Shown here: positions 1 to 64,000 of the stretch, one piece after another | Position numbering within the stretch: the stretch's first letter is position 1 | How the letters are laid out: every line of letters begins with the position of its first letter | DNA from: Chelativorans petroleitrophicus | GTDB taxonomy: Bacteria; Pseudomonadota; Alphaproteobacteria; Rhizobiales; Rhizobiaceae | NCBI RefSeq assembly: GCF_025398195.1 | Contig: NZ_JAODNV010000008.1 | Coordinates: 1-64,000, forward strand | Direction: 5' to 3' | Length of the DNA stretch: 64,000 bases | Translations under genes and position numbers: made by a program | The notes under the pieces: generated by a model | Told to the model about the DNA's origin: nothing | Databases searched by the model: none | Seen by the model: only the letters and a program-made list of their open reading frames with translations

Positions 1-1
1 C

Positions 2-403
2 AAGCCTGACCGAGGGCCGCGTTCCCGCACCGTGCCTGCCCATGCCGCGCCGCGCATCATGCTGCCGGGGATCATCGAGCCCTATCGCCTTCCCTCCCCG
101 CCCTCGCCCGGCGATCCCGTCAGCGCGGTGCGCCTCAACCAGCGCCTCGCCGCCCTTGCCGCCGCGCTCGACGATCTGCCGGGGCAGGCCCGCCGCTTTG
201 CCCGCTGGAAGGCGCGCCGCGATGCGCGGCTCACCCGCCGCGTCTCGCCGCTGAGGCCCGGCCAACCGCCGGGCGGGCGTCTCTCCCGCTTCGACGCCCC
301 TGAAGGGAAAAGGCCTTTCCGAAAAATCCGCGAGGTGGACGAGATTCTGGCGCACGCCCATGCGCTGGCGCTCGCCGCGCTCGAAAGCCCCGACACCTCA
401 TGA
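2..403 (+). CDS. Conserved hypothetical protein, C-terminal part (5' end outside window)
   Basis: The reading frame is open from the window edge, so the protein probably begins upstream. A GTG at 32 is the only in-window alternative start near the edge. The product is rich in Arg, Ala and Pro. A middle stretch, ALDDLPGQARRFARWKARRD, looks like a basic amphipathic helix, and the tail carries REVDEILAHAHALA. I recall similar basic C-termini in hypothetical proteins of Hyphomicrobiales, but no function is known to me. No membrane segment or signal peptide is visible. It converges with the minus-strand dehydrogenase gene that ends at 519. Confidence 0.55.
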   Translation, partial: KPDRGPRSRTVPAHAAPRIMLPGIIEPYRLPSPPSPGDPVSAVRLNQRLAALAAALDDLPGQARRFARWKARRDARLTRRVSPLRPGQPPGGRLSRFDAPEGKRPFRKIREVDEILAHAHALALAALESPDTS

Positions 404-518
404 CGGGTACGATCCGCCCCTTACGAAACCGTTTTACAGGCGCCGCTGCGGACACCCCGGCGCTGGCGCTGGGCCGCGATCATCCCCCTCTTGAACTTTC
501 AGACACTTCGCCGCGGCC

Positions 519-1397
519 TCAGCCTTTCCGCCGCAGGTCCAGGATCCTGCGTGCCGCCGCCTCCAGGGTGCCGAGGTCACTGCCGTCATCGGGAACCGCG
601 CCCATGCGCTCATGCACGGCGGCGATCGCGCGGCCGAGATCACCCGCAAGGCCAAGCTGATCGAGCGTGGCCGCGCTCTCGCGCATTTCGGCCGCCCGCC
701 GCGCTCCATGCTTCAGCATGCGTTCCATGTTGTAGAGGGCAAGCTGAGATATGTTGAGGCCGGGATAGGACCGCGACAGCGAGGAAATCACGCGGTCGAG
801 GCATCCCGAGGCCGCGGCCGCAAGCACCGCTTCGACGGAGATCGCCTCAAGCCCCTTGACGAACAGGCTGCGCACCATCTTGACGGCCGTCGCCGCGCCC
901 GCCTCTTCGCCCACGACATCGAAATCGAATTCGAGGGCGCGCAGCCTCTCGCGATGCGCCTCGCTCAGCGCTCCGGCCACGAGCACCGGCGTGCGGTGCC
1001 CACGCGGATGGACGGGCGCCATCACGGCCATGTCCACATAGAGCGCGCCGTTTCGGTTGAGCAGCTTGGCCGTCTCGCGCTTCCGCTCCGGCGACACGGA
1101 ATTGATGTCGAAGAAGAGCTGGCCGGGCTTCACATGAGGCGACACGGCTTCCGCCGCCGCAAGGCTCTGGTCCGCCGTCACCGCGCTGATGATCCAGTCG
1201 GCCTGAGCGGCCGCCTCCCTCGGTGCCGCGCAAAGACGGACGGACCGCTCGCGCATCGCCTGGGCGCAGGCGCCGTCCCTACCCTCCCGGTCGAGCAATA
1301 TGTCGTAGGCGGAAAATTCCAGAGCGCCATCATGCGCGCGCAGGGTGTCGCAAAAGGCGCGTGCGGCTTCACCAAACCCGATGAAGGCGATGTGCAT
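519..1397 (-). CDS. NAD(P)-dependent dehydrogenase, 6PGDH-like with DUF1932 domain
   Basis: The 292-residue protein starts with a Rossmann motif (IGFGEAARAF, residues 6-15). An NAD-binding domain of the 6-phosphogluconate dehydrogenase / 3-hydroxyisobutyrate dehydrogenase type follows, and the C-terminal half is DUF1932-like, with the helix MVRSLFVKGLEAISVEA. It is the last gene of the aromatic operon and starts 9 bp after galD. The PDC route normally needs a dehydrogenase (LigC, Gfo/Idh family) to turn carboxy-hydroxymuconate semialdehyde into PDC. No LigC homologue is present in this operon, so this enzyme may fill that step; that is inference. It could instead reduce a side product. The family call is firm, the substrate is not. 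Confidence 0.8.
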   Translation of the reverse strand: MHIAFIGFGEAARAFCDTLRAHDGALEFSAYDILLDREGRDGACAQAMRERSVRLCAAPREAAAQADWIISAVTADQSLAAAEAVSPHVKPGQLFFDINSVSPERKRETAKLLNRNGALYVDMAVMAPVHPRGHRTPVLVAGALSEAHRERLRALEFDFDVVGEEAGAATAVKMVRSLFVKGLEAISVEAVLAAAASGCLDRVISSLSRSYPGLNISQLALYNMERMLKHGARRAAEMRESAATLDQLGLAGDLGRAIAAVHERMGAVPDDGSDLGTLEAAARRILDLRRKG

Positions 1398-1406
1398 GAC
1401 CGGTCC

Positions 1407-2471
1407 TCACGCGAAAACGAGCCCGTCGAAAAGCTTGCGCGCGGTGCGCAGGATCGCCGCGCGCTCGACCGTGCCGTCGGCGCCCACCGTGGCGATGACG
1501 GTCATCTCGCCGGTCGGATGCTCTATGGAGAGCGTCCGCTGCCGGCCGCTTCCCGCCACGGCAAGCTCGGCCGCCGGGCCGCGACCCAGCAGGCAGGCCG
1601 TGGCAACGCTCACCGCCCCCAGAACGCCGATCGAGGAATGGCAGCGGTGCGGAATGAAGGTGCGGGTGGAGATCGCCCCGCCATGCCTTGGCGGCGAAAC
1701 CATGGTCATCTTGGGCACGGACTTCTCTGCCACGTCCCCGAGATTCATCATGGGGCCGGCCTTGAGGCGGATGGCCTCCAGCCGCTCGCGCAGGGCGGCG
1801 TTCGCCTCCAGTTCCGCGGGCGTCTCCTCGCCGGAAATGCCGAGATCGGCCGCGCGCATGACGATGCAGGGCATGCCGTTGTCGATCAGCGTCGCCTCGA
1901 CGCCTTCGATGATGTCCACCACGTTTCCGGTCGGCAGCAGCGCGCCGCAGGACGAGCCTGCCGTATCCTCGAACGCGATGGGAACGGGCGAGGCCGTGCC
2001 CGGCACGCCGTCGATCCGCGCGTCACCTTCATAGGTAACTCTGCCGCCGGGTGTCTTCACCGTCGCGACGGCCACCTGTCCGGTATTTTCCATGAAGATG
2101 CGCACTTCGGTCTCGCCGTCCCGCGCCTCGACCAGTCCGCGCTCGATGGCGAAGGGCGCCACGCCCGCAAGGATGTTGCCGCAGTTCTGCTGATCGGTCA
2201 CGATCGGCCGGTCCACGAAGACCTGCAGGAAGAGATAGTCGACATCCGTTCCCGGGCGTTCGGAGCGTCGCACCACGGCCACCTTCGAGGTGAGCGGGTC
2301 GGCCCCGCCCATGCCGTCGATCTGGCGCGGGTCGGGCGAACCCATGACGCGCAGCAGGAAGGCGTCGCGCGCCGCCGTGTCCGCTGGAAGATCCTCGGCA
2401 AGGAAGTAACCGCCCTTGGACGTGCCGCCGCGCATCCACATGCAGCGCACGCCACGCGCCGTCTCAGACAT
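1407..2471 (-). CDS. galD: 4-oxalomesaconate tautomerase (PrpF family)
   Basis: This 354-residue PrpF-family protein carries the N-terminal [10 protein letters not shown] motif, [19 protein letters not shown] with the conserved Cys, and [19 protein letters not shown] near the C-terminus, where a second catalytic-type Cys lies. GalD of Pseudomonas putida interconverts keto and enol forms of 4-oxalomesaconate in gallate degradation. The start overlaps the end of the aldolase gene by 8 bp, so the two are translationally coupled. Having tautomerase, hydratase and aldolase side by side supports the OMA assignment over other PrpF roles such as aconitate isomerase. Confidence 0.87.
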
Positions 2472-3138
2472 ATTTCAGGCCCTTCGCCTTCAGCTTGTCG
2501 CGCATGCCGTAGATATCGAGGCCAAGCTCGCCCGCCATCAGGCGCTTGCGCGTCTCGGCTTCCTTGGCCTCGCGGGCGCGCGCCTTCTCCAGGGCCTCGG
2601 CCGCCCTTTCCCGGGGCACGACGCACACGCCATCGTCATCCGCAACGATCACATCGCCAGGATTTACATGAGCGCCAGCGCAGACGATCGGCACATTGAC
2701 CGAGCCCAGCGTCTCCTTGACGGTCCCCTGGGCGGAAACGCACTTCGACCAGACGGGAAAGCCGATCTCGGTCAGGTCGCGCACATCCCGCACGCCCGCC
2801 TCGATGACGAGGCCGCGCACCCCCCGCGCCATCAGCGAGCGGGCGAGCAGTTCGCCGAAATAGCCGTCCTCGCACGGGCTGGTGGGCGCCACAACGAGAA
2901 TGTCCCCCTCCCGGCACTGTTCCACCGCCACATGGATCATCCAGTTGTCGCCCGGGGGGATGGAGACGGTAACGGCGGGGCCCGCGATCCGCGCGCCGGC
3001 ATAGATTGGCCGCATGTAGGGCCGCATCAGCCCGGTGCGCCCCTGTGCTTCGTGCACCGTCGCCACGCCGCATTCGCCAAGCCCGTCAACCAGCGCGCGT
3101 TCCGGCCGCTCGATATTCTGAACGACGATACCCATCAC
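2464..3138 (-). CDS. ligK: 4-carboxy-4-hydroxy-2-oxoadipate aldolase / oxaloacetate decarboxylase (RraA-like)
   Basis: The 224-residue RraA-fold protein has the metal and substrate motifs of class II CHA aldolases: the [18 protein letters not shown] loop, [10 protein letters not shown], and [19 protein letters not shown]. LigK/GalC cleaves 4-carboxy-4-hydroxy-2-oxoadipate to pyruvate and oxaloacetate, and also decarboxylates oxaloacetate. It overlaps the hydratase gene by 4 bp (ATGA) and galD by 8 bp. The name galC is used for the same activity in gallate clusters. An RraA-type RNase E regulator role is unlikely in this context. Confidence 0.88.
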
Positions 3139-3866
3139 AGCTCATCCACGGTTCTCGGGAAGACCGACTGGAAGGCCTCGGCATATTTCGCCTCGCGCCC
3201 GCCCGCCTGGCCGCCGGAATTGCGCCGGAACTGGTTGGCGCGGTTTTCCGCGACATTGGTGTAATACTTCCACAGATGCTGCTGGCCTTCCATGCACTCG
3301 ATGGCCGCCTTCTTCTTCTCCCACACCGGCGTGATGTCCAGGATCGTGTCCGGTTTCCAGCCGCACTGCTCTGTCTGATGCGGCTCGAAGAGGTAAAGCT
3401 GCGGCGCGCCAAGCACCTTTTCTCCGGGATTGTGCCCCCAGGCCTGCGCCACCATCCGGCATTCGAGAGCCATTTTCGTGGCATAGGGATGGTCGGTGTT
3501 GTAGGGGTCGTCGAAGGAGTGGGAGAGCATGAAGGCGGGCTGGACCTTGCGGATCACGTCCACCAGACGGAACTTCGCCTCCCGGTCCATCTCCAGCGGA
3601 TAGTCGCCCAGATCGAAGAACTCGATGTTGTGGACGTCGAGCGCCTTCGCCGCGCCCTCCGCCTCCTTGCGCCGTGCGGTCTTCACCTTTTCGAGCGTGG
3701 CGCCTTCCTCCTTCCACAGCTTGGCGCTCTCGCCGCGCTCGCCATAGGAGAGACAGACGACCGTGACGTCGTAGCCCTTTTCCGCATGCAGCGCGATTGC
3801 GCCGCCGCAGCGCCAGACGAAATCGGCCGAATGCGCGCTGATGACCAAAGCGGTCTTGTTCGACAT
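3135..3866 (-). CDS. galB: 4-oxalomesaconate hydratase (PIG-L deacetylase fold)
   Basis: The 243-residue protein has a PIG-L/LmbE N-terminus ([20 protein letters not shown]) with the AHxxD zinc site, then [16 protein letters not shown], whose second His completes the metal site. The form [10 protein letters not shown] is typical of GalB, the Pseudomonas putida OMA hydratase, and differs from N-acetylglucosaminyl deacetylases. It would hydrate OMA to 4-carboxy-4-hydroxy-2-oxoadipate, the substrate of the next gene. Sphingomonad LigJ does the same step with an unrelated amidohydrolase fold, so this operon is of the gallate (Gal) type at this position. The gap to the dioxygenase gene is 3 bp. 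Confidence 0.87.
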
Positions 3867-3869
3867 GGA

Positions 3870-4832
3870 TTATTTCTCCACTTGCTCTACCGGCGGTGTG
3901 CCATGGGTATGGAAACTCTCGATGGTCTTCAGGCCCCAGGCCTGGCCCTTCTTGCGCTCCGCCTCCGTCCAGACCACCGGCTTCCAGTCGGGGTCCAGGA
4001 TCAGTCGGGCGCCGGCGTTGGCTATCTCGACCCGGTTGCCGGCCGGCTCGTAGACATAGAGGAAGAAGGTGCCCTGAATGGCATGCTTGTGCGGCCCGGT
4101 CTCGATGAAGACCCCGTTCTCCAGAAAGATGTCGGCGGCGCGCAGGATGTCGTCGCGGTGGTCGGCGGCGTAGGTGATATGGTGAAAGCGGCCGCGGGCG
4201 CCGGAGTGGTCCTCCGTGCAGGCCATGTCGTAGCCCTTGTTGTTGACCGTGAACCAGCAGCCGGCGATGCGACCGTTGTCGAGCTGGATCAGTTCGGTCA
4301 CGCGGCTGCCCAGAGCCTCGACCATGAAGTCCCGCATCTTGGAAACGTCGGAGGCCAGGAGGTTGAAATGGTCGAGGCGCCGCGGCGCAGCCCCGCGGCC
4401 GTGGTAGCGCTGGGCGATGTTTTTCAGCGCCGGCTTCTCGCCCTCGGGCGCGACATATTTGTTGGTCTCCCAATAGAGTTCGAAGACGTGGCCGTCCGGG
4501 CTGTGGAAGCGATAGCTGGGCCCGTGGCCCCTGTCGCCATCCGTCCAGCCGATGCCGAGCCCCATCGCCTCAATGACCTTCACCCGGCGGTGAAGGGCAG
4601 CCTCCGAGGAGGTGCGGTAGCCGCAATGGCCCATGCCCGTGGTCTTCGAGGCCGTCAGCTTCAGCGTGTGGAACTCGTAGTCGTCCCAGGCGCGAAGATA
4701 GACGCTGTCCCCTTCCCGCCCGCTCTCCGTCAGGCCATAGACATTGACGAAAAAGTCGAGGCTTTCCTCGGGTTTGTTGGTTAAAACCTCCACATGGCCG
4801 AGATGGGCCACATCGAAGCAGGGCTCTTCCAT
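3870..4832 (-). CDS. Two-domain type I extradiol ring-cleavage dioxygenase (VOC fold), catalytic His apparently Tyr
   Basis: The 320-residue protein has two vicinal-oxygen-chelate modules (about 8-125 and 150-275) and resembles homoprotocatechuate 2,3-dioxygenase and catechol 2,3-dioxygenase. The Fe ligands are visible: His155 in RLDHFN, His218 in RFHHITYA and Glu269 in NRVEIAN. Second-sphere residues matching HPCD Asn157, His248 and Tyr257 are also present (Asn157, His250, Tyr259). The acid-base His of the family (HD in HDVA or HDTA) aligns with Tyr201 in KGYDMAC. The chosen ATG lies 6 nt after AAGGGG and 2 nt after the ligI stop; an ATG two codons upstream overlaps that stop. Neighbouring genes imply a substrate such as protocatechuate, gallate or a related ring acid, but this is not shown by the sequence. 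Confidence 0.82.
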   Translation of the reverse strand: MEEPCFDVAHLGHVEVLTNKPEESLDFFVNVYGLTESGREGDSVYLRAWDDYEFHTLKLTASKTTGMGHCGYRTSSEAALHRRVKVIEAMGLGIGWTDGDRGHGPSYRFHSPDGHVFELYWETNKYVAPEGEKPALKNIAQRYHGRGAAPRRLDHFNLLASDVSKMRDFMVEALGSRVTELIQLDNGRIAGCWFTVNNKGYDMACTEDHSGARGRFHHITYAADHRDDILRAADIFLENGVFIETGPHKHAIQGTFFLYVYEPAGNRVEIANAGARLILDPDWKPVVWTEAERKKGQAWGLKTIESFHTHGTPPVEQVEK

Positions 4833-4834
4833 AT

Positions 4835-5743
4835 TCATCCCCTTGTCCCCGTCGCTCTTTCCGCCTCCGCGGCCTGTTCGGGCCAATACAGACGGGCCGG
4901 ATTGTCGACCAGCAAGCGCCTCAGATGTTCCTCATCCGGCACGATTTCTTCAAGCAGATCAACCAGCGCGCCGTCATCGGGCATGTCCTTCTTGATGTTG
5001 GGATGCGGCCAGTCGGTGCCCCAGAGGACCCGATCCGGGAAAAGCTCGACCAGGCGGCGCGCGAACGGCACGGCATCGGCATAGGGCGGCCCCGCGCGCG
5101 TGATGCGTTCGCAGCCGCTTACCTTGATCCAGAAGCGCTCGTCCTCCATGAGATCGACAAGCATGCGGAACGCCGGCTGGTCGAGGCCCTTGCTGGCATC
5201 GACCCGTCCCATATGATCGATGACGAGCTTCAGGGGCAAGGATTTCAGCACCGGCGCCAGCATCTCCAGCCTGTCGGAGTCGAAATAGATCACCGCGTGC
5301 CATCCAAGCGGCACGATCTTCTCGATCACCCGGCGCACCACGGCAAGATCGGCATCCTTGCCGAGATGGGAGACGAAGTTAAAGCGCACACCGCGCACTC
5401 CGCCCTCATGCAGCCTTGCGAGCTCATCGTCGGTAACATCGCCCCTCACCATGGCAATGCCGCGATAGCGCCCATCCGAAGCGGCGATGGCATCGAGCAT
5501 GGCGCTGTTGTCGGTGCCGTGACAGCTTGCCTGCACCAGCACCGCCCTTTCGATACCGAGCAGGCGGTGAAGCGCGAACAGCGTCTCCTTGGTCGCATCA
5601 ACCGGCGTGTAGGTGCGCTCCGGCGCGAAGGGAAATCTGTCGGCCGGCCCGAAGACGTGGCAGTGCGCATCGCAGGCACCGGGCGGCAGTGCGATCTTCG
5701 GCTTGCTGGGCGAGGGATGATACGGAAGGTTCTGGCCGGTCAT
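4835..5743 (-). CDS. ligI: 2-pyrone-4,6-dicarboxylate hydrolase (LigI-like amidohydrolase)
   Basis: This amidohydrolase-fold protein has 302 residues when begun at the ATG that overlaps the TRAP permease stop (TAATG). The open frame runs further upstream, but that part lies inside the permease gene. LigI marks are the early GACDAHCHVFGP, VRFNFVSH, LVIDHMGRVDASKG and the late VLWGTDWPHPNI with the general-base Asp. LigI opens the PDC lactone to 4-oxalomesaconate without needing a bound metal. The hydratase, aldolase and tautomerase for its product lie just downstream, which makes PDC the best-supported intermediate of this operon. Confidence 0.85.
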   Translation of the reverse strand: MTGQNLPYHPSPSKPKIALPPGACDAHCHVFGPADRFPFAPERTYTPVDATKETLFALHRLLGIERAVLVQASCHGTDNSAMLDAIAASDGRYRGIAMVRGDVTDDELARLHEGGVRGVRFNFVSHLGKDADLAVVRRVIEKIVPLGWHAVIYFDSDRLEMLAPVLKSLPLKLVIDHMGRVDASKGLDQPAFRMLVDLMEDERFWIKVSGCERITRAGPPYADAVPFARRLVELFPDRVLWGTDWPHPNIKKDMPDDGALVDLLEEIVPDEEHLRRLLVDNPARLYWPEQAAEAERATGTRG

Positions 5744-7686
5744 TACGATGCCTTGCTGTTGACGCTGAGTGTCTGAAGCGTTGAGGTGGAAGCGCGATAG
5801 ATCACGAATGCGAGCCCCGCGATGCCGGCCAGCCGCATGAAGAGCGTGACCGGATCGGTGGCCGTGACGGCGGTCGGCCACAGCACCATCAGCGAGGTGA
5901 CGGTCATCACCAGGCGTTCGCCCGCTCCCAGCGGCCGCACCAGCCAGCCGGCGAATGCGATCGTAAGGCCGACAATGCCGATCGTGGCGAGCAGCGCTGA
6001 AAGCGTGATCTCGAAGCTCGAACCGATCATCAGCAGGCCCGGCATGGTCGCAAACAGGAACGGCACCAGCAGCTTCACGAAGCCGAGCCGGACCGCCTCG
6101 AAGGCCGTCTTGTTGGCATCACCGCCGGAGATGCTGGCGGCGGCATAGGCCGCGAGCGCCACGGGCGGCGTGATCGCGGAGACCAGCCCGTAATAGAAGA
6201 TGAACATATGCGCCACGATGGCCGGCACGCCGAGCCGGGTCAGAGCCGGCGCAACCAGAACGGCAAGCAGCAGGTAGGCGGCCGAGGTGGGCAGCCCCAT
6301 GCCGAGCACGAAGGACACCAGCGCCGTCAGAATCAGGATGGTCCAGATGCTGTCGCCACCGAGATCGACAATGAGGCCGGACAGCATGAGGCCAAGTCCG
6401 GTGAGATTGAGAACCCCGATCACCGCGCCCGCGGCAGCGACCGCAGCCACGATGGGTATGGATGAAATCAGCGTGTCGCGGCAGACCTGCGCCAGGCCGA
6501 TCGGGCCGACGCGCGTTTCGGCGCGCCAGGGCGAGATGATGAGCGCCATCACCAGGCACATCACCGCCGCCCGCGTCGGCGTGTAGCCAGCGATGAGGAA
6601 GCCCACCAGCGCAAACAGGGGCAGGAGAAGATAGCCGCGTCTGAGCAGCGTCTCGCGCAGAAGCGCAAGGCCGCCCTCCATGTCGCGCTCGAGTCCGAGA
6701 CGGCCGGCCTCGAGCCGCACGGCGACGAGGAGCGCGATGCAGTAGAGCGCGGCCGGAAGGATCGCAGCGAAGGCGATATGCGAATAGGGAACGCCGATGA
6801 TCTCCGCCATCAGGAAGGCGGCGGCACCCATCACCGGCGGCAGGATCTGGCCCGCCGACGACGCAGCCGCCTCGATGGCGCCGGCAAGCGTGGCCGAGTA
6901 GCCGACGCGCTTCATCAAGGGAATGGTGAAGGTGCCGGTGGTCACCACATTGGCGACGGCGCTGCCATTAATGGTGCCGAGCATGGTGCTCGACAAGGCG
7001 GCAGACAGGCCCGGCCCGCCCTGCATGCGGCCGGTCAGGCCGCGCGCGATATCGACGAACACCTCGCCCGTGCCGACCTTCATCAGCAGTGTGCCGAGCA
7101 GTGCGAAAAGGAAGATGTATTCGACCGCAACGCCCATCGGCAGGCCGTAGACGCCTTCCGTCGAAAGCATCAGCATCGAGGCAAGGCGCCTTATGCCATA
7201 ACCCCCATGGCCGTACTGCCCGGGAATGAGATAGCCGAACCAGGCATATGCCAGCGCCACCGCCACCAGCACCACCAGCGCCCAGCCCACGGCCATGCGC
7301 ACGAGCACGAGCAGTGCCGCCATCAGACCGACGAAGATCCATAGATCAGGCGGGGTCGCCATCGCGCCCCGCATGATGATGTCGAAGTAGGTCGACCAGA
7401 GATGGAAGCCCGGCACCAGCGCGACAGCTGCAAGCGCGTAGCACAGGTACCGGACCCAACTGTTACGGGCCTTCAGGCCGACAAACAGCAGCCCTGCCGA
7501 CGAAACGAGGGAGAAGAATATGGAACGCAGGATCAGAGCCGTGATCAGGCCGAAATACGCGCCGTAGACCACCAAGGCGGTAACCGCCACCGCAAGGATG
7601 GTGAAGGCCAGCGAGACTATCGCCGTCTCGCGTTCGCTCCGAGGCGCCTGATGGTCCAATCTCACCTCGTCGATGAAGGAGAGCAT
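5743..7686 (-). CDS. TRAP transporter permease, fused 4TM/12TM (DctQM) subunit
   Basis: The 647-residue, very hydrophobic protein contains the TRAP large-subunit signatures LSTMLGTINGSAVANVVTTG, PPVMGAAAFLMAEIIGVPY and GMGLPTSAAYLLLAVLVAP. The N-terminal hydrophobic segments stand in for the small DctQ subunit, so both membrane parts are one protein, as is usual in TAXI systems. It works with the binding protein encoded 20 bp upstream and uses an ion gradient to import an organic acid. Given the downstream enzymes, the cargo is probably an aromatic or pyrone carboxylate (inference). The stop codon overlaps the ligI start. Confidence 0.92.
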   Translation of the reverse strand: MLSFIDEVRLDHQAPRSERETAIVSLAFTILAVAVTALVVYGAYFGLITALILRSIFFSLVSSAGLLFVGLKARNSWVRYLCYALAAVALVPGFHLWSTYFDIIMRGAMATPPDLWIFVGLMAALLVLVRMAVGWALVVLVAVALAYAWFGYLIPGQYGHGGYGIRRLASMLMLSTEGVYGLPMGVAVEYIFLFALLGTLLMKVGTGEVFVDIARGLTGRMQGGPGLSAALSSTMLGTINGSAVANVVTTGTFTIPLMKRVGYSATLAGAIEAAASSAGQILPPVMGAAAFLMAEIIGVPYSHIAFAAILPAALYCIALLVAVRLEAGRLGLERDMEGGLALLRETLLRRGYLLLPLFALVGFLIAGYTPTRAAVMCLVMALIISPWRAETRVGPIGLAQVCRDTLISSIPIVAAVAAAGAVIGVLNLTGLGLMLSGLIVDLGGDSIWTILILTALVSFVLGMGLPTSAAYLLLAVLVAPALTRLGVPAIVAHMFIFYYGLVSAITPPVALAAYAAASISGGDANKTAFEAVRLGFVKLLVPFLFATMPGLLMIGSSFEITLSALLATIGIVGLTIAFAGWLVRPLGAGERLVMTVTSLMVLWPTAVTATDPVTLFMRLAGIAGLAFVIYRASTSTLQTLSVNSKAS

Positions 7687-7706
7687 GCTGTTTCCCCTGT
7701 GGGATC

Positions 7707-8639
7707 CTATTGTGCGCTGTCGAAGTAGCTCTTAGCGCCCGGATGCAGATCGATCGGCGTCCGGGTGGCCGTCTCAAGCGAAATGGCCTTGGCCTGGGGA
7801 TGGATTTCCCCCAGTTCGTCCAAATGCTCGAAGAGCGTCCTAGTGATCGCCTCGATCAGTCCGGGATCCGCGTCTTCCTTCACGAACAGGGTCGCGGGGT
7901 CGTTAACAACGATTACCGCTTCCGTCTGGTCGGGATAGGTTCCAGCCGGAATCTCGTATGGCTGATAGAAGGGGTAATCCTCGAACAGTCCGCCGACCTT
8001 CTCCTCATCGAGCGAGAGCAGGACCATGTCGCGCTGCGCGTCGAGATCGATCAAGGCCGCCGTCGGCGCGCCCGCCAGTACCACTGTGGCGTCCACCGTG
8101 CCGTTCATCAGCGCGTTGGTGCCCTCGGTGTAGGACAGGAACTGGGCGTTGCCGGGATCGAAAACGCCGTAGGCCTCGAGCAGGCGCTGCGCGAGCACAG
8201 CCGAGTTGCTTCCGGGAGGTCCGAGATTGACCCGCTTGCCCGCCAGGTCCTCGAAGCCCTTGATGCCCGTATCGGCAATGGTGGCGAACTGCAGCACCGC
8301 TGGATAGAGATAGGCCATCGCCGCAACCGCCTGCGGATCGCCATCGAAGGGTCCCTCCCCGTTCTTCGCTTCATAGAGCGTCGAGGAAGAGGAGAAGCCG
8401 AAGGTCATCTGGCCGGCGGCAACGCGGCGGATGTTTTCGACCGAAGCGCCCGTCACCTCGGCGCGCGCCGTGGCGTCTTCCATGTACTTGTTGATGATGT
8501 CGGCCATGCCGGCGCCGATCACGTAGAAAAGGCCGCCGGTGCCGCCGGTGCCGATCGAGATGCGCTCCTCGGCGCTTGCCGGCATGGCAAGCAGCGCGGT
8601 TGCCACCGCGAGCATCTTAAGATTCCGCCCTAACTTCAT
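7707..8639 (-). CDS. TAXI-family TRAP transporter solute-binding protein
   Basis: The 310-residue periplasmic protein begins with a signal peptide (MKLGRNLKMLAVATALLAMP, cleavage after ASA) and continues with ISIGTGGTGGLFYVIGAGMA, the TAXI-family signature. GPPGSNSAVLAQRLLEAYG and FVKEDADPGLIEAITRTLF are also typical. The start at 8639 is preceded by GGGAGG with 8 nt spacing; a longer frame from 8660 lacks such a site. It follows the TetR gene by 17 bp and precedes the permease by 20 bp. It supplies ligand to the fused permease for the aromatic operon. Confidence 0.9.
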   Translation of the reverse strand: MKLGRNLKMLAVATALLAMPASAEERISIGTGGTGGLFYVIGAGMADIINKYMEDATARAEVTGASVENIRRVAAGQMTFGFSSSSTLYEAKNGEGPFDGDPQAVAAMAYLYPAVLQFATIADTGIKGFEDLAGKRVNLGPPGSNSAVLAQRLLEAYGVFDPGNAQFLSYTEGTNALMNGTVDATVVLAGAPTAALIDLDAQRDMVLLSLDEEKVGGLFEDYPFYQPYEIPAGTYPDQTEAVIVVNDPATLFVKEDADPGLIEAITRTLFEHLDELGEIHPQAKAISLETATRTPIDLHPGAKSYFDSAQ

Positions 8640-8656
8640 GGTCCAAACCTCCCGGT

Positions 8657-9355
8657 TCATTGCTGTTCAGTTTGCGCCAGTTGCGGCGCTGAGCACGCCT
8701 CGGGCCTGGCGAGCGCCCGTAGACTTGCAAAGGCCGAGGCAACGATCTGCCTGATCGCCTCCTCCTGGTCGCTGCCGTCCACCGCCCCGTCCGACAGGCG
8801 GTCGATGCGCTGCGGATTGATGAGGGTATAGTAGAGCGCGCCGAGCAGGAACTGACTGCGCCAGACGATGTCGTTGCGGTTGGCGCCCGGCAGGCATTCG
8901 GCAATCGCATCGATGAAGGCGCGCGTGGTCTTGTCGAACGACCTGGCGATGATTTCGCGCGCCTGCGGGTTGCCTTCAGCCGACAGAATGGCGCGCATGC
9001 GCGTGAAGCGCGCGCCGCCCCCGGCAAGATCGTCCGAGGAGGAAAAGGCCGGCAGGAGATAGGCCCGCAAAATGGCCGTCAGGCGCTCGTCGGGATCCTC
9101 GATCCGCTTCGCCTCGCCGATGAGCTCCAGCCGGCGCGCGTTCATCGGGCGCGTGTGGCGCGTGTAGATCGCTTCCAGAATGCCGCTCTTGTCGTGGAAA
9201 TGGTAGGTGACGCTGCCGACATTCACCTTCGCCTCGCGCGCGATCTCGCGCAGCGACACCGCACCGAAGCCGCGCTGCGAAAAGAGGTTTTCGGCAGCTT
9301 CAAGGATTGCGGATCTGGGGTCGGCTGCAGCCGGCGCTTTCGGCATCGGTGACAT
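8657..9355 (-). CDS. TetR-family transcriptional regulator of the aromatic operon
   Basis: The 232-residue protein has an N-terminal TetR helix-turn-helix (about residues 16-60: AILEAAENLFSQRGFGAVSL, then REIAREAKVNVGSVTYHFHD) and a longer ligand-binding C-terminal half. It is the first gene of the operon rather than divergent from it, and the transporter follows 17 bp later. A perfect palindrome 51 bp ahead of its start is the obvious operator. The simplest model is a self-repressing operon released by an aromatic acid or ring-cleavage product (inference). Confidence 0.87.
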   Translation of the reverse strand: MSPMPKAPAAADPRSAILEAAENLFSQRGFGAVSLREIAREAKVNVGSVTYHFHDKSGILEAIYTRHTRPMNARRLELIGEAKRIEDPDERLTAILRAYLLPAFSSSDDLAGGGARFTRMRAILSAEGNPQAREIIARSFDKTTRAFIDAIAECLPGANRNDIVWRSQFLLGALYYTLINPQRIDRLSDGAVDGSDQEEAIRQIVASAFASLRALARPEACSAPQLAQTEQQ

Positions 9356-9405
9356 TTCATCCTGACGGGAGGACTCGTTAGCGCCGTCATTCTCACTTGT
9401 CCATA

Positions 9406-9429
9406 TCTCTTGTACAAATGTACAAGAGA
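9406..9429. promoter_or_regulatory. Perfect 24-bp palindrome, probable TetR operator
   Basis: Arms TCTCTTGTACA (9406-9416) and TGTACAAGAGA (9419-9429) are exact reverse complements around AA. It lies between the Tm-1-like gene and the TetR gene, 51 bp upstream of the TetR start. Length and near-zero spacer suit a TetR dimer or dimer pair. I found no convincing -35/-10 pair around it. Confidence 0.75.
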
Positions 9430-9511
9430 ATTACCCACATGATAAATCCGGATAGCCGGCGAGCAGTCGAGCTCCGTCAGCTAAAGCGAGGGAGGCAAAA
9501 AGGCGGGGTGC

Positions 9512-10729
9512 TCAGACCGGATGCGCCGGCGCAGCAGCCATGATTTCCCGAAAGTTGGCGACCACAGCCGCGGCAAAGGCGGGGTCGTTGATGTTGGCGT
9601 CGACCTCTATAAGGCGGCGGTTTTCCGCCTCCACCCAGCCCCGGCGAATGGCATCGAACAGCGCCCGGTCGGCTTCCGGGTCGTGGAAGGGCTGCCCGGG
9701 CATGTCGATGGCCGATACACCGTCGAGCGGCAGAAGGAAACGGACCGGCCCTTCCATTCGGTTGAGCCGCTCGACGATGAAGGCGCCGATGGCGGCATTT
9801 TCCTCCGCCGTCGTGCGCATCAGCGTCACCTGCGCGTTGTGCATGTGGAGGTTTCGCGTCCTGAATCGTTCCGGCACGGTCTCGCGCGCCCCAAAATTCA
9901 CCATATCGACAGCGCCCACGGAGCCGATATAAGGAACTTTCGTGCGGATGATGCTGCCGAAGCGGTCTTCCGTGGCTGGAAGAACGCCGCCGACGAGAAG
10001 ATCGGCCACTTCGGTAGTGGTGAGATCGAGGACGCCCCTGAAGAAGCCTGAATCCGTAAGCTTTTCCATAGACTGCCCGCCAGTGCCAGTGGCGTGGAAA
10101 ACAACGACGTCGTAATCGGGTTCGAGCGCGGTGCGCACCTGCGTTACGCAGGGGGTCGTAACGCCGAACATTGTCACGCCCAGCGCGGGCCGGCTTTCCT
10201 GCGAGGTGGAAACGGCGTTGAGCACCATGCCCGCGGCGGCGTGGGCCGCGTTCGCAATGACCTGGCGCGAAATCGCATTCAGGCCGGCGATGTCCACGAC
10301 CGAATACATCATGGCGATGTCGCTCGGGCCGACATAGGGCGCCGTGTTGCCGGAAGCGACGGTGGACAGCATGAGCTTGGGCACGCCCACCGGCAGCCGG
10401 CGCATCGCTTCCGTCACAAGAGCGGTGTTTCCGCTGCCGCCAAGCCCCAGGACGCCGCCAACGTCATCGCGGGAAAGCAGGAAGTTGCCGAGAGCCTCCG
10501 CCATGGCCGAGACCGCCCTGCCCCTGTCCTTCAGGGAAAGCACGGCATCGGCCCCGCCGGGATGATGAGCGGCGACGGCGCTTGCCGGAATATCCGCATC
10601 CGTGGTGGATTGCTGCGTGCCGACATCAACAAGACAAACCTCGACACCGGCGGCTGCCGCCATCGCTTTCGCGTAGCGCAGCTCCTCGCCCTTGGTGTCC
10701 ATCGTGCCGACGACATAGAGCTTCTTCAT
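9512..10729 (-). CDS. Tm-1-like ATP-binding domain protein (UPF0261)
   Basis: The 405-residue protein starts [20 protein letters not shown], the hallmark of the UPF0261 / Tm-1-like family. It continues with [34 protein letters not shown]-like text and [14 protein letters not shown]. The tomato Tm-1 protein binds ATP and inhibits tobamovirus replicase; the bacterial role is unknown. In other bacteria this gene often sits beside a TIM-barrel 'PEP hydrolase-like' partner gene, which is absent here. It is well spaced from TetR (156 bp) and may be a separate unit. A good ribosome site (GGAGG, 6 nt) precedes the ATG. Confidence 0.85.
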
Positions 10730-11025
10730 CGGCCTCCTCCCTCCCTTGCTGTGCGCCCGATGAAACGGACGAAGGATAACTGCAGGAGGGCGAGGAGCAA
10801 AGAAAAAGGCGCGACGGCTGGAGAGCCGCGCACGCCTTGCTGGTAGACCGCCAATCCGGTTGCAAGATTAGCGATGGTTATCGTGCAGGCCGGATACCGC
10901 CATTCCTGCGGTGCCCGGCCGCGCACGAAAGTCCATTCTGCGAATGGCTTGCCCCTGGAGATTGGCGGGGCGGAGACGAGAGCCGCCTGACCGTTCTCAG
11001 GCGGCAGCTCAATGGGAAGTCCGTC
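10730..11025. other. Intergenic stretch without a convincing gene
   Basis: About 296 bp lie between the Tm-1-like gene start and the 3' end of the small secreted-protein gene. Short open frames here have no ribosome site and no recognisable product. The only structure I see is the stem-loop at 10982-11005. The promoter of the Tm-1-like gene is expected here, but I cannot place it. Confidence 0.5.
10982..11005 (-). terminator. Stem-loop after the small secreted-protein gene
   Basis: GCCGCCTGA (10982-10990) and TCAGGCGGC (10997-11005) pair perfectly over a 6-nt loop. The hairpin starts 20 nt after the stop codon on the minus strand. A clear U-tract is missing, so termination strength is uncertain. 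Confidence 0.5.
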
Positions 11026-11325
11026 CTAGTCCAGGTTCGGGTAGACGAACACCTTGCCCCTCAGCTGAGCCGGAGCTTCGGCCGAGGCAGAGGCAGTCGC
11101 CTGGATGTTGTCATCCTGCGACAGCTCGACCGGGAGCTGATCCTGGTCCACGCTCGGATGGACGAACACCTTGCCGGAAAGGCGAGCCGGAGCCGGAGCA
11201 GACACAGTGGCCGTGGTAATGGGGTCCACCTGCCGGCGCAGCTCGGGCGGCAGATCGTCCTTGGCGAGCGCCGGACCGGCTAGAAGGACAAGACCGAGGG
11301 TTGCAAAAACTGTCTTACGGTACAT
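11026..11325 (-). CDS. Small secreted protein with a 37-residue tandem duplication
   Basis: The 99-residue product has a signal peptide (MYRKTVFATLGLVLLAGPAL, cleavage near ALA). Two ungapped 37-residue repeats follow, at residues 24-60 and 63-99. Each opens with (D/Q)LPxEL, has an Ala/Ser/Thr/Pro middle and ends with LxGKVFVxPxxD. The mature protein is therefore almost entirely the two repeats joined by Gln-Asp. The start at 11325 is chosen because AAGGAG sits 6 nt before it; an ATG two codons upstream touches that site. I do not recognise a family. A periplasmic or exported role is inferred from the signal alone. It is divergent from the LysR gene. Confidence 0.72.
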   Translation of the reverse strand: MYRKTVFATLGLVLLAGPALAKDDLPPELRRQVDPITTATVSAPAPARLSGKVFVHPSVDQDQLPVELSQDDNIQATASASAEAPAQLRGKVFVYPNLD

Positions 11326-11356
11326 GGTCATCTCCTTGGGAAGGATATTGGTCTCT

Positions 11357-11384
11357 CTGAGGGGGCCGCTTATGGGCCCCTCAG
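11357..11384. promoter_or_regulatory. Near-perfect inverted repeat between secreted-protein and LysR genes
   Basis: CTGAGGGGGCC (11357-11367) and GGGCCCCTCAG (11374-11384) pair with one mismatch over 6 nt. It lies in the divergent promoter region, 32 bp upstream of the secreted-protein start. It could be a leader stem-loop or a regulator site. The sequence alone does not decide. Confidence 0.35.
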
Positions 11385-11460
11385 CGCCCGCTTTACGTGG
11401 GAATGGGTGCGTGATAAAAAAACAGCGATAATTTTGATCTTGTTGTTCAGGAAATCTGAA

Positions 11461-12393
11461 ATGACGATCGCTCCAGGATTGAGCCTGGACCAGCTCCGGG
11501 TCCTTCTAACGGTAGCGGATACTGGCAGCTTCGCCGCAGCGGGACGGCGGTTGAACCGGGCCACCTCCGCAATCAGCTATGCCATCGATGCGCTTGAAAA
11601 CCAGCTTGGGCTTCCCCTCTTCGAAAGAGGCGGCACGCGCAAACCCAAACTGACGCCTGCCGGCCAGGCCGTGGTGGCCGAGGCACGCTCCGTCATGCAC
11701 GGCGCGGAGATGCTGCGGGCGCGGGTCAAGGCGCTTCATGACGGCTTCGAGTCAGAAATCTCGCTGGCCGTCGATCAGATGTTCCCGCACGAGCGTCTCG
11801 TCTCGCTTCTCGCGGCTCTTCATGCGCAGTGCCCGAACGTACCGGTGCGGCTTCAGACCACCATAAAGGGCGGCGTGGAACAGGCCGTGCGCAGCGGCGA
11901 AGCGAATATCGGCGTGGGCGGTTCGATGCACACCGGTGGTGACGGGCTCACCGCGATCCAAATCTCAGGCGTTCCGGTCATTCCCGTCGCGGCACCCAGC
12001 CATCCGCTGGTGACGGCCGGTCGGGTCAGGCCCGGCGCCGCACGCGAGCATCTGCAGCTTCTTCTGGCCCACAGCGAAGAGGCCATCCCCACTACCAAGC
12101 GCCCCTGTTTCGTGGTCGCGGCATCCGTGTGGCGGGTGGGCGATCTGGCGACCCTGCGAGCGCTGCTGCTTGCCGGCGTGGGCTGGAGCGGCATGCCCGA
12201 GCCCATGGTGCGCGAGGATATTCAGCACGGCCGCCTGAGGATACTCGACCTACCGGATTTTCGCGGCGCCGAATATCCGCTCCATGTGACCTATCGGACC
12301 GATGATCCGCCCGGCCCGGGCGGGCGATGGCTGATCGACCGATTGCTGGAGCAGGAGGCCTGGTCGGCGGACACGGCCGTACGCGCGGCCTGA
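11461..12393 (+). CDS. LysR-family transcriptional regulator
   Basis: The 310-residue protein has the LysR N-terminal HTH (LDQLRVLLTVADTGSFAAAG, then RRLNRATSAISYAIDALENQ; about residues 8-66) and a periplasmic-binding-like effector domain. The start at 11461 follows AGGAA by 7 nt; the longer frame from 11407 has no site. The gene is divergent from the small secreted protein and convergent with chrA, so the secreted-protein gene is its likeliest local target (inference). The inducer cannot be told from sequence. Confidence 0.88.
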   Translation: MTIAPGLSLDQLRVLLTVADTGSFAAAGRRLNRATSAISYAIDALENQLGLPLFERGGTRKPKLTPAGQAVVAEARSVMHGAEMLRARVKALHDGFESEISLAVDQMFPHERLVSLLAALHAQCPNVPVRLQTTIKGGVEQAVRSGEANIGVGGSMHTGGDGLTAIQISGVPVIPVAAPSHPLVTAGRVRPGAAREHLQLLLAHSEEAIPTTKRPCFVVAASVWRVGDLATLRALLLAGVGWSGMPEPMVREDIQHGRLRILDLPDFRGAEYPLHVTYRTDDPPGPGGRWLIDRLLEQEAWSADTAVRAA

Positions 12394-12460
12394 ATCGGCT
12401 GAGCGGGATGCGCCGCCTGGCGCCTCCCGCCGGCATGTATCCGGAAGAAGTCGCTACGGC

Positions 12461-13681
12461 TCATAAGCCGATGAGGACGCCACCCGCGGCCGAGACGGCC
12501 ACCACCAGCCAGGGCGGACATTTCCACACCATCAGAAACACGAAACAGGCAAGCGCGAGCACAAACGCTCGCGGACTGGTGATCGCGCTTACCCAAACGG
12601 GCTGGTAGAGGGCTGCGCCCAGAATTCCTACGACGGCAGCATTGGTGCCGCGTATCGCCGCCTGCGCCGCCGGCCAGGTTCTGAACCGATCCCAGAAGGG
12701 AATGACGCCCACGAGCAGCAGGAGGCCCGGGAGGAATATGGCCACGAGCGCGAGGGCCGCCCACGCGAGACCTTCCAAGCCGGGCTCCATGACCGCCCCG
12801 AGATAGGCGGCAAATGTGAAGAGCGGTCCCGGCACTGCCTGGGCTGCGCCGTAGCCCGCAAGGAAGCTGTCGGCCGGCACCCATCCTGTGTGGACGATCT
12901 CCGCTTCAAGAAGCGGCAGAACCACGTGGCCTCCGCCGAACACAAGCGCCCCGGCCCGGTAGAAGGCGTCGAAAACGGCCAACGCCTGCGTACCGGTTGC
13001 CGCCGCCAGAACCGGCGATCCAAACAGGACGAGGAAAAACAGAAAAAGCGCCATAAGGCCCGCAACGGGTGAGACAGGAAAGGCAAGATGCCCGGAGACG
13101 GCTTCCCCTTGCGCCCTGCACAGCCAAAGCCCTGCAAGCCCGCCCATCAGGATCGCGAGTATCTGGCCAAGAGAACCCGATACGAAGACGGCGAGGAGAA
13201 CGGCGCCTAGCGCAATGCTTGCGCGTTCTCTGTCGGGGCAAAGGCTCTTCGCCATGCTCCACACGGCCTGGGCGACGATGGCGACGGCGACGATCTTGAG
13301 ACCGTGGAGAATGCCGGAGCCGGCGGGTCCCGCGAGACCGCTGGCGCCATATGCGAAAAGCATGAGCAGGATCGCGGATGGCAAGGTGAACGCCGTCCAC
13401 GCCGCCGCCGCGCCAGCTGCACCGGCCCGGAAGAGGCCGAGCGCGAAGCCGACCTGGCTCGAAGCGGGGCCAGGCAGGAACTGGGCGAGCGCGACGAGAT
13501 CGGCAAATTCCTTCTCGCCGAGCCACCGGCGTCGGGTGACGAACTCATCGTGAAAATAGCCCAGATGCGCAATCGGGCCGCCGAAAGAGCTCGCACCCAG
13601 CTTCAGGAAAGCGGTGAAGACTTCGGTCGCGCTGCCTGCGGGCTTGCCGCACCGGCCGTTGCCCGCCTCCATGTCGTTCAT
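12461..13681 (-). CDS. chrA: Chromate transporter ChrA, two-domain form
   Basis: The roughly 406-residue membrane protein has two homologous chromate-transport halves. The first holds FLKLGASSFGGPIAHLGYFH and AQFLPGPASSQVGFALG; the second holds AGALVFGGGHVVLPLLEAEI and AQAVPGPLFTFAAYLG. These FGGP / FGGG and PGP motifs define the CHR family, which extrudes chromate from the cytoplasm. The ATG at 13681 (MNDMEAG) is chosen; a frame upstream to 13729 is Arg-rich and unlikely. It converges with LysR. No chrB regulator is adjacent. Confidence 0.88.
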   Translation of the reverse strand: MNDMEAGNGRCGKPAGSATEVFTAFLKLGASSFGGPIAHLGYFHDEFVTRRRWLGEKEFADLVALAQFLPGPASSQVGFALGLFRAGAAGAAAAWTAFTLPSAILLMLFAYGASGLAGPAGSGILHGLKIVAVAIVAQAVWSMAKSLCPDRERASIALGAVLLAVFVSGSLGQILAILMGGLAGLWLCRAQGEAVSGHLAFPVSPVAGLMALFLFFLVLFGSPVLAAATGTQALAVFDAFYRAGALVFGGGHVVLPLLEAEIVHTGWVPADSFLAGYGAAQAVPGPLFTFAAYLGAVMEPGLEGLAWAALALVAIFLPGLLLLVGVIPFWDRFRTWPAAQAAIRGTNAAVVGILGAALYQPVWVSAITSPRAFVLALACFVFLMVWKCPPWLVVAVSAAGGVLIGL

Positions 13682-13910
13682 GCGCCCGTGCCTGCTGTTG
13701 TGCCTCGTTCGCCCGCCGATACGGCGCACGCGAATTCAAATCAATCGGCGAACCCACATTTTGTCCGGCAGCCGGGGCCGCTGAGTACACGAGCGGGCCG
13801 TATATGCTTCCCGCAGACGAACACAATAATGTGTGCAGAAATGAGTTTCCGGGAACGCACGCTGCATTACCATGCGGCCAGTTCAGCCTGCATCGCATGA
13901 GGATTAATCG

Positions 13911-14851
<941 letters not shown>

Positions 14852-14852
<1 letters not shown>

Positions 14853-15496
14853 TGTCCTTCACCGCACCCGCCCGGACGAGGCCGAAAACATCCACTGGCG
14901 CCCCGTGGCGTCCGCCGCGCGGGCTTGTCTATCTCGTGGGCGTCATCCCGGCTGCCTGGATCCTCTTTCTGGGTTTTACCAACCAGCTGGGCGCAAACCC
15001 GATCCGCACCCTCGAGCAGGAACTCGGCATCTGGACCCTGCGGTTCCTCATCGCCACGCTGACGGTCACGCCGCTGCGCGACCTCTTCGGCATCAACCTG
15101 CTGCGCTACCGGCGCGCGCTCGGGCTTCTGACCTTCTACTACGCGCTCATGCACCTTTCGGCCTATTTGCTTCTGGACTACCGCCTCGATTTCGCAGCCA
15201 TCGGCGCCGACATCGTCAAGCGGCCCTACATCACCTTCGGCATGCTGGCCTTCGCGATCCTCATCCCGCTGGCGCTCACCTCCACGGACCGGGCGATCCG
15301 TCGCCTCGGGAAGGCATGGAGCAGGCTTCACCGCTGGGTGTATCTGGCCGCAGCGGCAGCGGCCCTGCATTTCGTTCTCGTCGTGAAGTCCTGGCCGCTG
15401 GAGCCGCTGATCTACGCCGCGATTATCGCCGGGCTTCTCGGCTACCGGTTTCTGAAGAAGCTGCGCAGACGGCGACCGCGGGCGGCTTCCGCCTGA
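14852..15496 (+). CDS. msrQ: Heme-binding membrane subunit MsrQ (YedZ)
   Basis: The 214-residue membrane protein of the ferric-reductase-like family passes electrons from quinol to MsrP. It has about six hydrophobic segments. Heme-ligand-type histidines occur in FYYALMHLSAYLLLDY and in RLHRWVYLAAAAAALHFVLV. The start codon overlaps the msrP stop, so the two genes are translationally coupled. Length and motif order fit the family. Confidence 0.92.
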
Positions 15497-15616
15497 GAAT
15501 CCCGGGTCCACTCAGTCGCACTGCGCCAATGGAGAGCCTGCACCTTCCGGCCGCCAAATCCCGTTTGAGCGATGGATTTATCCGTGACAGGATGATGCGG
15601 CATGTGGAGGACTGCA

Positions 15617-16453
15617 ATGATCGTCGACACCCATCTTCATGTCATCGACCAGTCGGTGCTGGCCTATCCTTGGCTTTCCGGGACACCTGCACTCAACCGG
15701 AACTTTTCCTACGAGACCTATGCGCGGGAGGCGAAGCGCGTGGGGATAGAGGCCACGCTGCACATGGAGGTGGATGTCGCCGCCAGCGACATGGAGGCGG
15801 AGACTGAGAATGTGGCCCGGCTCGTCGATCAGCCCGGAAGCCTGATCGTGGGTGCGATCGCCGCCTGCCGCCCCGAAGACGAGACCTTTCCCGCCTATCT
15901 GGAGCGCCACAGGGACAATCCGCTCATCCGCGGTTTTCGCCGGGTTCTGCACGTGATGCCGGATGACCTGTCGGAGCGGCCGCTTTTCCGGGAGAACATC
16001 AGACGCCTTTCCGGCACGGGCCTGACCTTCGATCTGTGCGTGCTGCCGCGGCAGCTTCCGCAGACCATCGCGCTGGTGGACCTTGCGCCCGACGTGCAGT
16101 TCATACTTGACCATTGCGGCGTGCCCGACATCAAGTCGGAAGAGATGCACCCCTGGCGCGAGTTGATGAGCGAGATTGCCAGAAGGCCGAACGTTGCGGG
16201 CAAGATATCCGGCGTGATCGCCTATGCCGATCCGGAGACGTGGACCGTCGAGACGCTGCGGCCGTGGGTGGAACACACGATCGAAGTCTTCGACTGGGAC
16301 CGCGTGGTCTGGGGCAGTGATTGGCCGGTCTGCACGCAGGGAGGCAGCCTGTCCACATGGGTTGCCGCCACCCACGCGCTCATTGCCGGAGCCAGCGAGG
16401 AAGAGCGCCGGAAGCTCCTGTCGCAAAACGCGCGACGAATCTGGCGGCTGTAG
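15617..16453 (+). CDS. Amidohydrolase-family lactonase (L-fuconolactonase-like)
   Basis: The 278-residue TIM-barrel protein has MIVDTHLHVID at the N-terminus, VQFILDHCGVPDIKS in the middle and VVWGSDWPVCTQGG near the end. This is the COG3618 pattern of sugar-lactone hydrolases, to which LigI also belongs. The start is set by GGAGG 6 nt before the ATG at 15617; a frame from 15602 adds five residues without a site. No sugar operon adjoins it, so the lactone is unknown. It converges with ilvD. Confidence 0.82.
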   Translation: MIVDTHLHVIDQSVLAYPWLSGTPALNRNFSYETYAREAKRVGIEATLHMEVDVAASDMEAETENVARLVDQPGSLIVGAIAACRPEDETFPAYLERHRDNPLIRGFRRVLHVMPDDLSERPLFRENIRRLSGTGLTFDLCVLPRQLPQTIALVDLAPDVQFILDHCGVPDIKSEEMHPWRELMSEIARRPNVAGKISGVIAYADPETWTVETLRPWVEHTIEVFDWDRVVWGSDWPVCTQGGSLSTWVAATHALIAGASEEERRKLLSQNARRIWRL

Positions 16454-16506
16454 GCGTGTCCCCTTCTTGAGGCAGTGCTACCCTGGCACGACGGCTCTCT
16501 GTCACT

Positions 16507-16539
16507 GTGCCGCCCCCTGCCAAAAGCAGGGACCGGCAC
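16507..16539. terminator. Long stem-loop between convergent amidohydrolase and ilvD genes
   Basis: Outer arms GTGCCG (16507-16512) and CGGCAC (16534-16539) enclose inner arms CCCTGC (16515-16520) and GCAGGG (16526-16531) with a CAAAA loop and a 2-nt internal mismatch on each side. Its position between two converging 3' ends fits a bidirectional terminator, though no strong U-tract follows. Confidence 0.55.
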
Positions 16540-16579
16540 GTGAAGCCTTTATCAGAGTGAAGCGGTTTAACCTTGCAGC

Positions 16580-18415
16580 TTAATCCGGCACGTGGCGCAC
16601 GGCGCCCTGCGCGGCACTCGTCGCCATGGCGGCATACGCCCTGAGCGCGGCCGTCACGCGACGCTTGCGGGGCGCTGCGGGCTTCCAGCCCAGCGCATCC
16701 TGCTCCGCGCGGCGGCGGGCAAGTTCGGCATCGTCCACCGCGAGCCGGATCGAGCGGTTGGGTATGTCGATCTCGATGATGTCGCCTTCGCGCACCAACC
16801 CGATCGTGCCGCCTTCGGCCGCCTCAGGAGACACATGGCCGATGGAAAGCCCGGACGAGCCGCCGGAGAAGCGCCCGTCGGTCACCAGCGCGCAGACCTT
16901 GCCCAGCCCCTTCGACTTCAAATAGCTCGTGGGATAGAGCATTTCCTGCATGCCGGGCCCGCCGCGCGGCCCCTCATAGCGGATGAGGACCACATCGCCC
17001 GGCTTCACCTCGTTGCCCAGGATGCCCTTCACGGCCGCATCCTGGCTCTCGAAGACGCGCGCGGGACCTGAGAATTTCAGGATCGACTCGTCCACGCCGG
17101 CCGTCTTCACTATACAGCCGTCTTCCGCGAGGTTGCCCTTGAGCACTGCCAGGCCGCCATCCCTGGAGAAGGGATGCTCGATATCGCGGATCGCGCCGTT
17201 CTCGCGGTCGAGATCGAGTTCCTTCCAGCGCCGGTCCTGACTGAAAGCTTCTTGCGTCGGCACGCCGCCGGGAGCGGCGCGGAAGAATTCGTGCACCTTC
17301 TCGCCCGTGGTGCGGCGGACGTCCCAGCGTTCGATCGCCTCGCCCAGGGTTGCGGTGTGCACCGTGGGCACATCGCGATGGAGGAGCCCTCCCCGGTCGA
17401 GCTCGCCGAGAATGGCGAAGATGCCGCCTGCGCGGTGCACATCCTCCATGTGCACGTCTGCCTTTGCCGGCGCCACCTTGCAGAGGACGGGAACGCGCCG
17501 CGACAGGCGGTCGATGTCGTCCATGGTGAAGTCCACCTCGGCCTCGTGCGCCGCAGCCAGAATGTGCAGAACCGTGTTGGTGGAGCCGCCCATGGCGATG
17601 TCGAGCGTCATGGCATTTTCGAACGCCTTCTTCGTGGCAATCGAGCGCGGCAGAACGCTTTCGTCGTCCTGCTCGTAGTAGCGCTGGGCGAGATCCACGA
17701 TGAGATGACCGGCCTCCACGAAAAGCCGCTTGCGGTCCGCATGCGTGGCAAGGGTCGAGCCATTGCCGGGCAGCGAAAGGCCAAGCGCCTCGGTCAGGCA
17801 GTTCATGGAGTTGGCGGTGAACATGCCGGAGCACGAACCGCAGGTGGGACAGGCGGAGCGTTCGATCACCTGCACGTCTTCATCGGAGACGTTGTCATCG
17901 GCGGCCGCTACCATGGCATCGACAAGATCAAGCGCATGGGTCTTGCCCGAAAGCACCACCTTTCCGGCTTCCATAGGCCCGCCGGAGACGAAGACGGTGG
18001 GGATGTTGAGCCGCATCGCCGCCATCAGCATGCCGGGCGTGATCTTGTCGCAGTTGGAGATGCAGACCATCGCGTCGGCGCAATGGGCGTTCACCATATA
18101 TTCGACGGAATCGGCGATCAGCTCCCGCGAGGGAAGAGAATAGAGCATCCCATCGTGGCCCATGGCGATACCATCGTCCACCGCGATGGTGTTGAACTCC
18201 TTGGCCACGCCGCCCGCCGCCTCGATTTCGCGCGCGACAAGCTGGCCGAGATCCTTGAGATGCACGTGACCCGGCACGAACTGAGTGAAGGAATTTACCA
18301 CGGCGATAATCGGCTTGCCGAAGTCGGAATCCTTCATGCCGGTGGCGCGCCATAGGCCGCGCGCACCGGCCATGTTTCTGCCGTGGGTGGTCGTGCGGGA
18401 ACGATAGGGTGGCAT
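16580..18415 (-). CDS. ilvD: Dihydroxy-acid dehydratase
   Basis: The 611-residue full-length enzyme carries out the third step of valine and isoleucine synthesis, dehydrating 2,3-dihydroxy acids to 2-keto acids. The Fe-S Cys motifs are clear: [13 protein letters not shown] and [39 protein letters not shown] marks the C-terminal substrate region. The N-terminus ([19 protein letters not shown]) is the usual one, which supports the start. It stands alone between an amidohydrolase and an S41 peptidase, not with other ilv genes. No attenuator was seen upstream. Confidence 0.96.
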
Positions 18416-18550
18416 CGTAGACGGAAATCCTTATCTCGATTGCGGCGAGCTCCTGCCAGTCGCAGGTCTCATACGACCTTCGCTAGCACAATGCGGGTGC
18501 GAACGCCAATCCTGCGCGCGACCGCTAACGGCATGCTCTGAGCCCGTATT

Positions 18551-19795
18551 TCAGTCGCCCGACAGAATACGCAGCATCGCTTCCAGCGCCGCTTCGCGCT
18601 GCGGGTCCTTCCCGGCCGAATAGGGCAGCATATAGGGGACCGGAACATCCGGATGAAGACCGCGACCTTCCAGGCGGGTGTTCTCTTCAAGTACCGCGTC
18701 GGAAACCGCCAAGATCATGATGCTGTCATCCGGCAGGAGAAAGGCACGGCCGGCAAGCAGCGCGCCTGCCGTGCGGGCGCCGATCAGCGGAATGCCGTTC
18801 GCTCTCAGCGAGTAGGCAAAAACCTCCAGCCCGCTTCTGGACCCCTCGTCGATAATAGCGACAACCGGCCGATCCCAGCGCACATTCGCGAGAATTTCCT
18901 CGCCATCGCGCTGAATCAGGCGAAAGGGCACAGTGTCTCCGACAAAGAGCTCGGCTGCATCTGCCTGCCCGCCGCCCCAGCGGCCGCGCAGGTCAACCAC
19001 GACGCCCGAGGCGTCCTTCAGGGGGCCGACGGCAAGCGCCCGGGCAACGATGTCCATCCCTTCGCGGGTCGAGAGCGTCCACAGACGGACATAGCCGATG
19101 CGATGGCCGCGATATTCAATCGCTTCCACGCTCTTGTCGATAGCTTGGGAAAAGGTTTGTAAGGGACGCAGGCGCTCGACCTCGACTGAGCGTGTCAGCG
19201 GCTCGGCGCCCTCCTGGCGCCGCAGGCGAAGCTCGACCTTCTTTCCTGCCTTGCTGCGGAAGGATTCTATCTCGTGATAGGGCGCGCCGTCCACCGAAAG
19301 GATTTCATCGCCAACCTGAACCCCGGCACGATCCGCCGGCGCGCCATCATAGACGTCGCTGACAAACAGCTTGCCGTCCACCTCTTCGGCCACCATGCCG
19401 ATACCCTCATAGCTCGCCTCGCCGTCCGGCGGGAAAAGGCGGCGCATGTCATGGCGGAGGGCATAGCGGAAAATATCGGCGAGCTCGTAATAGGCGATGG
19501 TGTCAGGCTTGTAGCGGCCCGTGTGCGAAGCGTTGAGGCTGGCGAGGACGGTGTCGATGGCGGCATCGAGCCGAGCGTCAGAGCTATCCGCCGTCAGCGG
19601 TTCTTCCGCATCGTCGACCTCCTCTCGCACCGCTTCGCTGAAGCGCTCCAACGCCGAGGCATCGTAAAAATGCTCCATCACGAGTTCGACGGCGCGGTCG
19701 AATACGGGATGGCCGGATTTCGGCGGTTCCTCCGCGCCAGCGGCGCCCGCAACGAAAAAGAGCACCCAGAACAGGGCAAGGCTCATGGCTTTCAT
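18551..19795 (-). CDS. Secreted S41-family peptidase-like protein with PDZ domain
   Basis: The 414-residue protein starts with a signal peptide (MKAMSLALFWVLFFVAGAAG). A PDZ domain follows at about 126-190 (YEGIGMVAEEV, then GVQVGDEILSVDG), then a peptidase S41 core (VVVDLRGRWGGG and IIDEGSRSGLEVFAY). Ser321 aligns with the nucleophile of Prc/CtpA. The position of the catalytic Lys in GEPTFGKG aligns with Ala345 in GARTAGALLAG, so the classic Ser-Lys dyad seems absent. The TAG(A)xxxG form recurs in a subgroup of S41 proteins as I recall it, so this may be family-typical. The start follows GGAGGAG by 7 nt. Confidence 0.82.
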   Translation of the reverse strand: MKAMSLALFWVLFFVAGAAGAEEPPKSGHPVFDRAVELVMEHFYDASALERFSEAVREEVDDAEEPLTADSSDARLDAAIDTVLASLNASHTGRYKPDTIAYYELADIFRYALRHDMRRLFPPDGEASYEGIGMVAEEVDGKLFVSDVYDGAPADRAGVQVGDEILSVDGAPYHEIESFRSKAGKKVELRLRRQEGAEPLTRSVEVERLRPLQTFSQAIDKSVEAIEYRGHRIGYVRLWTLSTREGMDIVARALAVGPLKDASGVVVDLRGRWGGGQADAAELFVGDTVPFRLIQRDGEEILANVRWDRPVVAIIDEGSRSGLEVFAYSLRANGIPLIGARTAGALLAGRAFLLPDDSIMILAVSDAVLEENTRLEGRGLHPDVPVPYMLPYSAGKDPQREAALEAMLRILSGD

Positions 19796-19983
19796 GGCGT
19801 ATCTCCTCCGGCAGATCGGTAGTATCCTGAAACTAGGGCTGCGGTGAGACCGCCCAACGCAACATTGCGTGATGGGTCCGCTATTTGCGACACACAGCAC
19901 CATGCGCTTGCGCCGCATGCGCTGCGGGCCTACATCGGACACGCACTTTCTTCCGCATCGCTTCCTGCCCGACCGAGGTTTCC

Positions 19984-22038
19984 ATGGCCGCACGCACGTC
20001 CGTCGATATCGCCTCCCATCCGCTGACCGCCTGGAACGGGCCGCTTGGCCTGCCGGATTTCGCCCGCATCAGGGACGAGGACTTCGCGCCAGCGTTCGAC
20101 GCCGCTCTGGCCGTGCACGAGGCGGAGATCGAGGCGATCGCCAGCAGCGAGGAGCCGCCGACGGTGGAGAACACGCTTGTTGCGCTGGAGCTTTCGGGCG
20201 AGGCGCTGTCGCGCGTTTCCGCCGTCTTCTGGTGCCGCGCGGGGGCGCATACGAACGAGACGATCCAGAAGCTGGAGCGCGAAATCTCGCCCAGCATGGC
20301 GCGGCACTATTCGCGCATCTTCATGAACGAGCGCCTGTTCCGGCGTATCGACGCGCTCTACGGCGCGCGGGCAGAGCTCCACCTCGACAAGGAGGCCTCG
20401 CGGGTTCTCGAAAAGACATGGAAGCGCTTCGTGCGCGGCGGCGCAAAGCTTACCGAGCAGGGCAAAAAGCGGCTTGCGGAGATCAATGAAGAGCTTGCGG
20501 AGCTCGGCGCTCGCTTCGGCCAGAATGTGCTTGCCGACGAGAGCAAGTGGGCGCTCTTTCTCAATGAATCGGACCTCGACGGCGTTCCCGACTCGCTGAA
20601 AAGCGCGATGGCGGAAGCCGCCGAGTCGCGCGGCAAGCCGGGCCAGTATGCCGTCACGCTTTCCCGCTCCATCGCAGAGCCCTTCCTCGCCACCAGCTCA
20701 CGGCGCGACCTGCGCGAGACGGTTCTGGAGGCCTTCCTGCGCCGGGGCGACAATGAAGGCGAGACGAACAACGCGGAAATCGTGCGCCGCACCCTGGCGC
20801 TGCGCGCGGAGAAAGCAAAGCTTCTCGGATACGAGAACTACGCAGCCTACAAACTCGACGACACCATGGCGAAGACGCCGGATGCCGTCATGCAGCTTCT
20901 GAAGCCCGTGTGGGACAAGGCGCGCGAAAAGGCAGCGGAGGACGAGAAGGAGCTGAGCCGGATTGCCGCCGCTGAAGGCCATAACCACCCGATCGCCGCC
21001 TGGGACTGGCGCTATTACGCAGAAAAGCTCCGGGCGGAGCGCTTTGCCTTCGACGAGGGCACGTTGAAGCCTTATCTCTCGCTCGAGAACGTGATCGCCG
21101 CCGCTTTCGACGTGGCGGGCAGGCTCTTTGGCCTGACCTTCGAAGAGAAGCCAGGCATTCCCGCCTGGCACGAGGATGTGCGCGTCTTCGTGGTGAAGAA
21201 CGCGGACGGCAGCGAGCGCGGCCTCTTCCTTGCCGACTACTTCAATCGGCCGTCGAAGCGTTCCGGCGCATGGATGAGCTCCCTGCAGTCGGGCTATCGG
21301 CTTGGCGGCGGGAAGAAGCCCGTCATCTACAACGTGATGAACTTCGCCAAGCCGCCGAAAGGCAAGCCTGCTCTTCTTTCGGTGGACGATGCGCGCACGC
21401 TCTTCCATGAATTCGGCCACGCGCTGCACGGCCTTCTTTCCGAGGTGACCTGGCCCTCGATCTCAGGCACCTCGGTTGCGCGCGATTTCGTGGAGCTGCC
21501 CTCGCAGCTCTTCGAGCACTGGTTCACGGTGCCGGAGGTGCTGGCCCGGCACGCCCGCCATGTGGAGACGCGTGAGCCCATGCCGGCGGAGCTGGTGGAA
21601 AAGATGCGGGCGGCACGCAACTTCAACGCCGGATTTGCGACCGTAGAATTCACCGCGTCCGCCCTCGTTGATATGGCTTTCCATGCCCGAGCTGAGGCGC
21701 CGGAGGACCCTCTGGGCTTTGAAGAAGAGGTCTTGAACGACCTTCAGAAGCCGGCCGCCATTCCCATGCGCCACCGCACGCCGCACTTCCTGCATGTCTT
21801 CTCGGGCGACGGCTATTCAGCGGGCTATTACTCCTACATGTGGTCGGAGGTGCTGGATGCCGATGCGTTCCAGGCCTTCGAGGAGACGGGCAACCCCTTC
21901 AATCCTGAAATCGCGGAACGCCTGCGCCGGCACATCTATGCCGCGGGCGGCAGCGAGGATCCGGAGGAGCTTTACAAGGCATTCCGCGGCCGGCTGCCAA
22001 GCCCGGATGCGATGATGCAGAAGAAGGGGCTTGTGTAG
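19984..22038 (+). CDS. M3-family oligopeptidase (Dcp/OpdA type)
   Basis: The 684-residue cytoplasmic zinc metallopeptidase carries LFHEFGHALHGLL, with HEFGH at residues 475-479 and the third zinc ligand Glu just downstream. The C-terminus GYYSYMWSEVLDADAFQAFE is typical of the family. It degrades short peptides. The start at 19984 has GAGG 5 nt ahead; the open frame upstream to 19885 is Cys/Ala-rich and lies in the intergenic region. Dcp (dipeptidyl carboxypeptidase) and oligopeptidase A cannot be separated with certainty from sequence alone. Confidence 0.91.
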   Translation: MAARTSVDIASHPLTAWNGPLGLPDFARIRDEDFAPAFDAALAVHEAEIEAIASSEEPPTVENTLVALELSGEALSRVSAVFWCRAGAHTNETIQKLEREISPSMARHYSRIFMNERLFRRIDALYGARAELHLDKEASRVLEKTWKRFVRGGAKLTEQGKKRLAEINEELAELGARFGQNVLADESKWALFLNESDLDGVPDSLKSAMAEAAESRGKPGQYAVTLSRSIAEPFLATSSRRDLRETVLEAFLRRGDNEGETNNAEIVRRTLALRAEKAKLLGYENYAAYKLDDTMAKTPDAVMQLLKPVWDKAREKAAEDEKELSRIAAAEGHNHPIAAWDWRYYAEKLRAERFAFDEGTLKPYLSLENVIAAAFDVAGRLFGLTFEEKPGIPAWHEDVRVFVVKNADGSERGLFLADYFNRPSKRSGAWMSSLQSGYRLGGGKKPVIYNVMNFAKPPKGKPALLSVDDARTLFHEFGHALHGLLSEVTWPSISGTSVARDFVELPSQLFEHWFTVPEVLARHARHVETREPMPAELVEKMRAARNFNAGFATVEFTASALVDMAFHARAEAPEDPLGFEEEVLNDLQKPAAIPMRHRTPHFLHVFSGDGYSAGYYSYMWSEVLDADAFQAFEETGNPFNPEIAERLRRHIYAAGGSEDPEELYKAFRGRLPSPDAMMQKKGLV

Positions 22039-22115
22039 CAACGGATTCAGGATACACCGTTCGCCCCGAGCGTGGCCGGCGATAATGAGCGGCCAAACAA
22101 GGGAAGGGTGCATTC

Positions 22116-23618
22116 TTGAAGACGGTCTTCGTTCTCTTCGATTCGCTTAACCGGCACATACTCGGCTGCTACGGGGGCACGCGCGTGCCGACCCCGAATT
22201 ACGACCGTCTGGCCGCGCGGACCCAGGTGTTCGACCGGCACTATGTCGGCTCCCTCCCCTGCATGCCGGCGCGGCGGGATCTGATGACCGGTCGGCTGAC
22301 CTTCCTGCACCGGAGCTGGGGGCCGCTGGAGCCGTTCGACAACGCCTTTCCGGAGCTGCTGAAGGCCAAGGGTGTCCACACCCATCTGGTCACCGATCAC
22401 TACCATTACTGGGAGGACGGCGGGGCCACCTACCACAACCGCTACTCCACCTTTGAGCTGGTGCGCGGGCAGGAAAGCGACCCATGGAAGGCGATGGTGC
22501 AGCCGGCCTGGGAGGAGCTCAGGCGGAAGTACCATGAACGGCAGACCGGGGCGAACGACCCGATCAGCAAATACGGGACGCACATCATCAACCGCGAGTT
22601 CATCCGGGAGGAGAAGGACTTCCCGTCGGTTCAGTGCTTCCGGCACGCTTTCGATTTTCTCGACCTCAACCGCGACAAGGACGACTGGTTCCTCCAGCTA
22701 GAGACTTTCGATCCGCATGAGCCTTTCTTCGCTCCGGACCGCTTCAAGGAGCCGTTCAAAACGGGCTGGAACGGACCCATCCGAGACTGGCCGCGCTATG
22801 GTCGGGTGGACGAACTGCCGCAGGAGGCCGACGAGCTGAGGGCCAACTACTATGCCACGGTGTCGCTGTGCGATTACCTGCTCGGCCAGTTGCTCGACTA
22901 TTTCGATGCGCATGACCTCTGGAAGGACACGGCCCTGATCGTCACCACGGATCACGGCTTCCTGCTCGGAGAGCATGATTTCTGGGCCAAGAACCGCATG
23001 AACATGTATGAGGAGATCGCCCACATACCGCTGTTCATTCACGATCCGCGCAATCCGGGGAGCGGGCGTTCGAAGCGCCTCACCCAGACGATCGATCTCG
23101 GGCCCACCATCCTCGACCTCTTCGGCCTGGAGCCGCCCGCCGAGGCGGAAGGCCGGTCGCTGCTTCGCGAAGGCAGCCGCGAGGCCGTCATCTTCGGATA
23201 TTTCGGCGGCGCGGTGAACGTCACCGACGGGCGCTACAGCTATCACCGCTTCCCGGTGGACCTGGAAAATCAGGAAATCTACCAATACACGGTGATGCCC
23301 AACCACATGAACCAACCCTTCTCGACGGAAGAGCTGTCCGCCGCGACGCTGGCGCCGCCCTTCAGCTGGACCAAGGGCGTGCCGCTTCTGAAAATCCCGG
23401 TCACGAACCGCTCGCCCATCTATTACAACTATGGGCCGGGCGCGCTTCTGGAGAGGGATACGCGCCTCTATGACCTCGAAAAGGATCCCCTGCAGGAAAA
23501 TCCCATCAGGGATCCGGAAATCGAGGCGCGGATGATCGGCCTCATGCGCGAGCTGATGGAGCGCAACGAGGCGCCGCCGGAGGCGTTCAAGCGACTGGGG
23601 TTTGGTTCCGAGAGGTAG
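22116..23618 (+). CDS. Sulfatase (formylglycine-dependent, type I)
   Basis: The 500-residue alkaline-phosphatase-fold sulfatase has the sulfatase signature CMPARRDLMTGRL at residues 49-61. Cys49 in CxPxR would be converted to formylglycine. Metal-site motifs are FVLFDSLNRHILGCYG at the start and VTTDHGFLLGEHDFWAK. No signal peptide is present, so it should act in the cytoplasm. The start is TTG with GGGAAGGG 7 nt upstream. The substrate is unknown. It precedes the inositol cluster but runs toward it from the opposite strand, so a shared role is not supported. No maturase is adjacent. Confidence 0.85.
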   Translation: MKTVFVLFDSLNRHILGCYGGTRVPTPNYDRLAARTQVFDRHYVGSLPCMPARRDLMTGRLTFLHRSWGPLEPFDNAFPELLKAKGVHTHLVTDHYHYWEDGGATYHNRYSTFELVRGQESDPWKAMVQPAWEELRRKYHERQTGANDPISKYGTHIINREFIREEKDFPSVQCFRHAFDFLDLNRDKDDWFLQLETFDPHEPFFAPDRFKEPFKTGWNGPIRDWPRYGRVDELPQEADELRANYYATVSLCDYLLGQLLDYFDAHDLWKDTALIVTTDHGFLLGEHDFWAKNRMNMYEEIAHIPLFIHDPRNPGSGRSKRLTQTIDLGPTILDLFGLEPPAEAEGRSLLREGSREAVIFGYFGGAVNVTDGRYSYHRFPVDLENQEIYQYTVMPNHMNQPFSTEELSAATLAPPFSWTKGVPLLKIPVTNRSPIYYNYGPGALLERDTRLYDLEKDPLQENPIRDPEIEARMIGLMRELMERNEAPPEAFKRLGFGSER

Positions 23619-23624
23619 CCCCCT

Positions 23625-23712
23625 ACCGTCATCCTGGCCATCTCTCCACCGTCATCCCAGCAACCTCCCTAACGTCATGCCGGCCGAGCGAAGCGAGAGC
23701 CGGGACCCAGGA
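23625..23712. repeat. Short GTCAT-type intergenic repeats between convergent genes
   Basis: Three CGTCAT units (CGTCATCC at 23627 and 23650, CGTCATGC at 23673) are followed by CCGGCCGAGCGAAGCGAGAG and CCGGGACCC. I recall very similar text as a dispersed intergenic element in alphaproteobacterial chromosomes. It lies between the converging sulfatase and iolB genes. Confidence 0.5.
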
Positions 23713-23794
23713 AAGCGGTGGAGATGGCGCTGCTGGATGACGCTTTGAGCGCGGCGGCTTCCAGGACGACGGGAGGGAGCGTCGCTTGTCCCGC

Positions 23795-24610
23795 CTATCC
23801 TGCCTTGCTGTCGCGCTGGAAAATCCAGTCGTGGTCCGGGTGGTTCTTGAAGCGCCAGGCGCGGCGCGGGCCGGCCATGACGTTGAGATAGTACATCTCG
23901 TAGCCGTATGGCGCGCCGCAGGGGTGATGCCCGCGCGGGACGAGCACCACGTCGTGGTTCGACACCGCCATGGTTTCGTCGAGGCTGCCGTCCTCGGTGA
24001 AGACGCGCTGGAAGCCGAAGCCCTGAGGCGGGTTCAGCCGGTGATAGTAGCTTTCCTCCAGATAGGTCATATTGGGGAAGTCGTCCTCGTCATGCCGGTG
24101 CGGCGGATAGGACGACCAGTTGCCCTGCGGGGTATAGACCTCGGTGACAAGCAGGCTGTCGGCCACGTCCCGCTCTTCCATGGCGATATTGTGGATGTAG
24201 CGCGTGTTCGCGCCCTTGCCGCGCTCCATCAGCGAAATGCCGGCGGGTCCGATCACCTGCGCGGGATGCCCGCCCTTGCCGGGCGCGGAGCAGACCGCGA
24301 GCGTACAATCGGTCGTGGCTTTTGCCTTCCAGTGCGAGCCGTTCGGGACGTAGACCGCATGCGGCGGAATACGCTCGAAGACATCCATGCGCTCGCCCAG
24401 CTCGCCAAAGCTCCTGCCTTCGGCGGCGATCTCCGCCTTGCCCTCGACAAGAACGAGGATCACCTCGCGGTCGCCCGTCTCTTCCTGGGCGGTTTCGCCG
24501 GGTTTCAGGCGGTAGAGGCCAAAGCCGACATAGCTCCATCCGGCCGAGCGGGGCGTGATGTCATGCACCTTGCCGGCCGTACCGGCGGGCTTCACCAACA
24601 GGCTTGGCAT
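23795..24610 (-). CDS. iolB: 5-deoxy-glucuronate isomerase
   Basis: The 271-residue cupin-type enzyme of myo-inositol catabolism converts 5-deoxy-glucuronate to 2-deoxy-5-keto-gluconate. The metal-site motif SSYPPHRHDEDDFPNMTYLE and the closing ALVPRGHHPCGAPYGY-like segment (VLVPRGHHPCGAPYGYEMYY) are diagnostic. The start MPSLLVKPAGTAGKV at 24610 is used; frames reaching 24787 run into the small membrane-protein gene and are not supported. It is the last gene of the iolC-D-E-B operon. Confidence 0.94.
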   Translation of the reverse strand: MPSLLVKPAGTAGKVHDITPRSAGWSYVGFGLYRLKPGETAQEETGDREVILVLVEGKAEIAAEGRSFGELGERMDVFERIPPHAVYVPNGSHWKAKATTDCTLAVCSAPGKGGHPAQVIGPAGISLMERGKGANTRYIHNIAMEERDVADSLLVTEVYTPQGNWSSYPPHRHDEDDFPNMTYLEESYYHRLNPPQGFGFQRVFTEDGSLDETMAVSNHDVVLVPRGHHPCGAPYGYEMYYLNVMAGPRRAWRFKNHPDHDWIFQRDSKAG

Positions 24611-24618
24611 GGTCTTTC

Positions 24619-24831
24619 CTACTCCGTCTTGCTGTCGCTTTCGGTGCGGGGCCTGTGGTCGAACAGAAAGCCCCAGATGCAGTAGAGGCCGAGCCCGGCA
24701 AAGAGCGTGCCCCAGAAGGGGTTGCCCATCACGAACTCGAACACGCCCCAGCCGAGGCAGACCGCGATGATGATGAGCCGCCGCCACAGGGGACGGAAGA
24801 ACGGGTGATCAAGGTCGAAGAGCTTGTGCAT
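24619..24831 (-). CDS. Small two-helix membrane protein inside the iol operon
   Basis: The 70-residue product has two hydrophobic segments (LIIIAVCLGWGVFEFVMG and FWGTLFAGLGLYCIWGFLF) after an N-terminal HPFFRPLWRR. It lies 20 bp downstream of iolE and 8 bp upstream of iolB, so it is co-transcribed. I recall similar small proteins (possibly DUF3329-like) in rhizobial genomes, but this identity is unsure and no function is known. A membrane location is well supported; a link to inositol is suggested only by position. Confidence 0.65.
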   Translation of the reverse strand: MHKLFDLDHPFFRPLWRRLIIIAVCLGWGVFEFVMGNPFWGTLFAGLGLYCIWGFLFDHRPRTESDSKTE

Positions 24832-24851
24832 TCGCTGACTATAGAGCGCGC

Positions 24852-25751
24852 TTACGCCCGGTCCAGCCCGACCGCCTTCGCCGTCTCCTTCAGCGCCTTC
24901 AGCCCCATAGACTGGTATTTCACCGGGTCGGCCTTCAGCGGGTCCTGCTCGGCCTCGATGACGAGCCAGCCCTGATAGCCCTTTTCCGCAGCCACCTTCA
25001 GTACGGGTTCGAACTCGACCCCGCCTTCCGGATCGCCCGGCACGGTGAAGACGCCGCGGCGCACACCTTCGAGGAAGGAGAGCCCCTCCTCCTCCACCTG
25101 CCTGCGGATCGCAGGGCGCACATTCTTCGCGTGCAGATGGCGAACGCGGTCCATATAGGCGCGCGCGAGCTCCACCGGGTCCGCACCGCCGAACCAGGCA
25201 TGCCCCGTATCGAGCAGCAGCTTCGTGGCAGGCCCGGTGCCCGCCATCAGCCGGTCGATTTCCTCATGGGTCTGCACGACGGTGCCCATGTGGTGGTGAT
25301 AGACGAGGTCGATGCCCTGCCCGGCGCAATATTCGGCGATTGCCTCGACTCCGGCGCAGAAGGCCGGCCAGCGGTCCTCCTCCAGCACCGGCTTGTCCCT
25401 GAGCGGCACCGCATCGTTGCCGTGGATGGCGTTCGAGGTCTCACACACGATGCAGACCTTGCAATCGTTCGCCTTCAGCATGTCGAGATGCGGCTGGATC
25501 GCCCGCTTCTCCGTCTCGATGTCGTTGACGAGCAGGTTGAGCGAATGCCAGCCGGAGACGAGGACAAGGTTGTGCCGCGAAAGCACCGTCCTCAGCTCCT
25601 TGCCGTCGGACGGCATCTTGTGGCCCTTCTCGATGCCGTTGAAACCGATCTCCGCCGCCTCGCGCAGGCACTGTTCCAGCGGAATATGCGCGCCGATGGT
25701 CTGGTCGTCGTCGTTGGACCAGGCGATGGGGTTGGTGCCGTAGCGGATCAT
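24852..25751 (-). CDS. iolE: myo-inosose-2 dehydratase
   Basis: The 299-residue TIM-barrel enzyme dehydrates 2-keto-myo-inositol (scyllo-inosose) to 3D-trihydroxycyclohexane-1,2-dione. Features are the N-terminus [14 protein letters not shown], the metal-site region [31 protein letters not shown] and HLHAKNVR. Its stop is immediately followed in the operon by the small membrane protein, and its start abuts the iolD stop. Length and motifs match the family fully. Confidence 0.95.
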
Positions 25752-27575
25752 TCAATTCCTCTCCTTGAGCGCGGCTTCATAAGCCTCGCGCGCCTGTCTC
25801 ACTTCCTCTCGCTGCGACACCTCCGGCACGGCCACGTCCCACCAGTGGCCGCCGGCCTCCGTCGACGGATAGGGGTCGGTGTCGATGACGACCACGAACG
25901 GCCCGTCGGCCTCGCGCGCGCGGGCCAGCGCATCCTCCAGCTCGGCAATGGAGCCCGCCTTTTCGGCATGCGCGCCCATAGAGGCGGCGTGGGCGGCGAA
26001 GTCGATATGGGACGGATTCACGTGATGGGCGTGGTCGAGCAGGTTGTTGAACTCTGCGCCGCCGGTCGAGCGCTGCAGACGGTTGATGCAGCCGAAACCA
26101 CGATTGTCCGTGATGACGACGGTGATCTTGATCCCCATCATCACCGCCGTGGCGAGCTCCGAATTCATCATCATGTAGGAGCCGTCGCCCAGCATCACGA
26201 TCACGTCCCGGTCCGGCTCGGCCATCTTGATGCCGATGCCGCCCGCGATCTCGTAGCCCATGCAGGAATAGCCGTATTCCATGTGGTAGGAGCGCGGGCG
26301 ACCCGCCTTCCAGAGCTTGTGCAACTCGCCCGGCATGGTGCCCGCAGCACACATGACGACGGTGTTTTCCCTCGCCGCGCGCTGCACGGCGCCGATCACC
26401 TGCATGTCCGTGGGAAGCGCATTGGTGTCCTTCGGTGCAGCGGTAACGGCATCAACGGCTGCGAACCACTCCGCCTTGAGCTGCGGTGCGGGCGCCTCCG
26501 CCCTGAAATCGCCAAGCGCGGCCGACAGCTCCTCAAGCCCGATCCGCGCATCGGCAATAAGCGGCTGGGCGCCGTGCTTGGTGCCGTCGAAGGGCTGCAC
26601 GTTGAGCGCCAGGATCCTGCGCTCGGGATTGCGGAAGAGTGCCCAGGAGCCGGTGGTGAAATCCTGGAAGCGCGTGCCGACGCCGACAACGAGATCGGCC
26701 TCCGCCGCCACCTTGTTGGCGCTCGACGAACCGGTGACGCCGATCGGACCGAGATTGAGCGGATGATCCCAGGGCAGCGCAGACTTGCCCGCCTGCGTCT
26801 CGCCGACGGGGATCGAGTGCTTCTCGACGAAGGCTTTCAGCGCCTCGCAGGCCCCTGAATAATGCACGCCGCCGCCGGCAATGATCATCGGCTTCTTCGC
26901 CGCGCGGATGAGCTTTGCCGCCTCTTCCAGCTCGGCCGTGTCGGGCCGCGGGCGACGCTGGCGCCATACCCTGGGCTCGAAGAAGCTCTCGGGCCAGTCA
27001 TAGGCCTCCGCCTGCACGTCCTGGCAGAAGGCGAGCGTCACGGGGCCGCATTCGGCCGGGTCGGTCATGACGCGGAAGGCGCGCGGCAGGGCAGTGAGAA
27101 GCTGCTCCGGCCGCATGATGCGGTCGAAATAGCGCGAGACGGGACGGAAGCAGTCGTTCGCGCTGATGGTGCCGTCGCCGAAATCCTCCACCTGCTGCAA
27201 CACCGGGTCCGGTCCGCGATTGGCAAACACGTCGCCCGGCAGGAACAGCACCGGCAGGCGGTTCACATGCGCAAGGGCGGCCGCCGTCACCATGTTGGTC
27301 GCGCCGGGGCCGATGGAGGAGGTCACGGCCATCGCCCGCCTGCGGCAGAGCTGCTTGGCATAGGCGATCGCAGCGTGTGCCATCGACTGCTCGTTGTGGC
27401 CGCGATAGGTGGGCAGCTTGTCGCGAATGGCATAAAGCGCTTCGCCCAGGGCAGCCACATTGCCATGGCCGAAGATTGCCCAGACGCCGGCGATGAACGG
27501 CTCGCCATCCTCATTGAGCTGCGCCGCGATATAGCGCGTCGCGGCCTGGGCGGCGGTCAATCGGATCGTTTTCAT
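25752..27575 (-). CDS. iolD: 3D-(3,5/4)-trihydroxycyclohexane-1,2-dione hydrolase
   Basis: This 607-residue ThDP-dependent enzyme opens the inositol-derived ring to 5-deoxy-glucuronate. The ThDP-binding motif is seen at VMLGDGSYMMMNSELAT with TDNRGFGC after it; the N-terminal Glu region and the central domain (PIGVTGSSSANKVAAEADLV) follow acetolactate-synthase architecture. It overlaps the iolC stop by 4 bp and abuts iolE, so translation is coupled along the operon. Confidence 0.95.
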   Translation of the reverse strand: MKTIRLTAAQAATRYIAAQLNEDGEPFIAGVWAIFGHGNVAALGEALYAIRDKLPTYRGHNEQSMAHAAIAYAKQLCRRRAMAVTSSIGPGATNMVTAAALAHVNRLPVLFLPGDVFANRGPDPVLQQVEDFGDGTISANDCFRPVSRYFDRIMRPEQLLTALPRAFRVMTDPAECGPVTLAFCQDVQAEAYDWPESFFEPRVWRQRRPRPDTAELEEAAKLIRAAKKPMIIAGGGVHYSGACEALKAFVEKHSIPVGETQAGKSALPWDHPLNLGPIGVTGSSSANKVAAEADLVVGVGTRFQDFTTGSWALFRNPERRILALNVQPFDGTKHGAQPLIADARIGLEELSAALGDFRAEAPAPQLKAEWFAAVDAVTAAPKDTNALPTDMQVIGAVQRAARENTVVMCAAGTMPGELHKLWKAGRPRSYHMEYGYSCMGYEIAGGIGIKMAEPDRDVIVMLGDGSYMMMNSELATAVMMGIKITVVITDNRGFGCINRLQRSTGGAEFNNLLDHAHHVNPSHIDFAAHAASMGAHAEKAGSIAELEDALARAREADGPFVVVIDTDPYPSTEAGGHWWDVAVPEVSQREEVRQAREAYEAALKERN

Positions 27576-29491
27576 GCAGCCCTCCCTGTCCTGGCTCTCG
27601 CACGGTCCCAGGTCTCACACAAGCTACGGTAATTCGCTGCCATTGTAGCAACTGCTTCCTCGTTGCTCATCTCGCCTTTCAACCAGCGGCGCGCGGCCTC
27701 GGCGAAGATGGTCCGGCCGACGGCGAAGCCTTTAACCAGATCGAACCCGGCGGCCACCTCGAAGCTCTTTTCAAGCTCCGGCGCGGGGGCGTCGAGGCCC
27801 AGAAGCACGATTCCCCGGCAATAGGGATCGTTGCGCATGATCGCCTCGCAGGCATTTGCCCATGCCTTTTCCGAGGTCATCGGCTCCAGCTTCCACCAGT
27901 CGGGATAGACGCCGATCTCGTAGAAACGTTCGATGACGGCGGCAGTACTCCCGTCATCCACCGGGCGCACCTTTGACGGGATGATCTCCAGCAGCATCTC
28001 AAGCCGGTTGCGGCGGGCGGCGGCAAAGAGGCGCTTCACCACATCCTCCTGCCGCTCCTTCATATCCGCATCGTCGTCGGGGTGGTAGAAACACAGCACC
28101 TTGACCACATGCTCAAGCGGCCATTCGACCAGGCCGCCGAAGTCTGGTCCGAGATCGGGCTCGAGCTTCAACGGGCGGGAACCCGGCAGTTCCACGGGGC
28201 GGCCGATCCACAGACCGCTGCCGGCCGCGCGAAAAAGCGCCTCGCGGCCGAGCCGGCTGTCGCAAAGGATGCCGTAGCCGTGCCGGCCGGCAGCTACCTG
28301 GCGGGCGGCTTCGAGGCAGAGAACCTTAAAATCGCCTATGCGCTCGTACGGAACGCCGGCCTCGTCCGCCATCTGCTCGAGCTGCATGCGGTGGTCGAAG
28401 GCAAAGACGCGCATCTGGGACCAATCGCCCTTGCGGTTGGTCGCCCAGTGCACCTGTTCCAGCGCGTTGTCCTTGCGCAGCGCCCGGTTCCTGATGCCGG
28501 TGCGGAAGAAATACTGCAGCTCCTCCCAGGAGGGATAGGAAGGCGTGCAGCCATGGCGCGAGACGGCGAAGGCGCCGCAGGCATTGGCGTATTTCAGTGT
28601 TGTCGGCCAATCCTCGCCGGAAAGCCATCCCTTGAGCAATCCAGCCATGAAGCCGTCGCCTGCGCCTAGCACGTTGAAGACCTCGATGGGGAAGTGCTCG
28701 CCCATAATCCCTTCGTCGAGCGTGCCGGGGATTTCGCCCGTGAAGGCGGATGCGCCCATGGGCCCGCGCTTGCAGACCAGAACGGCATCGGTGAGTTTAC
28801 GCACCGCGCGCAGCGCCTCGATCGTATCGGTCGAGCCGCCGGCGATGTGAAACTCCTCCTCGGTTCCGACGATCAGGTCGAAGAGCGGCAGCGTCTTCTG
28901 CAGCTTCGCCGTCACCCGTTCAGATTCGACGTAGCGGCTTTCGCCCGCGCCATGCCCGGCAAGGCCCCAGAGATTGGGCCGGTAGTCGATGTCAAGTGCG
29001 GTCTTCGCGCCGCTCTCACGCGCAAGCCGGAGCGCCTTGAGCACCGCCGCCTCGGTGCGCGGATGGGAAAGGTGGGTTCCCGTCGCGCACACGCAGCGCG
29101 CCTCAGCGATGAAGGCCGGGTCGATGTCGTCTTCGCACAACGCCATGTCGGCGCAGTTCTCGCGATAGAAGATGAGCGGAAACTGCTCCTGATCCCGAAT
29201 GCCGAGGAGGACCAGCGCGGTGAGCCGTTCCGGATCGGTCTTCACGCCGCGCACGTCCACGCCCTCGCGCTGCAATTCCTCGCGGATGAAGCGGCCCATG
29301 TGTTCATCGCCCACGCGCGTGATCAGCGCCGATTTCAGCCCGAGTCGTGCGGCACCCGCGGCGATATTGGTGGGCGAGCCGCCGATATATTTGTTGAAGG
29401 AGGCCATATCCTCCAGCCGCCCCCCCACCTGCGCGCCGTAAAGATCGATCGATGAACGGCCGATGGTGATGACGTCGAGCGGTTTTTTCAC
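27572..29491 (-). CDS. iolC: 5-dehydro-2-deoxygluconokinase fused to a DUF2090 (aldolase-like) domain
   Basis: The 639-residue fusion has an N-terminal PfkB sugar kinase (about 1-320: DVITIGRSSIDLYGAQVGG, then GAGDGFMAGLLKGW, the PfkB signature 2). The C-terminal DUF2090 domain (about 345-635, opening MRVFAFDHRMQLEQMADEAG) is related to the class of 2-deoxy-5-keto-gluconate-6-phosphate aldolases. It phosphorylates 2-deoxy-5-keto-gluconate; the second domain may cleave the product to malonate semialdehyde and DHAP. I start it at a GTG (29491) because GAGGAGG lies about 6 nt before it; the open frame upstream to 29590 crosses the regulatory region. Confidence 0.93.
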   Translation of the reverse strand: MKKPLDVITIGRSSIDLYGAQVGGRLEDMASFNKYIGGSPTNIAAGAARLGLKSALITRVGDEHMGRFIREELQREGVDVRGVKTDPERLTALVLLGIRDQEQFPLIFYRENCADMALCEDDIDPAFIAEARCVCATGTHLSHPRTEAAVLKALRLARESGAKTALDIDYRPNLWGLAGHGAGESRYVESERVTAKLQKTLPLFDLIVGTEEEFHIAGGSTDTIEALRAVRKLTDAVLVCKRGPMGASAFTGEIPGTLDEGIMGEHFPIEVFNVLGAGDGFMAGLLKGWLSGEDWPTTLKYANACGAFAVSRHGCTPSYPSWEELQYFFRTGIRNRALRKDNALEQVHWATNRKGDWSQMRVFAFDHRMQLEQMADEAGVPYERIGDFKVLCLEAARQVAAGRHGYGILCDSRLGREALFRAAGSGLWIGRPVELPGSRPLKLEPDLGPDFGGLVEWPLEHVVKVLCFYHPDDDADMKERQEDVVKRLFAAARRNRLEMLLEIIPSKVRPVDDGSTAAVIERFYEIGVYPDWWKLEPMTSEKAWANACEAIMRNDPYCRGIVLLGLDAPAPELEKSFEVAAGFDLVKGFAVGRTIFAEAARRWLKGEMSNEEAVATMAANYRSLCETWDRARARTGRAA

Positions 29492-29681
29492 CTTTCTCCT
29501 CCTCGACACGGATACAGGTTCGGGCAAGCGCCGCCCGGAAGCCGCATTTCCCTCAACGTCCCGCACAACCCCGGCGCAACCGGGATTCATCCGGAGTCCG
29601 TTTCAGGCATCAACGTTCAGGTGGCGCCAGCAGCCTTCCGCAATGGCGCTCCGGCGCGTGGGACGGTGCCCGCACTTTCAT

Positions 29682-29714
29682 GGAAGATATGTTCCATATT
29701 TGGTGCAAGATCAA
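29682..29714 (-). promoter_or_regulatory. iolC promoter with overlapping IolR operator
   Basis: On the minus strand TTGATC (29714-29709) and CATATC (29691-29686) are 17 bp apart, a fair -35/-10 pair. The -10 is centred inside ATGGAA-N6-TTCCAT (29680-29697), whose core GGAA-N6-TTCC (29682-29695) equals the motif described for IolR of Sinorhizobium meliloti. A repressor bound here would block the promoter of iolCDEB. Confidence 0.72.
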
Positions 29715-30548
29715 TCAGGAAATTCCATTCCGCCGCTTTTTGACCGCCATTCCGACTGCCACGGCCAGCGCCATGGAAAGCGAAAGCGTTGCGGAAAGAG
29801 AGCGGAAATTCCCGAAATCCGCCTCCTGAACCGTAAGCAGCAGTGGGGTGACCGGCCGCAGGGGTCCGGCGAGCGAGTCAGTAATGGCGACAACGCCCGC
29901 CCCGGCACGGCGCCCCGCCTCCGCCAGTTCCACCGTCTCGCTCGAATAGGGCGTGAAGGTGATGGCGATGACGGCGTCATCCTTCCGGATGGCCCGGCGG
30001 CTATCGAGATTTCCCACGCTGTCATGCAGCATGCAGGGCACCCCCATTTTCTCGAACGCATAGGCCAGATAGGATGCGACCGAAAACGCCCGGCGCATGC
30101 CGGCGATGTGCACCATCTTCGCCCTCGACAGGGTCCTGATTGCCGCATCGAATGTCTGCGGATCGATGGTCTTGGCGAGATTTTCGAGGGAGAGGCGCCC
30201 TGCCTCGATGAACTCCGCCAGAAGCGCGGAGGAGCTTCCTCCGCTGCTTTGCCGCAGCTTTTCCAGCCGCGTGGCATAGTCCGGCCAATGCTGCGTATAG
30301 GCATTGCGGAACAGCCGCTGCATTTGCGAATAGCCGGAAAAGCCGAGCACCTGGCAAAAGCGCATGAAAGCCGAGGGCTGCACGCCCGCGGCCTCCGCCA
30401 TTTCGGCCACGGTGGAGACGGCGACACGATCGGGATTCGCCGTCACATAATCCGCGCACTGTTTGAGCCGCTTCGGAAGCCCATCGGAAAGAGCCAAGAT
30501 GCGGTCAAGCAATTCTTCAATGGTGGCCGGAGCCGACGTCGCATCCAT
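29715..30548 (-). CDS. iolR: RpiR-family repressor of inositol catabolism
   Basis: The 277-residue protein has an N-terminal RpiR HTH (about 10-85: AVSTVAEMAEAAGVQPSAFM, then RFCQVLGFSGYSQMQRLF) and a C-terminal SIS sugar-isomerase domain (about 130-260: SRAKMVHIAGMRRAF, then DDAVIAITFTPYSSETVELA). Position directly before iolC and the operator motif in both flanks match rhizobial IolR, a repressor thought to respond to phosphorylated inositol intermediates. It runs in the same direction as iolC, 223 bp from it. Confidence 0.9.
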   Translation of the reverse strand: MDATSAPATIEELLDRILALSDGLPKRLKQCADYVTANPDRVAVSTVAEMAEAAGVQPSAFMRFCQVLGFSGYSQMQRLFRNAYTQHWPDYATRLEKLRQSSGGSSSALLAEFIEAGRLSLENLAKTIDPQTFDAAIRTLSRAKMVHIAGMRRAFSVASYLAYAFEKMGVPCMLHDSVGNLDSRRAIRKDDAVIAITFTPYSSETVELAEAGRRAGAGVVAITDSLAGPLRPVTPLLLTVQEADFGNFRSLSATLSLSMALAVAVGMAVKKRRNGIS

Positions 30549-30564
30549 GTGCGGTCTTTCCTGC

Positions 30565-30612
30565 TTGACAATTCAATGGATCGGACCCTAACGCCTTTGG
30601 AATAAAAATTCC
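30565..30612 (+). promoter_or_regulatory. Candidate promoter and IolR operator between iolR and the divergent dehydrogenase
   Basis: TGGAA-N6-TTCCA (30598-30613, core GGAA 30599-30602 and TTCC 30609-30612) is an exact match to the IolR motif. TTGACA at 30565-30570 is a perfect -35, but the -10 17 bp later (CTAACG) is poor. If this promoter is real, the operator sits at the transcript start of the plus-strand dehydrogenase gene, and it also lies upstream of iolR. Confidence 0.6.
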
Positions 30613-30640
30613 ACCGCGGCGACCATGTGGAGCGTTTGGG

Positions 30641-31774
30641 ATGGACGGGATCGGAATCGGCCTCATCGGCACAGGCTTCATGGGCAAGGCGCATGCGCTG
30701 GCCTACCGCGCCGCAAGAGCAGTGCTGGGCGATGTGCCTCCGGCGCGGCTCGAACTTCTGTGCGAGGTGCCGGCGGACAAGGCCCGCGCCATGGCGGATC
30801 AGTTCGGCTTTGCCCGGTCAACCGACGATTGGCGCGCGCTGGTCAACGATCCCAAGGTGGATATCGTCTCGATCACCACCCCCAACCGGCTGCACAAGGA
30901 GATTGCCCTTGCCGCCATTGCGGCCGGCAAGCACGTGCATTGCGAAAAACCGATGGGCATGACGCTCGCCGAGGCCAAGGAAATGGCCGCTGCGGCTGCT
31001 GCCGCCGGCGTGAAGACCATCGTCGGCTACAACTACATCAAGAATCCCGCTTTCCAGCATGCCTGCCGGCTGATCCGCGATGGGGCGATCGGCCGCCCGA
31101 TCCACTTCCGCGGCTGGGTGGACGAGGACTACCAGGCCGATCCGAACCTGCCCTGGACGTGGCGCGCCCGGCTGGAAGAAGCGGGTCTCGGCGCGCTGGG
31201 CGATCTCGGCTGCCATCTCGTCTCCATGGCCTACGGGCTCATGGGCCCGATCGAGAGCCTGATCGCCGATATGCAGACCGTGCATGAAACGCGCGCCCTG
31301 CCCGACGGCAGCGAACGCAAGAAGGTGGAGAACGAGGACGTGGCAACGGCGCTCGTCCGCTTTGCGAACGGCGCGCAGGGTTCGCTCGCGGCCTCCCGCA
31401 CCGCCTGGGGCCGCAAGAGCAAGCTTGCCTGGGAGGTTCACGGCACCAAGGGCATGCTCGTCTTTGACCAGGAGCGCATGAACGAGCTGCATCTTTATCA
31501 GAACGAGGGTGAGCGGGCGCTTCAGGGCTTTAAGACGATCCTGACCGGCCCGGATCACCCGCCCTACGGGCTCTTCTGCCCGGCACCCGGCCACCAGCTC
31601 GGCTTCAACGATCTGAAGGTGCTGGAAGCCGGGGCCTTCCTGCGCTGGGTGGGCGGCGGCGGGAAGTCATCGCCCGACTTTTCCGAGGCGCTGGAGTTCG
31701 AGAAGGTCATCCACGCGATGGCGGCTTCTGCGCGCGAGGGGAGGAGGGTGTCCGTGCAAGATCAGGCTGGCTGA
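30641..31774 (+). CDS. Gfo/Idh/MocA-family dehydrogenase, inositol-type
   Basis: The 377-residue NAD(P)-dependent oxidoreductase has the Rossmann motif GLIGTGFMGKAHALAY, the EKP motif at VHCEKPMG and the catalytic region LGALGDLGCHLVSMAYGLMG with the Asp-His pair. It is divergent from iolR with an IolR site between. This matches the position I recall for iolY of S. meliloti, which is linked to scyllo-inositol use, so it is probably a scyllo- or chiro-inositol dehydrogenase (inference). GGAG lies 8 nt before the ATG. It converges with iolG. Confidence 0.88.
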   Translation: MDGIGIGLIGTGFMGKAHALAYRAARAVLGDVPPARLELLCEVPADKARAMADQFGFARSTDDWRALVNDPKVDIVSITTPNRLHKEIALAAIAAGKHVHCEKPMGMTLAEAKEMAAAAAAAGVKTIVGYNYIKNPAFQHACRLIRDGAIGRPIHFRGWVDEDYQADPNLPWTWRARLEEAGLGALGDLGCHLVSMAYGLMGPIESLIADMQTVHETRALPDGSERKKVENEDVATALVRFANGAQGSLAASRTAWGRKSKLAWEVHGTKGMLVFDQERMNELHLYQNEGERALQGFKTILTGPDHPPYGLFCPAPGHQLGFNDLKVLEAGAFLRWVGGGGKSSPDFSEALEFEKVIHAMAASAREGRRVSVQDQAG

Positions 31775-31904
31775 ACGATTACCCCTCACTTGCGTTTTCC
31801 AAGCACTTGCTCAGGGAAACGCTTTCTTCCACCAGAGGAGAGATTGCATCAGCGCCGCTTGCCAATCGCAAACACCAACGAATTGCGAAAAGGCCTATGC
31901 CGGT

Positions 31905-31930
31905 TTTTCTCTCCCCTGCGGGAGAGAAAA
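31905..31930. terminator. Bidirectional rho-independent terminator
   Basis: TTTTCTCTCCC (31905-31915) and GGGAGAGAAAA (31920-31930) pair perfectly over a 4-nt CTGC loop, with T-run and A-run ends. This gives a stem followed by a U-tract on either strand. It lies between the converging dehydrogenase and iolG genes. The CTCTCCCC/GGGAGAG core also resembles the palindromic repeats elsewhere in the window. Confidence 0.72.
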
Positions 31931-32055
31931 CGATTTCAATATCTTAGAGAAGCTAAGTGTTAGAAATCGCAAGTGACGAGGCCTCATCTACCGCTCGGGC
32001 GGGGAACGGTCATCTCCGCCCTTCCGCTTAGATCGCGCGCTTTTAGAGCGGGGGT

Positions 32056-33060
32056 CTACCCCATCACCTCCGCGACCTTTACGGCCCTGCCCTCGCGGAT
32101 GGACAGATACGCCGCATCCGCCAGCGCAAGCGCTCTGAGCCCATCCTGGCCGGAGGGCGATGCCGGTTTGCCAGTCGCGAGCGCCGCGATGAACGTCGCG
32201 ATTTCGGCCGCATAGGCTTCCGTGTAGCGCGTCATGAAAAAGTCGTGCAGCGGGGGCTTTGTATAGCCGGCGCTCGTTGCAATCTCGATGGATACGGGCC
32301 GCTGGTTTTCGGCGGCCACCGCGCCCGCCGAACCGTGCACCTCAATGCGCTGGTCGTAGCCGTAGGTCGCCCTGCGCGAATTCGAAATGGAGCAATGCCT
32401 GCCCGACGGCGTGGTGAGAATCACCGACACGCTGTCGTGATCCCCGGCCTTGGCGATCTCCGGATCGATCAGAACCGAAGCGGTGGCAAACACGGTGTCG
32501 GGCTCCTCTCCGAGCAGGAAGCGTGCCATGTCGAAGTCGTGGATCGTCATGTCGCGCAGGATGCCGCCCGACGACCGGATGTAGCTCACAGGCGGAGGGC
32601 CGGGGTCGCGCGAGACGATTTGCACCATCTCCACGGCCCCGATCTTCCCCTCTGTTATGGCCGTATGCACGGCCTTGAAATGCGGATCGAAGCGACGGTT
32701 GAAGCCGACCATCAGCGTGGCGCCGGTTTCCTCGACCACCTTCAGGCAGGCCTTCACTCGCTGCAGATCAAGATCGATCGGCTTTTCGCAGAAAATTGCC
32801 TTGCCGGCGCGCGCGAAGCGCTCGATCAGATCGGCATGGGTATCGGTCGGCGTGCAGATCACCACTGCGTCGATGTCGCCCGATCTCTCGATGTCCTCGA
32901 TCGAGCGGACCTCGCAGCCATACTTCGCGGCGAGCTCCGTCGCGGCCGCTTCCACGGCGTCCGCCACCGTAACGAGCCGAGCATCGGCGTTGGAGGTGAT
33001 TGCCTTGGCATGGACCTTGCCGATGCGCCCCGCGCCCAGAAGGGCAAATTTGACTGTCAT
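32056..33060 (-). CDS. iolG: Inositol 2-dehydrogenase
   Basis: The 334-residue Gfo/Idh/MocA enzyme oxidises myo-inositol to scyllo-inosose with NAD, the entry step for iolE. Features are FALLGAGRIGKVHAKAI at the N-terminus, AIFCEKPIDLDLQRV with the EKP Lys, MVGFNRRFDPHF and GGILRDMTIHDFDMARFLLG with the Asp/His pair. These match rhizobial IdhA/IolG closely. It closes the operon that starts with the CUT2 transporter, 45 bp after the SDR gene. The name idhA is used in rhizobia. Confidence 0.92.
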   Translation of the reverse strand: MTVKFALLGAGRIGKVHAKAITSNADARLVTVADAVEAAATELAAKYGCEVRSIEDIERSGDIDAVVICTPTDTHADLIERFARAGKAIFCEKPIDLDLQRVKACLKVVEETGATLMVGFNRRFDPHFKAVHTAITEGKIGAVEMVQIVSRDPGPPPVSYIRSSGGILRDMTIHDFDMARFLLGEEPDTVFATASVLIDPEIAKAGDHDSVSVILTTPSGRHCSISNSRRATYGYDQRIEVHGSAGAVAAENQRPVSIEIATSAGYTKPPLHDFFMTRYTEAYAAEIATFIAALATGKPASPSGQDGLRALALADAAYLSIREGRAVKVAEVMG

Positions 33061-33105
33061 GTCGTTGTCTTTCGTTCCTGAGTGGTTATCCGCGCGCCTG
33101 CCATC

Positions 33106-33885
33106 CTATTCGGGATATGCACCGGCGACATTCTGATCGCAATCGATGAGCGCGCCCGTCATGACGCCGGAGCGCGGAGAAAGAAGATAGGCCACGAGCG
33201 GCGCTACCTCGGTGGGCTTCACGAGCTGTCCGAAGGGTTGGCGGGCTTCGGCCTCGGCCAGCCAGTTGTCGGAAGCGCCGTGGAACCGTTTCTGCGTCGC
33301 GTCCTCACCCGGCGTGTCCATCCAGCCGCAGGCGATGCCGTTGCAGCGGATGCGGTCCTTGCGGAAGGCCTGCGCCGTGTTGCGCGTGATATTGGCAAGA
33401 GCGGCTTTGGATGCCGAATAGGGCGCCAGATAGGATTGCCCGCAATGCATTGACATCGACAGGATGTTGACGATGGAGGCGGGCCTGCCCTCCGCCTTCA
33501 CATGGCGCACGAAGGCCTGCATGGTGAAGAAGGGCCCCCGCGCGTTGGTGTCCATCAGCCTGGCCCAGATTTCCTGTGTAGTATCAAGCAGGCCTCCGCG
33601 GTCGCAGCATGCAGCCGCGTTGACGAGACCGTTCAGGGAGCCGATGCGTTTCACCGCCTCCTCAATCAGCCCGATGCAATCGCCGATCTCGGCGATATCG
33701 GCCCGTACGAATTCCACGCGCGCGCCGGACCGGGAGAGCTCGGCGGCCGCGGCTTCTCCCTTGGCCTCATCCCGCCCGGAGATCACGAGCGCGCTACAGC
33801 CCTCATCGAGGAGTTGCCGGGCTATCGCCAGGCCCAGCCCCTGCGTTCCTCCAACGATGACGGCGCGCGTGGCGGAATTCGGCAT
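33106..33885 (-). CDS. Short-chain dehydrogenase/reductase
   Basis: The 259-residue SDR has the cofactor motif VIVGGTQGLGLAIARQLL, the NAA-type motif LVNAAACC, Ser in VNILSMSMHC and the catalytic YxxxK in YLAPYSASKAALANI. The start follows GGAGGAAAG; a frame reaching 33951 overlaps the ABC gene. It lies between the ATP-binding gene and iolG in one operon, so its substrate is probably an inositol or related polyol (inference). ATP-binding and SDR genes are 28 bp apart. Confidence 0.87.
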   Translation of the reverse strand: MPNSATRAVIVGGTQGLGLAIARQLLDEGCSALVISGRDEAKGEAAAAELSRSGARVEFVRADIAEIGDCIGLIEEAVKRIGSLNGLVNAAACCDRGGLLDTTQEIWARLMDTNARGPFFTMQAFVRHVKAEGRPASIVNILSMSMHCGQSYLAPYSASKAALANITRNTAQAFRKDRIRCNGIACGWMDTPGEDATQKRFHGASDNWLAEAEARQPFGQLVKPTEVAPLVAYLLSPRSGVMTGALIDCDQNVAGAYPE

Positions 33886-33913
33886 TCTTTCCTCCGGCCC
33901 GTTCGAGCGGGCT

Positions 33914-34696
33914 CTAAACCGTGCCCCCGAGGGAGCTTTGAAGCTCGGCAAGTTCGGCGCCGCCGGCCATCATGTCCTGCAGCTCCTCGGTCGAAATCTC
34001 GCCCCGCTTCGCGGTGCCGAGCGTCTTGCCGCGATTGAGCACGGTGAAGCGGTCACCCACGGCCATGGCGTGGCGGACATTGTGCGTAATGAAGACAATG
34101 CCGACGCCAGTCTTGCGCACCCGGTCAATCGTCGCAAGCACGTTCGAGGTCTGGCGCACGCCGAGCGCCGATGTCGGCTCGTCGAGGATCAGAACGCGGG
34201 CGCCGAAATAGACGGCGCGGGCGATCGCCACCGTCTGCCGCTCGCCGCCCGAAAGCGTGCCCACCGCCTGATCCGGCTCGCGCAGATGGATGCCCATCCT
34301 GCGCATCTCCTCCATCGTGACGGCGTTGGCCGTCTTGAAGTCGAAGAAGCTGAACGGCCCGATGCGCTTTTTCGGCTCCCGACCCATCCAGAAATTGCGC
34401 GTGACCGACATCAGCGGAATCATCGCCAGGTCCTGATAGACGGTGGCGATGCCCATCTCCATGGCGTCGCGCGGACTTTCGAAAACCACCTCCTTCCCGT
34501 CCACGCGGATCGTGCCCCTGGTGGGCTTGTGAACGCCAGACATGGTCTTGATGAAAGTGGATTTGCCCGCGCCGTTGTCGCCCAGCAGGCAGTGGCACTC
34601 GCCAGGCAATACCGACAGTGAAACGCCGGCGAGCGCGATGACGGAGCCGAAATGCTTTTCGATGTCGATGAGTTCGATCAGCGGTGTGTCGGCCAT
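33914..34696 (-). CDS. Sugar/inositol ABC transporter ATP-binding protein (CUT2, single-domain)
   Basis: The 260-residue ATPase has Walker [10 protein letters not shown], the signature [14 protein letters not shown], Walker [13 protein letters not shown] and a switch His ([10 protein letters not shown]). CUT2 ATPases usually hold two such domains in about 500 residues, as RbsA does; this one has a single domain, as in FrcA of rhizobia. It couples to the permease encoded 1 bp upstream. With iolG in the operon, inositol is the likely cargo. Confidence 0.92.
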
Positions 34697-34697
34697 C

Positions 34698-35837
34698 TCA
34701 GCGCTCCCCCGTGATCAGGCGGCGGATATAGGTGTTGAGAACGACGGCGAGCAGCAGGATGATGCCAAGGAAAACGCGGAAAAGCGAGCTTTCCACGCCA
34801 GCGAAGAACAGGCCCTGCTGGACGACGCCGAAGATCAGCGCACCGAGCGCGGCACCGATGACCGAGCCGTAGCCGCCGGTCAGCAGCGCGCCGCCAATGA
34901 CCACCGCGATGATGGCCTCGAATTCCTTCAGAAGGCCGCGGTCGGCCGCCGCCGAGCCGAACTCCATCACCTGGCAAGTGGCGAAGACCGTGGCGCAGAA
35001 GGCCGTCAACATGAACATGAGGATCTTCACCCGGTTGACCGGCACGCCGACATTGCGCGCCGCCTGCGCATCACCGCCGGAAGCAAAGATCCAGTTTCCG
35101 AACTGGGTTTTGGTGAGCAGAATGTGCCCGAAGATGATGAAGGCGAGGGCCCAGACCATCAGCATCGGAATCCCGTCGACCACGGGCTGGCCGGCTCTGA
35201 CGCCGCCGGCATAGGTCTGGATGACGCCTGCCTCGCCCAGCCAGGTGAACAGGCCCTTGAGAATCTTGCCGCCGAAGAGCGGGGCGAGCCAGTCGCCTTC
35301 CGCAGCCTCCCTCACCCCGCCGATGATGGTCTGCCGCGTGGTGGCGATGGAAAAATAGATGGTAAGGCCGCGCAGGATATAGAGCGAGGCAAGCGTGACG
35401 ATGAAGGAGGGAAGCCTGGTCGTAATGACGATGTAGCCGTTAAGGGCGCCGATCGCCAAGGCGACGGCGAAGGCCATTAGAATGGACGCCCACATCGGCC
35501 AGCCGTAGTGGACCGATAGAAGCGCGATCACAATGCCGGAAAATCCGATCATGGAGCCGACCGACAGGTCGAACTCGCCCGCGATCATCAGGAGGCAGGC
35601 GCCGACGGCGATGATGGCGAACTGGGCCGAAACGACACCCCAGTTCATCACGCCTTCGGCGGAGAACATTCCGGTATCGCCGGCTGCGAAGGCAAAATAG
35701 ATGAAGACAGCGATGGCACCGCATATGGCGCCGAGTTCGGGCCGGACCATCGCCTTGCGAAGTTTTGACACGCGTTTGACGCGCTCGTCCTCACCCGGCT
35801 GAGCGGCCATGTTGTTTGCCTCGATACCTTGGGACAT
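34698..35837 (-). CDS. Sugar/inositol ABC transporter permease (CUT2)
   Basis: The 379-residue membrane protein is of the ribose/fructose permease family: [20 protein letters not shown] is the family hallmark, followed by [20 protein letters not shown] and [20 protein letters not shown]. About ten hydrophobic segments are visible. The start at 35837 follows AGGGAGAAG; the frame upstream to 35900 lacks support. The ATPase gene begins 1 bp after this stop, and the binding-protein gene is 132 bp upstream. Confidence 0.92.
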
Positions 35838-35969
35838 CGAACACTTCTCCCTTGGCCTGCGAGTCTGCGCCATGCTGTGACCAGATCCGGAACCCCGCAC
35901 CGGCGCTGAGCAGGCCAGCGCCGGTCGCCCGGAAGATCAACGAGAAGGGCGGCTAACGCCGCCCCAGTC

Positions 35970-36920
35970 TCAGCGGTATTCGCCCGCGAGCTCCTCCACC
36001 TGCGTGATGTTGTCGGCGGTGACGAAGCCCGGGCCGGAGTTGATCGAATTGGCCGGGATCACGCCATAGCGCGCATAGTTGGTCAGAAGCACGATCGGGA
36101 GATAGCCCTGCAGATAGGGCTGCTGATCGATGGCGAAATTGATGATGCCTTCCTTGATGCCGGCCGAGATGCCTGCCGACAGGTCGAACGTGCCAAAGAA
36201 GACCTGGCCCGCCATGCCGTTTTCCTTGAGCGCCTCGATGGTGGGCTCGGCGGAGTTGGGGCCGAGGCTGAGGATGCCGTCCGTGTCCGGATTGGCGCGC
36301 AGATAGGCAAGCACCTTGTTCTTGATTTCCGCCGGGTCGATGCCGGAGTCGATCATCTGGCTGCCAAGTTCGACGCCCAGCGCGTCGGCAAAGCCCTGGC
36401 AGCGCTCAACGGAGGCGGGGTTGGTGATGTAGTGGTTGACGCAAAGGAACTTGGTGACGCCAGCCTCCTTCGCACGTTCGCCCGCGCCGAAGCCCGCGTC
36501 ATATTCCGGCTGGCCGATATGCAGGAGAGCGCCGAGCTCCTTCGACTGCTCGACCGTGCCGGAGTTTACCGTGATAACGGGAATGCCCCTGTCGACGGCG
36601 GAGGTGATCGGCCCTTTCAGCACGTCGAAATCGGCGATGGACGTGATGATGCCGTCAGGGTTGGTAGCCGCCGCCTGCTCGATGATGCGGGCCATGTCCG
36701 CAAGATCGCCCGTCGGCGGGTTGCGGTATTCGACCTCAACGCCCATCTGCTCGCTAGCAACCGTCAGCGCGTTCTTTATGGTGTTCCACCACGTATCGGA
36801 ATCCGGGGCGTGGCTGACGAAGACGAACCGCTCGCCTTCCGCCGACGCGCCAGTGATCGCGCCGAGCGATGCGCCAATGGCCAACGCAGCCGCGGCAACG
36901 GATTTCAGAATCGCATTCAT
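35970..36920 (-). CDS. Sugar/inositol ABC transporter substrate-binding protein (CUT2)
   Basis: The 316-residue periplasmic protein starts with a signal peptide (MNAILKSVAAAALAIGASLG, cleavage after ASA). The type I binding fold follows: FVSHAPDSDTWWNTIKNALT, GIITSIADFDVLKGPITSAV and GIPVITVNSG. It is the first gene of the operon SBP-permease-ATPase-SDR-iolG. An IolR-like site lies about 165 bp ahead. Ligand identity is inferred from the iolG linkage; a fructose-like or other polyol ligand is possible. Confidence 0.9.
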   Translation of the reverse strand: MNAILKSVAAAALAIGASLGAITGASAEGERFVFVSHAPDSDTWWNTIKNALTVASEQMGVEVEYRNPPTGDLADMARIIEQAAATNPDGIITSIADFDVLKGPITSAVDRGIPVITVNSGTVEQSKELGALLHIGQPEYDAGFGAGERAKEAGVTKFLCVNHYITNPASVERCQGFADALGVELGSQMIDSGIDPAEIKNKVLAYLRANPDTDGILSLGPNSAEPTIEALKENGMAGQVFFGTFDLSAGISAGIKEGIINFAIDQQPYLQGYLPIVLLTNYARYGVIPANSINSGPGFVTADNITQVEELAGEYR

Positions 36921-37085
36921 TTGACTGCTCCTCCACAGGACGGGTGTCCGGTTTCAACCTTATTGTTCCGGAGCCCCCAAAGGGACACGAGCTTTCGCGA
37001 TGACCTGCCCCTGTACGGAACCGCCCCACAGCGGCTGTTCCTGACGAAAACAATAATGGAATGCAGACATCATAAAAAGCTCAAT

Positions 37086-37103
37086 ATGAAATTTCTATTC
37101 CAT
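37086..37103 (-). promoter_or_regulatory. Degenerate IolR-like site ahead of the inositol transporter operon
   Basis: ATGAAA-N6-TTCCAT matches the ATGGAA-N6-TTCCAT form found at iolC with one mismatch in the left half. It is 166 bp upstream of the binding-protein start, in the only intergenic region ahead of this operon. A second left half-site (ATGGAA) lies about 30 bp further in. Moderate to weak evidence. Confidence 0.4.
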
Positions 37104-37172
37104 TTCCGGGCCGCTCGTCAAGGCGGATCGTCCCCGTGGCTGGCAGGGTGAAGCCCGCGTCTGCGTGGAGGG

Positions 37173-38180
37173 TTACCCTATCTCGATCTCGCACCAGTGG
37201 CTGTAGGGCTTCTCCGGCATGATCACGGACGATGGAAAGTGCGGGTGGTTGATGGCGTCGGGGAAGTTCTGGTCCTCAAGACACAGCCCGCCGAAACGCG
37301 GATAGCGATGCCCGGCAAGCCCCGGAACGGGAATGTTCATCTTGCCGCCGGTATACAGCTGAAGCCCCGGCTGATCCGTCTTCAGCCTGAGGGTCAGGGA
37401 GCCGTCCGGCGCCGTTACGGTCGCCACAGGCTCGGAGAGGTTGCGCCCCTCTGCAAGAACCAGATTGATGTCATAATCGACCGGGTTGCCGTTTTCGTCC
37501 TGCAGCTGACGCGGCGTGCGCAGGTCATAGCGGGTGCCGGCCACAGGCGCGATCTCGCCTGTCGGGATAAGTCCCTCGCCTAGCACGGTATAGGCATCGG
37601 CATTCACCTCTATCCGGTGGTCGCGCACATCGCCTTCGCCCGCCAGGTTGAAGTAGTTGTGCTGAACAATGTTGACGGGCGTCGGCTTGTCCGTCTCGGC
37701 GCAAAAGTCGATGCGCAGGGTGTTTCCGGAAAGCCGGTAGGTGACGGCGATATCGAGCCGGCCCGGATAGCCCATTTCGCCGTCGGGGCTCGTCAGCCGC
37801 AGGCGCACGGCATTTGCCGAAAGCACCTCCATGTTCCACAGCTGCCTGCCGATACCTCTTGGCCCGCCGTGAAGCTGGTTGGGACCCTCGTTGGCGACGA
37901 GCCGGTATTCCCGCCCGTCAAGCGCGAAGCGGGCGCCGCCGATGCGGTTCGCAACGCGCCCGCAGATCGCGCCGAAATAGGGGCTATGGGCGGGATAGTG
38001 CTCGAACCGGTCAAAGCCGAGCACGACATGCCGCACGCCGCCGGTCACCGGAACCTGCCAGTCACGCAGGACAGCGCCGTAATTCATGACGGCGATCCGA
38101 ACGCCGGTCTCGCTCTCAAGCACCGCCTCGAGCACGTCACGGCCTTCAAAGGTGCCGATCTTTTCAGGCGCGCTTGCCAT
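37173..38180 (-). CDS. Aldose 1-epimerase (galactose mutarotase)
   Basis: The 335-residue enzyme interconverts alpha and beta anomers of aldoses. Family motifs are GAICGRVANRIGGARFALDG, NQLHGGPRGIGRQLWNME with the catalytic-type His, VNIVQHNYFNLAGEGDVRDH with the second His, and the late LCLEDQNFPDAINHPHFPS. The start follows GAGGAA; the longer frame to 38207 is not supported. It is the last gene of the sugar cluster, separated from the next gene upstream by 351 bp that hold a repeat, so it may have its own promoter. Confidence 0.9.
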   Translation of the reverse strand: MASAPEKIGTFEGRDVLEAVLESETGVRIAVMNYGAVLRDWQVPVTGGVRHVVLGFDRFEHYPAHSPYFGAICGRVANRIGGARFALDGREYRLVANEGPNQLHGGPRGIGRQLWNMEVLSANAVRLRLTSPDGEMGYPGRLDIAVTYRLSGNTLRIDFCAETDKPTPVNIVQHNYFNLAGEGDVRDHRIEVNADAYTVLGEGLIPTGEIAPVAGTRYDLRTPRQLQDENGNPVDYDINLVLAEGRNLSEPVATVTAPDGSLTLRLKTDQPGLQLYTGGKMNIPVPGLAGHRYPRFGGLCLEDQNFPDAINHPHFPSSVIMPEKPYSHWCEIEIG

Positions 38181-38400
38181 GGTCTTCCTCGCGTCCGAAC
38201 TGCCCACTATACGGATGGGGAATCGGGGAGAAATCCGCTGGCGTCAATGCTCTTCGTAGCGTTTACCGCCTCATCGTGCGGCTTCGACCCGCCACGCCCT
38301 GTTGCCTGAGGGCGTGGGGAAAGGCGCGGTGTCCGGTCACTGCGGTTCCTCTCCTCTGTGGCAGGGCGATTGCATATGGCTGCTGCCGCCCTTTCGCCCC

Positions 38401-38454
38401 CGCTCCGTCTCGGCTTCGCCTCGACACCTCTCCCCCACCTGGGTGGGGGAGAGG
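38401..38454. repeat. Dispersed palindromic intergenic repeat, copy 1
   Basis: A perfect stem (CCTCTCCCCCACC at 38427-38439, GGTGGGGGAGAGG at 38442-38454) is preceded by CTCGGCTTCGCCTCG (38409-38423). The same 15 bases occur inverted beside copy 2. It fills most of the recognisable content of the 351-bp gene-free stretch 38181-38531, where I see nothing else but a possible promoter region for the mutarotase. Confidence 0.7.
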
Positions 38455-38531
38455 AAGGGTGGCCAGGATCTGCATCGCTGCCAGTCACAGCCGTTGGTGG
38501 TTTGCAAATGTAGCGGTGCAGGGTCCCGTTC

Positions 38532-39722
38532 TCAGAGGCTGTCGAGCCGCGTCCAGGCCGCATCCTTGTTCGAGGACGTCACGCAAGCCTGGATAAAGCG
38601 CATGCCCTCAAGTCCATCCTCCACCGTGGGCAGCAGGTGGTTCTCGGGCAGGCTGCCGCCGTCGCGAAGGGCGCGGATGGCTCCCGCCGCTTCCGTGTAA
38701 AGCGTGGCGAACGCCTCCAGATAGCCCTCCGGATGGCCGCTCGGGATACGGGTAACGCTTGCCGCGGCCTGGTTCGCGCCCGCGCCACCCCGGGTGATCA
38801 GCCGCTTCGGCTCCCCAAGCGGGGTGTACCAGAGATAGTTCGGATCGGCCTGAACCCATTCCAGCCCGCCCTTGGTGCCATAGACCCTGAGCTTCAGCCC
38901 ATTTTCGTTGCCCGGGGCCACCTGGCTTACCCAGATCGTGCCTTTGGCGCGCCGGCCGTTGCGTTCGGCAAAGCGCAGCATGACATGAGCGTTGTCATCG
39001 AGTTGCCGGCCCGGCACAAAGCGGTCCAGATCAGCGGCAACACTTTCGGCGTGAAGCCCCGTCACGAAGGTGATGAGCTGATAGGCATGAGTGCCGATGT
39101 CGCCCGTCGCGCCGCCCACGCCCGACCGGGCCGGGTCCGTGCGCCAGGAGGCCTGCTTGTTGCCGGATTGTTCGAGCGGCTCCGACAACCAGTCCTGGGG
39201 ATACTCCGCCTGGGCAAGGATAATGTCGCCCAGAACGCCCTCCTGCACCATCTGGCGCGCCTGGCGGATCATCGGATAGCCCGAATAGTTGTGGGTGAGC
39301 ACGAAGAGCCTGCCGCTCTTGCGCACGGTCTCCACCAACGCCTTGGCGTCCTCCAGGCTGGAAGTCAGCGGCTTGTCGCAGATCACATGAATGCCGGCTT
39401 CAAGGAAGGCCTTGGCCGCCGGATAATGCATGTGGTTCGGGGTGACGATGCTGACGGCCTCGATACCGTCGGGCCTTGCAGATTCAGCCCGCGCCATCTC
39501 CTCGAAGCTGCCATAGGAGCGGTCGGGATCGAGGCCGAGCTCGGCGGCAGAAGCCCGCGCGCGCTCGGGATCGGAGGAAAGGGCGCCGGCAACCAGCACA
39601 TAATGCCCGTCGAGGCGTGCCGCCATGCGGTGGACGGCGGCGATGAAGGCGCCCTGCCCGCCGCCCACCATGCCTAGGCGGATGGGTCTTGCAACAGGCG
39701 CCGTTGCGGATGCGGAAACCAT
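38532..39722 (-). CDS. Gfo/Idh/MocA-family dehydrogenase (first of two in the sugar cluster)
   Basis: The 396-residue oxidoreductase has the Rossmann motif GMVGGGQGAFIAAVHRMAAR and a CDKP version of the EKP motif (IHVICDKPLTSSLEDAKALV); Asp for Glu is common in one subgroup. The catalytic region is SGVGGATGDIGTHAYQLITF, with the Asp-x-x-x-His pattern. It starts 14 bp after the TIM-barrel isomerase gene, so the two form a pair. Members of this subgroup oxidise sugars or glycosides at C3; the substrate here is unknown. Confidence 0.88.
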   Translation of the reverse strand: MVSASATAPVARPIRLGMVGGGQGAFIAAVHRMAARLDGHYVLVAGALSSDPERARASAAELGLDPDRSYGSFEEMARAESARPDGIEAVSIVTPNHMHYPAAKAFLEAGIHVICDKPLTSSLEDAKALVETVRKSGRLFVLTHNYSGYPMIRQARQMVQEGVLGDIILAQAEYPQDWLSEPLEQSGNKQASWRTDPARSGVGGATGDIGTHAYQLITFVTGLHAESVAADLDRFVPGRQLDDNAHVMLRFAERNGRRAKGTIWVSQVAPGNENGLKLRVYGTKGGLEWVQADPNYLWYTPLGEPKRLITRGGAGANQAAASVTRIPSGHPEGYLEAFATLYTEAAGAIRALRDGGSLPENHLLPTVEDGLEGMRFIQACVTSSNKDAAWTRLDSL

Positions 39723-39736
39723 TTTTCCTTTCTCCC

Positions 39737-40795
39737 TTATCCGATGCCCATCATCTTGCGGAGCTGGTCGCGGTCTGTCGCCCCGCCGGCAAAGTCATCG
39801 AAGGCCTTCTCGGTCACCCGGATGATGTGATTGGCGATGAAGGGTGCGCCTTCCGCCGCCCCCTGCTCCGGATGCTTGAGACAGCATTCCCATTCGAGAA
39901 CGGCCCAGGAATCGTAGTCATACTGGGCAAGCTTCGAGAAGATGCTCGTGAAATCCACCTGGCCATCACCCAGTGAGCGGAACCGGCCGGCCCGCTTTAC
40001 CCAGGGCTGATAGCCCGAATAGACACCCTGCCGGCCATCCGGGTTGAACTCGGCGTCCTTCACGTGGAAGGCCGAGATGCGCTCGTGGTAGATATCGATG
40101 AAGGCCAGATAATCGAGCTGCTGCAGCAGGAAATGAGACGGGTCGTAGTTGATCATGCAGCGCTTGTGATTGCCGACCTTCTCCAGGAACATTTCGAAGG
40201 TAGCGCCGTCGAACAGGTCCTCTCCCGGATGCAGCTCGAAGGCGATGTCCACGCCCTGATCCTCATAGGCATCGAGAATGAGCTTCCAGCGACGGGCAAG
40301 TTCGCTGAAAGCTTCCTCGATCAAGCCATCCGGGCGCTGCGGCCAGGGATAGAGATAGGGGAAGGCGAGCGCGCCGGAGAACGAGACGGTGACATCCTTG
40401 CCCAGATTGCGTGAAGCCTTCGCCGCCAGAAGCATGTTCTCCACGGCCCATTCCTGGCGCGCCTTGGGATTGCCGCGCACGCTCTCGGGCGCAAAGCCGT
40501 CGAAGGGAAAATCGTAGGCGGGATGGACGGCGACGAGCTGACCGATCAGATGGGTGGAAAGCTCAGTGATCTCGACGCCCGCCTCCCGGCAGATGCCTTG
40601 CACCTCGTCGCAATAGTCCTTTGACTCGGCTGCTTTCTTAAGGTCGAACAGGCGGCCGTCCCAGGACGGCACCTGGATGCCCTTGTAGCCATGACCGGCC
40701 GCCCACCGGGCAATGTTTGGCAGCGTATTGTAGGGCGCTTCGTCACCGGCGAACTGCGCCAGAAAAATCGCCGGTCCCTTCATCGTCTTAGGCAT
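39737..40795 (-). CDS. TIM-barrel sugar phosphate isomerase/epimerase-like protein
   Basis: The 352-residue xylose-isomerase-like AP endonuclease-2 fold has metal-site residues in VDIAFELHPGEDLFDG, MINYDPSHFLLQQLDYL, ISAFHVKDAEFNPDG and SWAVLEWECCLKHPEQG. Glu, Asp, His and Glu at these places suggest an intact divalent-metal site. Such proteins next to Gfo/Idh enzymes act on keto sugars as isomerases, epimerases or eliminases/hydratases. The upstream neighbour is the GH43 gene, 122 bp away. Confidence 0.85.
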   Translation of the reverse strand: MPKTMKGPAIFLAQFAGDEAPYNTLPNIARWAAGHGYKGIQVPSWDGRLFDLKKAAESKDYCDEVQGICREAGVEITELSTHLIGQLVAVHPAYDFPFDGFAPESVRGNPKARQEWAVENMLLAAKASRNLGKDVTVSFSGALAFPYLYPWPQRPDGLIEEAFSELARRWKLILDAYEDQGVDIAFELHPGEDLFDGATFEMFLEKVGNHKRCMINYDPSHFLLQQLDYLAFIDIYHERISAFHVKDAEFNPDGRQGVYSGYQPWVKRAGRFRSLGDGQVDFTSIFSKLAQYDYDSWAVLEWECCLKHPEQGAAEGAPFIANHIIRVTEKAFDDFAGGATDRDQLRKMMGIG

Positions 40796-40917
40796 TTCCT
40801 ACCTCCCTCCTTGGTTTGTCTGCCGAAGAGGCGTCTTCTCCTCCCGCTCCATGGGTCCCATCCTACACAAGAGCGGGCTTCGCCTCATCCGGCAATTCTC
40901 TTTGCTGTACCTAATCA

Positions 40918-42522
40918 TCATCCGAACTCCGGAATATACGTGAAACGGGTGAAGTCGGCGGCGCGGCCGCTGCCGCTGATATCGAAACACATCATGCCGA
41001 CGAAGGTGCCGGTGAAGGAGCCGTGCGCGCCGCGGCCCGCCTCGTCCGATGTTATCCCGGCATCCAGAACGGGGCCGATCGGCTGCCAGTCGCCACCGGT
41101 GCTGTAGAAAAACTGCTGCTCGGCTTCCTTCACTTCCACCGCGAGCTTCACCGGCCTGTCGTCCGGCAAGGGCTGCGGGGCGGTGAGCGGGAAGGAGAGC
41201 CGACCGTCCGGCCATTCGCCGGGGCAGCTCAAGATGGTGAGGCAGCGCCCCACCGTCTCGTGCCAAGTGACCGCGAGGAAGTGGAATTTGTGGCGGTTGT
41301 AATAGGTCGTTAGTCCCGCCGCCTGCTGGAAGGTGGCAGGGCTGAAGATGACCTCCGTTTCCGCGCGGTAGCGGTGATGCTCCTGCCTACGCGCCACCAG
41401 CGCCTGCTCGAACCAGCTGCCGATGGACTCGCGGCCGAAAATGCGAAGCGCGGAGCCGGTTAGCGTGAAGATTCGCTCGGGATATGGCGTGCGCAGCCAC
41501 TGGAATTCCGCAGGAAGGCTCGCACCCTTGAAGACGTGCTCGACCGCCTGTGGCGGCGCAGGCTCCACGTCAAAGGGTGCGGGCACATGCACCTGCGGCA
41601 CCGGGCTGCCGCTTTCGGGATAAAGCCAGCCATCCTCCTTCCACACGCATTTCTGGATCGCCGTTTCGCGCCCGAGCGGCGAACGGCGCGTGCCAGGCAG
41701 CGGGCGGGAGCAGAGATGCGTGTGATAGACCTGCCCGTCGGGCGTCTCCACGATCTGGCCGTGACCGGCGCGCTGCAACGGCGCATCGGGCGTATCCTTG
41801 GACGTAAAGAGATGCACGTTCGGGTGCAGCTCGTAGGGGCCGTCGATGCGGCGGGAACGCGCCATGGTGACGGCGTGCTCATAGGCGGTGCCGCCCTCGG
41901 CCACGGTCAGGTAGTACCAGCCATCGCGCTTATAAAGATGCGGCCCCTCGACAAGGCCCAGAGGGCTTCCGGCGAAGATGTTCTTCGCCTCGCCGATAAG
42001 CCTTCGCGCCTTTGGGTCGTATTCCTGCAGGAGGATGCCCGCGAAAGCGGGGCTCTTGGGATTGCCGCCGACGGATTCGCTGCGGTGGTTCCAGAGCATG
42101 TTGAGGAACCACTTTCGCCCGTCGTCATCGTGGAAGAGGGATGGGTCGAAGCCGGAGGAATTGACATAGACGGGATCGGACCATGGCCCTTCGATGGACG
42201 GCGCGGTGACGATGTAGTTGTGCGCGTCCTTGAAGTTGCCGTCGTAGCGTTTGACGTCCGTATAGACGAGCCAGAACAGCCCGTCGGCATAGGAAAGGCA
42301 TGGCGCCCATATGCCGCAGGAATCGGGATTGCCACGCATGTCGAGCTGGCTTGCCCGGTCGAGCGGACGCTTGACGAGCCGCCAGTTCACCAGATCGCGC
42401 GAGTGGTGGATCTGCACGCCCGGATACCACTCGAAGGTGGAGGTGGCGATGTAATAGTCCTCGCCCACGCGGCAAATGGAGGGATCGGGATTGAAGCCCG
42501 GCAGGATGGGGTTGACGATCAT
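40918..42522 (-). CDS. GH43-family glycosidase (beta-xylosidase-like)
   Basis: The 534-residue glycoside hydrolase opens with NPILPGFNPDPSICRVGEDY, the GH43 N-terminus with its catalytic-base Asp. SSGFDPSLFHDDDGRKWFLN holds the pKa-modulating Asp, and GLVEGPHLYKRDGWYYLTVA the acid Glu. A C-terminal beta-sandwich (DUF1349-like, from about 325) completes the usual xylosidase form. No signal peptide is present, so it acts on imported oligosaccharides. The ATG at 42522 follows GGAG by 9 nt; an open frame from 42816 crosses intergenic repeats. Xylosidase or arabinofuranosidase specificity cannot be settled here. Confidence 0.92.
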   Translation of the reverse strand: MIVNPILPGFNPDPSICRVGEDYYIATSTFEWYPGVQIHHSRDLVNWRLVKRPLDRASQLDMRGNPDSCGIWAPCLSYADGLFWLVYTDVKRYDGNFKDAHNYIVTAPSIEGPWSDPVYVNSSGFDPSLFHDDDGRKWFLNMLWNHRSESVGGNPKSPAFAGILLQEYDPKARRLIGEAKNIFAGSPLGLVEGPHLYKRDGWYYLTVAEGGTAYEHAVTMARSRRIDGPYELHPNVHLFTSKDTPDAPLQRAGHGQIVETPDGQVYHTHLCSRPLPGTRRSPLGRETAIQKCVWKEDGWLYPESGSPVPQVHVPAPFDVEPAPPQAVEHVFKGASLPAEFQWLRTPYPERIFTLTGSALRIFGRESIGSWFEQALVARRQEHHRYRAETEVIFSPATFQQAAGLTTYYNRHKFHFLAVTWHETVGRCLTILSCPGEWPDGRLSFPLTAPQPLPDDRPVKLAVEVKEAEQQFFYSTGGDWQPIGPVLDAGITSDEAGRGAHGSFTGTFVGMMCFDISGSGRAADFTRFTYIPEFG

Positions 42523-42678
42523 GGCTCGCAACTCCGCGTACCTGAAGTCGGCATCTGAGGGCACCGCCTCAGGGCGGCGATATTTCCAATCCCCTCCCCT
42601 CGCGGAGCGGTGACATTTACACGTCTTTCCGAAGCCAGGGCGGTGAACATGCGCAGGCGCACATGACGGGCGCCATTC

Positions 42679-42738
42679 CTCTCCCCCACACGAGTGGGGG
42701 AGAGATGGCGAGGCGAAGCCGAGCCGGTGAGGGGGAAT
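42679..42738. repeat. Dispersed palindromic intergenic repeat, copy 2
   Basis: The stem CTCTCCCCCAC (42679-42689) / GTGGGGGAGAG (42694-42704) is followed by CGAGGCGAAGCCGAG (42709-42723), the exact reverse complement of the flank of copy 1, and then GGTGAGGGGGAA. The element of about 60 bp is therefore inverted relative to copy 1. Confidence 0.7.
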
Positions 42739-42818
42739 TTTGTGGCGTCGCCCTCCATTCGGGCAAATTCCGTTGCTGCCCGGCGCCATCGGCTCACCAA
42801 AACCGCTGCGCTGCAAGC

Positions 42819-42873
42819 TCCCTCACCGTCTCGCGCTGCGCGCGAGCCGCCTCTCCCCCGCAAGCGGGGGAGA
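42819..42873. repeat. Dispersed palindromic intergenic repeat, copy 3 (diverged)
   Basis: The stem TCTCCCCCGC (42852-42861) / GCGGGGGAGA (42864-42873) has a 2-nt loop and is preceded by CTCCCTCACCGTCTCGC-type sequence, in the same orientation as copy 1. Core and flank have drifted, so this is a related but less similar member. Confidence 0.6.
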
Positions 42874-42934
42874 AGAATGGTACCCGCTGCTTCAAGCGGA
42901 AGGCGTGCCGCGGTCATTTGGGCCTTCGCGCTCA

Positions 42935-43978
42935 TTACCGCTTCGGCCCCTTGCGCTCCGCGGAGGCGGCCCAGAGGTTGATGTCCGCCTCGCGGGCATA
43001 GACGTCGATTTCCGCAAGCTCCTCGTCGGTGAAATCAAGCCGGCTCAGGCCCCGCACGATCTCCTCCACCTGTTCCGGCCTGCTGGCGCCGATCAGGGCG
43101 GAGGTCACCCGCCCGCCGCGCAGCACCCAAGCCACCGCCATCTGAGCCAGGGTCTGGCCGCGACGCTTTGCGATCTCGTTGAGGGCGCGGATGTTCTCCA
43201 GCGTGTTCTCGTTGAGAAACTCCTTCCTCAGCGACTTGCCCTGCGCGGCGCGGCTATCCTGCGGGATGCCGCCGAGATACTTGTCGGTCAGCATGCCCTG
43301 CGCCAGCGGCGAGAAGACGATGGAGCCGATGCCGAGCTCCTCCAGCGTATCGAGGAGACCATCTTCCTCCACCCAGCGGTTGATCATCGAATAGCTCGGC
43401 TGGTGGATGAGACAGGGCGTGCCGAGCTCCTTCAGGATCGCCGCCGCCTCGCGCGTCCGCTGCGAATTGTAGGAGGAGATGCCCACATAGAGCGCCCGGC
43501 CGGACCGCACTATGTGGTCGAGCGCCATCATCGTCTCTTCGAGCGGCGTTTGGGGATCAAAGCGGTGGGAATAGAAGATGTCCACATAGTCGAGACCCAG
43601 CCGCTTCAGGCTCTGGTCGCAGCTCGCAATCAGATATTTCCGGCTGCCCCATTCCCCATAAGGGCCGGACCACATCAGGTAGCCCGCTTTGGAAGAAATG
43701 ATCAGCTCGTCGCGATGCCCGGCAAAGTCCTCGCGCAGGATCTTGCCGAAGGCCTCTTCCGCCGAGCCCGGCGGAGGACCATAATTGTTGGCGAGATCGA
43801 AGTGGGTGATGCCGAGATCGAAGGCCTTGCGGCAGATCGCCCGCTTCCTCTCATGCGGGAAATCCTCACCGAAATTGTGCCAAAGGCCGAGCGAGACGGC
43901 CGGCAGCTTCAGGCCGGAGCGCCCGCAGCGCCGGTACTGCATGTTCTGATAGCGGTCGTCCGCTGGTTTCCAGCTCAT
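42935..43978 (-). CDS. Aldo/keto reductase (YghZ / L-glyceraldehyde 3-phosphate reductase type)
   Basis: The 347-residue NADPH-dependent (beta/alpha)8 reductase has THFDLANNYGPPPGSAEEAF with the catalytic Asp and Tyr, DELIISSKAGYLMWSGPYG with the Lys, and YVDIFYSHRFDPQTPLEETM with the His. The YGPPPGSAEE form marks the YghZ subgroup. Its start overlaps the stop of the Gfo/Idh gene (ATGA), so it works with that enzyme; reduction of a sugar-derived aldehyde or keto sugar is likely. YghZ-type enzymes detoxify methylglyoxal and reduce L-glyceraldehyde 3-phosphate. Confidence 0.88.
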   Translation of the reverse strand: MSWKPADDRYQNMQYRRCGRSGLKLPAVSLGLWHNFGEDFPHERKRAICRKAFDLGITHFDLANNYGPPPGSAEEAFGKILREDFAGHRDELIISSKAGYLMWSGPYGEWGSRKYLIASCDQSLKRLGLDYVDIFYSHRFDPQTPLEETMMALDHIVRSGRALYVGISSYNSQRTREAAAILKELGTPCLIHQPSYSMINRWVEEDGLLDTLEELGIGSIVFSPLAQGMLTDKYLGGIPQDSRAAQGKSLRKEFLNENTLENIRALNEIAKRRGQTLAQMAVAWVLRGGRVTSALIGASRPEQVEEIVRGLSRLDFTDEELAEIDVYAREADINLWAASAERKGPKR

Positions 43979-45126
43979 GCCGGCACCTTTTCTTCGGCGA
44001 GCAGTCCGCGCGCCGCCTCAACATCGAGCGGCGACGGGCGCTCGCAGGTGGTGGTGAGTTCAACGAAGCTGCCCGTCTCCGCCGATTTCAGAATTGAGGT
44101 CATCACGTCGACGGCGTGCAGCGACATCTCCAGCGAGCAGCGGTGCGGGCGCCCCTCGAGAATGGCCAGGGCCATGTCGGCAAGCCCCGCCGTGCGATAA
44201 TTGGCGAGGCCCTTCCCGTCCCTCCCTTCCTGGTTCGTCACGCTCAACGGATGCTCCCATCGCGGCAGATCGGCGATCTCCGCCTCCCGGGTCAGGATCA
44301 CCTCGCCGCCGAAGAAGTTCGGATCGGGAACATGCAGCGATCCGGTCTCGCCGTACAGCTCCATATTGCCGTGCCTGTGATGCCAGACGTCCCAGCTCGC
44401 GCCCAGCGTGATGACCGCGCCGTTTTCAAATTCCATGACGGCATGGATCGTCGTGGGGGTCTCCACGATGATCTTCTGACCCCTTCGCGGCTCCGAAAGG
44501 ATGGTGCGCTCCTTCGTCGGAGTGGAGGCGAGCGCGCAGACCCGCTTCACCGGGCCGACGAGCTGGATCAGGTTAGTGACGTAGTAGGGGCCGACATCGA
44601 GCACGGGACCGGCACCCGGCTTGAAGAAGAAGTCCGGATTCGGATGCCAGTGCTCCATGCCGTGGCTCATCACGTGGCAGGTGCCGCTGACCACCTTGCC
44701 GATGGCGCCGGAGTCGATCAGGTGCCTTGCAAGCTGATGCGCGCCGCCCAAGAAGGTGTCGGGTGCGGAGCCGAGCCGTACACCCTTTTCCTTAGCAAGC
44801 GCGGCCAGCGCCTTGCCCTCCTCGACGGAGAGCACGAAAGGCTTTTCCGAATAGACATGCTTGCCGGCATCGATCCCCCGCTTCGAAATCTCGTAATGAG
44901 CGGCGGGGATGGTGAGATTGACCACGATGTCGATGTCATCCGCCGCAAGCAGGCCGTCCACGCTCTCTTGGCGAAGTCCAAACTCCTCCGCCCGCGCCTT
45001 TGCCGCATCCGGGTTCACGTCCGCGCAGGCACGCATCTCGATCCCGCGGAAGTGCGGCGCCAAACGCATATAGGCCGCCGAGATATTGCCGCAGCCAATG
45101 ACGCCCACTCCAAGTTTTCTGGCCAT
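43975..45126 (-). CDS. Gfo/Idh/MocA-family dehydrogenase (second of two in the sugar cluster)
   Basis: The 383-residue oxidoreductase has VGVIGCGNISAAYMRLAPHF, the EKP motif in HVYSEKPFVLSVEEGKAL and PGAGPVLDVGPYYVTNLIQL, in which Tyr follows the Asp-x-x-x pattern where many relatives have His. The start follows GAGGAA by 7 nt; a frame to 45198 is less likely. It is coupled to the aldo/keto reductase and lies 135 bp after a TIM-barrel isomerase gene, forming the second dehydrogenase/isomerase pair in the cluster. Confidence 0.88.
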   Translation of the reverse strand: MARKLGVGVIGCGNISAAYMRLAPHFRGIEMRACADVNPDAAKARAEEFGLRQESVDGLLAADDIDIVVNLTIPAAHYEISKRGIDAGKHVYSEKPFVLSVEEGKALAALAKEKGVRLGSAPDTFLGGAHQLARHLIDSGAIGKVVSGTCHVMSHGMEHWHPNPDFFFKPGAGPVLDVGPYYVTNLIQLVGPVKRVCALASTPTKERTILSEPRRGQKIIVETPTTIHAVMEFENGAVITLGASWDVWHHRHGNMELYGETGSLHVPDPNFFGGEVILTREAEIADLPRWEHPLSVTNQEGRDGKGLANYRTAGLADMALAILEGRPHRCSLEMSLHAVDVMTSILKSAETGSFVELTTTCERPSPLDVEAARGLLAEEKVPA

Positions 45127-45261
45127 GTTTACGTTCCTCAATACCGTTTCTGCTCCGCCTTCACCGCCGCAGGGGCGGTTGGCAACTCTCATTTGCATCG
45201 GGCCTCAGAGCCCTGGACAAGCCGTGCCTAGCGATCCCTCGCCACGGCTTGGCTCGACCTC

Positions 45262-46011
45262 CTAAAACCTGCGCGCGTTCTCGATCGACCGGCGCGCGAA
45301 GCGCTCGTGATCGTTCGGCTTGTCGTGCTCCATAATGAAAAGCCGGGCCTTCGTCCTGTTACGCACGGTGTCCATGATCTCTTTCCACTTCACCGTGCCT
45401 GTGCCCACATCGGCCCAGCCGTCCTCGTCGGCAGCCTCGCCCTCTGGCGCTATGTCCTTGATGTGAATGGCCGAGATGCGGTCGCCATATTTCTCCAGCC
45501 ACGCGACCGGGTCCGCGCCGCCGCGCACGATCCATGCGATGTCGGCCTCCCAGGAGAGCTCCGGCCCGCCGCGCAGGATTTCCGCAAGCGGAATGGAGCC
45601 GTCGGGAAGCGGCCGGAATTCGAAATCGTGATTGTGCCAGCCGAAGAGGATGCCCGCCTTCCCAAGCGGCTCGCCGGCCTTCGCCAGCCTTTCGCCGAAA
45701 CGGGCGTATCCGGCTGCATCGTCCGGGCGCTGCTCGGCGGGCAGATACGGACAATAGACGGCCTGCATGCCGACCGTTTTGGCGATCTCGACCACCCTGT
45801 CAGGCTCCTTTTCCAGCATGTCGAGCCCGAAATGGCCGGAGGTCATGGCAAGCCCGGCCTCGGCAAGAGCCGACTTCAACGCTTCGAGATCGCCATAAAC
45901 ACCGCCATAACCTTCCACCTGGGCATAACCCAAGCGCTTCAGCATGCGCAGCGTATCGATGAGCGGCGGGAACTCGCGCGAGGAATAAAGCTGGTAGGAA
46001 AACGCGGTCAT
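45262..46011 (-). CDS. TIM-barrel sugar phosphate isomerase/epimerase-like protein
   Basis: This 249-residue member of the xylose-isomerase-like TIM-barrel family has metal-site segments in ILFGWHNHDFEFRPLPDG, LSWEADIAWIVRGGADP, ISAIHIKDIAPEGEAADEDG and RLFIMEHDKPNDHERF. It is shorter than the partner protein in the second pair (352 residues), so the two probably catalyse different steps. It follows the CUT1 ATPase gene by 120 bp and belongs to the same minus-strand cluster. Confidence 0.85.
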   Translation of the reverse strand: MTAFSYQLYSSREFPPLIDTLRMLKRLGYAQVEGYGGVYGDLEALKSALAEAGLAMTSGHFGLDMLEKEPDRVVEIAKTVGMQAVYCPYLPAEQRPDDAAGYARFGERLAKAGEPLGKAGILFGWHNHDFEFRPLPDGSIPLAEILRGGPELSWEADIAWIVRGGADPVAWLEKYGDRISAIHIKDIAPEGEAADEDGWADVGTGTVKWKEIMDTVRNRTKARLFIMEHDKPNDHERFARRSIENARRF

Positions 46012-46131
46012 GGAATTCTTACTCCAGGATTGGGACGCTCGGTTGCGGACGACTGCGGCGGAGGGTCGGAAGGCCGTGGAGCGTTGTCACATCTTTCACT
46101 CTGCACGCCATCGGGTTCTCTCCCGCCTGCC

Positions 46132-47220
46132 TCACAGCCGCATCTCCGTCTGCGCGTCGAAAACGGAGGCGCGGGCCGGATCAAAGCCGACCATCACCCG
46201 GTCGCCCTTTTTCACCGGATGCTGGCCGTCGACGCGGAAGCGCAGCTCGCTGCCGTTGAACCGCGACCAAACAAGCGTGTCTGCGCCCATCGGCTCGATC
46301 ACCTCCACATCCACTTCCGCCTGGAAAGGCTGATCGGAAGCCGCCTTCTCGATGAAGATGTGTTCGGGACGGATGCCAAAGGTCACCGCGCCGGGCTTCG
46401 GCCCGTTGCCGGAGAACTGGTAGCGGGCGAGACTGATCTTTGTCTCGCCGGCCCTGAAGACCGGATCGCTTCCAATCTCAAGCTGGCCGTCGATGAAGTT
46501 GATGCTGGGCGAGCCGATGAAGCCGGCCACATATTTGTTCACCGGCTTGTTGTAGATCGTGGCCGGATCGGCGAGCTGCTGGATCGCACCCGAGCGCATG
46601 ATGGCGATCCGATCGGCAAGTGTCATGGCTTCGATCTGGTCATGGGTGACGTAGATCATGGTGGTGTTCTCGAGCTGCTGGTGCAGCCGCTTGATCTCCA
46701 CCCTGAGTTCGGCGCGCAGCTTGGCATCGAGGTTCGACAGGGGCTCGTCGAAGAGGAACACGTCCACATCACGCACAAGCGCCCGCCCGATGGCGACGCG
46801 CTGGCGCTGGCCGCCGGAAAGCTGCGCCGGCTTGCGCTTCAGAAGCGGCTCGATGTGCAGGATTTCCGCCGCGCGAGCTACGCGCCTCGCTATCTCATCC
46901 TTGGGAACGCGCGCGTTCTTCAGGCCGAAGGCGAGGTTCCCTTCCACGGTCATCTGCGGGTAGAGCGCGTAGGACTGGAACACCATGCCGATGCCCCGGT
47001 CCTTCGGCTGCTCCCAGGTGACGTTGCGCCCCTTGATGAAGATCTGGCCGTCGGTGATGTCGAGCAGCCCCGCAATGCAGTTGAGCAGCGTGGACTTGCC
47101 GCAGCCCGACGATCCGAGCAGGACCAGGAACTCACCCTCCTCGATGTCGAGGTTGAGGTTTTTCAGGACCTCGACTTCTCCGAAATTGAGACAGAGATTT
47201 CTGACCGATACTGCGCCCAT
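46132..47220 (-). CDS. Carbohydrate ABC transporter ATP-binding protein (UgpC/MsmX type)
   Basis: The 362-residue ATPase has Walker A GSSGCGKSTLLNCIAG, signature LSGGQRQRVAIGRALVRD, Walker B VFLFDEPLSNLDAKLRAELR, switch IYVTHDQIEAMTLAD and a C-terminal TOBE/MalK-type domain (FGIRPEHIFIEKAAS). It energises CUT1 uptake with the two permeases upstream. The gap to the neighbouring permease is 3 bp. Confidence 0.94.
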   Translation of the reverse strand: MGAVSVRNLCLNFGEVEVLKNLNLDIEEGEFLVLLGSSGCGKSTLLNCIAGLLDITDGQIFIKGRNVTWEQPKDRGIGMVFQSYALYPQMTVEGNLAFGLKNARVPKDEIARRVARAAEILHIEPLLKRKPAQLSGGQRQRVAIGRALVRDVDVFLFDEPLSNLDAKLRAELRVEIKRLHQQLENTTMIYVTHDQIEAMTLADRIAIMRSGAIQQLADPATIYNKPVNKYVAGFIGSPSINFIDGQLEIGSDPVFRAGETKISLARYQFSGNGPKPGAVTFGIRPEHIFIEKAASDQPFQAEVDVEVIEPMGADTLVWSRFNGSELRFRVDGQHPVKKGDRVMVGFDPARASVFDAQTEMRL

Positions 47221-47223
47221 TAA

Positions 47224-48162
47224 TCACCCCTTCACGGCACCGGCGGCGATGCCGCGCACAAACAGCTTTCCAGATGCAAAATAGACGATGAGCGGCACGA
47301 GACCCGTGATGATGGTGGCCGCCATGTTGACGTTGTATTCCTTCACCCCCTGGGTGGCGTTGACGATGTTGTTGAGCTGCACCGTCATGGGATAGACGTC
47401 GGGCTTGGTGTAGACCACGCCGAACAGGAAGTCGTTCCAGATGCCCGTGACCTGCAGGATGATGGCGACGACGAAGATCGGCAGGCTCATCGGCAACATG
47501 ATCTTGAAGTAGATGCCCCAGAACCCCGCACCGTCCACGCGCGCAGCCTTGAACAGCTCCTCCGGCACGGACGCGAAATAGTTGCGGAACAGGAGCGTCA
47601 GGATCGGCATGCCGAAGACGGTGTGAACCAGCACCAGCCCTGTGAGCGTGCCGTAGATGCCCATCTCGCGCAGGATGATGACGATCGGGTAGAGCATCAC
47701 CTGATAGGGGATGAACGCTCCCACGATCAGGATCGTGAAGAAGGTATTGGCGCCCTTGAAACGCCAGTTGGCGAGCGCATAGCCGTTGATCGAGGCGATG
47801 GCGATGGAGAGGATCACCGAGGGGACGGTGATGCGCACCGAATTCCAGAAGCCGCGCGAGAGGCCGTCGCAATTGAGCCCCGTACAGGCAGAGGACCAGG
47901 CCTTCACCCAAGGCTCGAAGGTGATCTCCAGCGGCGGGGCGAAAATGTTGCCGACGCGGATTTCCGGCATGCCCTTCAAGGAGGTGACGACCATCACATA
48001 GAGCGGCAGGAGATAGTAGATCGCCACGACCGTGAGCGTGCCGTAGAGAAAGATGTTGCGGCGCGAGAGAAGGCGGCGCGGCCGCGCCCCGCGAGGGCCG
48101 GCAAGCTCCTGCGGGAGGGGTTCGGCCGGCGCGCCGGCATAGTCGATCGCGGTGCTAGCCAT
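47224..48162 (-). CDS. Carbohydrate ABC transporter permease (CUT1, MalG-like)
   Basis: The 312-residue permease has about six membrane segments. The EAA loop EELFKAARVDGAGFWGIYFK meets the ATPase, and the C-terminus is FVRGIAAGAVKG. The N-terminal 40 residues are Pro/Arg-rich and cytoplasmic. It overlaps the MalF-like gene by 8 bp. The long periplasmic loop between segments 1 and 2 (PPLEITFEPWVKAWSSACTG) is typical of CUT1 partners. Confidence 0.93.
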   Translation of the reverse strand: MASTAIDYAGAPAEPLPQELAGPRGARPRRLLSRRNIFLYGTLTVVAIYYLLPLYVMVVTSLKGMPEIRVGNIFAPPLEITFEPWVKAWSSACTGLNCDGLSRGFWNSVRITVPSVILSIAIASINGYALANWRFKGANTFFTILIVGAFIPYQVMLYPIVIILREMGIYGTLTGLVLVHTVFGMPILTLLFRNYFASVPEELFKAARVDGAGFWGIYFKIMLPMSLPIFVVAIILQVTGIWNDFLFGVVYTKPDVYPMTVQLNNIVNATQGVKEYNVNMAATIITGLVPLIVYFASGKLFVRGIAAGAVKG

Positions 48163-49051
48163 GCCGCTTCCTCCCGCCGAATTCCAGATAGGCCCACGGC
48201 ACGATCACGATGATGACGGCAAGCAGCATCATGGTCGATGCGGCAAAGCCCTGGCCGAGATTCTGTGACAGGAACATCGCGTCATAGACGTATTTGGCGG
48301 GGACCTCCGAGGCGATGCCCGGGCCGCCACCCGTCTGCGCCACCACGAGATCGTAGACCTTCACAATGCCGGTCGCGACGATGACCAGCGTGGTGATGAG
48401 GACAGGCCGCATCATGGGAATGACGATGAAAAGATAGGTCTTCCACATGGGAATCCCGTCGACGCGGGCGGCCTTCCAGATGTCCTCGTCGATGCCGCGC
48501 AAGCCCGCGAGCATCAGGCACATGACCAGTCCGGTGCTTTGCCACAGCCCGGCGAACAGGATGCCGTAGATGACGATGTCAGGATTGTAGAGCGGATCAA
48601 AGGTGAAATTTTCCCAGCCGAGGTCGCGGACCACGCCCTGGATGCCGAACTGCGGATTAAGAATCCACTGCCACACGAGGCCGGTGACGATGAAGGACAG
48701 CGCGAAGGGGTAAAGGAAAATCGTCCGGAACGTGTTCTCGAAGCGGATTTTCTGGTCCAGCAGGGCCGCAAGCACGAAGCCTATAACAAAGGAAAGGACG
48801 AGCATACAGACGCCGTAGATGAACAAGTTCTGGATCGAGATGATCCATTTGCTGCTCGACCACAGGCGCTCATATTGCGCGAGGCCAACGAAGTTCTCAC
48901 GCGGCAGCAGCTTGGAATCGGTAAAGGAGTAGAGGACCGTCCAGAGCGTGCCGCCGACGAATACCACCGTAGCCGTGAGGATCATCGGGATGGCGGCGAT
49001 CTTCGCCGCCAGGTTCTTGAACACTTGCCGCGGTCGGCGCGAGTCCGGCAT
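48155..49051 (-). CDS. Carbohydrate ABC transporter permease (CUT1, MalF-like)
   Basis: The 298-residue inner-membrane permease has an EAA-type loop DEDIWKAARVDGIPMWKTYL and about six hydrophobic segments. The start at 49051 follows GGGAGG; an upstream frame to 49117 is unsupported. It overlaps the MalG-like gene and lies 81 bp after the binding-protein gene. Confidence 0.93.
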   Translation of the reverse strand: MPDSRRPRQVFKNLAAKIAAIPMILTATVVFVGGTLWTVLYSFTDSKLLPRENFVGLAQYERLWSSSKWIISIQNLFIYGVCMLVLSFVIGFVLAALLDQKIRFENTFRTIFLYPFALSFIVTGLVWQWILNPQFGIQGVVRDLGWENFTFDPLYNPDIVIYGILFAGLWQSTGLVMCLMLAGLRGIDEDIWKAARVDGIPMWKTYLFIVIPMMRPVLITTLVIVATGIVKVYDLVVAQTGGGPGIASEVPAKYVYDAMFLSQNLGQGFAASTMMLLAVIIVIVPWAYLEFGGRKRHG

Positions 49052-49132
49052 GGGATACCTCCCACTGAAGTTCGGCGCGAAACAGAACCGGCCGGCACAT
49101 CGGCCGGCCGGGATCATATCATTACTATGACG

Positions 49133-50368
49133 TCAGGTCGCGCTGCCCACGAGCTCGACGAAGCGCTTCTGCGCCTCTTCCGCCGTCAGCTCGGGGTTGT
49201 TGAAGAACTCAGTGAAGAGGTCGTTGATCTGCACCAGCGAATCCGCTGACATGAGCTGGTCCGGCGCCTGGATGATATTGCCCTTGGCAAGGATGTCGAG
49301 GCCCTTGCGCATGCAGTCATTGGCCGCTTCCAGGTCGACATCGCCGCGCACCGGCAGGGAGCCCTTCTTCAGGTTGAAGGCTACCTGCGTGTCGGGAGAA
49401 AGCATGACGGAGGCGAGCGCCTCCTGCGCTTCGGCAACTTCCGGATTGTCGATCAGCGGGAAGTAGAAGGCATCGCCGCCAGTCTGGATCACCTCATGCA
49501 CGCCGAGGCCGGGAAGGCAGGTATAGTCCTCGCCGGCCACCTGGCCGGCCACCTGGAATTCACCCTGCGCCCAGTCGCCCATGATCTGCCCGCCGGCCCG
49601 GCCGGTGATCACGAGGTTGGTCGCCTCGTTCCACTCCTGCACATTGGAGTTGGCAGCCATCTGGCGCGCCTGATCGGCGGCGGCGAAGACCTTGGCGATC
49701 TCCTCGCTTGCAGCAAGCTCCGTGTCCTTGTCGCCGAAAATCTTGTTGTAGGCCTCCGGGCCGGCGAGCGCCGTCAGGAGCACCTGGAAGACCAGCGTCG
49801 TCTGCCAAGGCTGCTGGCCGATCGCGAGCGGCACCTTGCCCGCCTTTTCCAGCGCCGGTGCGGCGGCGACGAACTCGTCCCAGTTGGTGGGAACGGGCAC
49901 GCCGGCATCTTCAAAAGCCTTGTTGGAAAGCCACAGCCACTGCTGGGAATGGATGTTTACCGGCACGCAATAGATCTTTCCGTCCAGCGTGCAGCTGTCG
50001 AGCAGGCTCGAAGGCCGGATGAAGTCGCGCCAGCCCTCCTTCTCGGCAAGCTCGGTGAGATCGCGCATCAGGCCCGCTTCCACCAGCTCCTCGGCCTGGC
50101 GGCCATGGTTGAACTGCGTGGCACCCATGGGATCGCCGCCGGTGATGCGGCTGATCATGATCGGCCGCGCCGTACCGCCCGAACCGGCAATGGCGCCGTC
50201 CACCCAGGTGTGATCCGTCTTCTCCTCGAAAGCCTTGGCGAATTCGGCGACGGCCGCCGCCTCACCGCCCGACGTCCACCAGTGCGTGACCTCGAGATCA
50301 ACCGCCTGGGCCGCTACGGTGGCGCCAAAGAAAGTCGACGCGCACAGCAATGCTTTGGTAGCTTTCAT
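49133..50368 (-). CDS. Carbohydrate ABC transporter substrate-binding protein (CUT1)
   Basis: The 411-residue extracellular binding protein starts with a signal peptide (MKATKALLCASTFFGATVAA, cleavage near AQA). It continues with LEVTHWWTSGGEAAAVAEFA, the family 1 opening, and a conserved GRAGGQIMGDWAQGEFQ hinge segment. GGGAGGAAG lies just ahead of the ATG. It is the first gene of the sugar operon and is divergent from LacI. Ligand: unknown mono- or oligosaccharide; the glycosidase and dehydrogenases in the cluster favour a glycoside. Confidence 0.92.
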   Translation of the reverse strand: MKATKALLCASTFFGATVAAQAVDLEVTHWWTSGGEAAAVAEFAKAFEEKTDHTWVDGAIAGSGGTARPIMISRITGGDPMGATQFNHGRQAEELVEAGLMRDLTELAEKEGWRDFIRPSSLLDSCTLDGKIYCVPVNIHSQQWLWLSNKAFEDAGVPVPTNWDEFVAAAPALEKAGKVPLAIGQQPWQTTLVFQVLLTALAGPEAYNKIFGDKDTELAASEEIAKVFAAADQARQMAANSNVQEWNEATNLVITGRAGGQIMGDWAQGEFQVAGQVAGEDYTCLPGLGVHEVIQTGGDAFYFPLIDNPEVAEAQEALASVMLSPDTQVAFNLKKGSLPVRGDVDLEAANDCMRKGLDILAKGNIIQAPDQLMSADSLVQINDLFTEFFNNPELTAEEAQKRFVELVGSAT

Positions 50369-50471
50369 GTCTTCCTCCCATTCGGATATCCGCAAAGCGG
50401 GGCCGAAATGCTTCACTGAGCGCCGGCCGGTGAAGCCGCCGCAATCGACCAAAACCTATAGGCACGGGTTC

Positions 50472-50485
50472 TGTAATCGATTACA
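50472..50485. promoter_or_regulatory. LacI-type operator between sugar operon and lacI-like gene
   Basis: TGTAATCGATTACA is a perfect 14-bp palindrome with the central CG typical of LacI/GalR-family operators. It lies 103 bp upstream of the binding-protein start and 68 bp upstream of the LacI start, so one repressor could control both directions. Confidence 0.75.
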
Positions 50486-50553
50486 TAGCAGGTTGATTCA
50501 GACTGGCATTGGAGTCAACCCACTTTTTTCGAGACTCGGAAGAAATCGGAATC

Positions 50554-51579
50554 TTGGACAGAAAAACCCCAAACATTCAGGATGTTGCGCGGATGGCGGG
50601 CGTATCGACCGCTACGGTGAGCCGGGCAATCAGCAATCCTTCCGTTGTGTCGGAGGCAACGCGGGAAGCCGTCTTCGACGCGATCCGGCGCACCGGCTAC
50701 CACATCAACATGGTGGCGAGGAACCTGCGGCGCGGGCGCACCGGCGCCATCGTCGTGCTCGTGCCCAATCTGGGAAACCCGTTCTTTTCCCTGATCCTGG
50801 CGGGCATCGAACAGGCCGCCGCCCCGGCGGGCTTCTCCGTCCTAATCGTCGATACGAAGCAACCGCACACCGATCAGGACCAGCTCTTCACCTATCTTCA
50901 CACCACGCGCGCGGACGAGCTGATCTCGCTCGACGGCGCGCTGCCGCCCGACCTGCTGGCGCGCCAGGGCGAGGCCAATGCGCTGCCGCCCCTTGTCTTC
51001 GCCTGCGAATGGGCCGATGAGTCACCCTTCGTCAAAGTGGTCATCGACAACGAGGCGGGCGCGGCGATGGCGATCCGCCACCTTCATGAGCTGGGCCACC
51101 GCAGGATCGGCCATGTGCAGGGTCCGCGCGGGAACGTGCTCACCGAGAAGCGCCTTGCCGGCACGCAAAAGGCGCTTGAGGAACTGGGACTTCCTGTCAG
51201 GCCGGAATGGTTCTTCGCGGGCGACTTCTCGCTGCACTCGGGCGCCGAGGCGGCGCGTCAATGGATGGCACTTGAGGAGCGGCCCACGGGCGTGTTCTGC
51301 GCCAGCGACCAGATGGCGTGCGGTTTCATATCGGAGATCGTGTCGGCCGGGATGTCCGCTCCGCGTGACGTCTCGGTGGTCGGGTTCGACGACATCGACA
51401 TTGCGCGCCACTTCATCCCGGCCTTGACGACCATCCACCAGCCGCGCGTGGCGATCGGGCAGGCGGCGGCCCGGCTGCTCATCGAGCGGATCAACGATGA
51501 TTCGGGCGGGAAGGCCTTCATGGATCAGACCCTCCCGGTGGAACTCATCGTGCGCCAGAGCACCGGCCCGGCCCGTTAG
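50554..51579 (+). CDS. LacI-family transcriptional regulator of the sugar cluster
   Basis: The protein of about 341 residues has an N-terminal LacI HTH (IQDVARMAGVSTATVSRAIS, residues 8-27), a hinge helix region (NMVARNLRRGRTG) and a periplasmic-binding-like core with the usual DDIDIARHFIPALTTI. The start is not certain. A TTG at 50554 gives the usual short N-terminus (LDRKTPNIQDVA), and another TTG at 50509 adds 15 residues; neither has a strong ribosome site. A palindromic operator lies just upstream. Confidence 0.88.
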   Translation: MDRKTPNIQDVARMAGVSTATVSRAISNPSVVSEATREAVFDAIRRTGYHINMVARNLRRGRTGAIVVLVPNLGNPFFSLILAGIEQAAAPAGFSVLIVDTKQPHTDQDQLFTYLHTTRADELISLDGALPPDLLARQGEANALPPLVFACEWADESPFVKVVIDNEAGAAMAIRHLHELGHRRIGHVQGPRGNVLTEKRLAGTQKALEELGLPVRPEWFFAGDFSLHSGAEAARQWMALEERPTGVFCASDQMACGFISEIVSAGMSAPRDVSVVGFDDIDIARHFIPALTTIHQPRVAIGQAAARLLIERINDDSGGKAFMDQTLPVELIVRQSTGPAR

Positions 51580-51581
51580 AC

Positions 51582-52007
51582 CTATCTCACCACCAGCACC
51601 GAGATCGAGGCATGCCGGACGACCCGCGCGGCGTTCGGGCCGATGAGGTAGTCCTCCGGGCTTGGCCGCTTGGCCGACAGCACGATGAGATCGGCCTTAA
51701 CCAGATCCGCATAGCGCAGGATCTCGCGGTAGATCGAGCCGTGGCCGACGATGTGGCGGTGCTTCACATCATCGGGCACGTGCTGCTTCGTGAACTGGTG
51801 CAGGGCTTCGTTGGCGAGCTTGATCGCCTGCTGCTCATGCTCCTTGGGAAAGAAGCCGCCGACGATGGACATGCCATAGTCCGGCACCACGGTCATAACG
51901 TGGAGCCGGCTGCCGAAAGCGCGTGCATATTCGACGGCCGTTTCGACGGCGCGCATCTCGGCCTCCGCATGGCCGAGATCGACGGCAAGAAGAATGTCCT
52001 TGTACAT
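51582..52007 (-). CDS. Universal stress protein (UspA), TRAP-linked
   Basis: The 141-residue Usp-fold protein has MYKDILLAVDLGHAEAEMRA at the start and DLIVLSAKRPSPEDYLIG, then PNAARVVRHASISVLVVR, at the end. The usual ATP loop GxxGx9G(S/T) appears in a modified GPNAARV form, as I recall for Usp proteins linked to TRAP transporters; TeaD of Halomonas is the studied example and regulates transport. It starts 10 bp after the TRAP permease stop with AGGGAGGGG ahead, so it is co-transcribed. It ends 2 bp from the LacI stop. Confidence 0.87.
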   Translation of the reverse strand: MYKDILLAVDLGHAEAEMRAVETAVEYARAFGSRLHVMTVVPDYGMSIVGGFFPKEHEQQAIKLANEALHQFTKQHVPDDVKHRHIVGHGSIYREILRYADLVKADLIVLSAKRPSPEDYLIGPNAARVVRHASISVLVVR

Positions 52008-52017
52008 GCACCCCTCC

Positions 52018-54690
52018 CTAAGCCGCCTGCAGAACCGGATTGCCGGCGAGCGTGCCGCCACGCTTGCGCTGCAAGAACATCACAAGGCCCAGGATGAGCA
52101 GAGCCGGCAGGTAGAAGACCTCCTTCGGCATCCGCTCGGCCGGCACCTCCAGCGCCGTCACCTGCACGGGCTCATCGGCGTAGAAGTCCATTTCGGAGAG
52201 AGTGCGGCCAGACAGGCTGTTGAGGTCCAGCGGCTCGTCCAGGATCACCGTGCCGTTCTCGATCCGCGCCGGCAGGCTCGTCGCCTGCTCGAAGCGGGCG
52301 GCACCGTCACCGACCCGTTCGCCGAGATTGAAGGCCATCCGGCGCTCCATCATCTCGTCCGGATTTTCAAAGCTCGGGCCACGGATGAGCACGCGGATGT
52401 ACGCGTCATCGGGCGCCTGCTCGACCACCTCGAAGAGACGCTCAGCCTCCAGCCGCTCGTAAGGCGGCTGCACGAAATCGAGGAAGAAGCCGGGTCTGAG
52501 CAGCATGGCGGTGACAAGCAGCAGGGCTGCCGACTCCCAAATCCGCGACTTGGTCATGAAAAACCCTTGGGTCGCCGCCGCGAACAAGAGCATCGCGATC
52601 ACCGACTTGACGAAGATGAAGATGGCTCCCACCACCGTGACGTTCATCAGGAGGAGTTCCTGGTTGAAGACGAACACGAAGGGCAGAAGCGCGGTGCGCA
52701 TCTCGTAGAAGAAGGCTTGGATGCCCGTGCGAATCGGATCGGCGCGCGAAATGGCCGAGGCGGCAAAGGAGGCGAGCCCCACCGGCGGCGTCACATCAGC
52801 CATGAGGCCAAAATAGAAGACGAACAGATGGGCTGCGATCAGCGGGATCAGGTAGCCGTTCGCCGCGCCCAGATTGACGATCACCGGCGCCATCAGGGTC
52901 GAGACCACGATGTAGTTCGCCGTCGTCGGCAGGCCCATGCCCAGGATCAGGCTGATGATCGCCGTGAAAACGAGGATGAGGAAGATGTTGCCGCCCGAGA
53001 GGAACTCCACGAACTGCGCCATCACTTGGCCGACGCCCGTGAGGGTCACCGTGCCAACGACGATGCCCGCGGCGGCGGTCGCGCAGGCGATGCCGATCAT
53101 GTTGCGAGCGCCCAGGATCATGCCGTGAATGAAATCGTCCCAGCCTTCGCGAGCCGCGGCGCGGACCTCCGCATTCCGCATCCTGCGGAACCACGCTTTC
53201 AGCGGCTTTTGGGTGAGCATGATGACGATCAGCAGCAGCACCGCGTAGAACGCGGACAGGCCCGGCGAGCGATGCTCGACCAGAAGCATCCACACCAGCA
53301 CGAAGAGCGGCAGAAGATAGTGGAACCCGGTCTTGGCCACCTCGAGCGCGTTTGGAATTTCAACCACCGGTGCATTCGGATCATCGAGTTCCAGGTCAGG
53401 CACTTTGGAGGCGTACCACAGCGCCGCGACATACGACGCCAGGAGAAGGACAATCATGATCTCGGTCGAGAGCCCCGGCAGGGCGAACCGGATCAGCTTC
53501 ACCAGCCAGTAGATGCCGATCAGCACCAGGACGAAGGACAACGAAACGATGAGCGTGCGCAGCAGCGACATGAAGAAGGGACCGGTCTGCTTGCGCTGAA
53601 GCACCGGCATGTTTCTCTTCACCGCCTCCAGATGCACGATGTAGAGCAGCGAGATGTAGGTGATAACGGCAGGCACGATGGCGTGCTGGACGACCTGCGC
53701 GTAGGGGATGCCGACATACTCCACCATCAGGAACGCGGCGGCACCCATCACCGGCGGCATGATCTGGCCGTTGACCGAGCTTGCCACCTCGACCGCGCCA
53801 GCCTTCTCGGCAGGATAGCCGACGCGGCGCATCAGCGGGATGGTGAACGTGCCGGTCGTGACCACATTGGCGATGGAGGAGCCGGAAATCATGCCCGTCA
53901 TGAGCGATGACAGGACGGACGCTTTCGCCGGCCCGCCGCGCAGATGGCCGAGAAAGGCGAAGGCGAGCTTGATGAAGAAATTGCCTGCACCGGCCTTGTC
54001 CAGCATCGAGCCGAAAAGCACGAAGAGGAACACGAAGGATGCCGAAACGCCAATCGCCACGCCGAAAACGCCCCCCGTGGTCAGCCACATCTGATCCATT
54101 GCGCGGCTGAAGGAGGCGCCGCCCCAGCGCAGTATGTCGGGAACGACAGTCGAGGAACCGAAGAACACATAGGCCATGAAGATGATTGCCACGGCCATAA
54201 GCGGCGGCCCGAGAGCGCGCCGCGTGGCCTCCAAAAGCAGGATCATGCCCAGGCCCGCGGCCACCAGATCCTGCGTGATCGAGGCGCCCGGCCTGCTGGC
54301 CAGGTCGCGGTAGAAAATGAAGATGTAAAGGGCACAGAACGCGGCTGCGATCGCAAGTACCCAGTCCACGACCGGAATGCGGTCCCGCGGGCTATTCGAA
54401 AAGGCGGGATATGCCAGGAAGGCGAGCAGCAGCCCGAACGCCAGATGGATCGAGCGTATCTGCGTGTCGTTGAGGACGAGCGGCAGGCCTGTCAGGCTCG
54501 AAAGAGAGTAAGGCAGCGGCGAGGCGATGTAGAGCTGGAAAAGCGACCAGGCGAGCGCCACGCCGGCAACAATATAGCCTGCGATCCCCGCCGGGTCGCG
54601 CGCCCCGGTATCGGTGGATGCGACGAGGTCCTGCAGATCCTCCGCTGAGAGCGGCTTTGCCCCGTCATTGCCTTTCGGGTTTTCGGCCAT
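52018..54690 (-). CDS. TRAP transporter permease, fused 4TM/12TM with C-terminal DUF3394
   Basis: The 890-residue membrane protein has TRAP signatures SSLMTGMISGSSIANVVTTG, PPVMGAAAFLMVEYVGIPYA and ILGMGLPTTANYIVVSTLMA, plus about 180 extra C-terminal residues that fit DUF3394 (RVLIRGPSFENPDEMMERRM). The N-terminal segment replaces DctQ. It is about 240 residues longer than the other TRAP permease in the window, so the two systems are paralogous but distinct. The binding-protein gene is 105 bp upstream. The cargo is unknown. Confidence 0.92.
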   Translation of the reverse strand: MAENPKGNDGAKPLSAEDLQDLVASTDTGARDPAGIAGYIVAGVALAWSLFQLYIASPLPYSLSSLTGLPLVLNDTQIRSIHLAFGLLLAFLAYPAFSNSPRDRIPVVDWVLAIAAAFCALYIFIFYRDLASRPGASITQDLVAAGLGMILLLEATRRALGPPLMAVAIIFMAYVFFGSSTVVPDILRWGGASFSRAMDQMWLTTGGVFGVAIGVSASFVFLFVLFGSMLDKAGAGNFFIKLAFAFLGHLRGGPAKASVLSSLMTGMISGSSIANVVTTGTFTIPLMRRVGYPAEKAGAVEVASSVNGQIMPPVMGAAAFLMVEYVGIPYAQVVQHAIVPAVITYISLLYIVHLEAVKRNMPVLQRKQTGPFFMSLLRTLIVSLSFVLVLIGIYWLVKLIRFALPGLSTEIMIVLLLASYVAALWYASKVPDLELDDPNAPVVEIPNALEVAKTGFHYLLPLFVLVWMLLVEHRSPGLSAFYAVLLLIVIMLTQKPLKAWFRRMRNAEVRAAAREGWDDFIHGMILGARNMIGIACATAAAGIVVGTVTLTGVGQVMAQFVEFLSGGNIFLILVFTAIISLILGMGLPTTANYIVVSTLMAPVIVNLGAANGYLIPLIAAHLFVFYFGLMADVTPPVGLASFAASAISRADPIRTGIQAFFYEMRTALLPFVFVFNQELLLMNVTVVGAIFIFVKSVIAMLLFAAATQGFFMTKSRIWESAALLLVTAMLLRPGFFLDFVQPPYERLEAERLFEVVEQAPDDAYIRVLIRGPSFENPDEMMERRMAFNLGERVGDGAARFEQATSLPARIENGTVILDEPLDLNSLSGRTLSEMDFYADEPVQVTALEVPAERMPKEVFYLPALLILGLVMFLQRKRGGTLAGNPVLQAA

Positions 54691-54795
54691 CTGTCTGTCC
54701 CCAACCAGAGTTTCTTGATTGTTATCGTTTACGTGCCGCCTGCTCTTCAGCGGGAGAGAGCGCCCGGTGCCCGGGCGCCCCTATTGCCGGCTGGC

Positions 54796-55776
54796 CTAGT
54801 TCAGCCAGCCCTGCTCCTTGTAGTACTTCTCGGCACCCGGGTGCATCGGAGCGGAGTTGCCCTGGCTTACCATCTGCTCCGGCTCAAGCGTGGCGAGCGC
54901 CGGATGCAGGCTCTTGAAGTCCTCGAAATTGTCGAAGACGGCCTTCACGAGCGCGTAGACAACGTCCTCGGAGACATTCGCAGACGTGACCAGCGTGGCG
55001 CCCACGCCGAAGGTGTTCACGTCCTCGTCATTACCGCGATACATGCCGCCCGGGATAACCGCCTTGAAGTAGTAGGGGTTCTCCTCGACCAGCCTGTCCA
55101 CGACCTCGCCTTCCACCGGCACGATCACGCTGTCGCAGGTGGTGGTGGCCTCCTGGATGGCGCCGGCCGGATGGCCGACCGTGTAGGCGAAGGCATCGAT
55201 GTTGTTGTCGCAAAGAGCGGAGCTCTGCTCGGCCGGCGCAAGCTCGGCGGCCAGCGCGAAGTCGGCGTTCGTCCAGCCCTTTTCGGCGATCAGAAGATCC
55301 ATCAGCGCGCGCTGGCCGGAGCCCGGATTGCCGATGTTGACGCGCTTGCCCTTGAGGTCATCGAAAACCTTGATGCCGGAATCGGCGCGTGCAACGACCG
55401 TCAGCGGCTCCGCATGCAGCGAGAAGACCGCGCGAAGATCCTCATGCGCACCGCCTTCGGCAAAATTCGCCTCGCCGCTGAAGGCGTTGTACTGAACGTC
55501 CGACTGGACGACGCCGAACTCGAGATCGCCGCCCTTGATGGCGTTGACGTTGAACACGGAGCCGCCGGTGGATTCCACCGAGCAGCGGATGCCATGCTCA
55601 CGCCGGCTCTGGTTCATCAGGCGGCAGATGGCCCCGCCCACCGGATAATAGACACCCGTCACGCCGCCGGTGCCGATGGAGATGAACTGCTGCTCCTGGG
55701 CCATCGCCTCGCCCCCGGCCAGCGCACCCAGCATCACGGCAGCCATGCCGAAGCCGAGAATCCGATTTGGTTTCAT
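54796..55776 (-). CDS. TAXI-family TRAP transporter solute-binding protein
   Basis: The 326-residue periplasmic protein has a signal peptide ([20 protein letters not shown], cleavage near AMA) followed by [20 protein letters not shown], the TAXI opening. [10 protein letters not shown]-type text ([20 protein letters not shown]) and the C-terminus [16 protein letters not shown] are also typical. It starts the operon SBP-permease-Usp. No enzyme gene is attached, so the ligand cannot be guessed from context. Confidence 0.91.
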
Positions 55777-56001
55777 AAGAAGTCTCCCTGAACGTCACTT
55801 CCGCAACTGTCGCACGTCTTGATGTGATCGCACCTCAATGCGATCCGCCGGATGCCGCGTGCAGAACACCCAACGTTCTTCATGCACAGCAGCCGACCAT
55901 GCTGCCGAACAAACTGCGCGATTTATCGAAAGATGCAAACATATTGTTATGCCTCCCCGCCATTAAACGGCGCAAACAGGCGTTTCCCCCTTACCCCTTT
56001 T

Positions 56002-57324
56002 TCAGCCTATCGCGGCATCGATCGCGTCACCAAGCCGTTCAACGATGGTATCGACCGTGGGCTTATCCACAATAAAGGGCGGCGCAAGCAACACATGATT
56101 GCCCCGCCGGCCGTCGATCGTGCCGCCCATGGGATAAACCATCAGGCCGCGCGCCATCGCTTCTTTTTTCACCTTCGCATGCAGCTTCAGCGCCGGATCG
56201 AAAGGCTCCTTCGTCCCCCGGTCGGCCACAAGTTCCAGCCCCATAAACAGGCCGCGGCCGCGGATATCGCCCACATGGGGGTGATTGCCGAAACGCGCCT
56301 GCAGCCGGGCGCGCAGGTGCGCACCCATCTCGCGCACATTGGCCAGAAGATCGTCCCGCTCGATCACCTCCTGCACGGCAAGGGCAGCTGCGCAGGCCAT
56401 CGGATGGCCCATATAGGTATGGCCGTGCTGGAAAAAGCCTGAGCCATTGGCGAATGCGTCATAGATGCGGCGCGCCAGAAGCACCGCGCCGATCGGCTGA
56501 TAGCCGCCCCCCAGCCCCTTGGCGATGGCGACGAGATCGGGCGCTATCCCGTCCTGCTCGCACGCAAAGAGCGTGCCCGTGCGGCCCATGCCGCACATCA
56601 CCTCATCCAGGATCAGCAGCACGCCGTAGCGGTCGCAAATCTCGCGGATGCGCTTGAAATAGCCAGAGACGGGGGGCACCGCGCCGGCCGTGGCGCCCAC
56701 CACCGGCTCGGCAACGAAGGCTATGACCGTATCGGGGCCAAGCTCGAGAATCTTGTCCTCAAGTTGCTGGGCCGCGCGCAACCCATAGGCCTCCGCGTTC
56801 TCGTCCGGCCGCTGGTGGCGATAGGCATAGCAGGGATCGATGTGGTGCGTTTCGATGAGAAGCGGGCGAAACTGGTCGCGCCTCCACTCGTTGCCGCCGG
56901 CGGAGAGCGCCCCGAGCGTGTTGCCGTGGTAGCTCTGGCGGCGGGCGATGATGTGGCGGCGCTGCGGCTCGCCCATTTCCACAAAATATTGCCGCGCCAT
57001 CTTGAGCGCGGCCTCCACCGCCTCCGAGCCGCCGGAGACGAAATAGGTGTGGCTGATGCCTTTGGGCGCCGCCTTCACCAGCCGCTCCGCCAGCGCCTCA
57101 GCAGGCTCGCTGGTGAAGAAGCTCGTGTGCGCGTAGGCAAGCTTCTCGGCCTGCCGTTTCATAGCCTCGACGACGTCCGGATGGTTGTGCCCGAGGCAGG
57201 AAACCGCCGCACCGCCCGAGGCGTCGATATAAGCCTTGCCGTTCGTGTCGAAGAGTTCGACGCCCCTGCCGCCGACGGCGACAGGGAGTTCACCATGGAT
57301 TTGACGGTGCAGGATGTAGGTCAT
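56002..57324 (-). CDS. PLP-dependent class III aminotransferase
   Basis: This 440-residue fold-type I enzyme has GGAAVSCLGHNHPDVVEAMK, SGGSEAVEAALKMARQYF, RQSYHGNTLGALSAGG, LILDEVMCGMGRTG and the PLP Lys in LVAIAKGLGGGYQPIGA. Class III enzymes move an amino group from omega- or beta-amino acids to a keto acid. It overlaps the RpiR stop by 4 bp, so it is under that regulator. The divergent BKACE gene suggests substrates related to beta-keto or amino acids (inference). Confidence 0.9.
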   Translation of the reverse strand: MTYILHRQIHGELPVAVGGRGVELFDTNGKAYIDASGGAAVSCLGHNHPDVVEAMKRQAEKLAYAHTSFFTSEPAEALAERLVKAAPKGISHTYFVSGGSEAVEAALKMARQYFVEMGEPQRRHIIARRQSYHGNTLGALSAGGNEWRRDQFRPLLIETHHIDPCYAYRHQRPDENAEAYGLRAAQQLEDKILELGPDTVIAFVAEPVVGATAGAVPPVSGYFKRIREICDRYGVLLILDEVMCGMGRTGTLFACEQDGIAPDLVAIAKGLGGGYQPIGAVLLARRIYDAFANGSGFFQHGHTYMGHPMACAAALAVQEVIERDDLLANVREMGAHLRARLQARFGNHPHVGDIRGRGLFMGLELVADRGTKEPFDPALKLHAKVKKEAMARGLMVYPMGGTIDGRRGNHVLLAPPFIVDKPTVDTIVERLGDAIDAAIG

Positions 57325-58232
57325 TGCGCTCTTTCCGGCCGCCTGACGACCGCATGTTCGAGGACGTGGATATTGAGTTCGGAAAGCTGGCGTTCGGTGC
57401 GGGCGATCGCATCGAGCGCCGCCTCGCCGCCTTCGCCCGCCACCAGCGCGGCCAGGATCTCGACTGCGGCGAAGGCGGGCGTGATGGCGTGAAAAAAGGA
57501 AGGGCTTTCGGTTCCCACCAGAATCACATGCCGGGCGAGCCGCGCAATCGGCGAGGCTGCACTGTCGGTAAGCGCAATGACCGTGAGACCCTGAGCCTGG
57601 GCGTGGCGCGCCGCCTCGACGCTCGCCCGCGTGTAGGGCGCCACGGTGGCGACGAAGAACACGTCCTCATCAGTTGCGAAGCGCAGCGGATCGAGCCCCG
57701 TTCCGCCCTGAAAATCAAGGCTCTGTGCCTTCTCGCCAAGAAAGGACAGCATATAGCAGAGGTGTTCCGCTACCGGCCTGCTGGAGCGCAGGCCGAGGCA
57801 ATAGATGCGCCGCGCACGCGCCATGACCGCGGCCACCTCAGCGAGCGTGCCCGCAGTCGCCGGCTCGCCAAGGCTCGTGATCTGCCGAGCGGCGGTGCTT
57901 GCGATTTCCGCCGCCAGGGCGCGCCCGCCAGCAAGGCGCTGACGCGCCACCTGAGCCCCCGCCTTGCCGGAAAAGCCCAGCGCCCGTTCCTTGAGCGCCT
58001 CGCCATGCAGCCGGCGCATCGTCTCGTAGCCGTCGAGGCCGAATCGCTTCGCCAGCCTGGTCATGGTCCACGGCCGCACGCCCGCGCGCCGGGCCTGCTC
58101 GCGCATGGACAGGAGCGCCACGTCCCCCGGGTTCTCAAGCACATAGCGCGCCGCCGCCGCCATTTCGCCGGGCAGCGTGCCGATCGAGCGTGTGATCTCG
58201 CCAGTAAGCGTGGCACAATCCATGAAAGCCAT
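57321..58232 (-). CDS. RpiR-family transcriptional regulator
   Basis: The protein of about 303 residues has an N-terminal RpiR HTH (about 15-85: ALLSMREQARRAGVRPWTMT, then RLAKRFGLDGYETMRRLHGE) and a SIS domain (about 125-255: RARRIYCLGLRSSRPVAEHL, then EDVFFVATVAPYTRASVEAA). The start is uncertain: ATGs occur at 58283, 58232 and 58223 and none has a good ribosome site. I choose 58232 because 58283 lies inside the operator and behind the facing gene's ribosome site. It overlaps the aminotransferase gene. Confidence 0.85.
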   Translation of the reverse strand: MAFMDCATLTGEITRSIGTLPGEMAAAARYVLENPGDVALLSMREQARRAGVRPWTMTRLAKRFGLDGYETMRRLHGEALKERALGFSGKAGAQVARQRLAGGRALAAEIASTAARQITSLGEPATAGTLAEVAAVMARARRIYCLGLRSSRPVAEHLCYMLSFLGEKAQSLDFQGGTGLDPLRFATDEDVFFVATVAPYTRASVEAARHAQAQGLTVIALTDSAASPIARLARHVILVGTESPSFFHAITPAFAAVEILAALVAGEGGEAALDAIARTERQLSELNIHVLEHAVVRRPERAQ

Positions 58233-58254
58233 TCTAGACTGAGCGGCGAGGCTG

Positions 58255-58285
58255 TGCAACAGATGTTGCATAGCCTGCAACATCT
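58255..58285. promoter_or_regulatory. Three-half-site operator between RpiR/aminotransferase and BKACE genes
   Basis: TGCAACA-GA-TGTTGCA (58255-58270) is a perfect palindrome. Its right half is repeated inverted: AGATGTTGCA (58261-58270) and TGCAACATCT (58276-58285) pair perfectly over 5 bp. The array therefore holds three TGCAACA half-sites in alternating orientation. It ends where the BKACE ribosome site GGAGG begins. Confidence 0.75.
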
Positions 58286-58297
58286 GGAGGATTGCCT

Positions 58298-59146
58298 GTG
58301 ACAGAGACCCCGAAGGCAGAGCGTGCGCCGGTGGCGATCGCCGCCGCGCCCAATGGCGGGCGGCGCGGCAAGCAGGATCATCCCGCCCTGCCCATAACCG
58401 CCAGGGAACTAGCCCAAACGGCCTCGGCCTGTCTGGAGGCGGGGGCGGCGATGTTCCACCTCCATGTGCGCGACCGTGATGGCCAGCATGTGCTCGATGC
58501 CGATGCCTACCGGGAGGCGGTCGAGGCCGTGCGAGGGGCTGTGGGCGATCGACTCGTCATCCAGATCACCACCGAGGCGGTGGGCCGCTACCAGCCGCAG
58601 GAACAGATGAACGTAGTGCGCGCACTGAAGCCTGAAGCGGCCTCCCTCGCGCTGCGGGAGCTCGTGCCGGACTCTTCCTACGAGGCCGAGTTCGCCCGCT
58701 TCCTGGCCTTCCTCGAGAAGGAAGCCATCGCGCCGCAGATCATCCTCTACGCCCCGGAGGAGGCACGGGCGCTTGCCGATATGATGGCCCGGGGGCTCGT
58801 GCCCTTTGACGACATCCCCGTGCTCTATGTGCTGGGGCGCTATACCGTAGGCCAGCGCTCCGTACCTCAAGATCTCCTGCCCTTCCTCGCACCCGGCATG
58901 CCGCGCTTTTCCCATTTCATGGTCTGTGCCTTCGGCCAGGAGGAAGCGGCTTGTGTAACGGCGGCGGCTCTGCTCGGCGGCCATGTGCGCGTGGGATTTG
59001 AGAACAATCTCTTCCTGCCGAACGGCGGACTGGCGCCGGACAACGCGGCTCTCGTGGCTGCCGCAGCCGAGCCGCTTCGGGCGCTCGGCAGGAAACTTGC
59101 CGATGCCGATCGGTTGCGGGCAGACTGGAGCCTTCTCATGAATTGA
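58298..59146 (+). CDS. BKACE-family beta-keto acid cleavage enzyme (DUF849)
   Basis: The 282-residue TIM-barrel zinc enzyme has AIAAAPNGGRRGKQDHPALP at the N-terminus, the metal HxH in AGAAMFHLHVRDRDGQHVLD and VRVGFENNLFLPNG with the Glu typical of the family. The BKACE family transfers between a beta-keto acid and acetyl-CoA, giving acetoacetate and a new CoA ester; Kce of lysine fermentation is the model. A GTG at 58298 is used as start because GGAGG is 7 nt ahead, while TTG at 58292 is only 1 nt from it. pcaD follows after 48 bp. Confidence 0.85.
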   Translation: MTETPKAERAPVAIAAAPNGGRRGKQDHPALPITARELAQTASACLEAGAAMFHLHVRDRDGQHVLDADAYREAVEAVRGAVGDRLVIQITTEAVGRYQPQEQMNVVRALKPEAASLALRELVPDSSYEAEFARFLAFLEKEAIAPQIILYAPEEARALADMMARGLVPFDDIPVLYVLGRYTVGQRSVPQDLLPFLAPGMPRFSHFMVCAFGQEEAACVTAAALLGGHVRVGFENNLFLPNGGLAPDNAALVAAAAEPLRALGRKLADADRLRADWSLLMN

Positions 59147-59194
59147 CGCGCCGGTTCGATTTTTCCATACCATGGCGCAACGAGGAGAAACGCC

Positions 59195-59989
59195 ATGGCA
59201 TTTGCGCGCGTCAACGGGATCGTCCTTCACTACGAGCTGCGTGGCCCGGAGGAGCGGCCCGTTCTGGTTTTCTCAAACTCGCTGGGCACCGACTTCCGCA
59301 TCTGGAACAAGGTGGCGGCACTGCTGGAAGACGATTTCCGCCTCGTGCTTTACGACAAGCGCGGGCACGGACTGTCGGAGGCATCGCCGCAACCTTATGC
59401 GATGGCCGACCATGTGAACGACCTTGTCGCCCTCCTCGACCACCTCAGCATCGCGCAGGCAGTGATCATCGGCGTATCGGTGGGCGGCATGATCGCCCAG
59501 GGGGTAGCGGCGGCGCGCCCTGGGCTGGTCCAGGCGCTGGTGCTTTCCAACACGGCACACAAGATCGGCACGGCCGAGATGTGGAACGGCCGCATCAAGG
59601 CCGTGAACGAACAGGGCATCGCCTCGATCGCCGGGACCATTCTGCAGCGCTGGTTCACTCCAGCCTACTGCAAGCCGGAAAATCCCGACTATGTCGGCTA
59701 TCATTCGATGCTTACGCGCCAGAGCGCGGACGGCTATGCGGGAACCTGCGCCGCGTTGCGCGATGCGGACCTGACGGACGCCGCCAAGGCGCTGACGGTG
59801 CCGGTGCTGTGCATCGCGGGCGATCAGGACGGCTCCACGCCGCCTGATCTGGTACGCGAGCTTGCCTCACTCATCAGCGGGGCACGGCTTGAAATCATAG
59901 AGAATGCCGGCCACCTGCCCTGTATAGAGCAGCCGGAGCGGACGGCCGGGCTCATCCGGTCGTTTCTCAATCAGGCAGGCATCGGCTGA
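59195..59989 (+). CDS. pcaD: 3-oxoadipate enol-lactonase
   Basis: The 264-residue alpha/beta-hydrolase has the nucleophile motif IIGVSVGGMIAQGVA (Ser95), KRGHGLSEASPQPYAMADHV, the acid in CIAGDQDGSTPPDLVRELAS and the His in IENAGHLPCIEQPE. These are typical of PcaD, which hydrolyses beta-ketoadipate enol-lactone to 3-oxoadipate. The other pca genes (pcaHGBC, IJF) are not in the window. The gene lies 48 bp after the BKACE gene with GAGGAGAAAC ahead. A related lactonase or esterase is possible. Confidence 0.82.
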   Translation: MAFARVNGIVLHYELRGPEERPVLVFSNSLGTDFRIWNKVAALLEDDFRLVLYDKRGHGLSEASPQPYAMADHVNDLVALLDHLSIAQAVIIGVSVGGMIAQGVAAARPGLVQALVLSNTAHKIGTAEMWNGRIKAVNEQGIASIAGTILQRWFTPAYCKPENPDYVGYHSMLTRQSADGYAGTCAALRDADLTDAAKALTVPVLCIAGDQDGSTPPDLVRELASLISGARLEIIENAGHLPCIEQPERTAGLIRSFLNQAGIG

Positions 59990-60031
59990 AACAGGCCGCC
60001 GGATGGGAGCGGCTCACGGAAAGGACGGGAC

Positions 60032-60367
60032 ATGGACATTCGGCGGGTCAATGACGAATTTGCGGTGACAGGGCAGATCGGTCCGCAGGACGTGGCCGAG
60101 ATAGCGGCTTCAGGTTTCAAGAGCATTGTGTGCAACCGCCCGGACACGGAGGAAGGGGCCGTACCCCACGATGCCGTGGAAGAGGCTGCGCGGGCTGCGG
60201 GCCTTGAGTTCCGCTTCCTTCCGGTCGTCTCCGGCGCCATCACGCAGCAGAATGTCGAGGACATGGCCGCAACGCTGGCAGAGCTGCCCCAGCCCGTGCT
60301 GGCCTACTGCCGCAGCGGCACACGCTGCCTCAACCTCTATGCCCTCGTTCAGCAGGCCGCTGGGTGA
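60032..60367 (+). CDS. DUF442 / TIGR01244-family sulfur transferase-like protein
   Basis: This 111-residue protein has the family opening RRVNDEFAVTGQIGPQDVAE, FKSIVCNRPDTEEG and the active-site-like VLAYCRSGTRCLNLYALV. The CRSGTR loop resembles rhodanese and phosphatase P-loops, with the nucleophile Cys present. The same domain is found fused to metallo-beta-lactamase persulfide dioxygenases (Blh), which suggests sulfide handling. It is 42 bp downstream of pcaD and 102 bp upstream of argB; a functional tie to either is not evident. Confidence 0.82.
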   Translation: MDIRRVNDEFAVTGQIGPQDVAEIAASGFKSIVCNRPDTEEGAVPHDAVEEAARAAGLEFRFLPVVSGAITQQNVEDMAATLAELPQPVLAYCRSGTRCLNLYALVQQAAG

Positions 60368-60469
60368 TTTCCGGCACCGGGAACGGGTTCGCCGAATCAA
60401 CACACACAGCGCATTTGCGCGCGGGCGCGAATGCGCTATGAGACGGGCGGTCTACGGGAGCCTGAGGCG

Positions 60470-61363
60470 ATGACGGAAATCACCGAAACTGCGGAAGCGC
60501 AGGCGCGGCTTTTGTCCGCCGCGCTACCCTACATGCAGCGTTATGAGAACAAGACCGTCGTGATCAAATACGGCGGCCACGCGATGGGGGACATCGCACT
60601 CGGGCGGGCCTTCGCGCGCGATGTGGCGCTTCTGAAGCAGTCGGGCGTCAACCCGATCGTCGTTCACGGCGGCGGACCGCAGATCGGCGACATGCTGAAG
60701 CGGCTCGGCATCGAATCGAAATTCGAGGGCGGCCTGCGCGTAACCGACCGGAGCACGGTCGAGATCGTCGAGATGGTGCTTGCGGGCTCTATCAACAAGG
60801 AGATTGTCGCGCTGATCAACGCCGAGGGCGAATGGGCGATCGGCCTATGCGGCAAGGACGGCAACATGGTCTTTGCCGAAAAGGCGAGGAAGACCGTCAC
60901 CGACCCCGATTCAAACATCGAGCGGGTGCTCGATCTCGGTTTCGTAGGTGAGCCGGTGGAGGTGGACCGCACGCTTCTCGACCTGCTTGCCCGATCCGAG
61001 ATGATCCCCGTGATCGCGCCGGTGGCGCCGGGCCGCGACGGACACACCTACAACATCAATGCCGACACGTTCGCAGGAGCGATTGCCGGCGCCGTTCAGG
61101 CCAAGCGCTTGCTTTTCCTGACCGACGTACAAGGCGTGCTCGACCGCGATAAGAAATTGATCGACGAACTGACGGTTGCCGAGGCCCGCGCCCTCATCAA
61201 GGATGGCACGATTTCAGGCGGCATGATCCCCAAGGTGGAAACCTGCATCGAGGCGATCGAGCGCGGCGTGGAGGGCGTGGTCATCCTGAACGGTAAGACG
61301 GCGCATGCCGTTCTTCTCGAGCTCTTCACCGAGCATGGCGCGGGCACGCTGATCGTGCCCTGA
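60470..61363 (+). CDS. argB: Acetylglutamate kinase
   Basis: The 297-residue enzyme of arginine synthesis phosphorylates N-acetyl-L-glutamate. Motifs include [51 protein letters not shown] and [19 protein letters not shown]. The N-terminal helix before the kinase core ([16 protein letters not shown]) is of the arginine-sensitive hexameric type, so feedback inhibition is likely. The start at 60470 is preceded by GGAG/GAGG-type sequence; a frame from 60431 adds an unlikely N-terminus. The stop abuts the converging DMT gene. Confidence 0.96.
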
Positions 61364-62266
61364 TCACAGAAGAACCAGAACGAGGATGCCGGCAACGATC
61401 AGGCAGATGCCGGCAATCTCGGTCGGATTGATCCTCTCGCGAAAGAAATACACGGACGAGGCGAAGGTGAAGATCATCTCCACCTGCGCCAGCGCCTTCA
61501 CCATGGCCGCCTGCTGCAAGGTCATGGCCGCGAACCATCCGAAGGAGGCGGTGGCGCCGACGAGGCCCGTGAAAAGCGCGAGCTTCCAGGCGCGGGCGAT
61601 CCGGCCGAGCTCCGCGCGGTCCCGCCATGCCATCCAGGCGAGCATCAGCAGCGTCTGGAGAAAAATCGCAAACAGGAGAGTCGTGGCGGCCTGCATCATG
61701 AAATTCGGCCCGCCAAGCGCCAACGAGGCGGCGCGGTAAGCGACGGCCGTGATCCCGAACAGGGTGCCGGATGCAAGCCCGATCAGGGCAGTGCGGCTTG
61801 CGAGAGAGGCGAAGAGATTGCGCCAGCTCAGCGGAGCATGAGCGACCGAAATGAGCATAACGCCTAGTACGGTGATTGCGATCGCGACGAGCGTGGCGAG
61901 ACCGGCAAGCTCATTGAGGAAAATGAGACCGAAAATCGCCGCCTGCACCGGCTCCGTACGCGAATAGGCCGTACCCACCGCGAAGTTGCGGAACGAGAAC
62001 AGGTGGACGAGCAGAGCCTGCGCGGCAATCTGCCCGACGCTTGCGGCTGCGATCCAGCCCAGAAAGACGCCGTTCGGCAGCGCAAAGGGAAAACCTGCCA
62101 GGAAATGGAGCCCGAGTATGAAAAGCACCGCGAAAGGCAGGCCGAATCCGAAGCGCACGAAGGTGGCGCCGGTCGTACCCATGACGCCTTTCAGGTGCTT
62201 CTGCGCCGCCGAACGCAGATTCTGCAGGAAGGCGGCGGCTATCGTGATCGGAATCCAGAGTTCCAT
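61364..62266 (-). CDS. DMT-superfamily (EamA) transporter
   Basis: The 300-residue protein has ten hydrophobic segments arranged as two EamA halves. The conserved second-half text VEMIFTFASSVYFFRERINP and the first-half TEPVQAAIFGLIFLNELAGL are typical of the drug/metabolite transporter superfamily. The start MELWIPITIAAAF at 62266 is used; upstream residues to 62326 are polar and lack a ribosome site. The substrate is unknown. It converges with argB with no gap and is divergent from the HAD gene. Confidence 0.86.
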   Translation of the reverse strand: MELWIPITIAAAFLQNLRSAAQKHLKGVMGTTGATFVRFGFGLPFAVLFILGLHFLAGFPFALPNGVFLGWIAAASVGQIAAQALLVHLFSFRNFAVGTAYSRTEPVQAAIFGLIFLNELAGLATLVAIAITVLGVMLISVAHAPLSWRNLFASLASRTALIGLASGTLFGITAVAYRAASLALGGPNFMMQAATTLLFAIFLQTLLMLAWMAWRDRAELGRIARAWKLALFTGLVGATASFGWFAAMTLQQAAMVKALAQVEMIFTFASSVYFFRERINPTEIAGICLIVAGILVLVLL

Positions 62267-62404
62267 GGATGCGGCGGGGAACGTAAAGAGTGAGGAAGGC
62301 TTAGCGTCGAGCGGCGCAGGAGGCAACCGCCCCTCCCCAACGTTTTCTCACGCCAGCGGGCGAGGCCATTTGAAAAACCGGCAGAAAATCTGACATAAGA
62401 GACT

Positions 62405-63106
62405 ATGACAAACCTACCTGACCCGGCACGTTTCGCCCATATCACCGACTGGGTGTTCGACCTCGACAACACGCTCTATCCGCACCACTGCAACCTTTTC
62501 TCGCAGATCGACATGCGGATGACGACCTATGTCTCGCAGCTCCTCGACCTGCCGCGGGAGGAAGCGCGCGCGCTCCAGAAGGAGCTTTACCGCCAGCATG
62601 GAACGACGCTACGGGGGCTGATGGAACGCCATCAGGTCGATCCGGACGACTTTCTGGAGAAGGTGCACGACATCGACTATTCCTGGATCGAGCCGGATCC
62701 GGCTCTGGGAGAGGCCATCCGCGCGCTGCCGGGACGGAAATTCATCTTCACCAATGGCAGCCGCAGCCATGCCGAGCGCGCAGCGGAGCGGCTGGGCGTC
62801 AGCGATCATTTCGAGGATATTTTCGATATCGTGGCGGCGGGCCTTACGCCCAAGCCAGCCAAGGAAAGCTACGATCTTTTCGTGGCGCTCCACCGCATCG
62901 TCGGGCCGAACGCGGTGATGTTCGAGGACATCGCCCGCAATCTTCGCGCTCCCAAGGAAATCGGCATGACCACCGTGCTGATCGTGCCGAGGAACTTCGA
63001 GCCGACCTATTCCGAAATATGGGAGCGGGACCCGGATCAGGCCGATGCGGTAGATTATGTGACGGACGACCTGAAAGCCTTTCTAAAGGCGGTGGCCGCG
63101 CGGTAA
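62405..63106 (+). CDS. HAD-family pyrimidine 5'-nucleotidase
   Basis: The 233-residue HAD phosphatase has motif I in WVFDLDNTLYPHHCNLF, motif II in KFIFTNGSRSHAERAA and the late motif VMFEDIARNLRAPKEIGMTT. The DLDNTLY form and length match the SDT1/YjjG-like pyrimidine 5'-nucleotidases. In Hyphomicrobiales this gene is commonly found near argB, which agrees with the context here. It likely hydrolyses pyrimidine nucleoside monophosphates. Confidence 0.9.
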   Translation: MTNLPDPARFAHITDWVFDLDNTLYPHHCNLFSQIDMRMTTYVSQLLDLPREEARALQKELYRQHGTTLRGLMERHQVDPDDFLEKVHDIDYSWIEPDPALGEAIRALPGRKFIFTNGSRSHAERAAERLGVSDHFEDIFDIVAAGLTPKPAKESYDLFVALHRIVGPNAVMFEDIARNLRAPKEIGMTTVLIVPRNFEPTYSEIWERDPDQADAVDYVTDDLKAFLKAVAAR

Positions 63107-63118
63107 AGCCGGTCGCGG

Positions 63119-63328
63119 CTACCCTGCTGGCGCGGATCGCCGCCCGTTGGCGTAGGCGGCGCGCTCGACAATCTCGCGTATTTCGCTTTCCCGGTAAGGC
63201 ACATCCGCGGCAGTGAGACGGCGGAGCAGCCTGATGCCGTCCTCACGTCCGGATTGCGTGGTCGGATGGCCGAGGTCCAGCGCCTGCTGGTTCTCCATCA
63301 TGTCATCGTCGGGAACGCTTCTGGCCAT
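63119..63328 (-). CDS. Small hypothetical protein
   Basis: The 69-residue acidic/polar product has GREDGIRLLRRLTAADVPYR, then ESEIREIVERAAYA, a likely helical pair, and no membrane segment or signal. GAGGA lies 7 nt before the ATG, which supports translation. It runs against the HAD gene and ends 12 bp from its stop. I do not recognise a family. Confidence 0.55.
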   Translation of the reverse strand: MARSVPDDDMMENQQALDLGHPTTQSGREDGIRLLRRLTAADVPYRESEIREIVERAAYANGRRSAPAG

Positions 63329-63410
63329 GAGAAATCCTCGTTGGTACGGAAACGCCCGAGCCGCCTCTCGCGTTCCCGGGCAGGGTGGAGGGGACCCTGC
63401 CCGGCCGACA

Positions 63411-64000
63411 TCAGTGCTGGTGCGCGTCCTGCCCGCGTCCGGCGCGTGCGGAACGGACGGGCAGCACCACCTCTACCCTGCCCGCCTTTTCGAATTCGAG
63501 CGTCACCGGCACTTCTGCGCCTTCGGCAAAGGGCGTTTCGACCTGCATAAACATGAGGTGCAGCCCTCCTGGCTCCAGCGTCACGCTGCCGCCTGCCGGG
63601 ATCTCCAGCCCACCCTCCAGCGGGCGCATAACCATCACGTCGTCCTTCATCTCCATGCTGTGGATTTCGACCTTCCCGGCAACGGGCGAGCTTACGGACA
63701 AAAGGGCGTCCGGTTCCTGGCCCTCATTGCGGATCGTCATGTAGCCACCGCCCGTCGATTGCCCGGGCAACATGGCGCGCGCCCAGGCGGAGGAAACGCT
63801 GACGTCTCCTGCCGTGTCCGCCCCTGCTTCGTCCGCCGCTGCATGATCGTGGTGCGCCGTATGCTCCGCAACAATGGTCACGAAGGGAGCGGGATTATCG
63901 AGCGCATGGGCATCCTCGCCCGCCGGGGCCTCCTGATCCCAGGCTTCCTCCTTTCCCGAAGAACAGGTCTGTACGGCCTTGAAATAGAGGCGTTCGCCCT
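63411..64000 (-). CDS. Copper-handling protein: DUF1775 (YcnI) C-terminus fused to PCuAC domain, 5' end outside window
   Basis: The frame is open from the window edge to the stop at 63411. The visible N-terminal piece (GERLYFKAVQTCSSGKEEAW, then NPAPFVTIV) reads like the C-terminal end of a YcnI/DUF1775 domain. A His-rich linker (AEHTAHHDHAAADEAG) follows, then a complete PCuAC domain (SVSSAWARAMLPGQSTGGGY onward). Its Cu(I) ligands fit HSMEM and GGLHLMFM, the H(M)x10Mx21HxM pattern. A GTG at 63881 could start a PCuAC-only protein but lacks a ribosome site. PCuAC delivers periplasmic Cu(I) to cytochrome oxidase; the tail ends in HQH. Confidence 0.82.
   Translation of the reverse strand, partial: GERLYFKAVQTCSSGKEEAWDQEAPAGEDAHALDNPAPFVTIVAEHTAHHDHAAADEAGADTAGDVSVSSAWARAMLPGQSTGGGYMTIRNEGQEPDALLSVSSPVAGKVEIHSMEMKDDVMVMRPLEGGLEIPAGGSVTLEPGGLHLMFMQVETPFAEGAEVPVTLEFEKAGRVEVVLPVRSARAGRGQDAHQH

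Follow-up and report, generated by a model that had tools for sequence, protein, structure and literature searches.

A cluster of genes at positions 519–8639 of the window (the whole stretch analysed, i.e. the first 64,000 nucleotides of contig NZ_JAODNV010000008.1 of Chelativorans petroleitrophicus) combines enzymes of a known lower pathway for opened aromatic rings with a ring-cleavage dioxygenase of type I. Which aromatic acid does it degrade? Our answer, to which we give a probability of roughly three in four, is that the operon serves the catabolism of gallate and/or 3-O-methylgallate (3-MGA), a VOC dioxygenase replacing the LigB-family enzymes LigAB, DesB, DesZ or GalA.

Gene content and layout of the operon

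The eight tightly spaced genes listed by the preliminary description are all present, every one on the minus strand, and neighbouring genes overlap by up to 8 bases or lie up to 20 bases apart. They were assigned with curated profile models and their cut-offs, Pfam domains and matches to solved structures. The transporter consists of a TAXI-family TRAP solute-binding protein (7707–8660, start at 8639 or 8660; TIGR02122, 275.1 bits, cut-off 84.35) and a fused TRAP permease (5743–7686; TIGR02123, 540.4 bits, cut-off 320.65). Then come a LigI-like 2-pyrone-4,6-dicarboxylate (PDC) hydrolase (4835–5746, starting with GTG at 5746 or ATG at 5743; E 3.8e-89 to SYK-6 LigI, 4d8l), which is the sole strong LigI match in the host genome (698 bits, the next at 86), and the type I (VOC) extradiol dioxygenase (3870–4838). 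They are followed by a GalB-type OMA/KCH hydratase of PIG-L fold (3135–3866; 5cgz, E 5.3e-99), a LigK/GalC 4-carboxy-4-hydroxy-2-oxoadipate aldolase (2464–3138; TIGR02798, 388.8 bits, cut-off 304.5) and a GalD 4-oxalomesaconate (OMA) tautomerase (1407–2471; NF033377, 545.9 bits, cut-off 440). The last gene (519–1397) encodes a DUF1932 beta-hydroxyacid-dehydrogenase-like protein whose role is unsettled (PF09130, 57.6 bits; PF03446, NAD_binding_2, 35.4 bits; 4ezb, E 4.7e-44).

Judged from these assignments the operon holds a predicted lower-pathway set, GalB (or LigJ), GalC/LigK and GalD/LigU, together with LigI, so that the lower steps appear standard, as first described. The “mixed Lig/Gal type” also attributed to the locus is not unusual in itself, since Azospirillum p3 carries GalB-LigK-GalD-LigI-LigA-LigB.

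A TetR-family regulator gene (8657–9355, minus strand; PF00440, 60 bits; PF17939, 92 bits) shares 4 bases (ATGA) with the TAXI gene when the latter is taken to start at 8660. It lies outside the coordinates of the preliminary description; very likely the operon begins with it and so has nine genes. The identical nine-gene order, TetR position included, is found in Chelativorans sp. ZYF759 (L026). A promoter scan returned 0 hits for 1.6 expected.

Upper pathway of the host and proposed substrates

The host genome, 99.97% complete, contains no match to the LigB domain (PF02900, 0 matches) and no LigC: the best score with a PmdC-like LigC query (453.5 bits to 9azo) was 74.3 bits, over query residues 2–194 of 315. 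Thus neither of the genes that the preliminary description had proposed to look for, a separate ligAB or ligC, was found. The host does possess an adjacent intradiol pair whose members both exceed the cut-offs for the beta and alpha chains of protocatechuate 3,4-dioxygenase. Because a LigB-type dioxygenase and LigC are missing and protocatechuate 3,4-dioxygenase genes are present, the upper step is best seen as replaced, in agreement with the initial proposal. The absence of LigC closes the known protocatechuate 4,5 route. Among the three known substrates of the pathway only gallate and 3-MGA reach OMA or PDC without LigC, and we therefore read the enzyme as a gallate/3-MGA dioxygenase, an activity that we infer from gene context only. 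The entry substrate, first presented as a still unnamed aromatic acid, is on this comparative evidence probably gallate and/or 3-MGA.

Gallate and 3-MGA arise from syringate O-demethylation and tannin hydrolysis. In the host they would be supplied by LigM/DesA-type O-demethylases encoded elsewhere in the genome: a scan of nine such proteins, two from the host among the nine, put seven above the LigM cut-off, and the host O-demethylases above this cut-off sit on other contigs than the operon, which makes its description as self-contained doubtful. The substrate would enter through the TAXI-TRAP system and its ring would be opened by extradiol cleavage by the VOC dioxygenase. Gallate would yield OMA in one step, as given in PMC8431788. 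3-MGA would yield CHMOD, then PDC by cyclisation without an enzyme, a non-enzymatic course stated in PMC8091115. LigI would hydrolyse PDC to OMA, and GalD, GalB and GalC would convert OMA to pyruvate and oxaloacetate. LigC would not be needed, because no semialdehyde would be formed from gallate or 3-MGA, while protocatechuate would be left to the 3,4-dioxygenase. The DUF1932 dehydrogenase has no place in this pathway.

Active site and neighbourhoods of the dioxygenase clade

The dioxygenase carries PF00903 (72.6 bits) and has a VOC fold akin to C23O and HPCD. For its structure model (pLDDT 81.4) the best Foldseek folds are 3lm4 and AphC (7q2a), then 1mpy; the best TM to the query is 0.90 for AphC, and identity reaches 37% at best among the matches listed. 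Together with TIGR03211, these matches bear out its placement in type I (VOC), unrelated to the LigB type. The catechol 2,3-dioxygenase cut-off of TIGR03211 is cleared narrowly (323.6 vs 320.2 bits). Several records annotate relatives of the enzyme as catechol 2,3-dioxygenase.

In the tree the dioxygenase clade comprises 45 rows (support 100/99). The 2-His-1-carboxylate iron ligands H157, H220 and E271 were set against XylE H153, H214 and E265, the ligands of that enzyme; all three are present in 45/45 clade rows. In the 40 rows of a second draw of loci across the order, H157 is present in 39 (the remaining row has a gap), and H220 and E271 are present throughout. The second-sphere acid/base histidine (HPCD His200, XylE H199) is absent, the position being Tyr203 in 45/45 clade and 40/40 second-draw rows. 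The six outgroup rows all have a histidine here, that of the HpaD row aligning with HPCD His200. With this residue fixed as Tyr, the enzyme would need another way to carry out the acid/base step, whether through Tyr203, the clade-specific His250 or the third hydroxyl of the substrate. R228 and H250 are invariant within the clade, R228 being a candidate carboxylate-binding residue.

The neighbourhoods of the gene were compared in a first set of 40 dioxygenase loci, that of the window included, and in the 40 loci of the second draw. At least one of GalB, GalC and GalD lies near the dioxygenase in 34/40 loci of the first set (all three in 29/40) and in 25/40 of the second draw (all three in 18/40); among the plasmid loci read, such genes accompany it in 9/11. 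The controls, six other host stretches and six outgroup dioxygenases, gave 0/12. A LigM/DesA-type O-demethylase was found in 22 first-set loci, spread over Pseudomonadota, Armatimonadota, Thermomicrobiota and Actinomycetota, 13 of which are of Neorhizobium/Rhizobium type (L009–L020, L038), vs only 3/40 in the second draw. But since LigM can also turn vanillate into protocatechuate, linkage to it is not enough to single out gallate. In Agrobacterium, a plasmid from walnut has a tannase gene (PF07519, 437.9 bits) coming straight after the order GalB-VOC-GalC-GalD. LigI was found in just 3/40 loci; the PDC branch is therefore a local variant, and GalB-GalC-GalD the core. Other arrangements exist: L097 and L116, both enterobacterial, have the dioxygenase gene on its own, and LigK, about 7–8 kb away, is all that was found in L092 and L111. 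In L153, L179, L180 and L092 a LigB gene adjoins the type I gene, which may therefore have another substrate there.

The dioxygenase occurs in 45/297 sampled genomes of the order (host counted), and an apparent type I swap of the ring-cleavage enzyme is likewise seen in many related bacteria. In a set of 39 other dioxygenase-positive genomes, whose completeness is not given and several of which are metagenome bins, LigC (E 1e-40) was not found in 36, LigI at no less than 54% identity was not found in 14, and some PF02900 protein was found in 26. In the three LigC-positive genomes LigC (377–540 bits, same query) shares its contig with a LigB gene. A universal loss of type II enzymes, considered as an argument, was rejected on the count of 26/39. 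The PF02900 family also includes enzymes other than LigAB.

Alternative readings and known systems

Could the enzyme be an ordinary catechol 2,3-dioxygenase, with the Gal genes adjacent by chance? The narrowly passed TIGR03211 cut-off and the annotation of several records speak for it. But this seems very improbable given the neighbourhood counts against the controls and the separation of the clade from catechol-cluster enzymes. Moreover, no semialdehyde dehydrogenase, HMS hydrolase, 4-oxalocrotonate or dmpG-type aldolase gene is among the assigned genes of the operon; such meta-cleavage genes do flank the Thermus relatives, which branch outside the clade. A type I protocatechuate 4,5-dioxygenase would make the semialdehyde CHMS, the DUF1932 dehydrogenase would take the place of LigC to give PDC, and LigI would follow. 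The presence of dehydrogenase and LigI in one operon fits, as does the LigM linkage, which would supply protocatechuate too, and a LigC-substitute role of the dehydrogenase was favoured at first. It was dropped because the Azospirillum clusters hold this dehydrogenase together with a LigC-type gene (PmdC-like in L090), and because its closest plasmid relatives (55–56%) belong to tcuAB clusters for tricarballylate, where the stretch read carries no annotated ring-cleavage gene. The dehydrogenase was also not found in 12/40 first-set loci, PDC would be a dead end in the 14 genomes where LigI was not found, and the host owns 3,4-dioxygenase genes for protocatechuate. We hold this route to be quite unlikely.

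Cleavage of another trihydroxylated or carboxylated catechol reaching OMA or PDC (e.g. of pyrogallol type, or a further methoxylated acid) is also unlikely. It would accommodate the 13/40 second-draw loci in which Gal and LigM genes are both missing within the stretch fetched, and the variety of transporters beside the gene (TAXI, DctPQM, Liv-type ABC, peptide-type ABC). But the compounds that GalD, GalB and GalC convert are OMA and what is made from it, which speaks for gallate-like acids, and the tannase link points the same way.

Syringate, 3-MGA and gallate are main breakdown products of lignin and tannin, and the ring openers named for them in the literature read are members of the LigB family or similar to it. 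Whether the gallate/3-MGA reading extends to a widespread, unrecognised group of type I (VOC-fold) dioxygenases, of independent origin from LigAB, DesB, DesZ and GalA and with the second-sphere His fixed as Tyr, we consider evenly balanced. No type I gallate or 3-MGA dioxygenase was found in the literature searched, a partial coverage of open literature and thus weak evidence of absence. If such a group exists, the annotations “catechol 2,3-dioxygenase” and “VOC family protein” mask the use of gallate by many bacteria that live with plants, PDC production gains a new enzyme, and the clade provides a natural test of the role of the second-sphere His in extradiol chemistry.

With the gal pathway of Pseudomonas putida KT2440 (GalA, GalB, GalC, GalD) the operon shares GalB, GalC and GalD homologues and the lower steps; it differs by a VOC enzyme where GalA is, according to AromaDeg, a LigB-family enzyme, and by the additional LigI and TAXI-TRAP genes. 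Sphingobium SYK-6 and Novosphingobium (LigAB, DesZ, DesB, LigI, LigM, DesA) have in common with it the logic from 3-MGA/gallate to PDC/OMA, LigI and genomic LigM-type O-demethylases, whereas their named ring openers are of the LigB family, and GalB and GalD here stand for LigJ and LigU (pairs as given in PMC12314914). The Azospirillum p3 clusters (L088, L090, L094) share the four lower/PDC genes, with a DUF1932 dehydrogenase nearby, but have type II LigA-LigB in the place of the VOC dioxygenase and, in L090 and L094, a LigC-type Gfo/Idh gene. AphC (7q2a), 3lm4, XylE (1mpy) and HPCD (1f1u) share the fold and the iron ligands; the enzyme studied here departs from them by its Tyr for the second-sphere His, its Gal-gene context and an identity of 37% at best among the matches listed. 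PDB 9wgj (“Catechol 1,2-dioxygenase”; 385.6 bits) is a solved relative with Tyr at the same position, but with Met and Ser where the clade has its invariant R228 and H250.

Operon and host genome

The eight genes that the preliminary description placed on the minus strand at 519-8639 are all present and close-packed. Curated models bear out its assignments of the TAXI protein, the fused TRAP permease, LigK and GalD, and solved relatives those of LigI and GalB. The dioxygenase (3870-4838) belongs, as proposed, to type I: it is a VOC enzyme by the catechol 2,3-dioxygenase model TIGR03211 (323.6 bits for a cut-off of 320.2, i.e. 3 bits above). The dehydrogenase is composed of a DUF1932 and an NAD-binding domain. 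A TetR gene (9355-8657, minus strand) overlaps the start of the TAXI gene at 8660 and probably belongs to the unit; the locus of Chelativorans sp. ZYF759 (L026) has nine genes, identical in set and order, including TetR. We infer the transport role of TAXI-TRAP and the direction of pathway flow.

Elsewhere in the window a chromate transporter is followed by a molybdopterin oxidoreductase/ferric-reductase-like pair and an Amidohydro_2 protein (12461-16453). The stretch 52018-55776 (minus strand) contains a long TRAP permease, in which DctM and DUF3394 domains are present, and the gene before it (54796-55776); the latter has 27% identity to the gene preceding the TRAP permease of L079, a locus of the host genome.

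The genome search for a separate ligAB or ligC that the preliminary description had called for returned neither in the host (3.96 Mb, 69 contigs, 99.97% complete). PF02900 (LigB) has zero matches there, and LigC was not found, the best match to the Azospirillum LigC query reaching 74.3 bits over query residues 2-194; the query itself matches the solved PmdC at 453.5 bits. The dioxygenase is present in single copy, LigI has one strong match (698 bits; next 86), and GalB, GalC and GalD gave no match at 80 bits in six further stretches of the genome. Two adjacent intradiol genes exceed the cut-offs for protocatechuate 3,4-dioxygenase (beta 313.7 for 296.4, alpha 196.7 for 126.25).

The host also has five DesA/LigM-type O-demethylases, on contigs C6, C7, C8 (two) and C69. 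With the DesA model they score 463 to 669 bits, all below the cut-off of 800; with the LigM model two of them reach 768.6 and 684.5 bits (cut-off 580). One of these two, that of C7, shares 83% identity with the O-demethylase lying upstream of the dioxygenase in L001, a comparison locus, and adjoins a Liv-type ABC transporter 72-80% like that in L004 and L006. Three of the five reach no more than 38-42% identity with the two LigM queries and may act on other methoxy compounds.

Dioxygenase clade and its residues

A first scan, restricted to a single genome for each species, yielded 39 loci (40 with the window). The tree of the dioxygenase has 51 rows: the window, 33 of these 39 loci, 11 plasmid loci and six outgroup rows. 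One branch (100/99) unites all 45 in-group rows. Outside it fall two enzymes of catechol-type meta clusters in Thermus, relatives from Rhodococcus and Geobacillus, the NAH7 catechol 2,3-dioxygenase and an HpaD, whose relative order is unsure because the outgroup branches are long.

The iron ligands H157, H220 and E271 are found in 45/45 in-group rows. Among the polar and aromatic positions printed by our script, ten residues are present in all 45 and in none of the six outgroup rows: Y54, N200, Y203, R228, H250, T257, R295, Q299, T305 and H310. In a second draw of 40 loci across the order, Y203 and R228 are retained in 40 rows and H250 in 39. Counting positions on the alignments, Y203 corresponds to H199 of XylE and of the NAH7 enzyme and to H197 of the HpaD row, which itself aligns with His200 of HPCD. 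His200 is described as the base which accepts the proton of catechol and hands it to dioxygen, the rate being vanishingly small without it (PMC10760822). Tyr203 or His250 may take over this proton step in the clade. The nearest solved relative by sequence, 9wgj (385.6 bits), has the clade's Tyr but lacks its R228 and H250. The best structural matches of the AlphaFold model (pLDDT 81.4, built from 31 clade sequences) are 3lm4 and AphC.

Gene neighbourhoods

Genes and families of the first-set loci were called by custom scripts. In this set (n=40) LigK is found in 34 loci, GalB in 33 and GalD in 30; the three occur together in 29 and are all absent from six; the dehydrogenase is present in 28, an O-demethylase in 22 and LigI in three. 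Three of the six Gal-free loci (L004, L005 and L006) have an O-demethylase. The order in L005, i.e. O-demethylase, DctP/DctM-type TRAP set, dioxygenase and formyltetrahydrofolate deformylase, fits one-carbon recycling following O-demethylation.

Since the first scan seeks close relatives, a second set was drawn. The dioxygenase occurs at E 1e-80 in 45 of 297 genomes of the order, host counted, and in 40 of 254 when only good-quality genomes are kept, in 26 of 123 genera. Loci were fetched from 40 of the 44 other positive genomes (G151, G210, G255 and G333 left out). At least one Gal gene is present in 25 of these loci and all three in 18; 27 have Gal or LigM and 13 neither, and the two sets are partly dependent as they share at least three genomes (those of L150, L161 and L180 being those of L017, L027 and L029). 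The dehydrogenase is found in 16, LigI in five, LigB in three and LigM in three. Some loci carry both dioxygenase types, type I and LigB. Control stretches of 5-19 kb contained Gal genes in 0 of 12 cases.

On plasmids, 58 records match the dioxygenase at 60-80% identity, and nine of the 11 in-group loci examined have at least one Gal gene; in L092 and L111 it is LigK alone, about 7-8 kb from the dioxygenase. The Pantoea and Chimaeribacter plasmids (L097, L116) have the dioxygenase and no Gal gene in the stretch examined.

Some variants concern the neighbouring genes. In Armatimonadota, Thermomicrobiota and Acidobacteriota (L030, L031, L032) a DUF6282 gene, its domain scanned in L030, precedes GalB and LigK; it might substitute for LigI or GalD there. 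At the position of R130 in SYK-6 LigI, counted on the alignment, His is found in four of nine LigI-like proteins (the window, 4835-5746, minus strand; L026; L039; Roseomonas L092) and Arg in five (two Azospirillum, Arthrobacter, Rhizobium, Agrobacterium). R130 presumably has a role in PDC binding, and the His-bearing subgroup may have an altered substrate. The closest plasmid relatives of the DUF1932 dehydrogenase (55-56%; L099 9001-9864, L100 8992-9867) lie in clusters with tcuA, tcuB and an isocitrate/isopropylmalate-type dehydrogenase, L099 also having a GalD-like gene; this setting suggests a tricarboxylic hydroxy- or keto-acid substrate.

Substrate and comparison with known pathways

We infer that the dioxygenase acts on gallate or 3-O-methylgallate (3-MGA), in place of a LigB-family enzyme. 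The substrates named for ring opening of the 4,5-type are 3-MGA, gallate and protocatechuate; opening of 3-MGA yields CHMOD, which gives PDC non-enzymatically (PMC8091115), and gallate yields 4-oxalomesaconate (PMC8431788). Among these three substrates LigC is required for protocatechuate alone. The 3-MGA and gallate routes thus call for exactly LigI with GalD, GalB and GalC, without LigC.

At E 1e-40 LigC is found in three of 39 dioxygenase-positive genomes, whose completeness is not stated and several of which are metagenome bins, so that single absences weigh little and it is the pattern over 36 that weighs. Each of the three LigC genes has a LigB gene on its own contig (G006 C43, G035 C108, G036 C373) and so lies in a separate canonical cluster. 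LigI matches at E 1e-40 in 28 of the 39 genomes and at 54% identity or more in 25, in 23 of which it lies outside the stretch around the dioxygenase.

On pAt, a conjugative plasmid of the walnut-derived Agrobacterium tumefaciens 186, GalB, the VOC dioxygenase, GalC, GalD and a tannase follow in this order (L096 9252-14623). The same dioxygenase is seen in many walnut isolates among the plasmid matches listed.

The type I substrates that AromaDeg names, 'among others', do not include gallate, and its gallate and methylgallate enzymes are assigned to the LigB family (PMC4250580). The enzymes named in the work on syringate are LigAB, LigA2B2, DesZ, DesB, GalA and the GalA/LigAB-like MgaAB (PMC12314914). 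A limited literature search turned up no published VOC dioxygenase for gallate or 3-MGA. The plasmid p3 of Azospirillum has the same GalB-LigK-GalD-LigI block as the window, followed there by LigA-LigB, i.e. the type II enzyme. The lower pathway is thus kept constant and the ring-cleavage gene is swapped.
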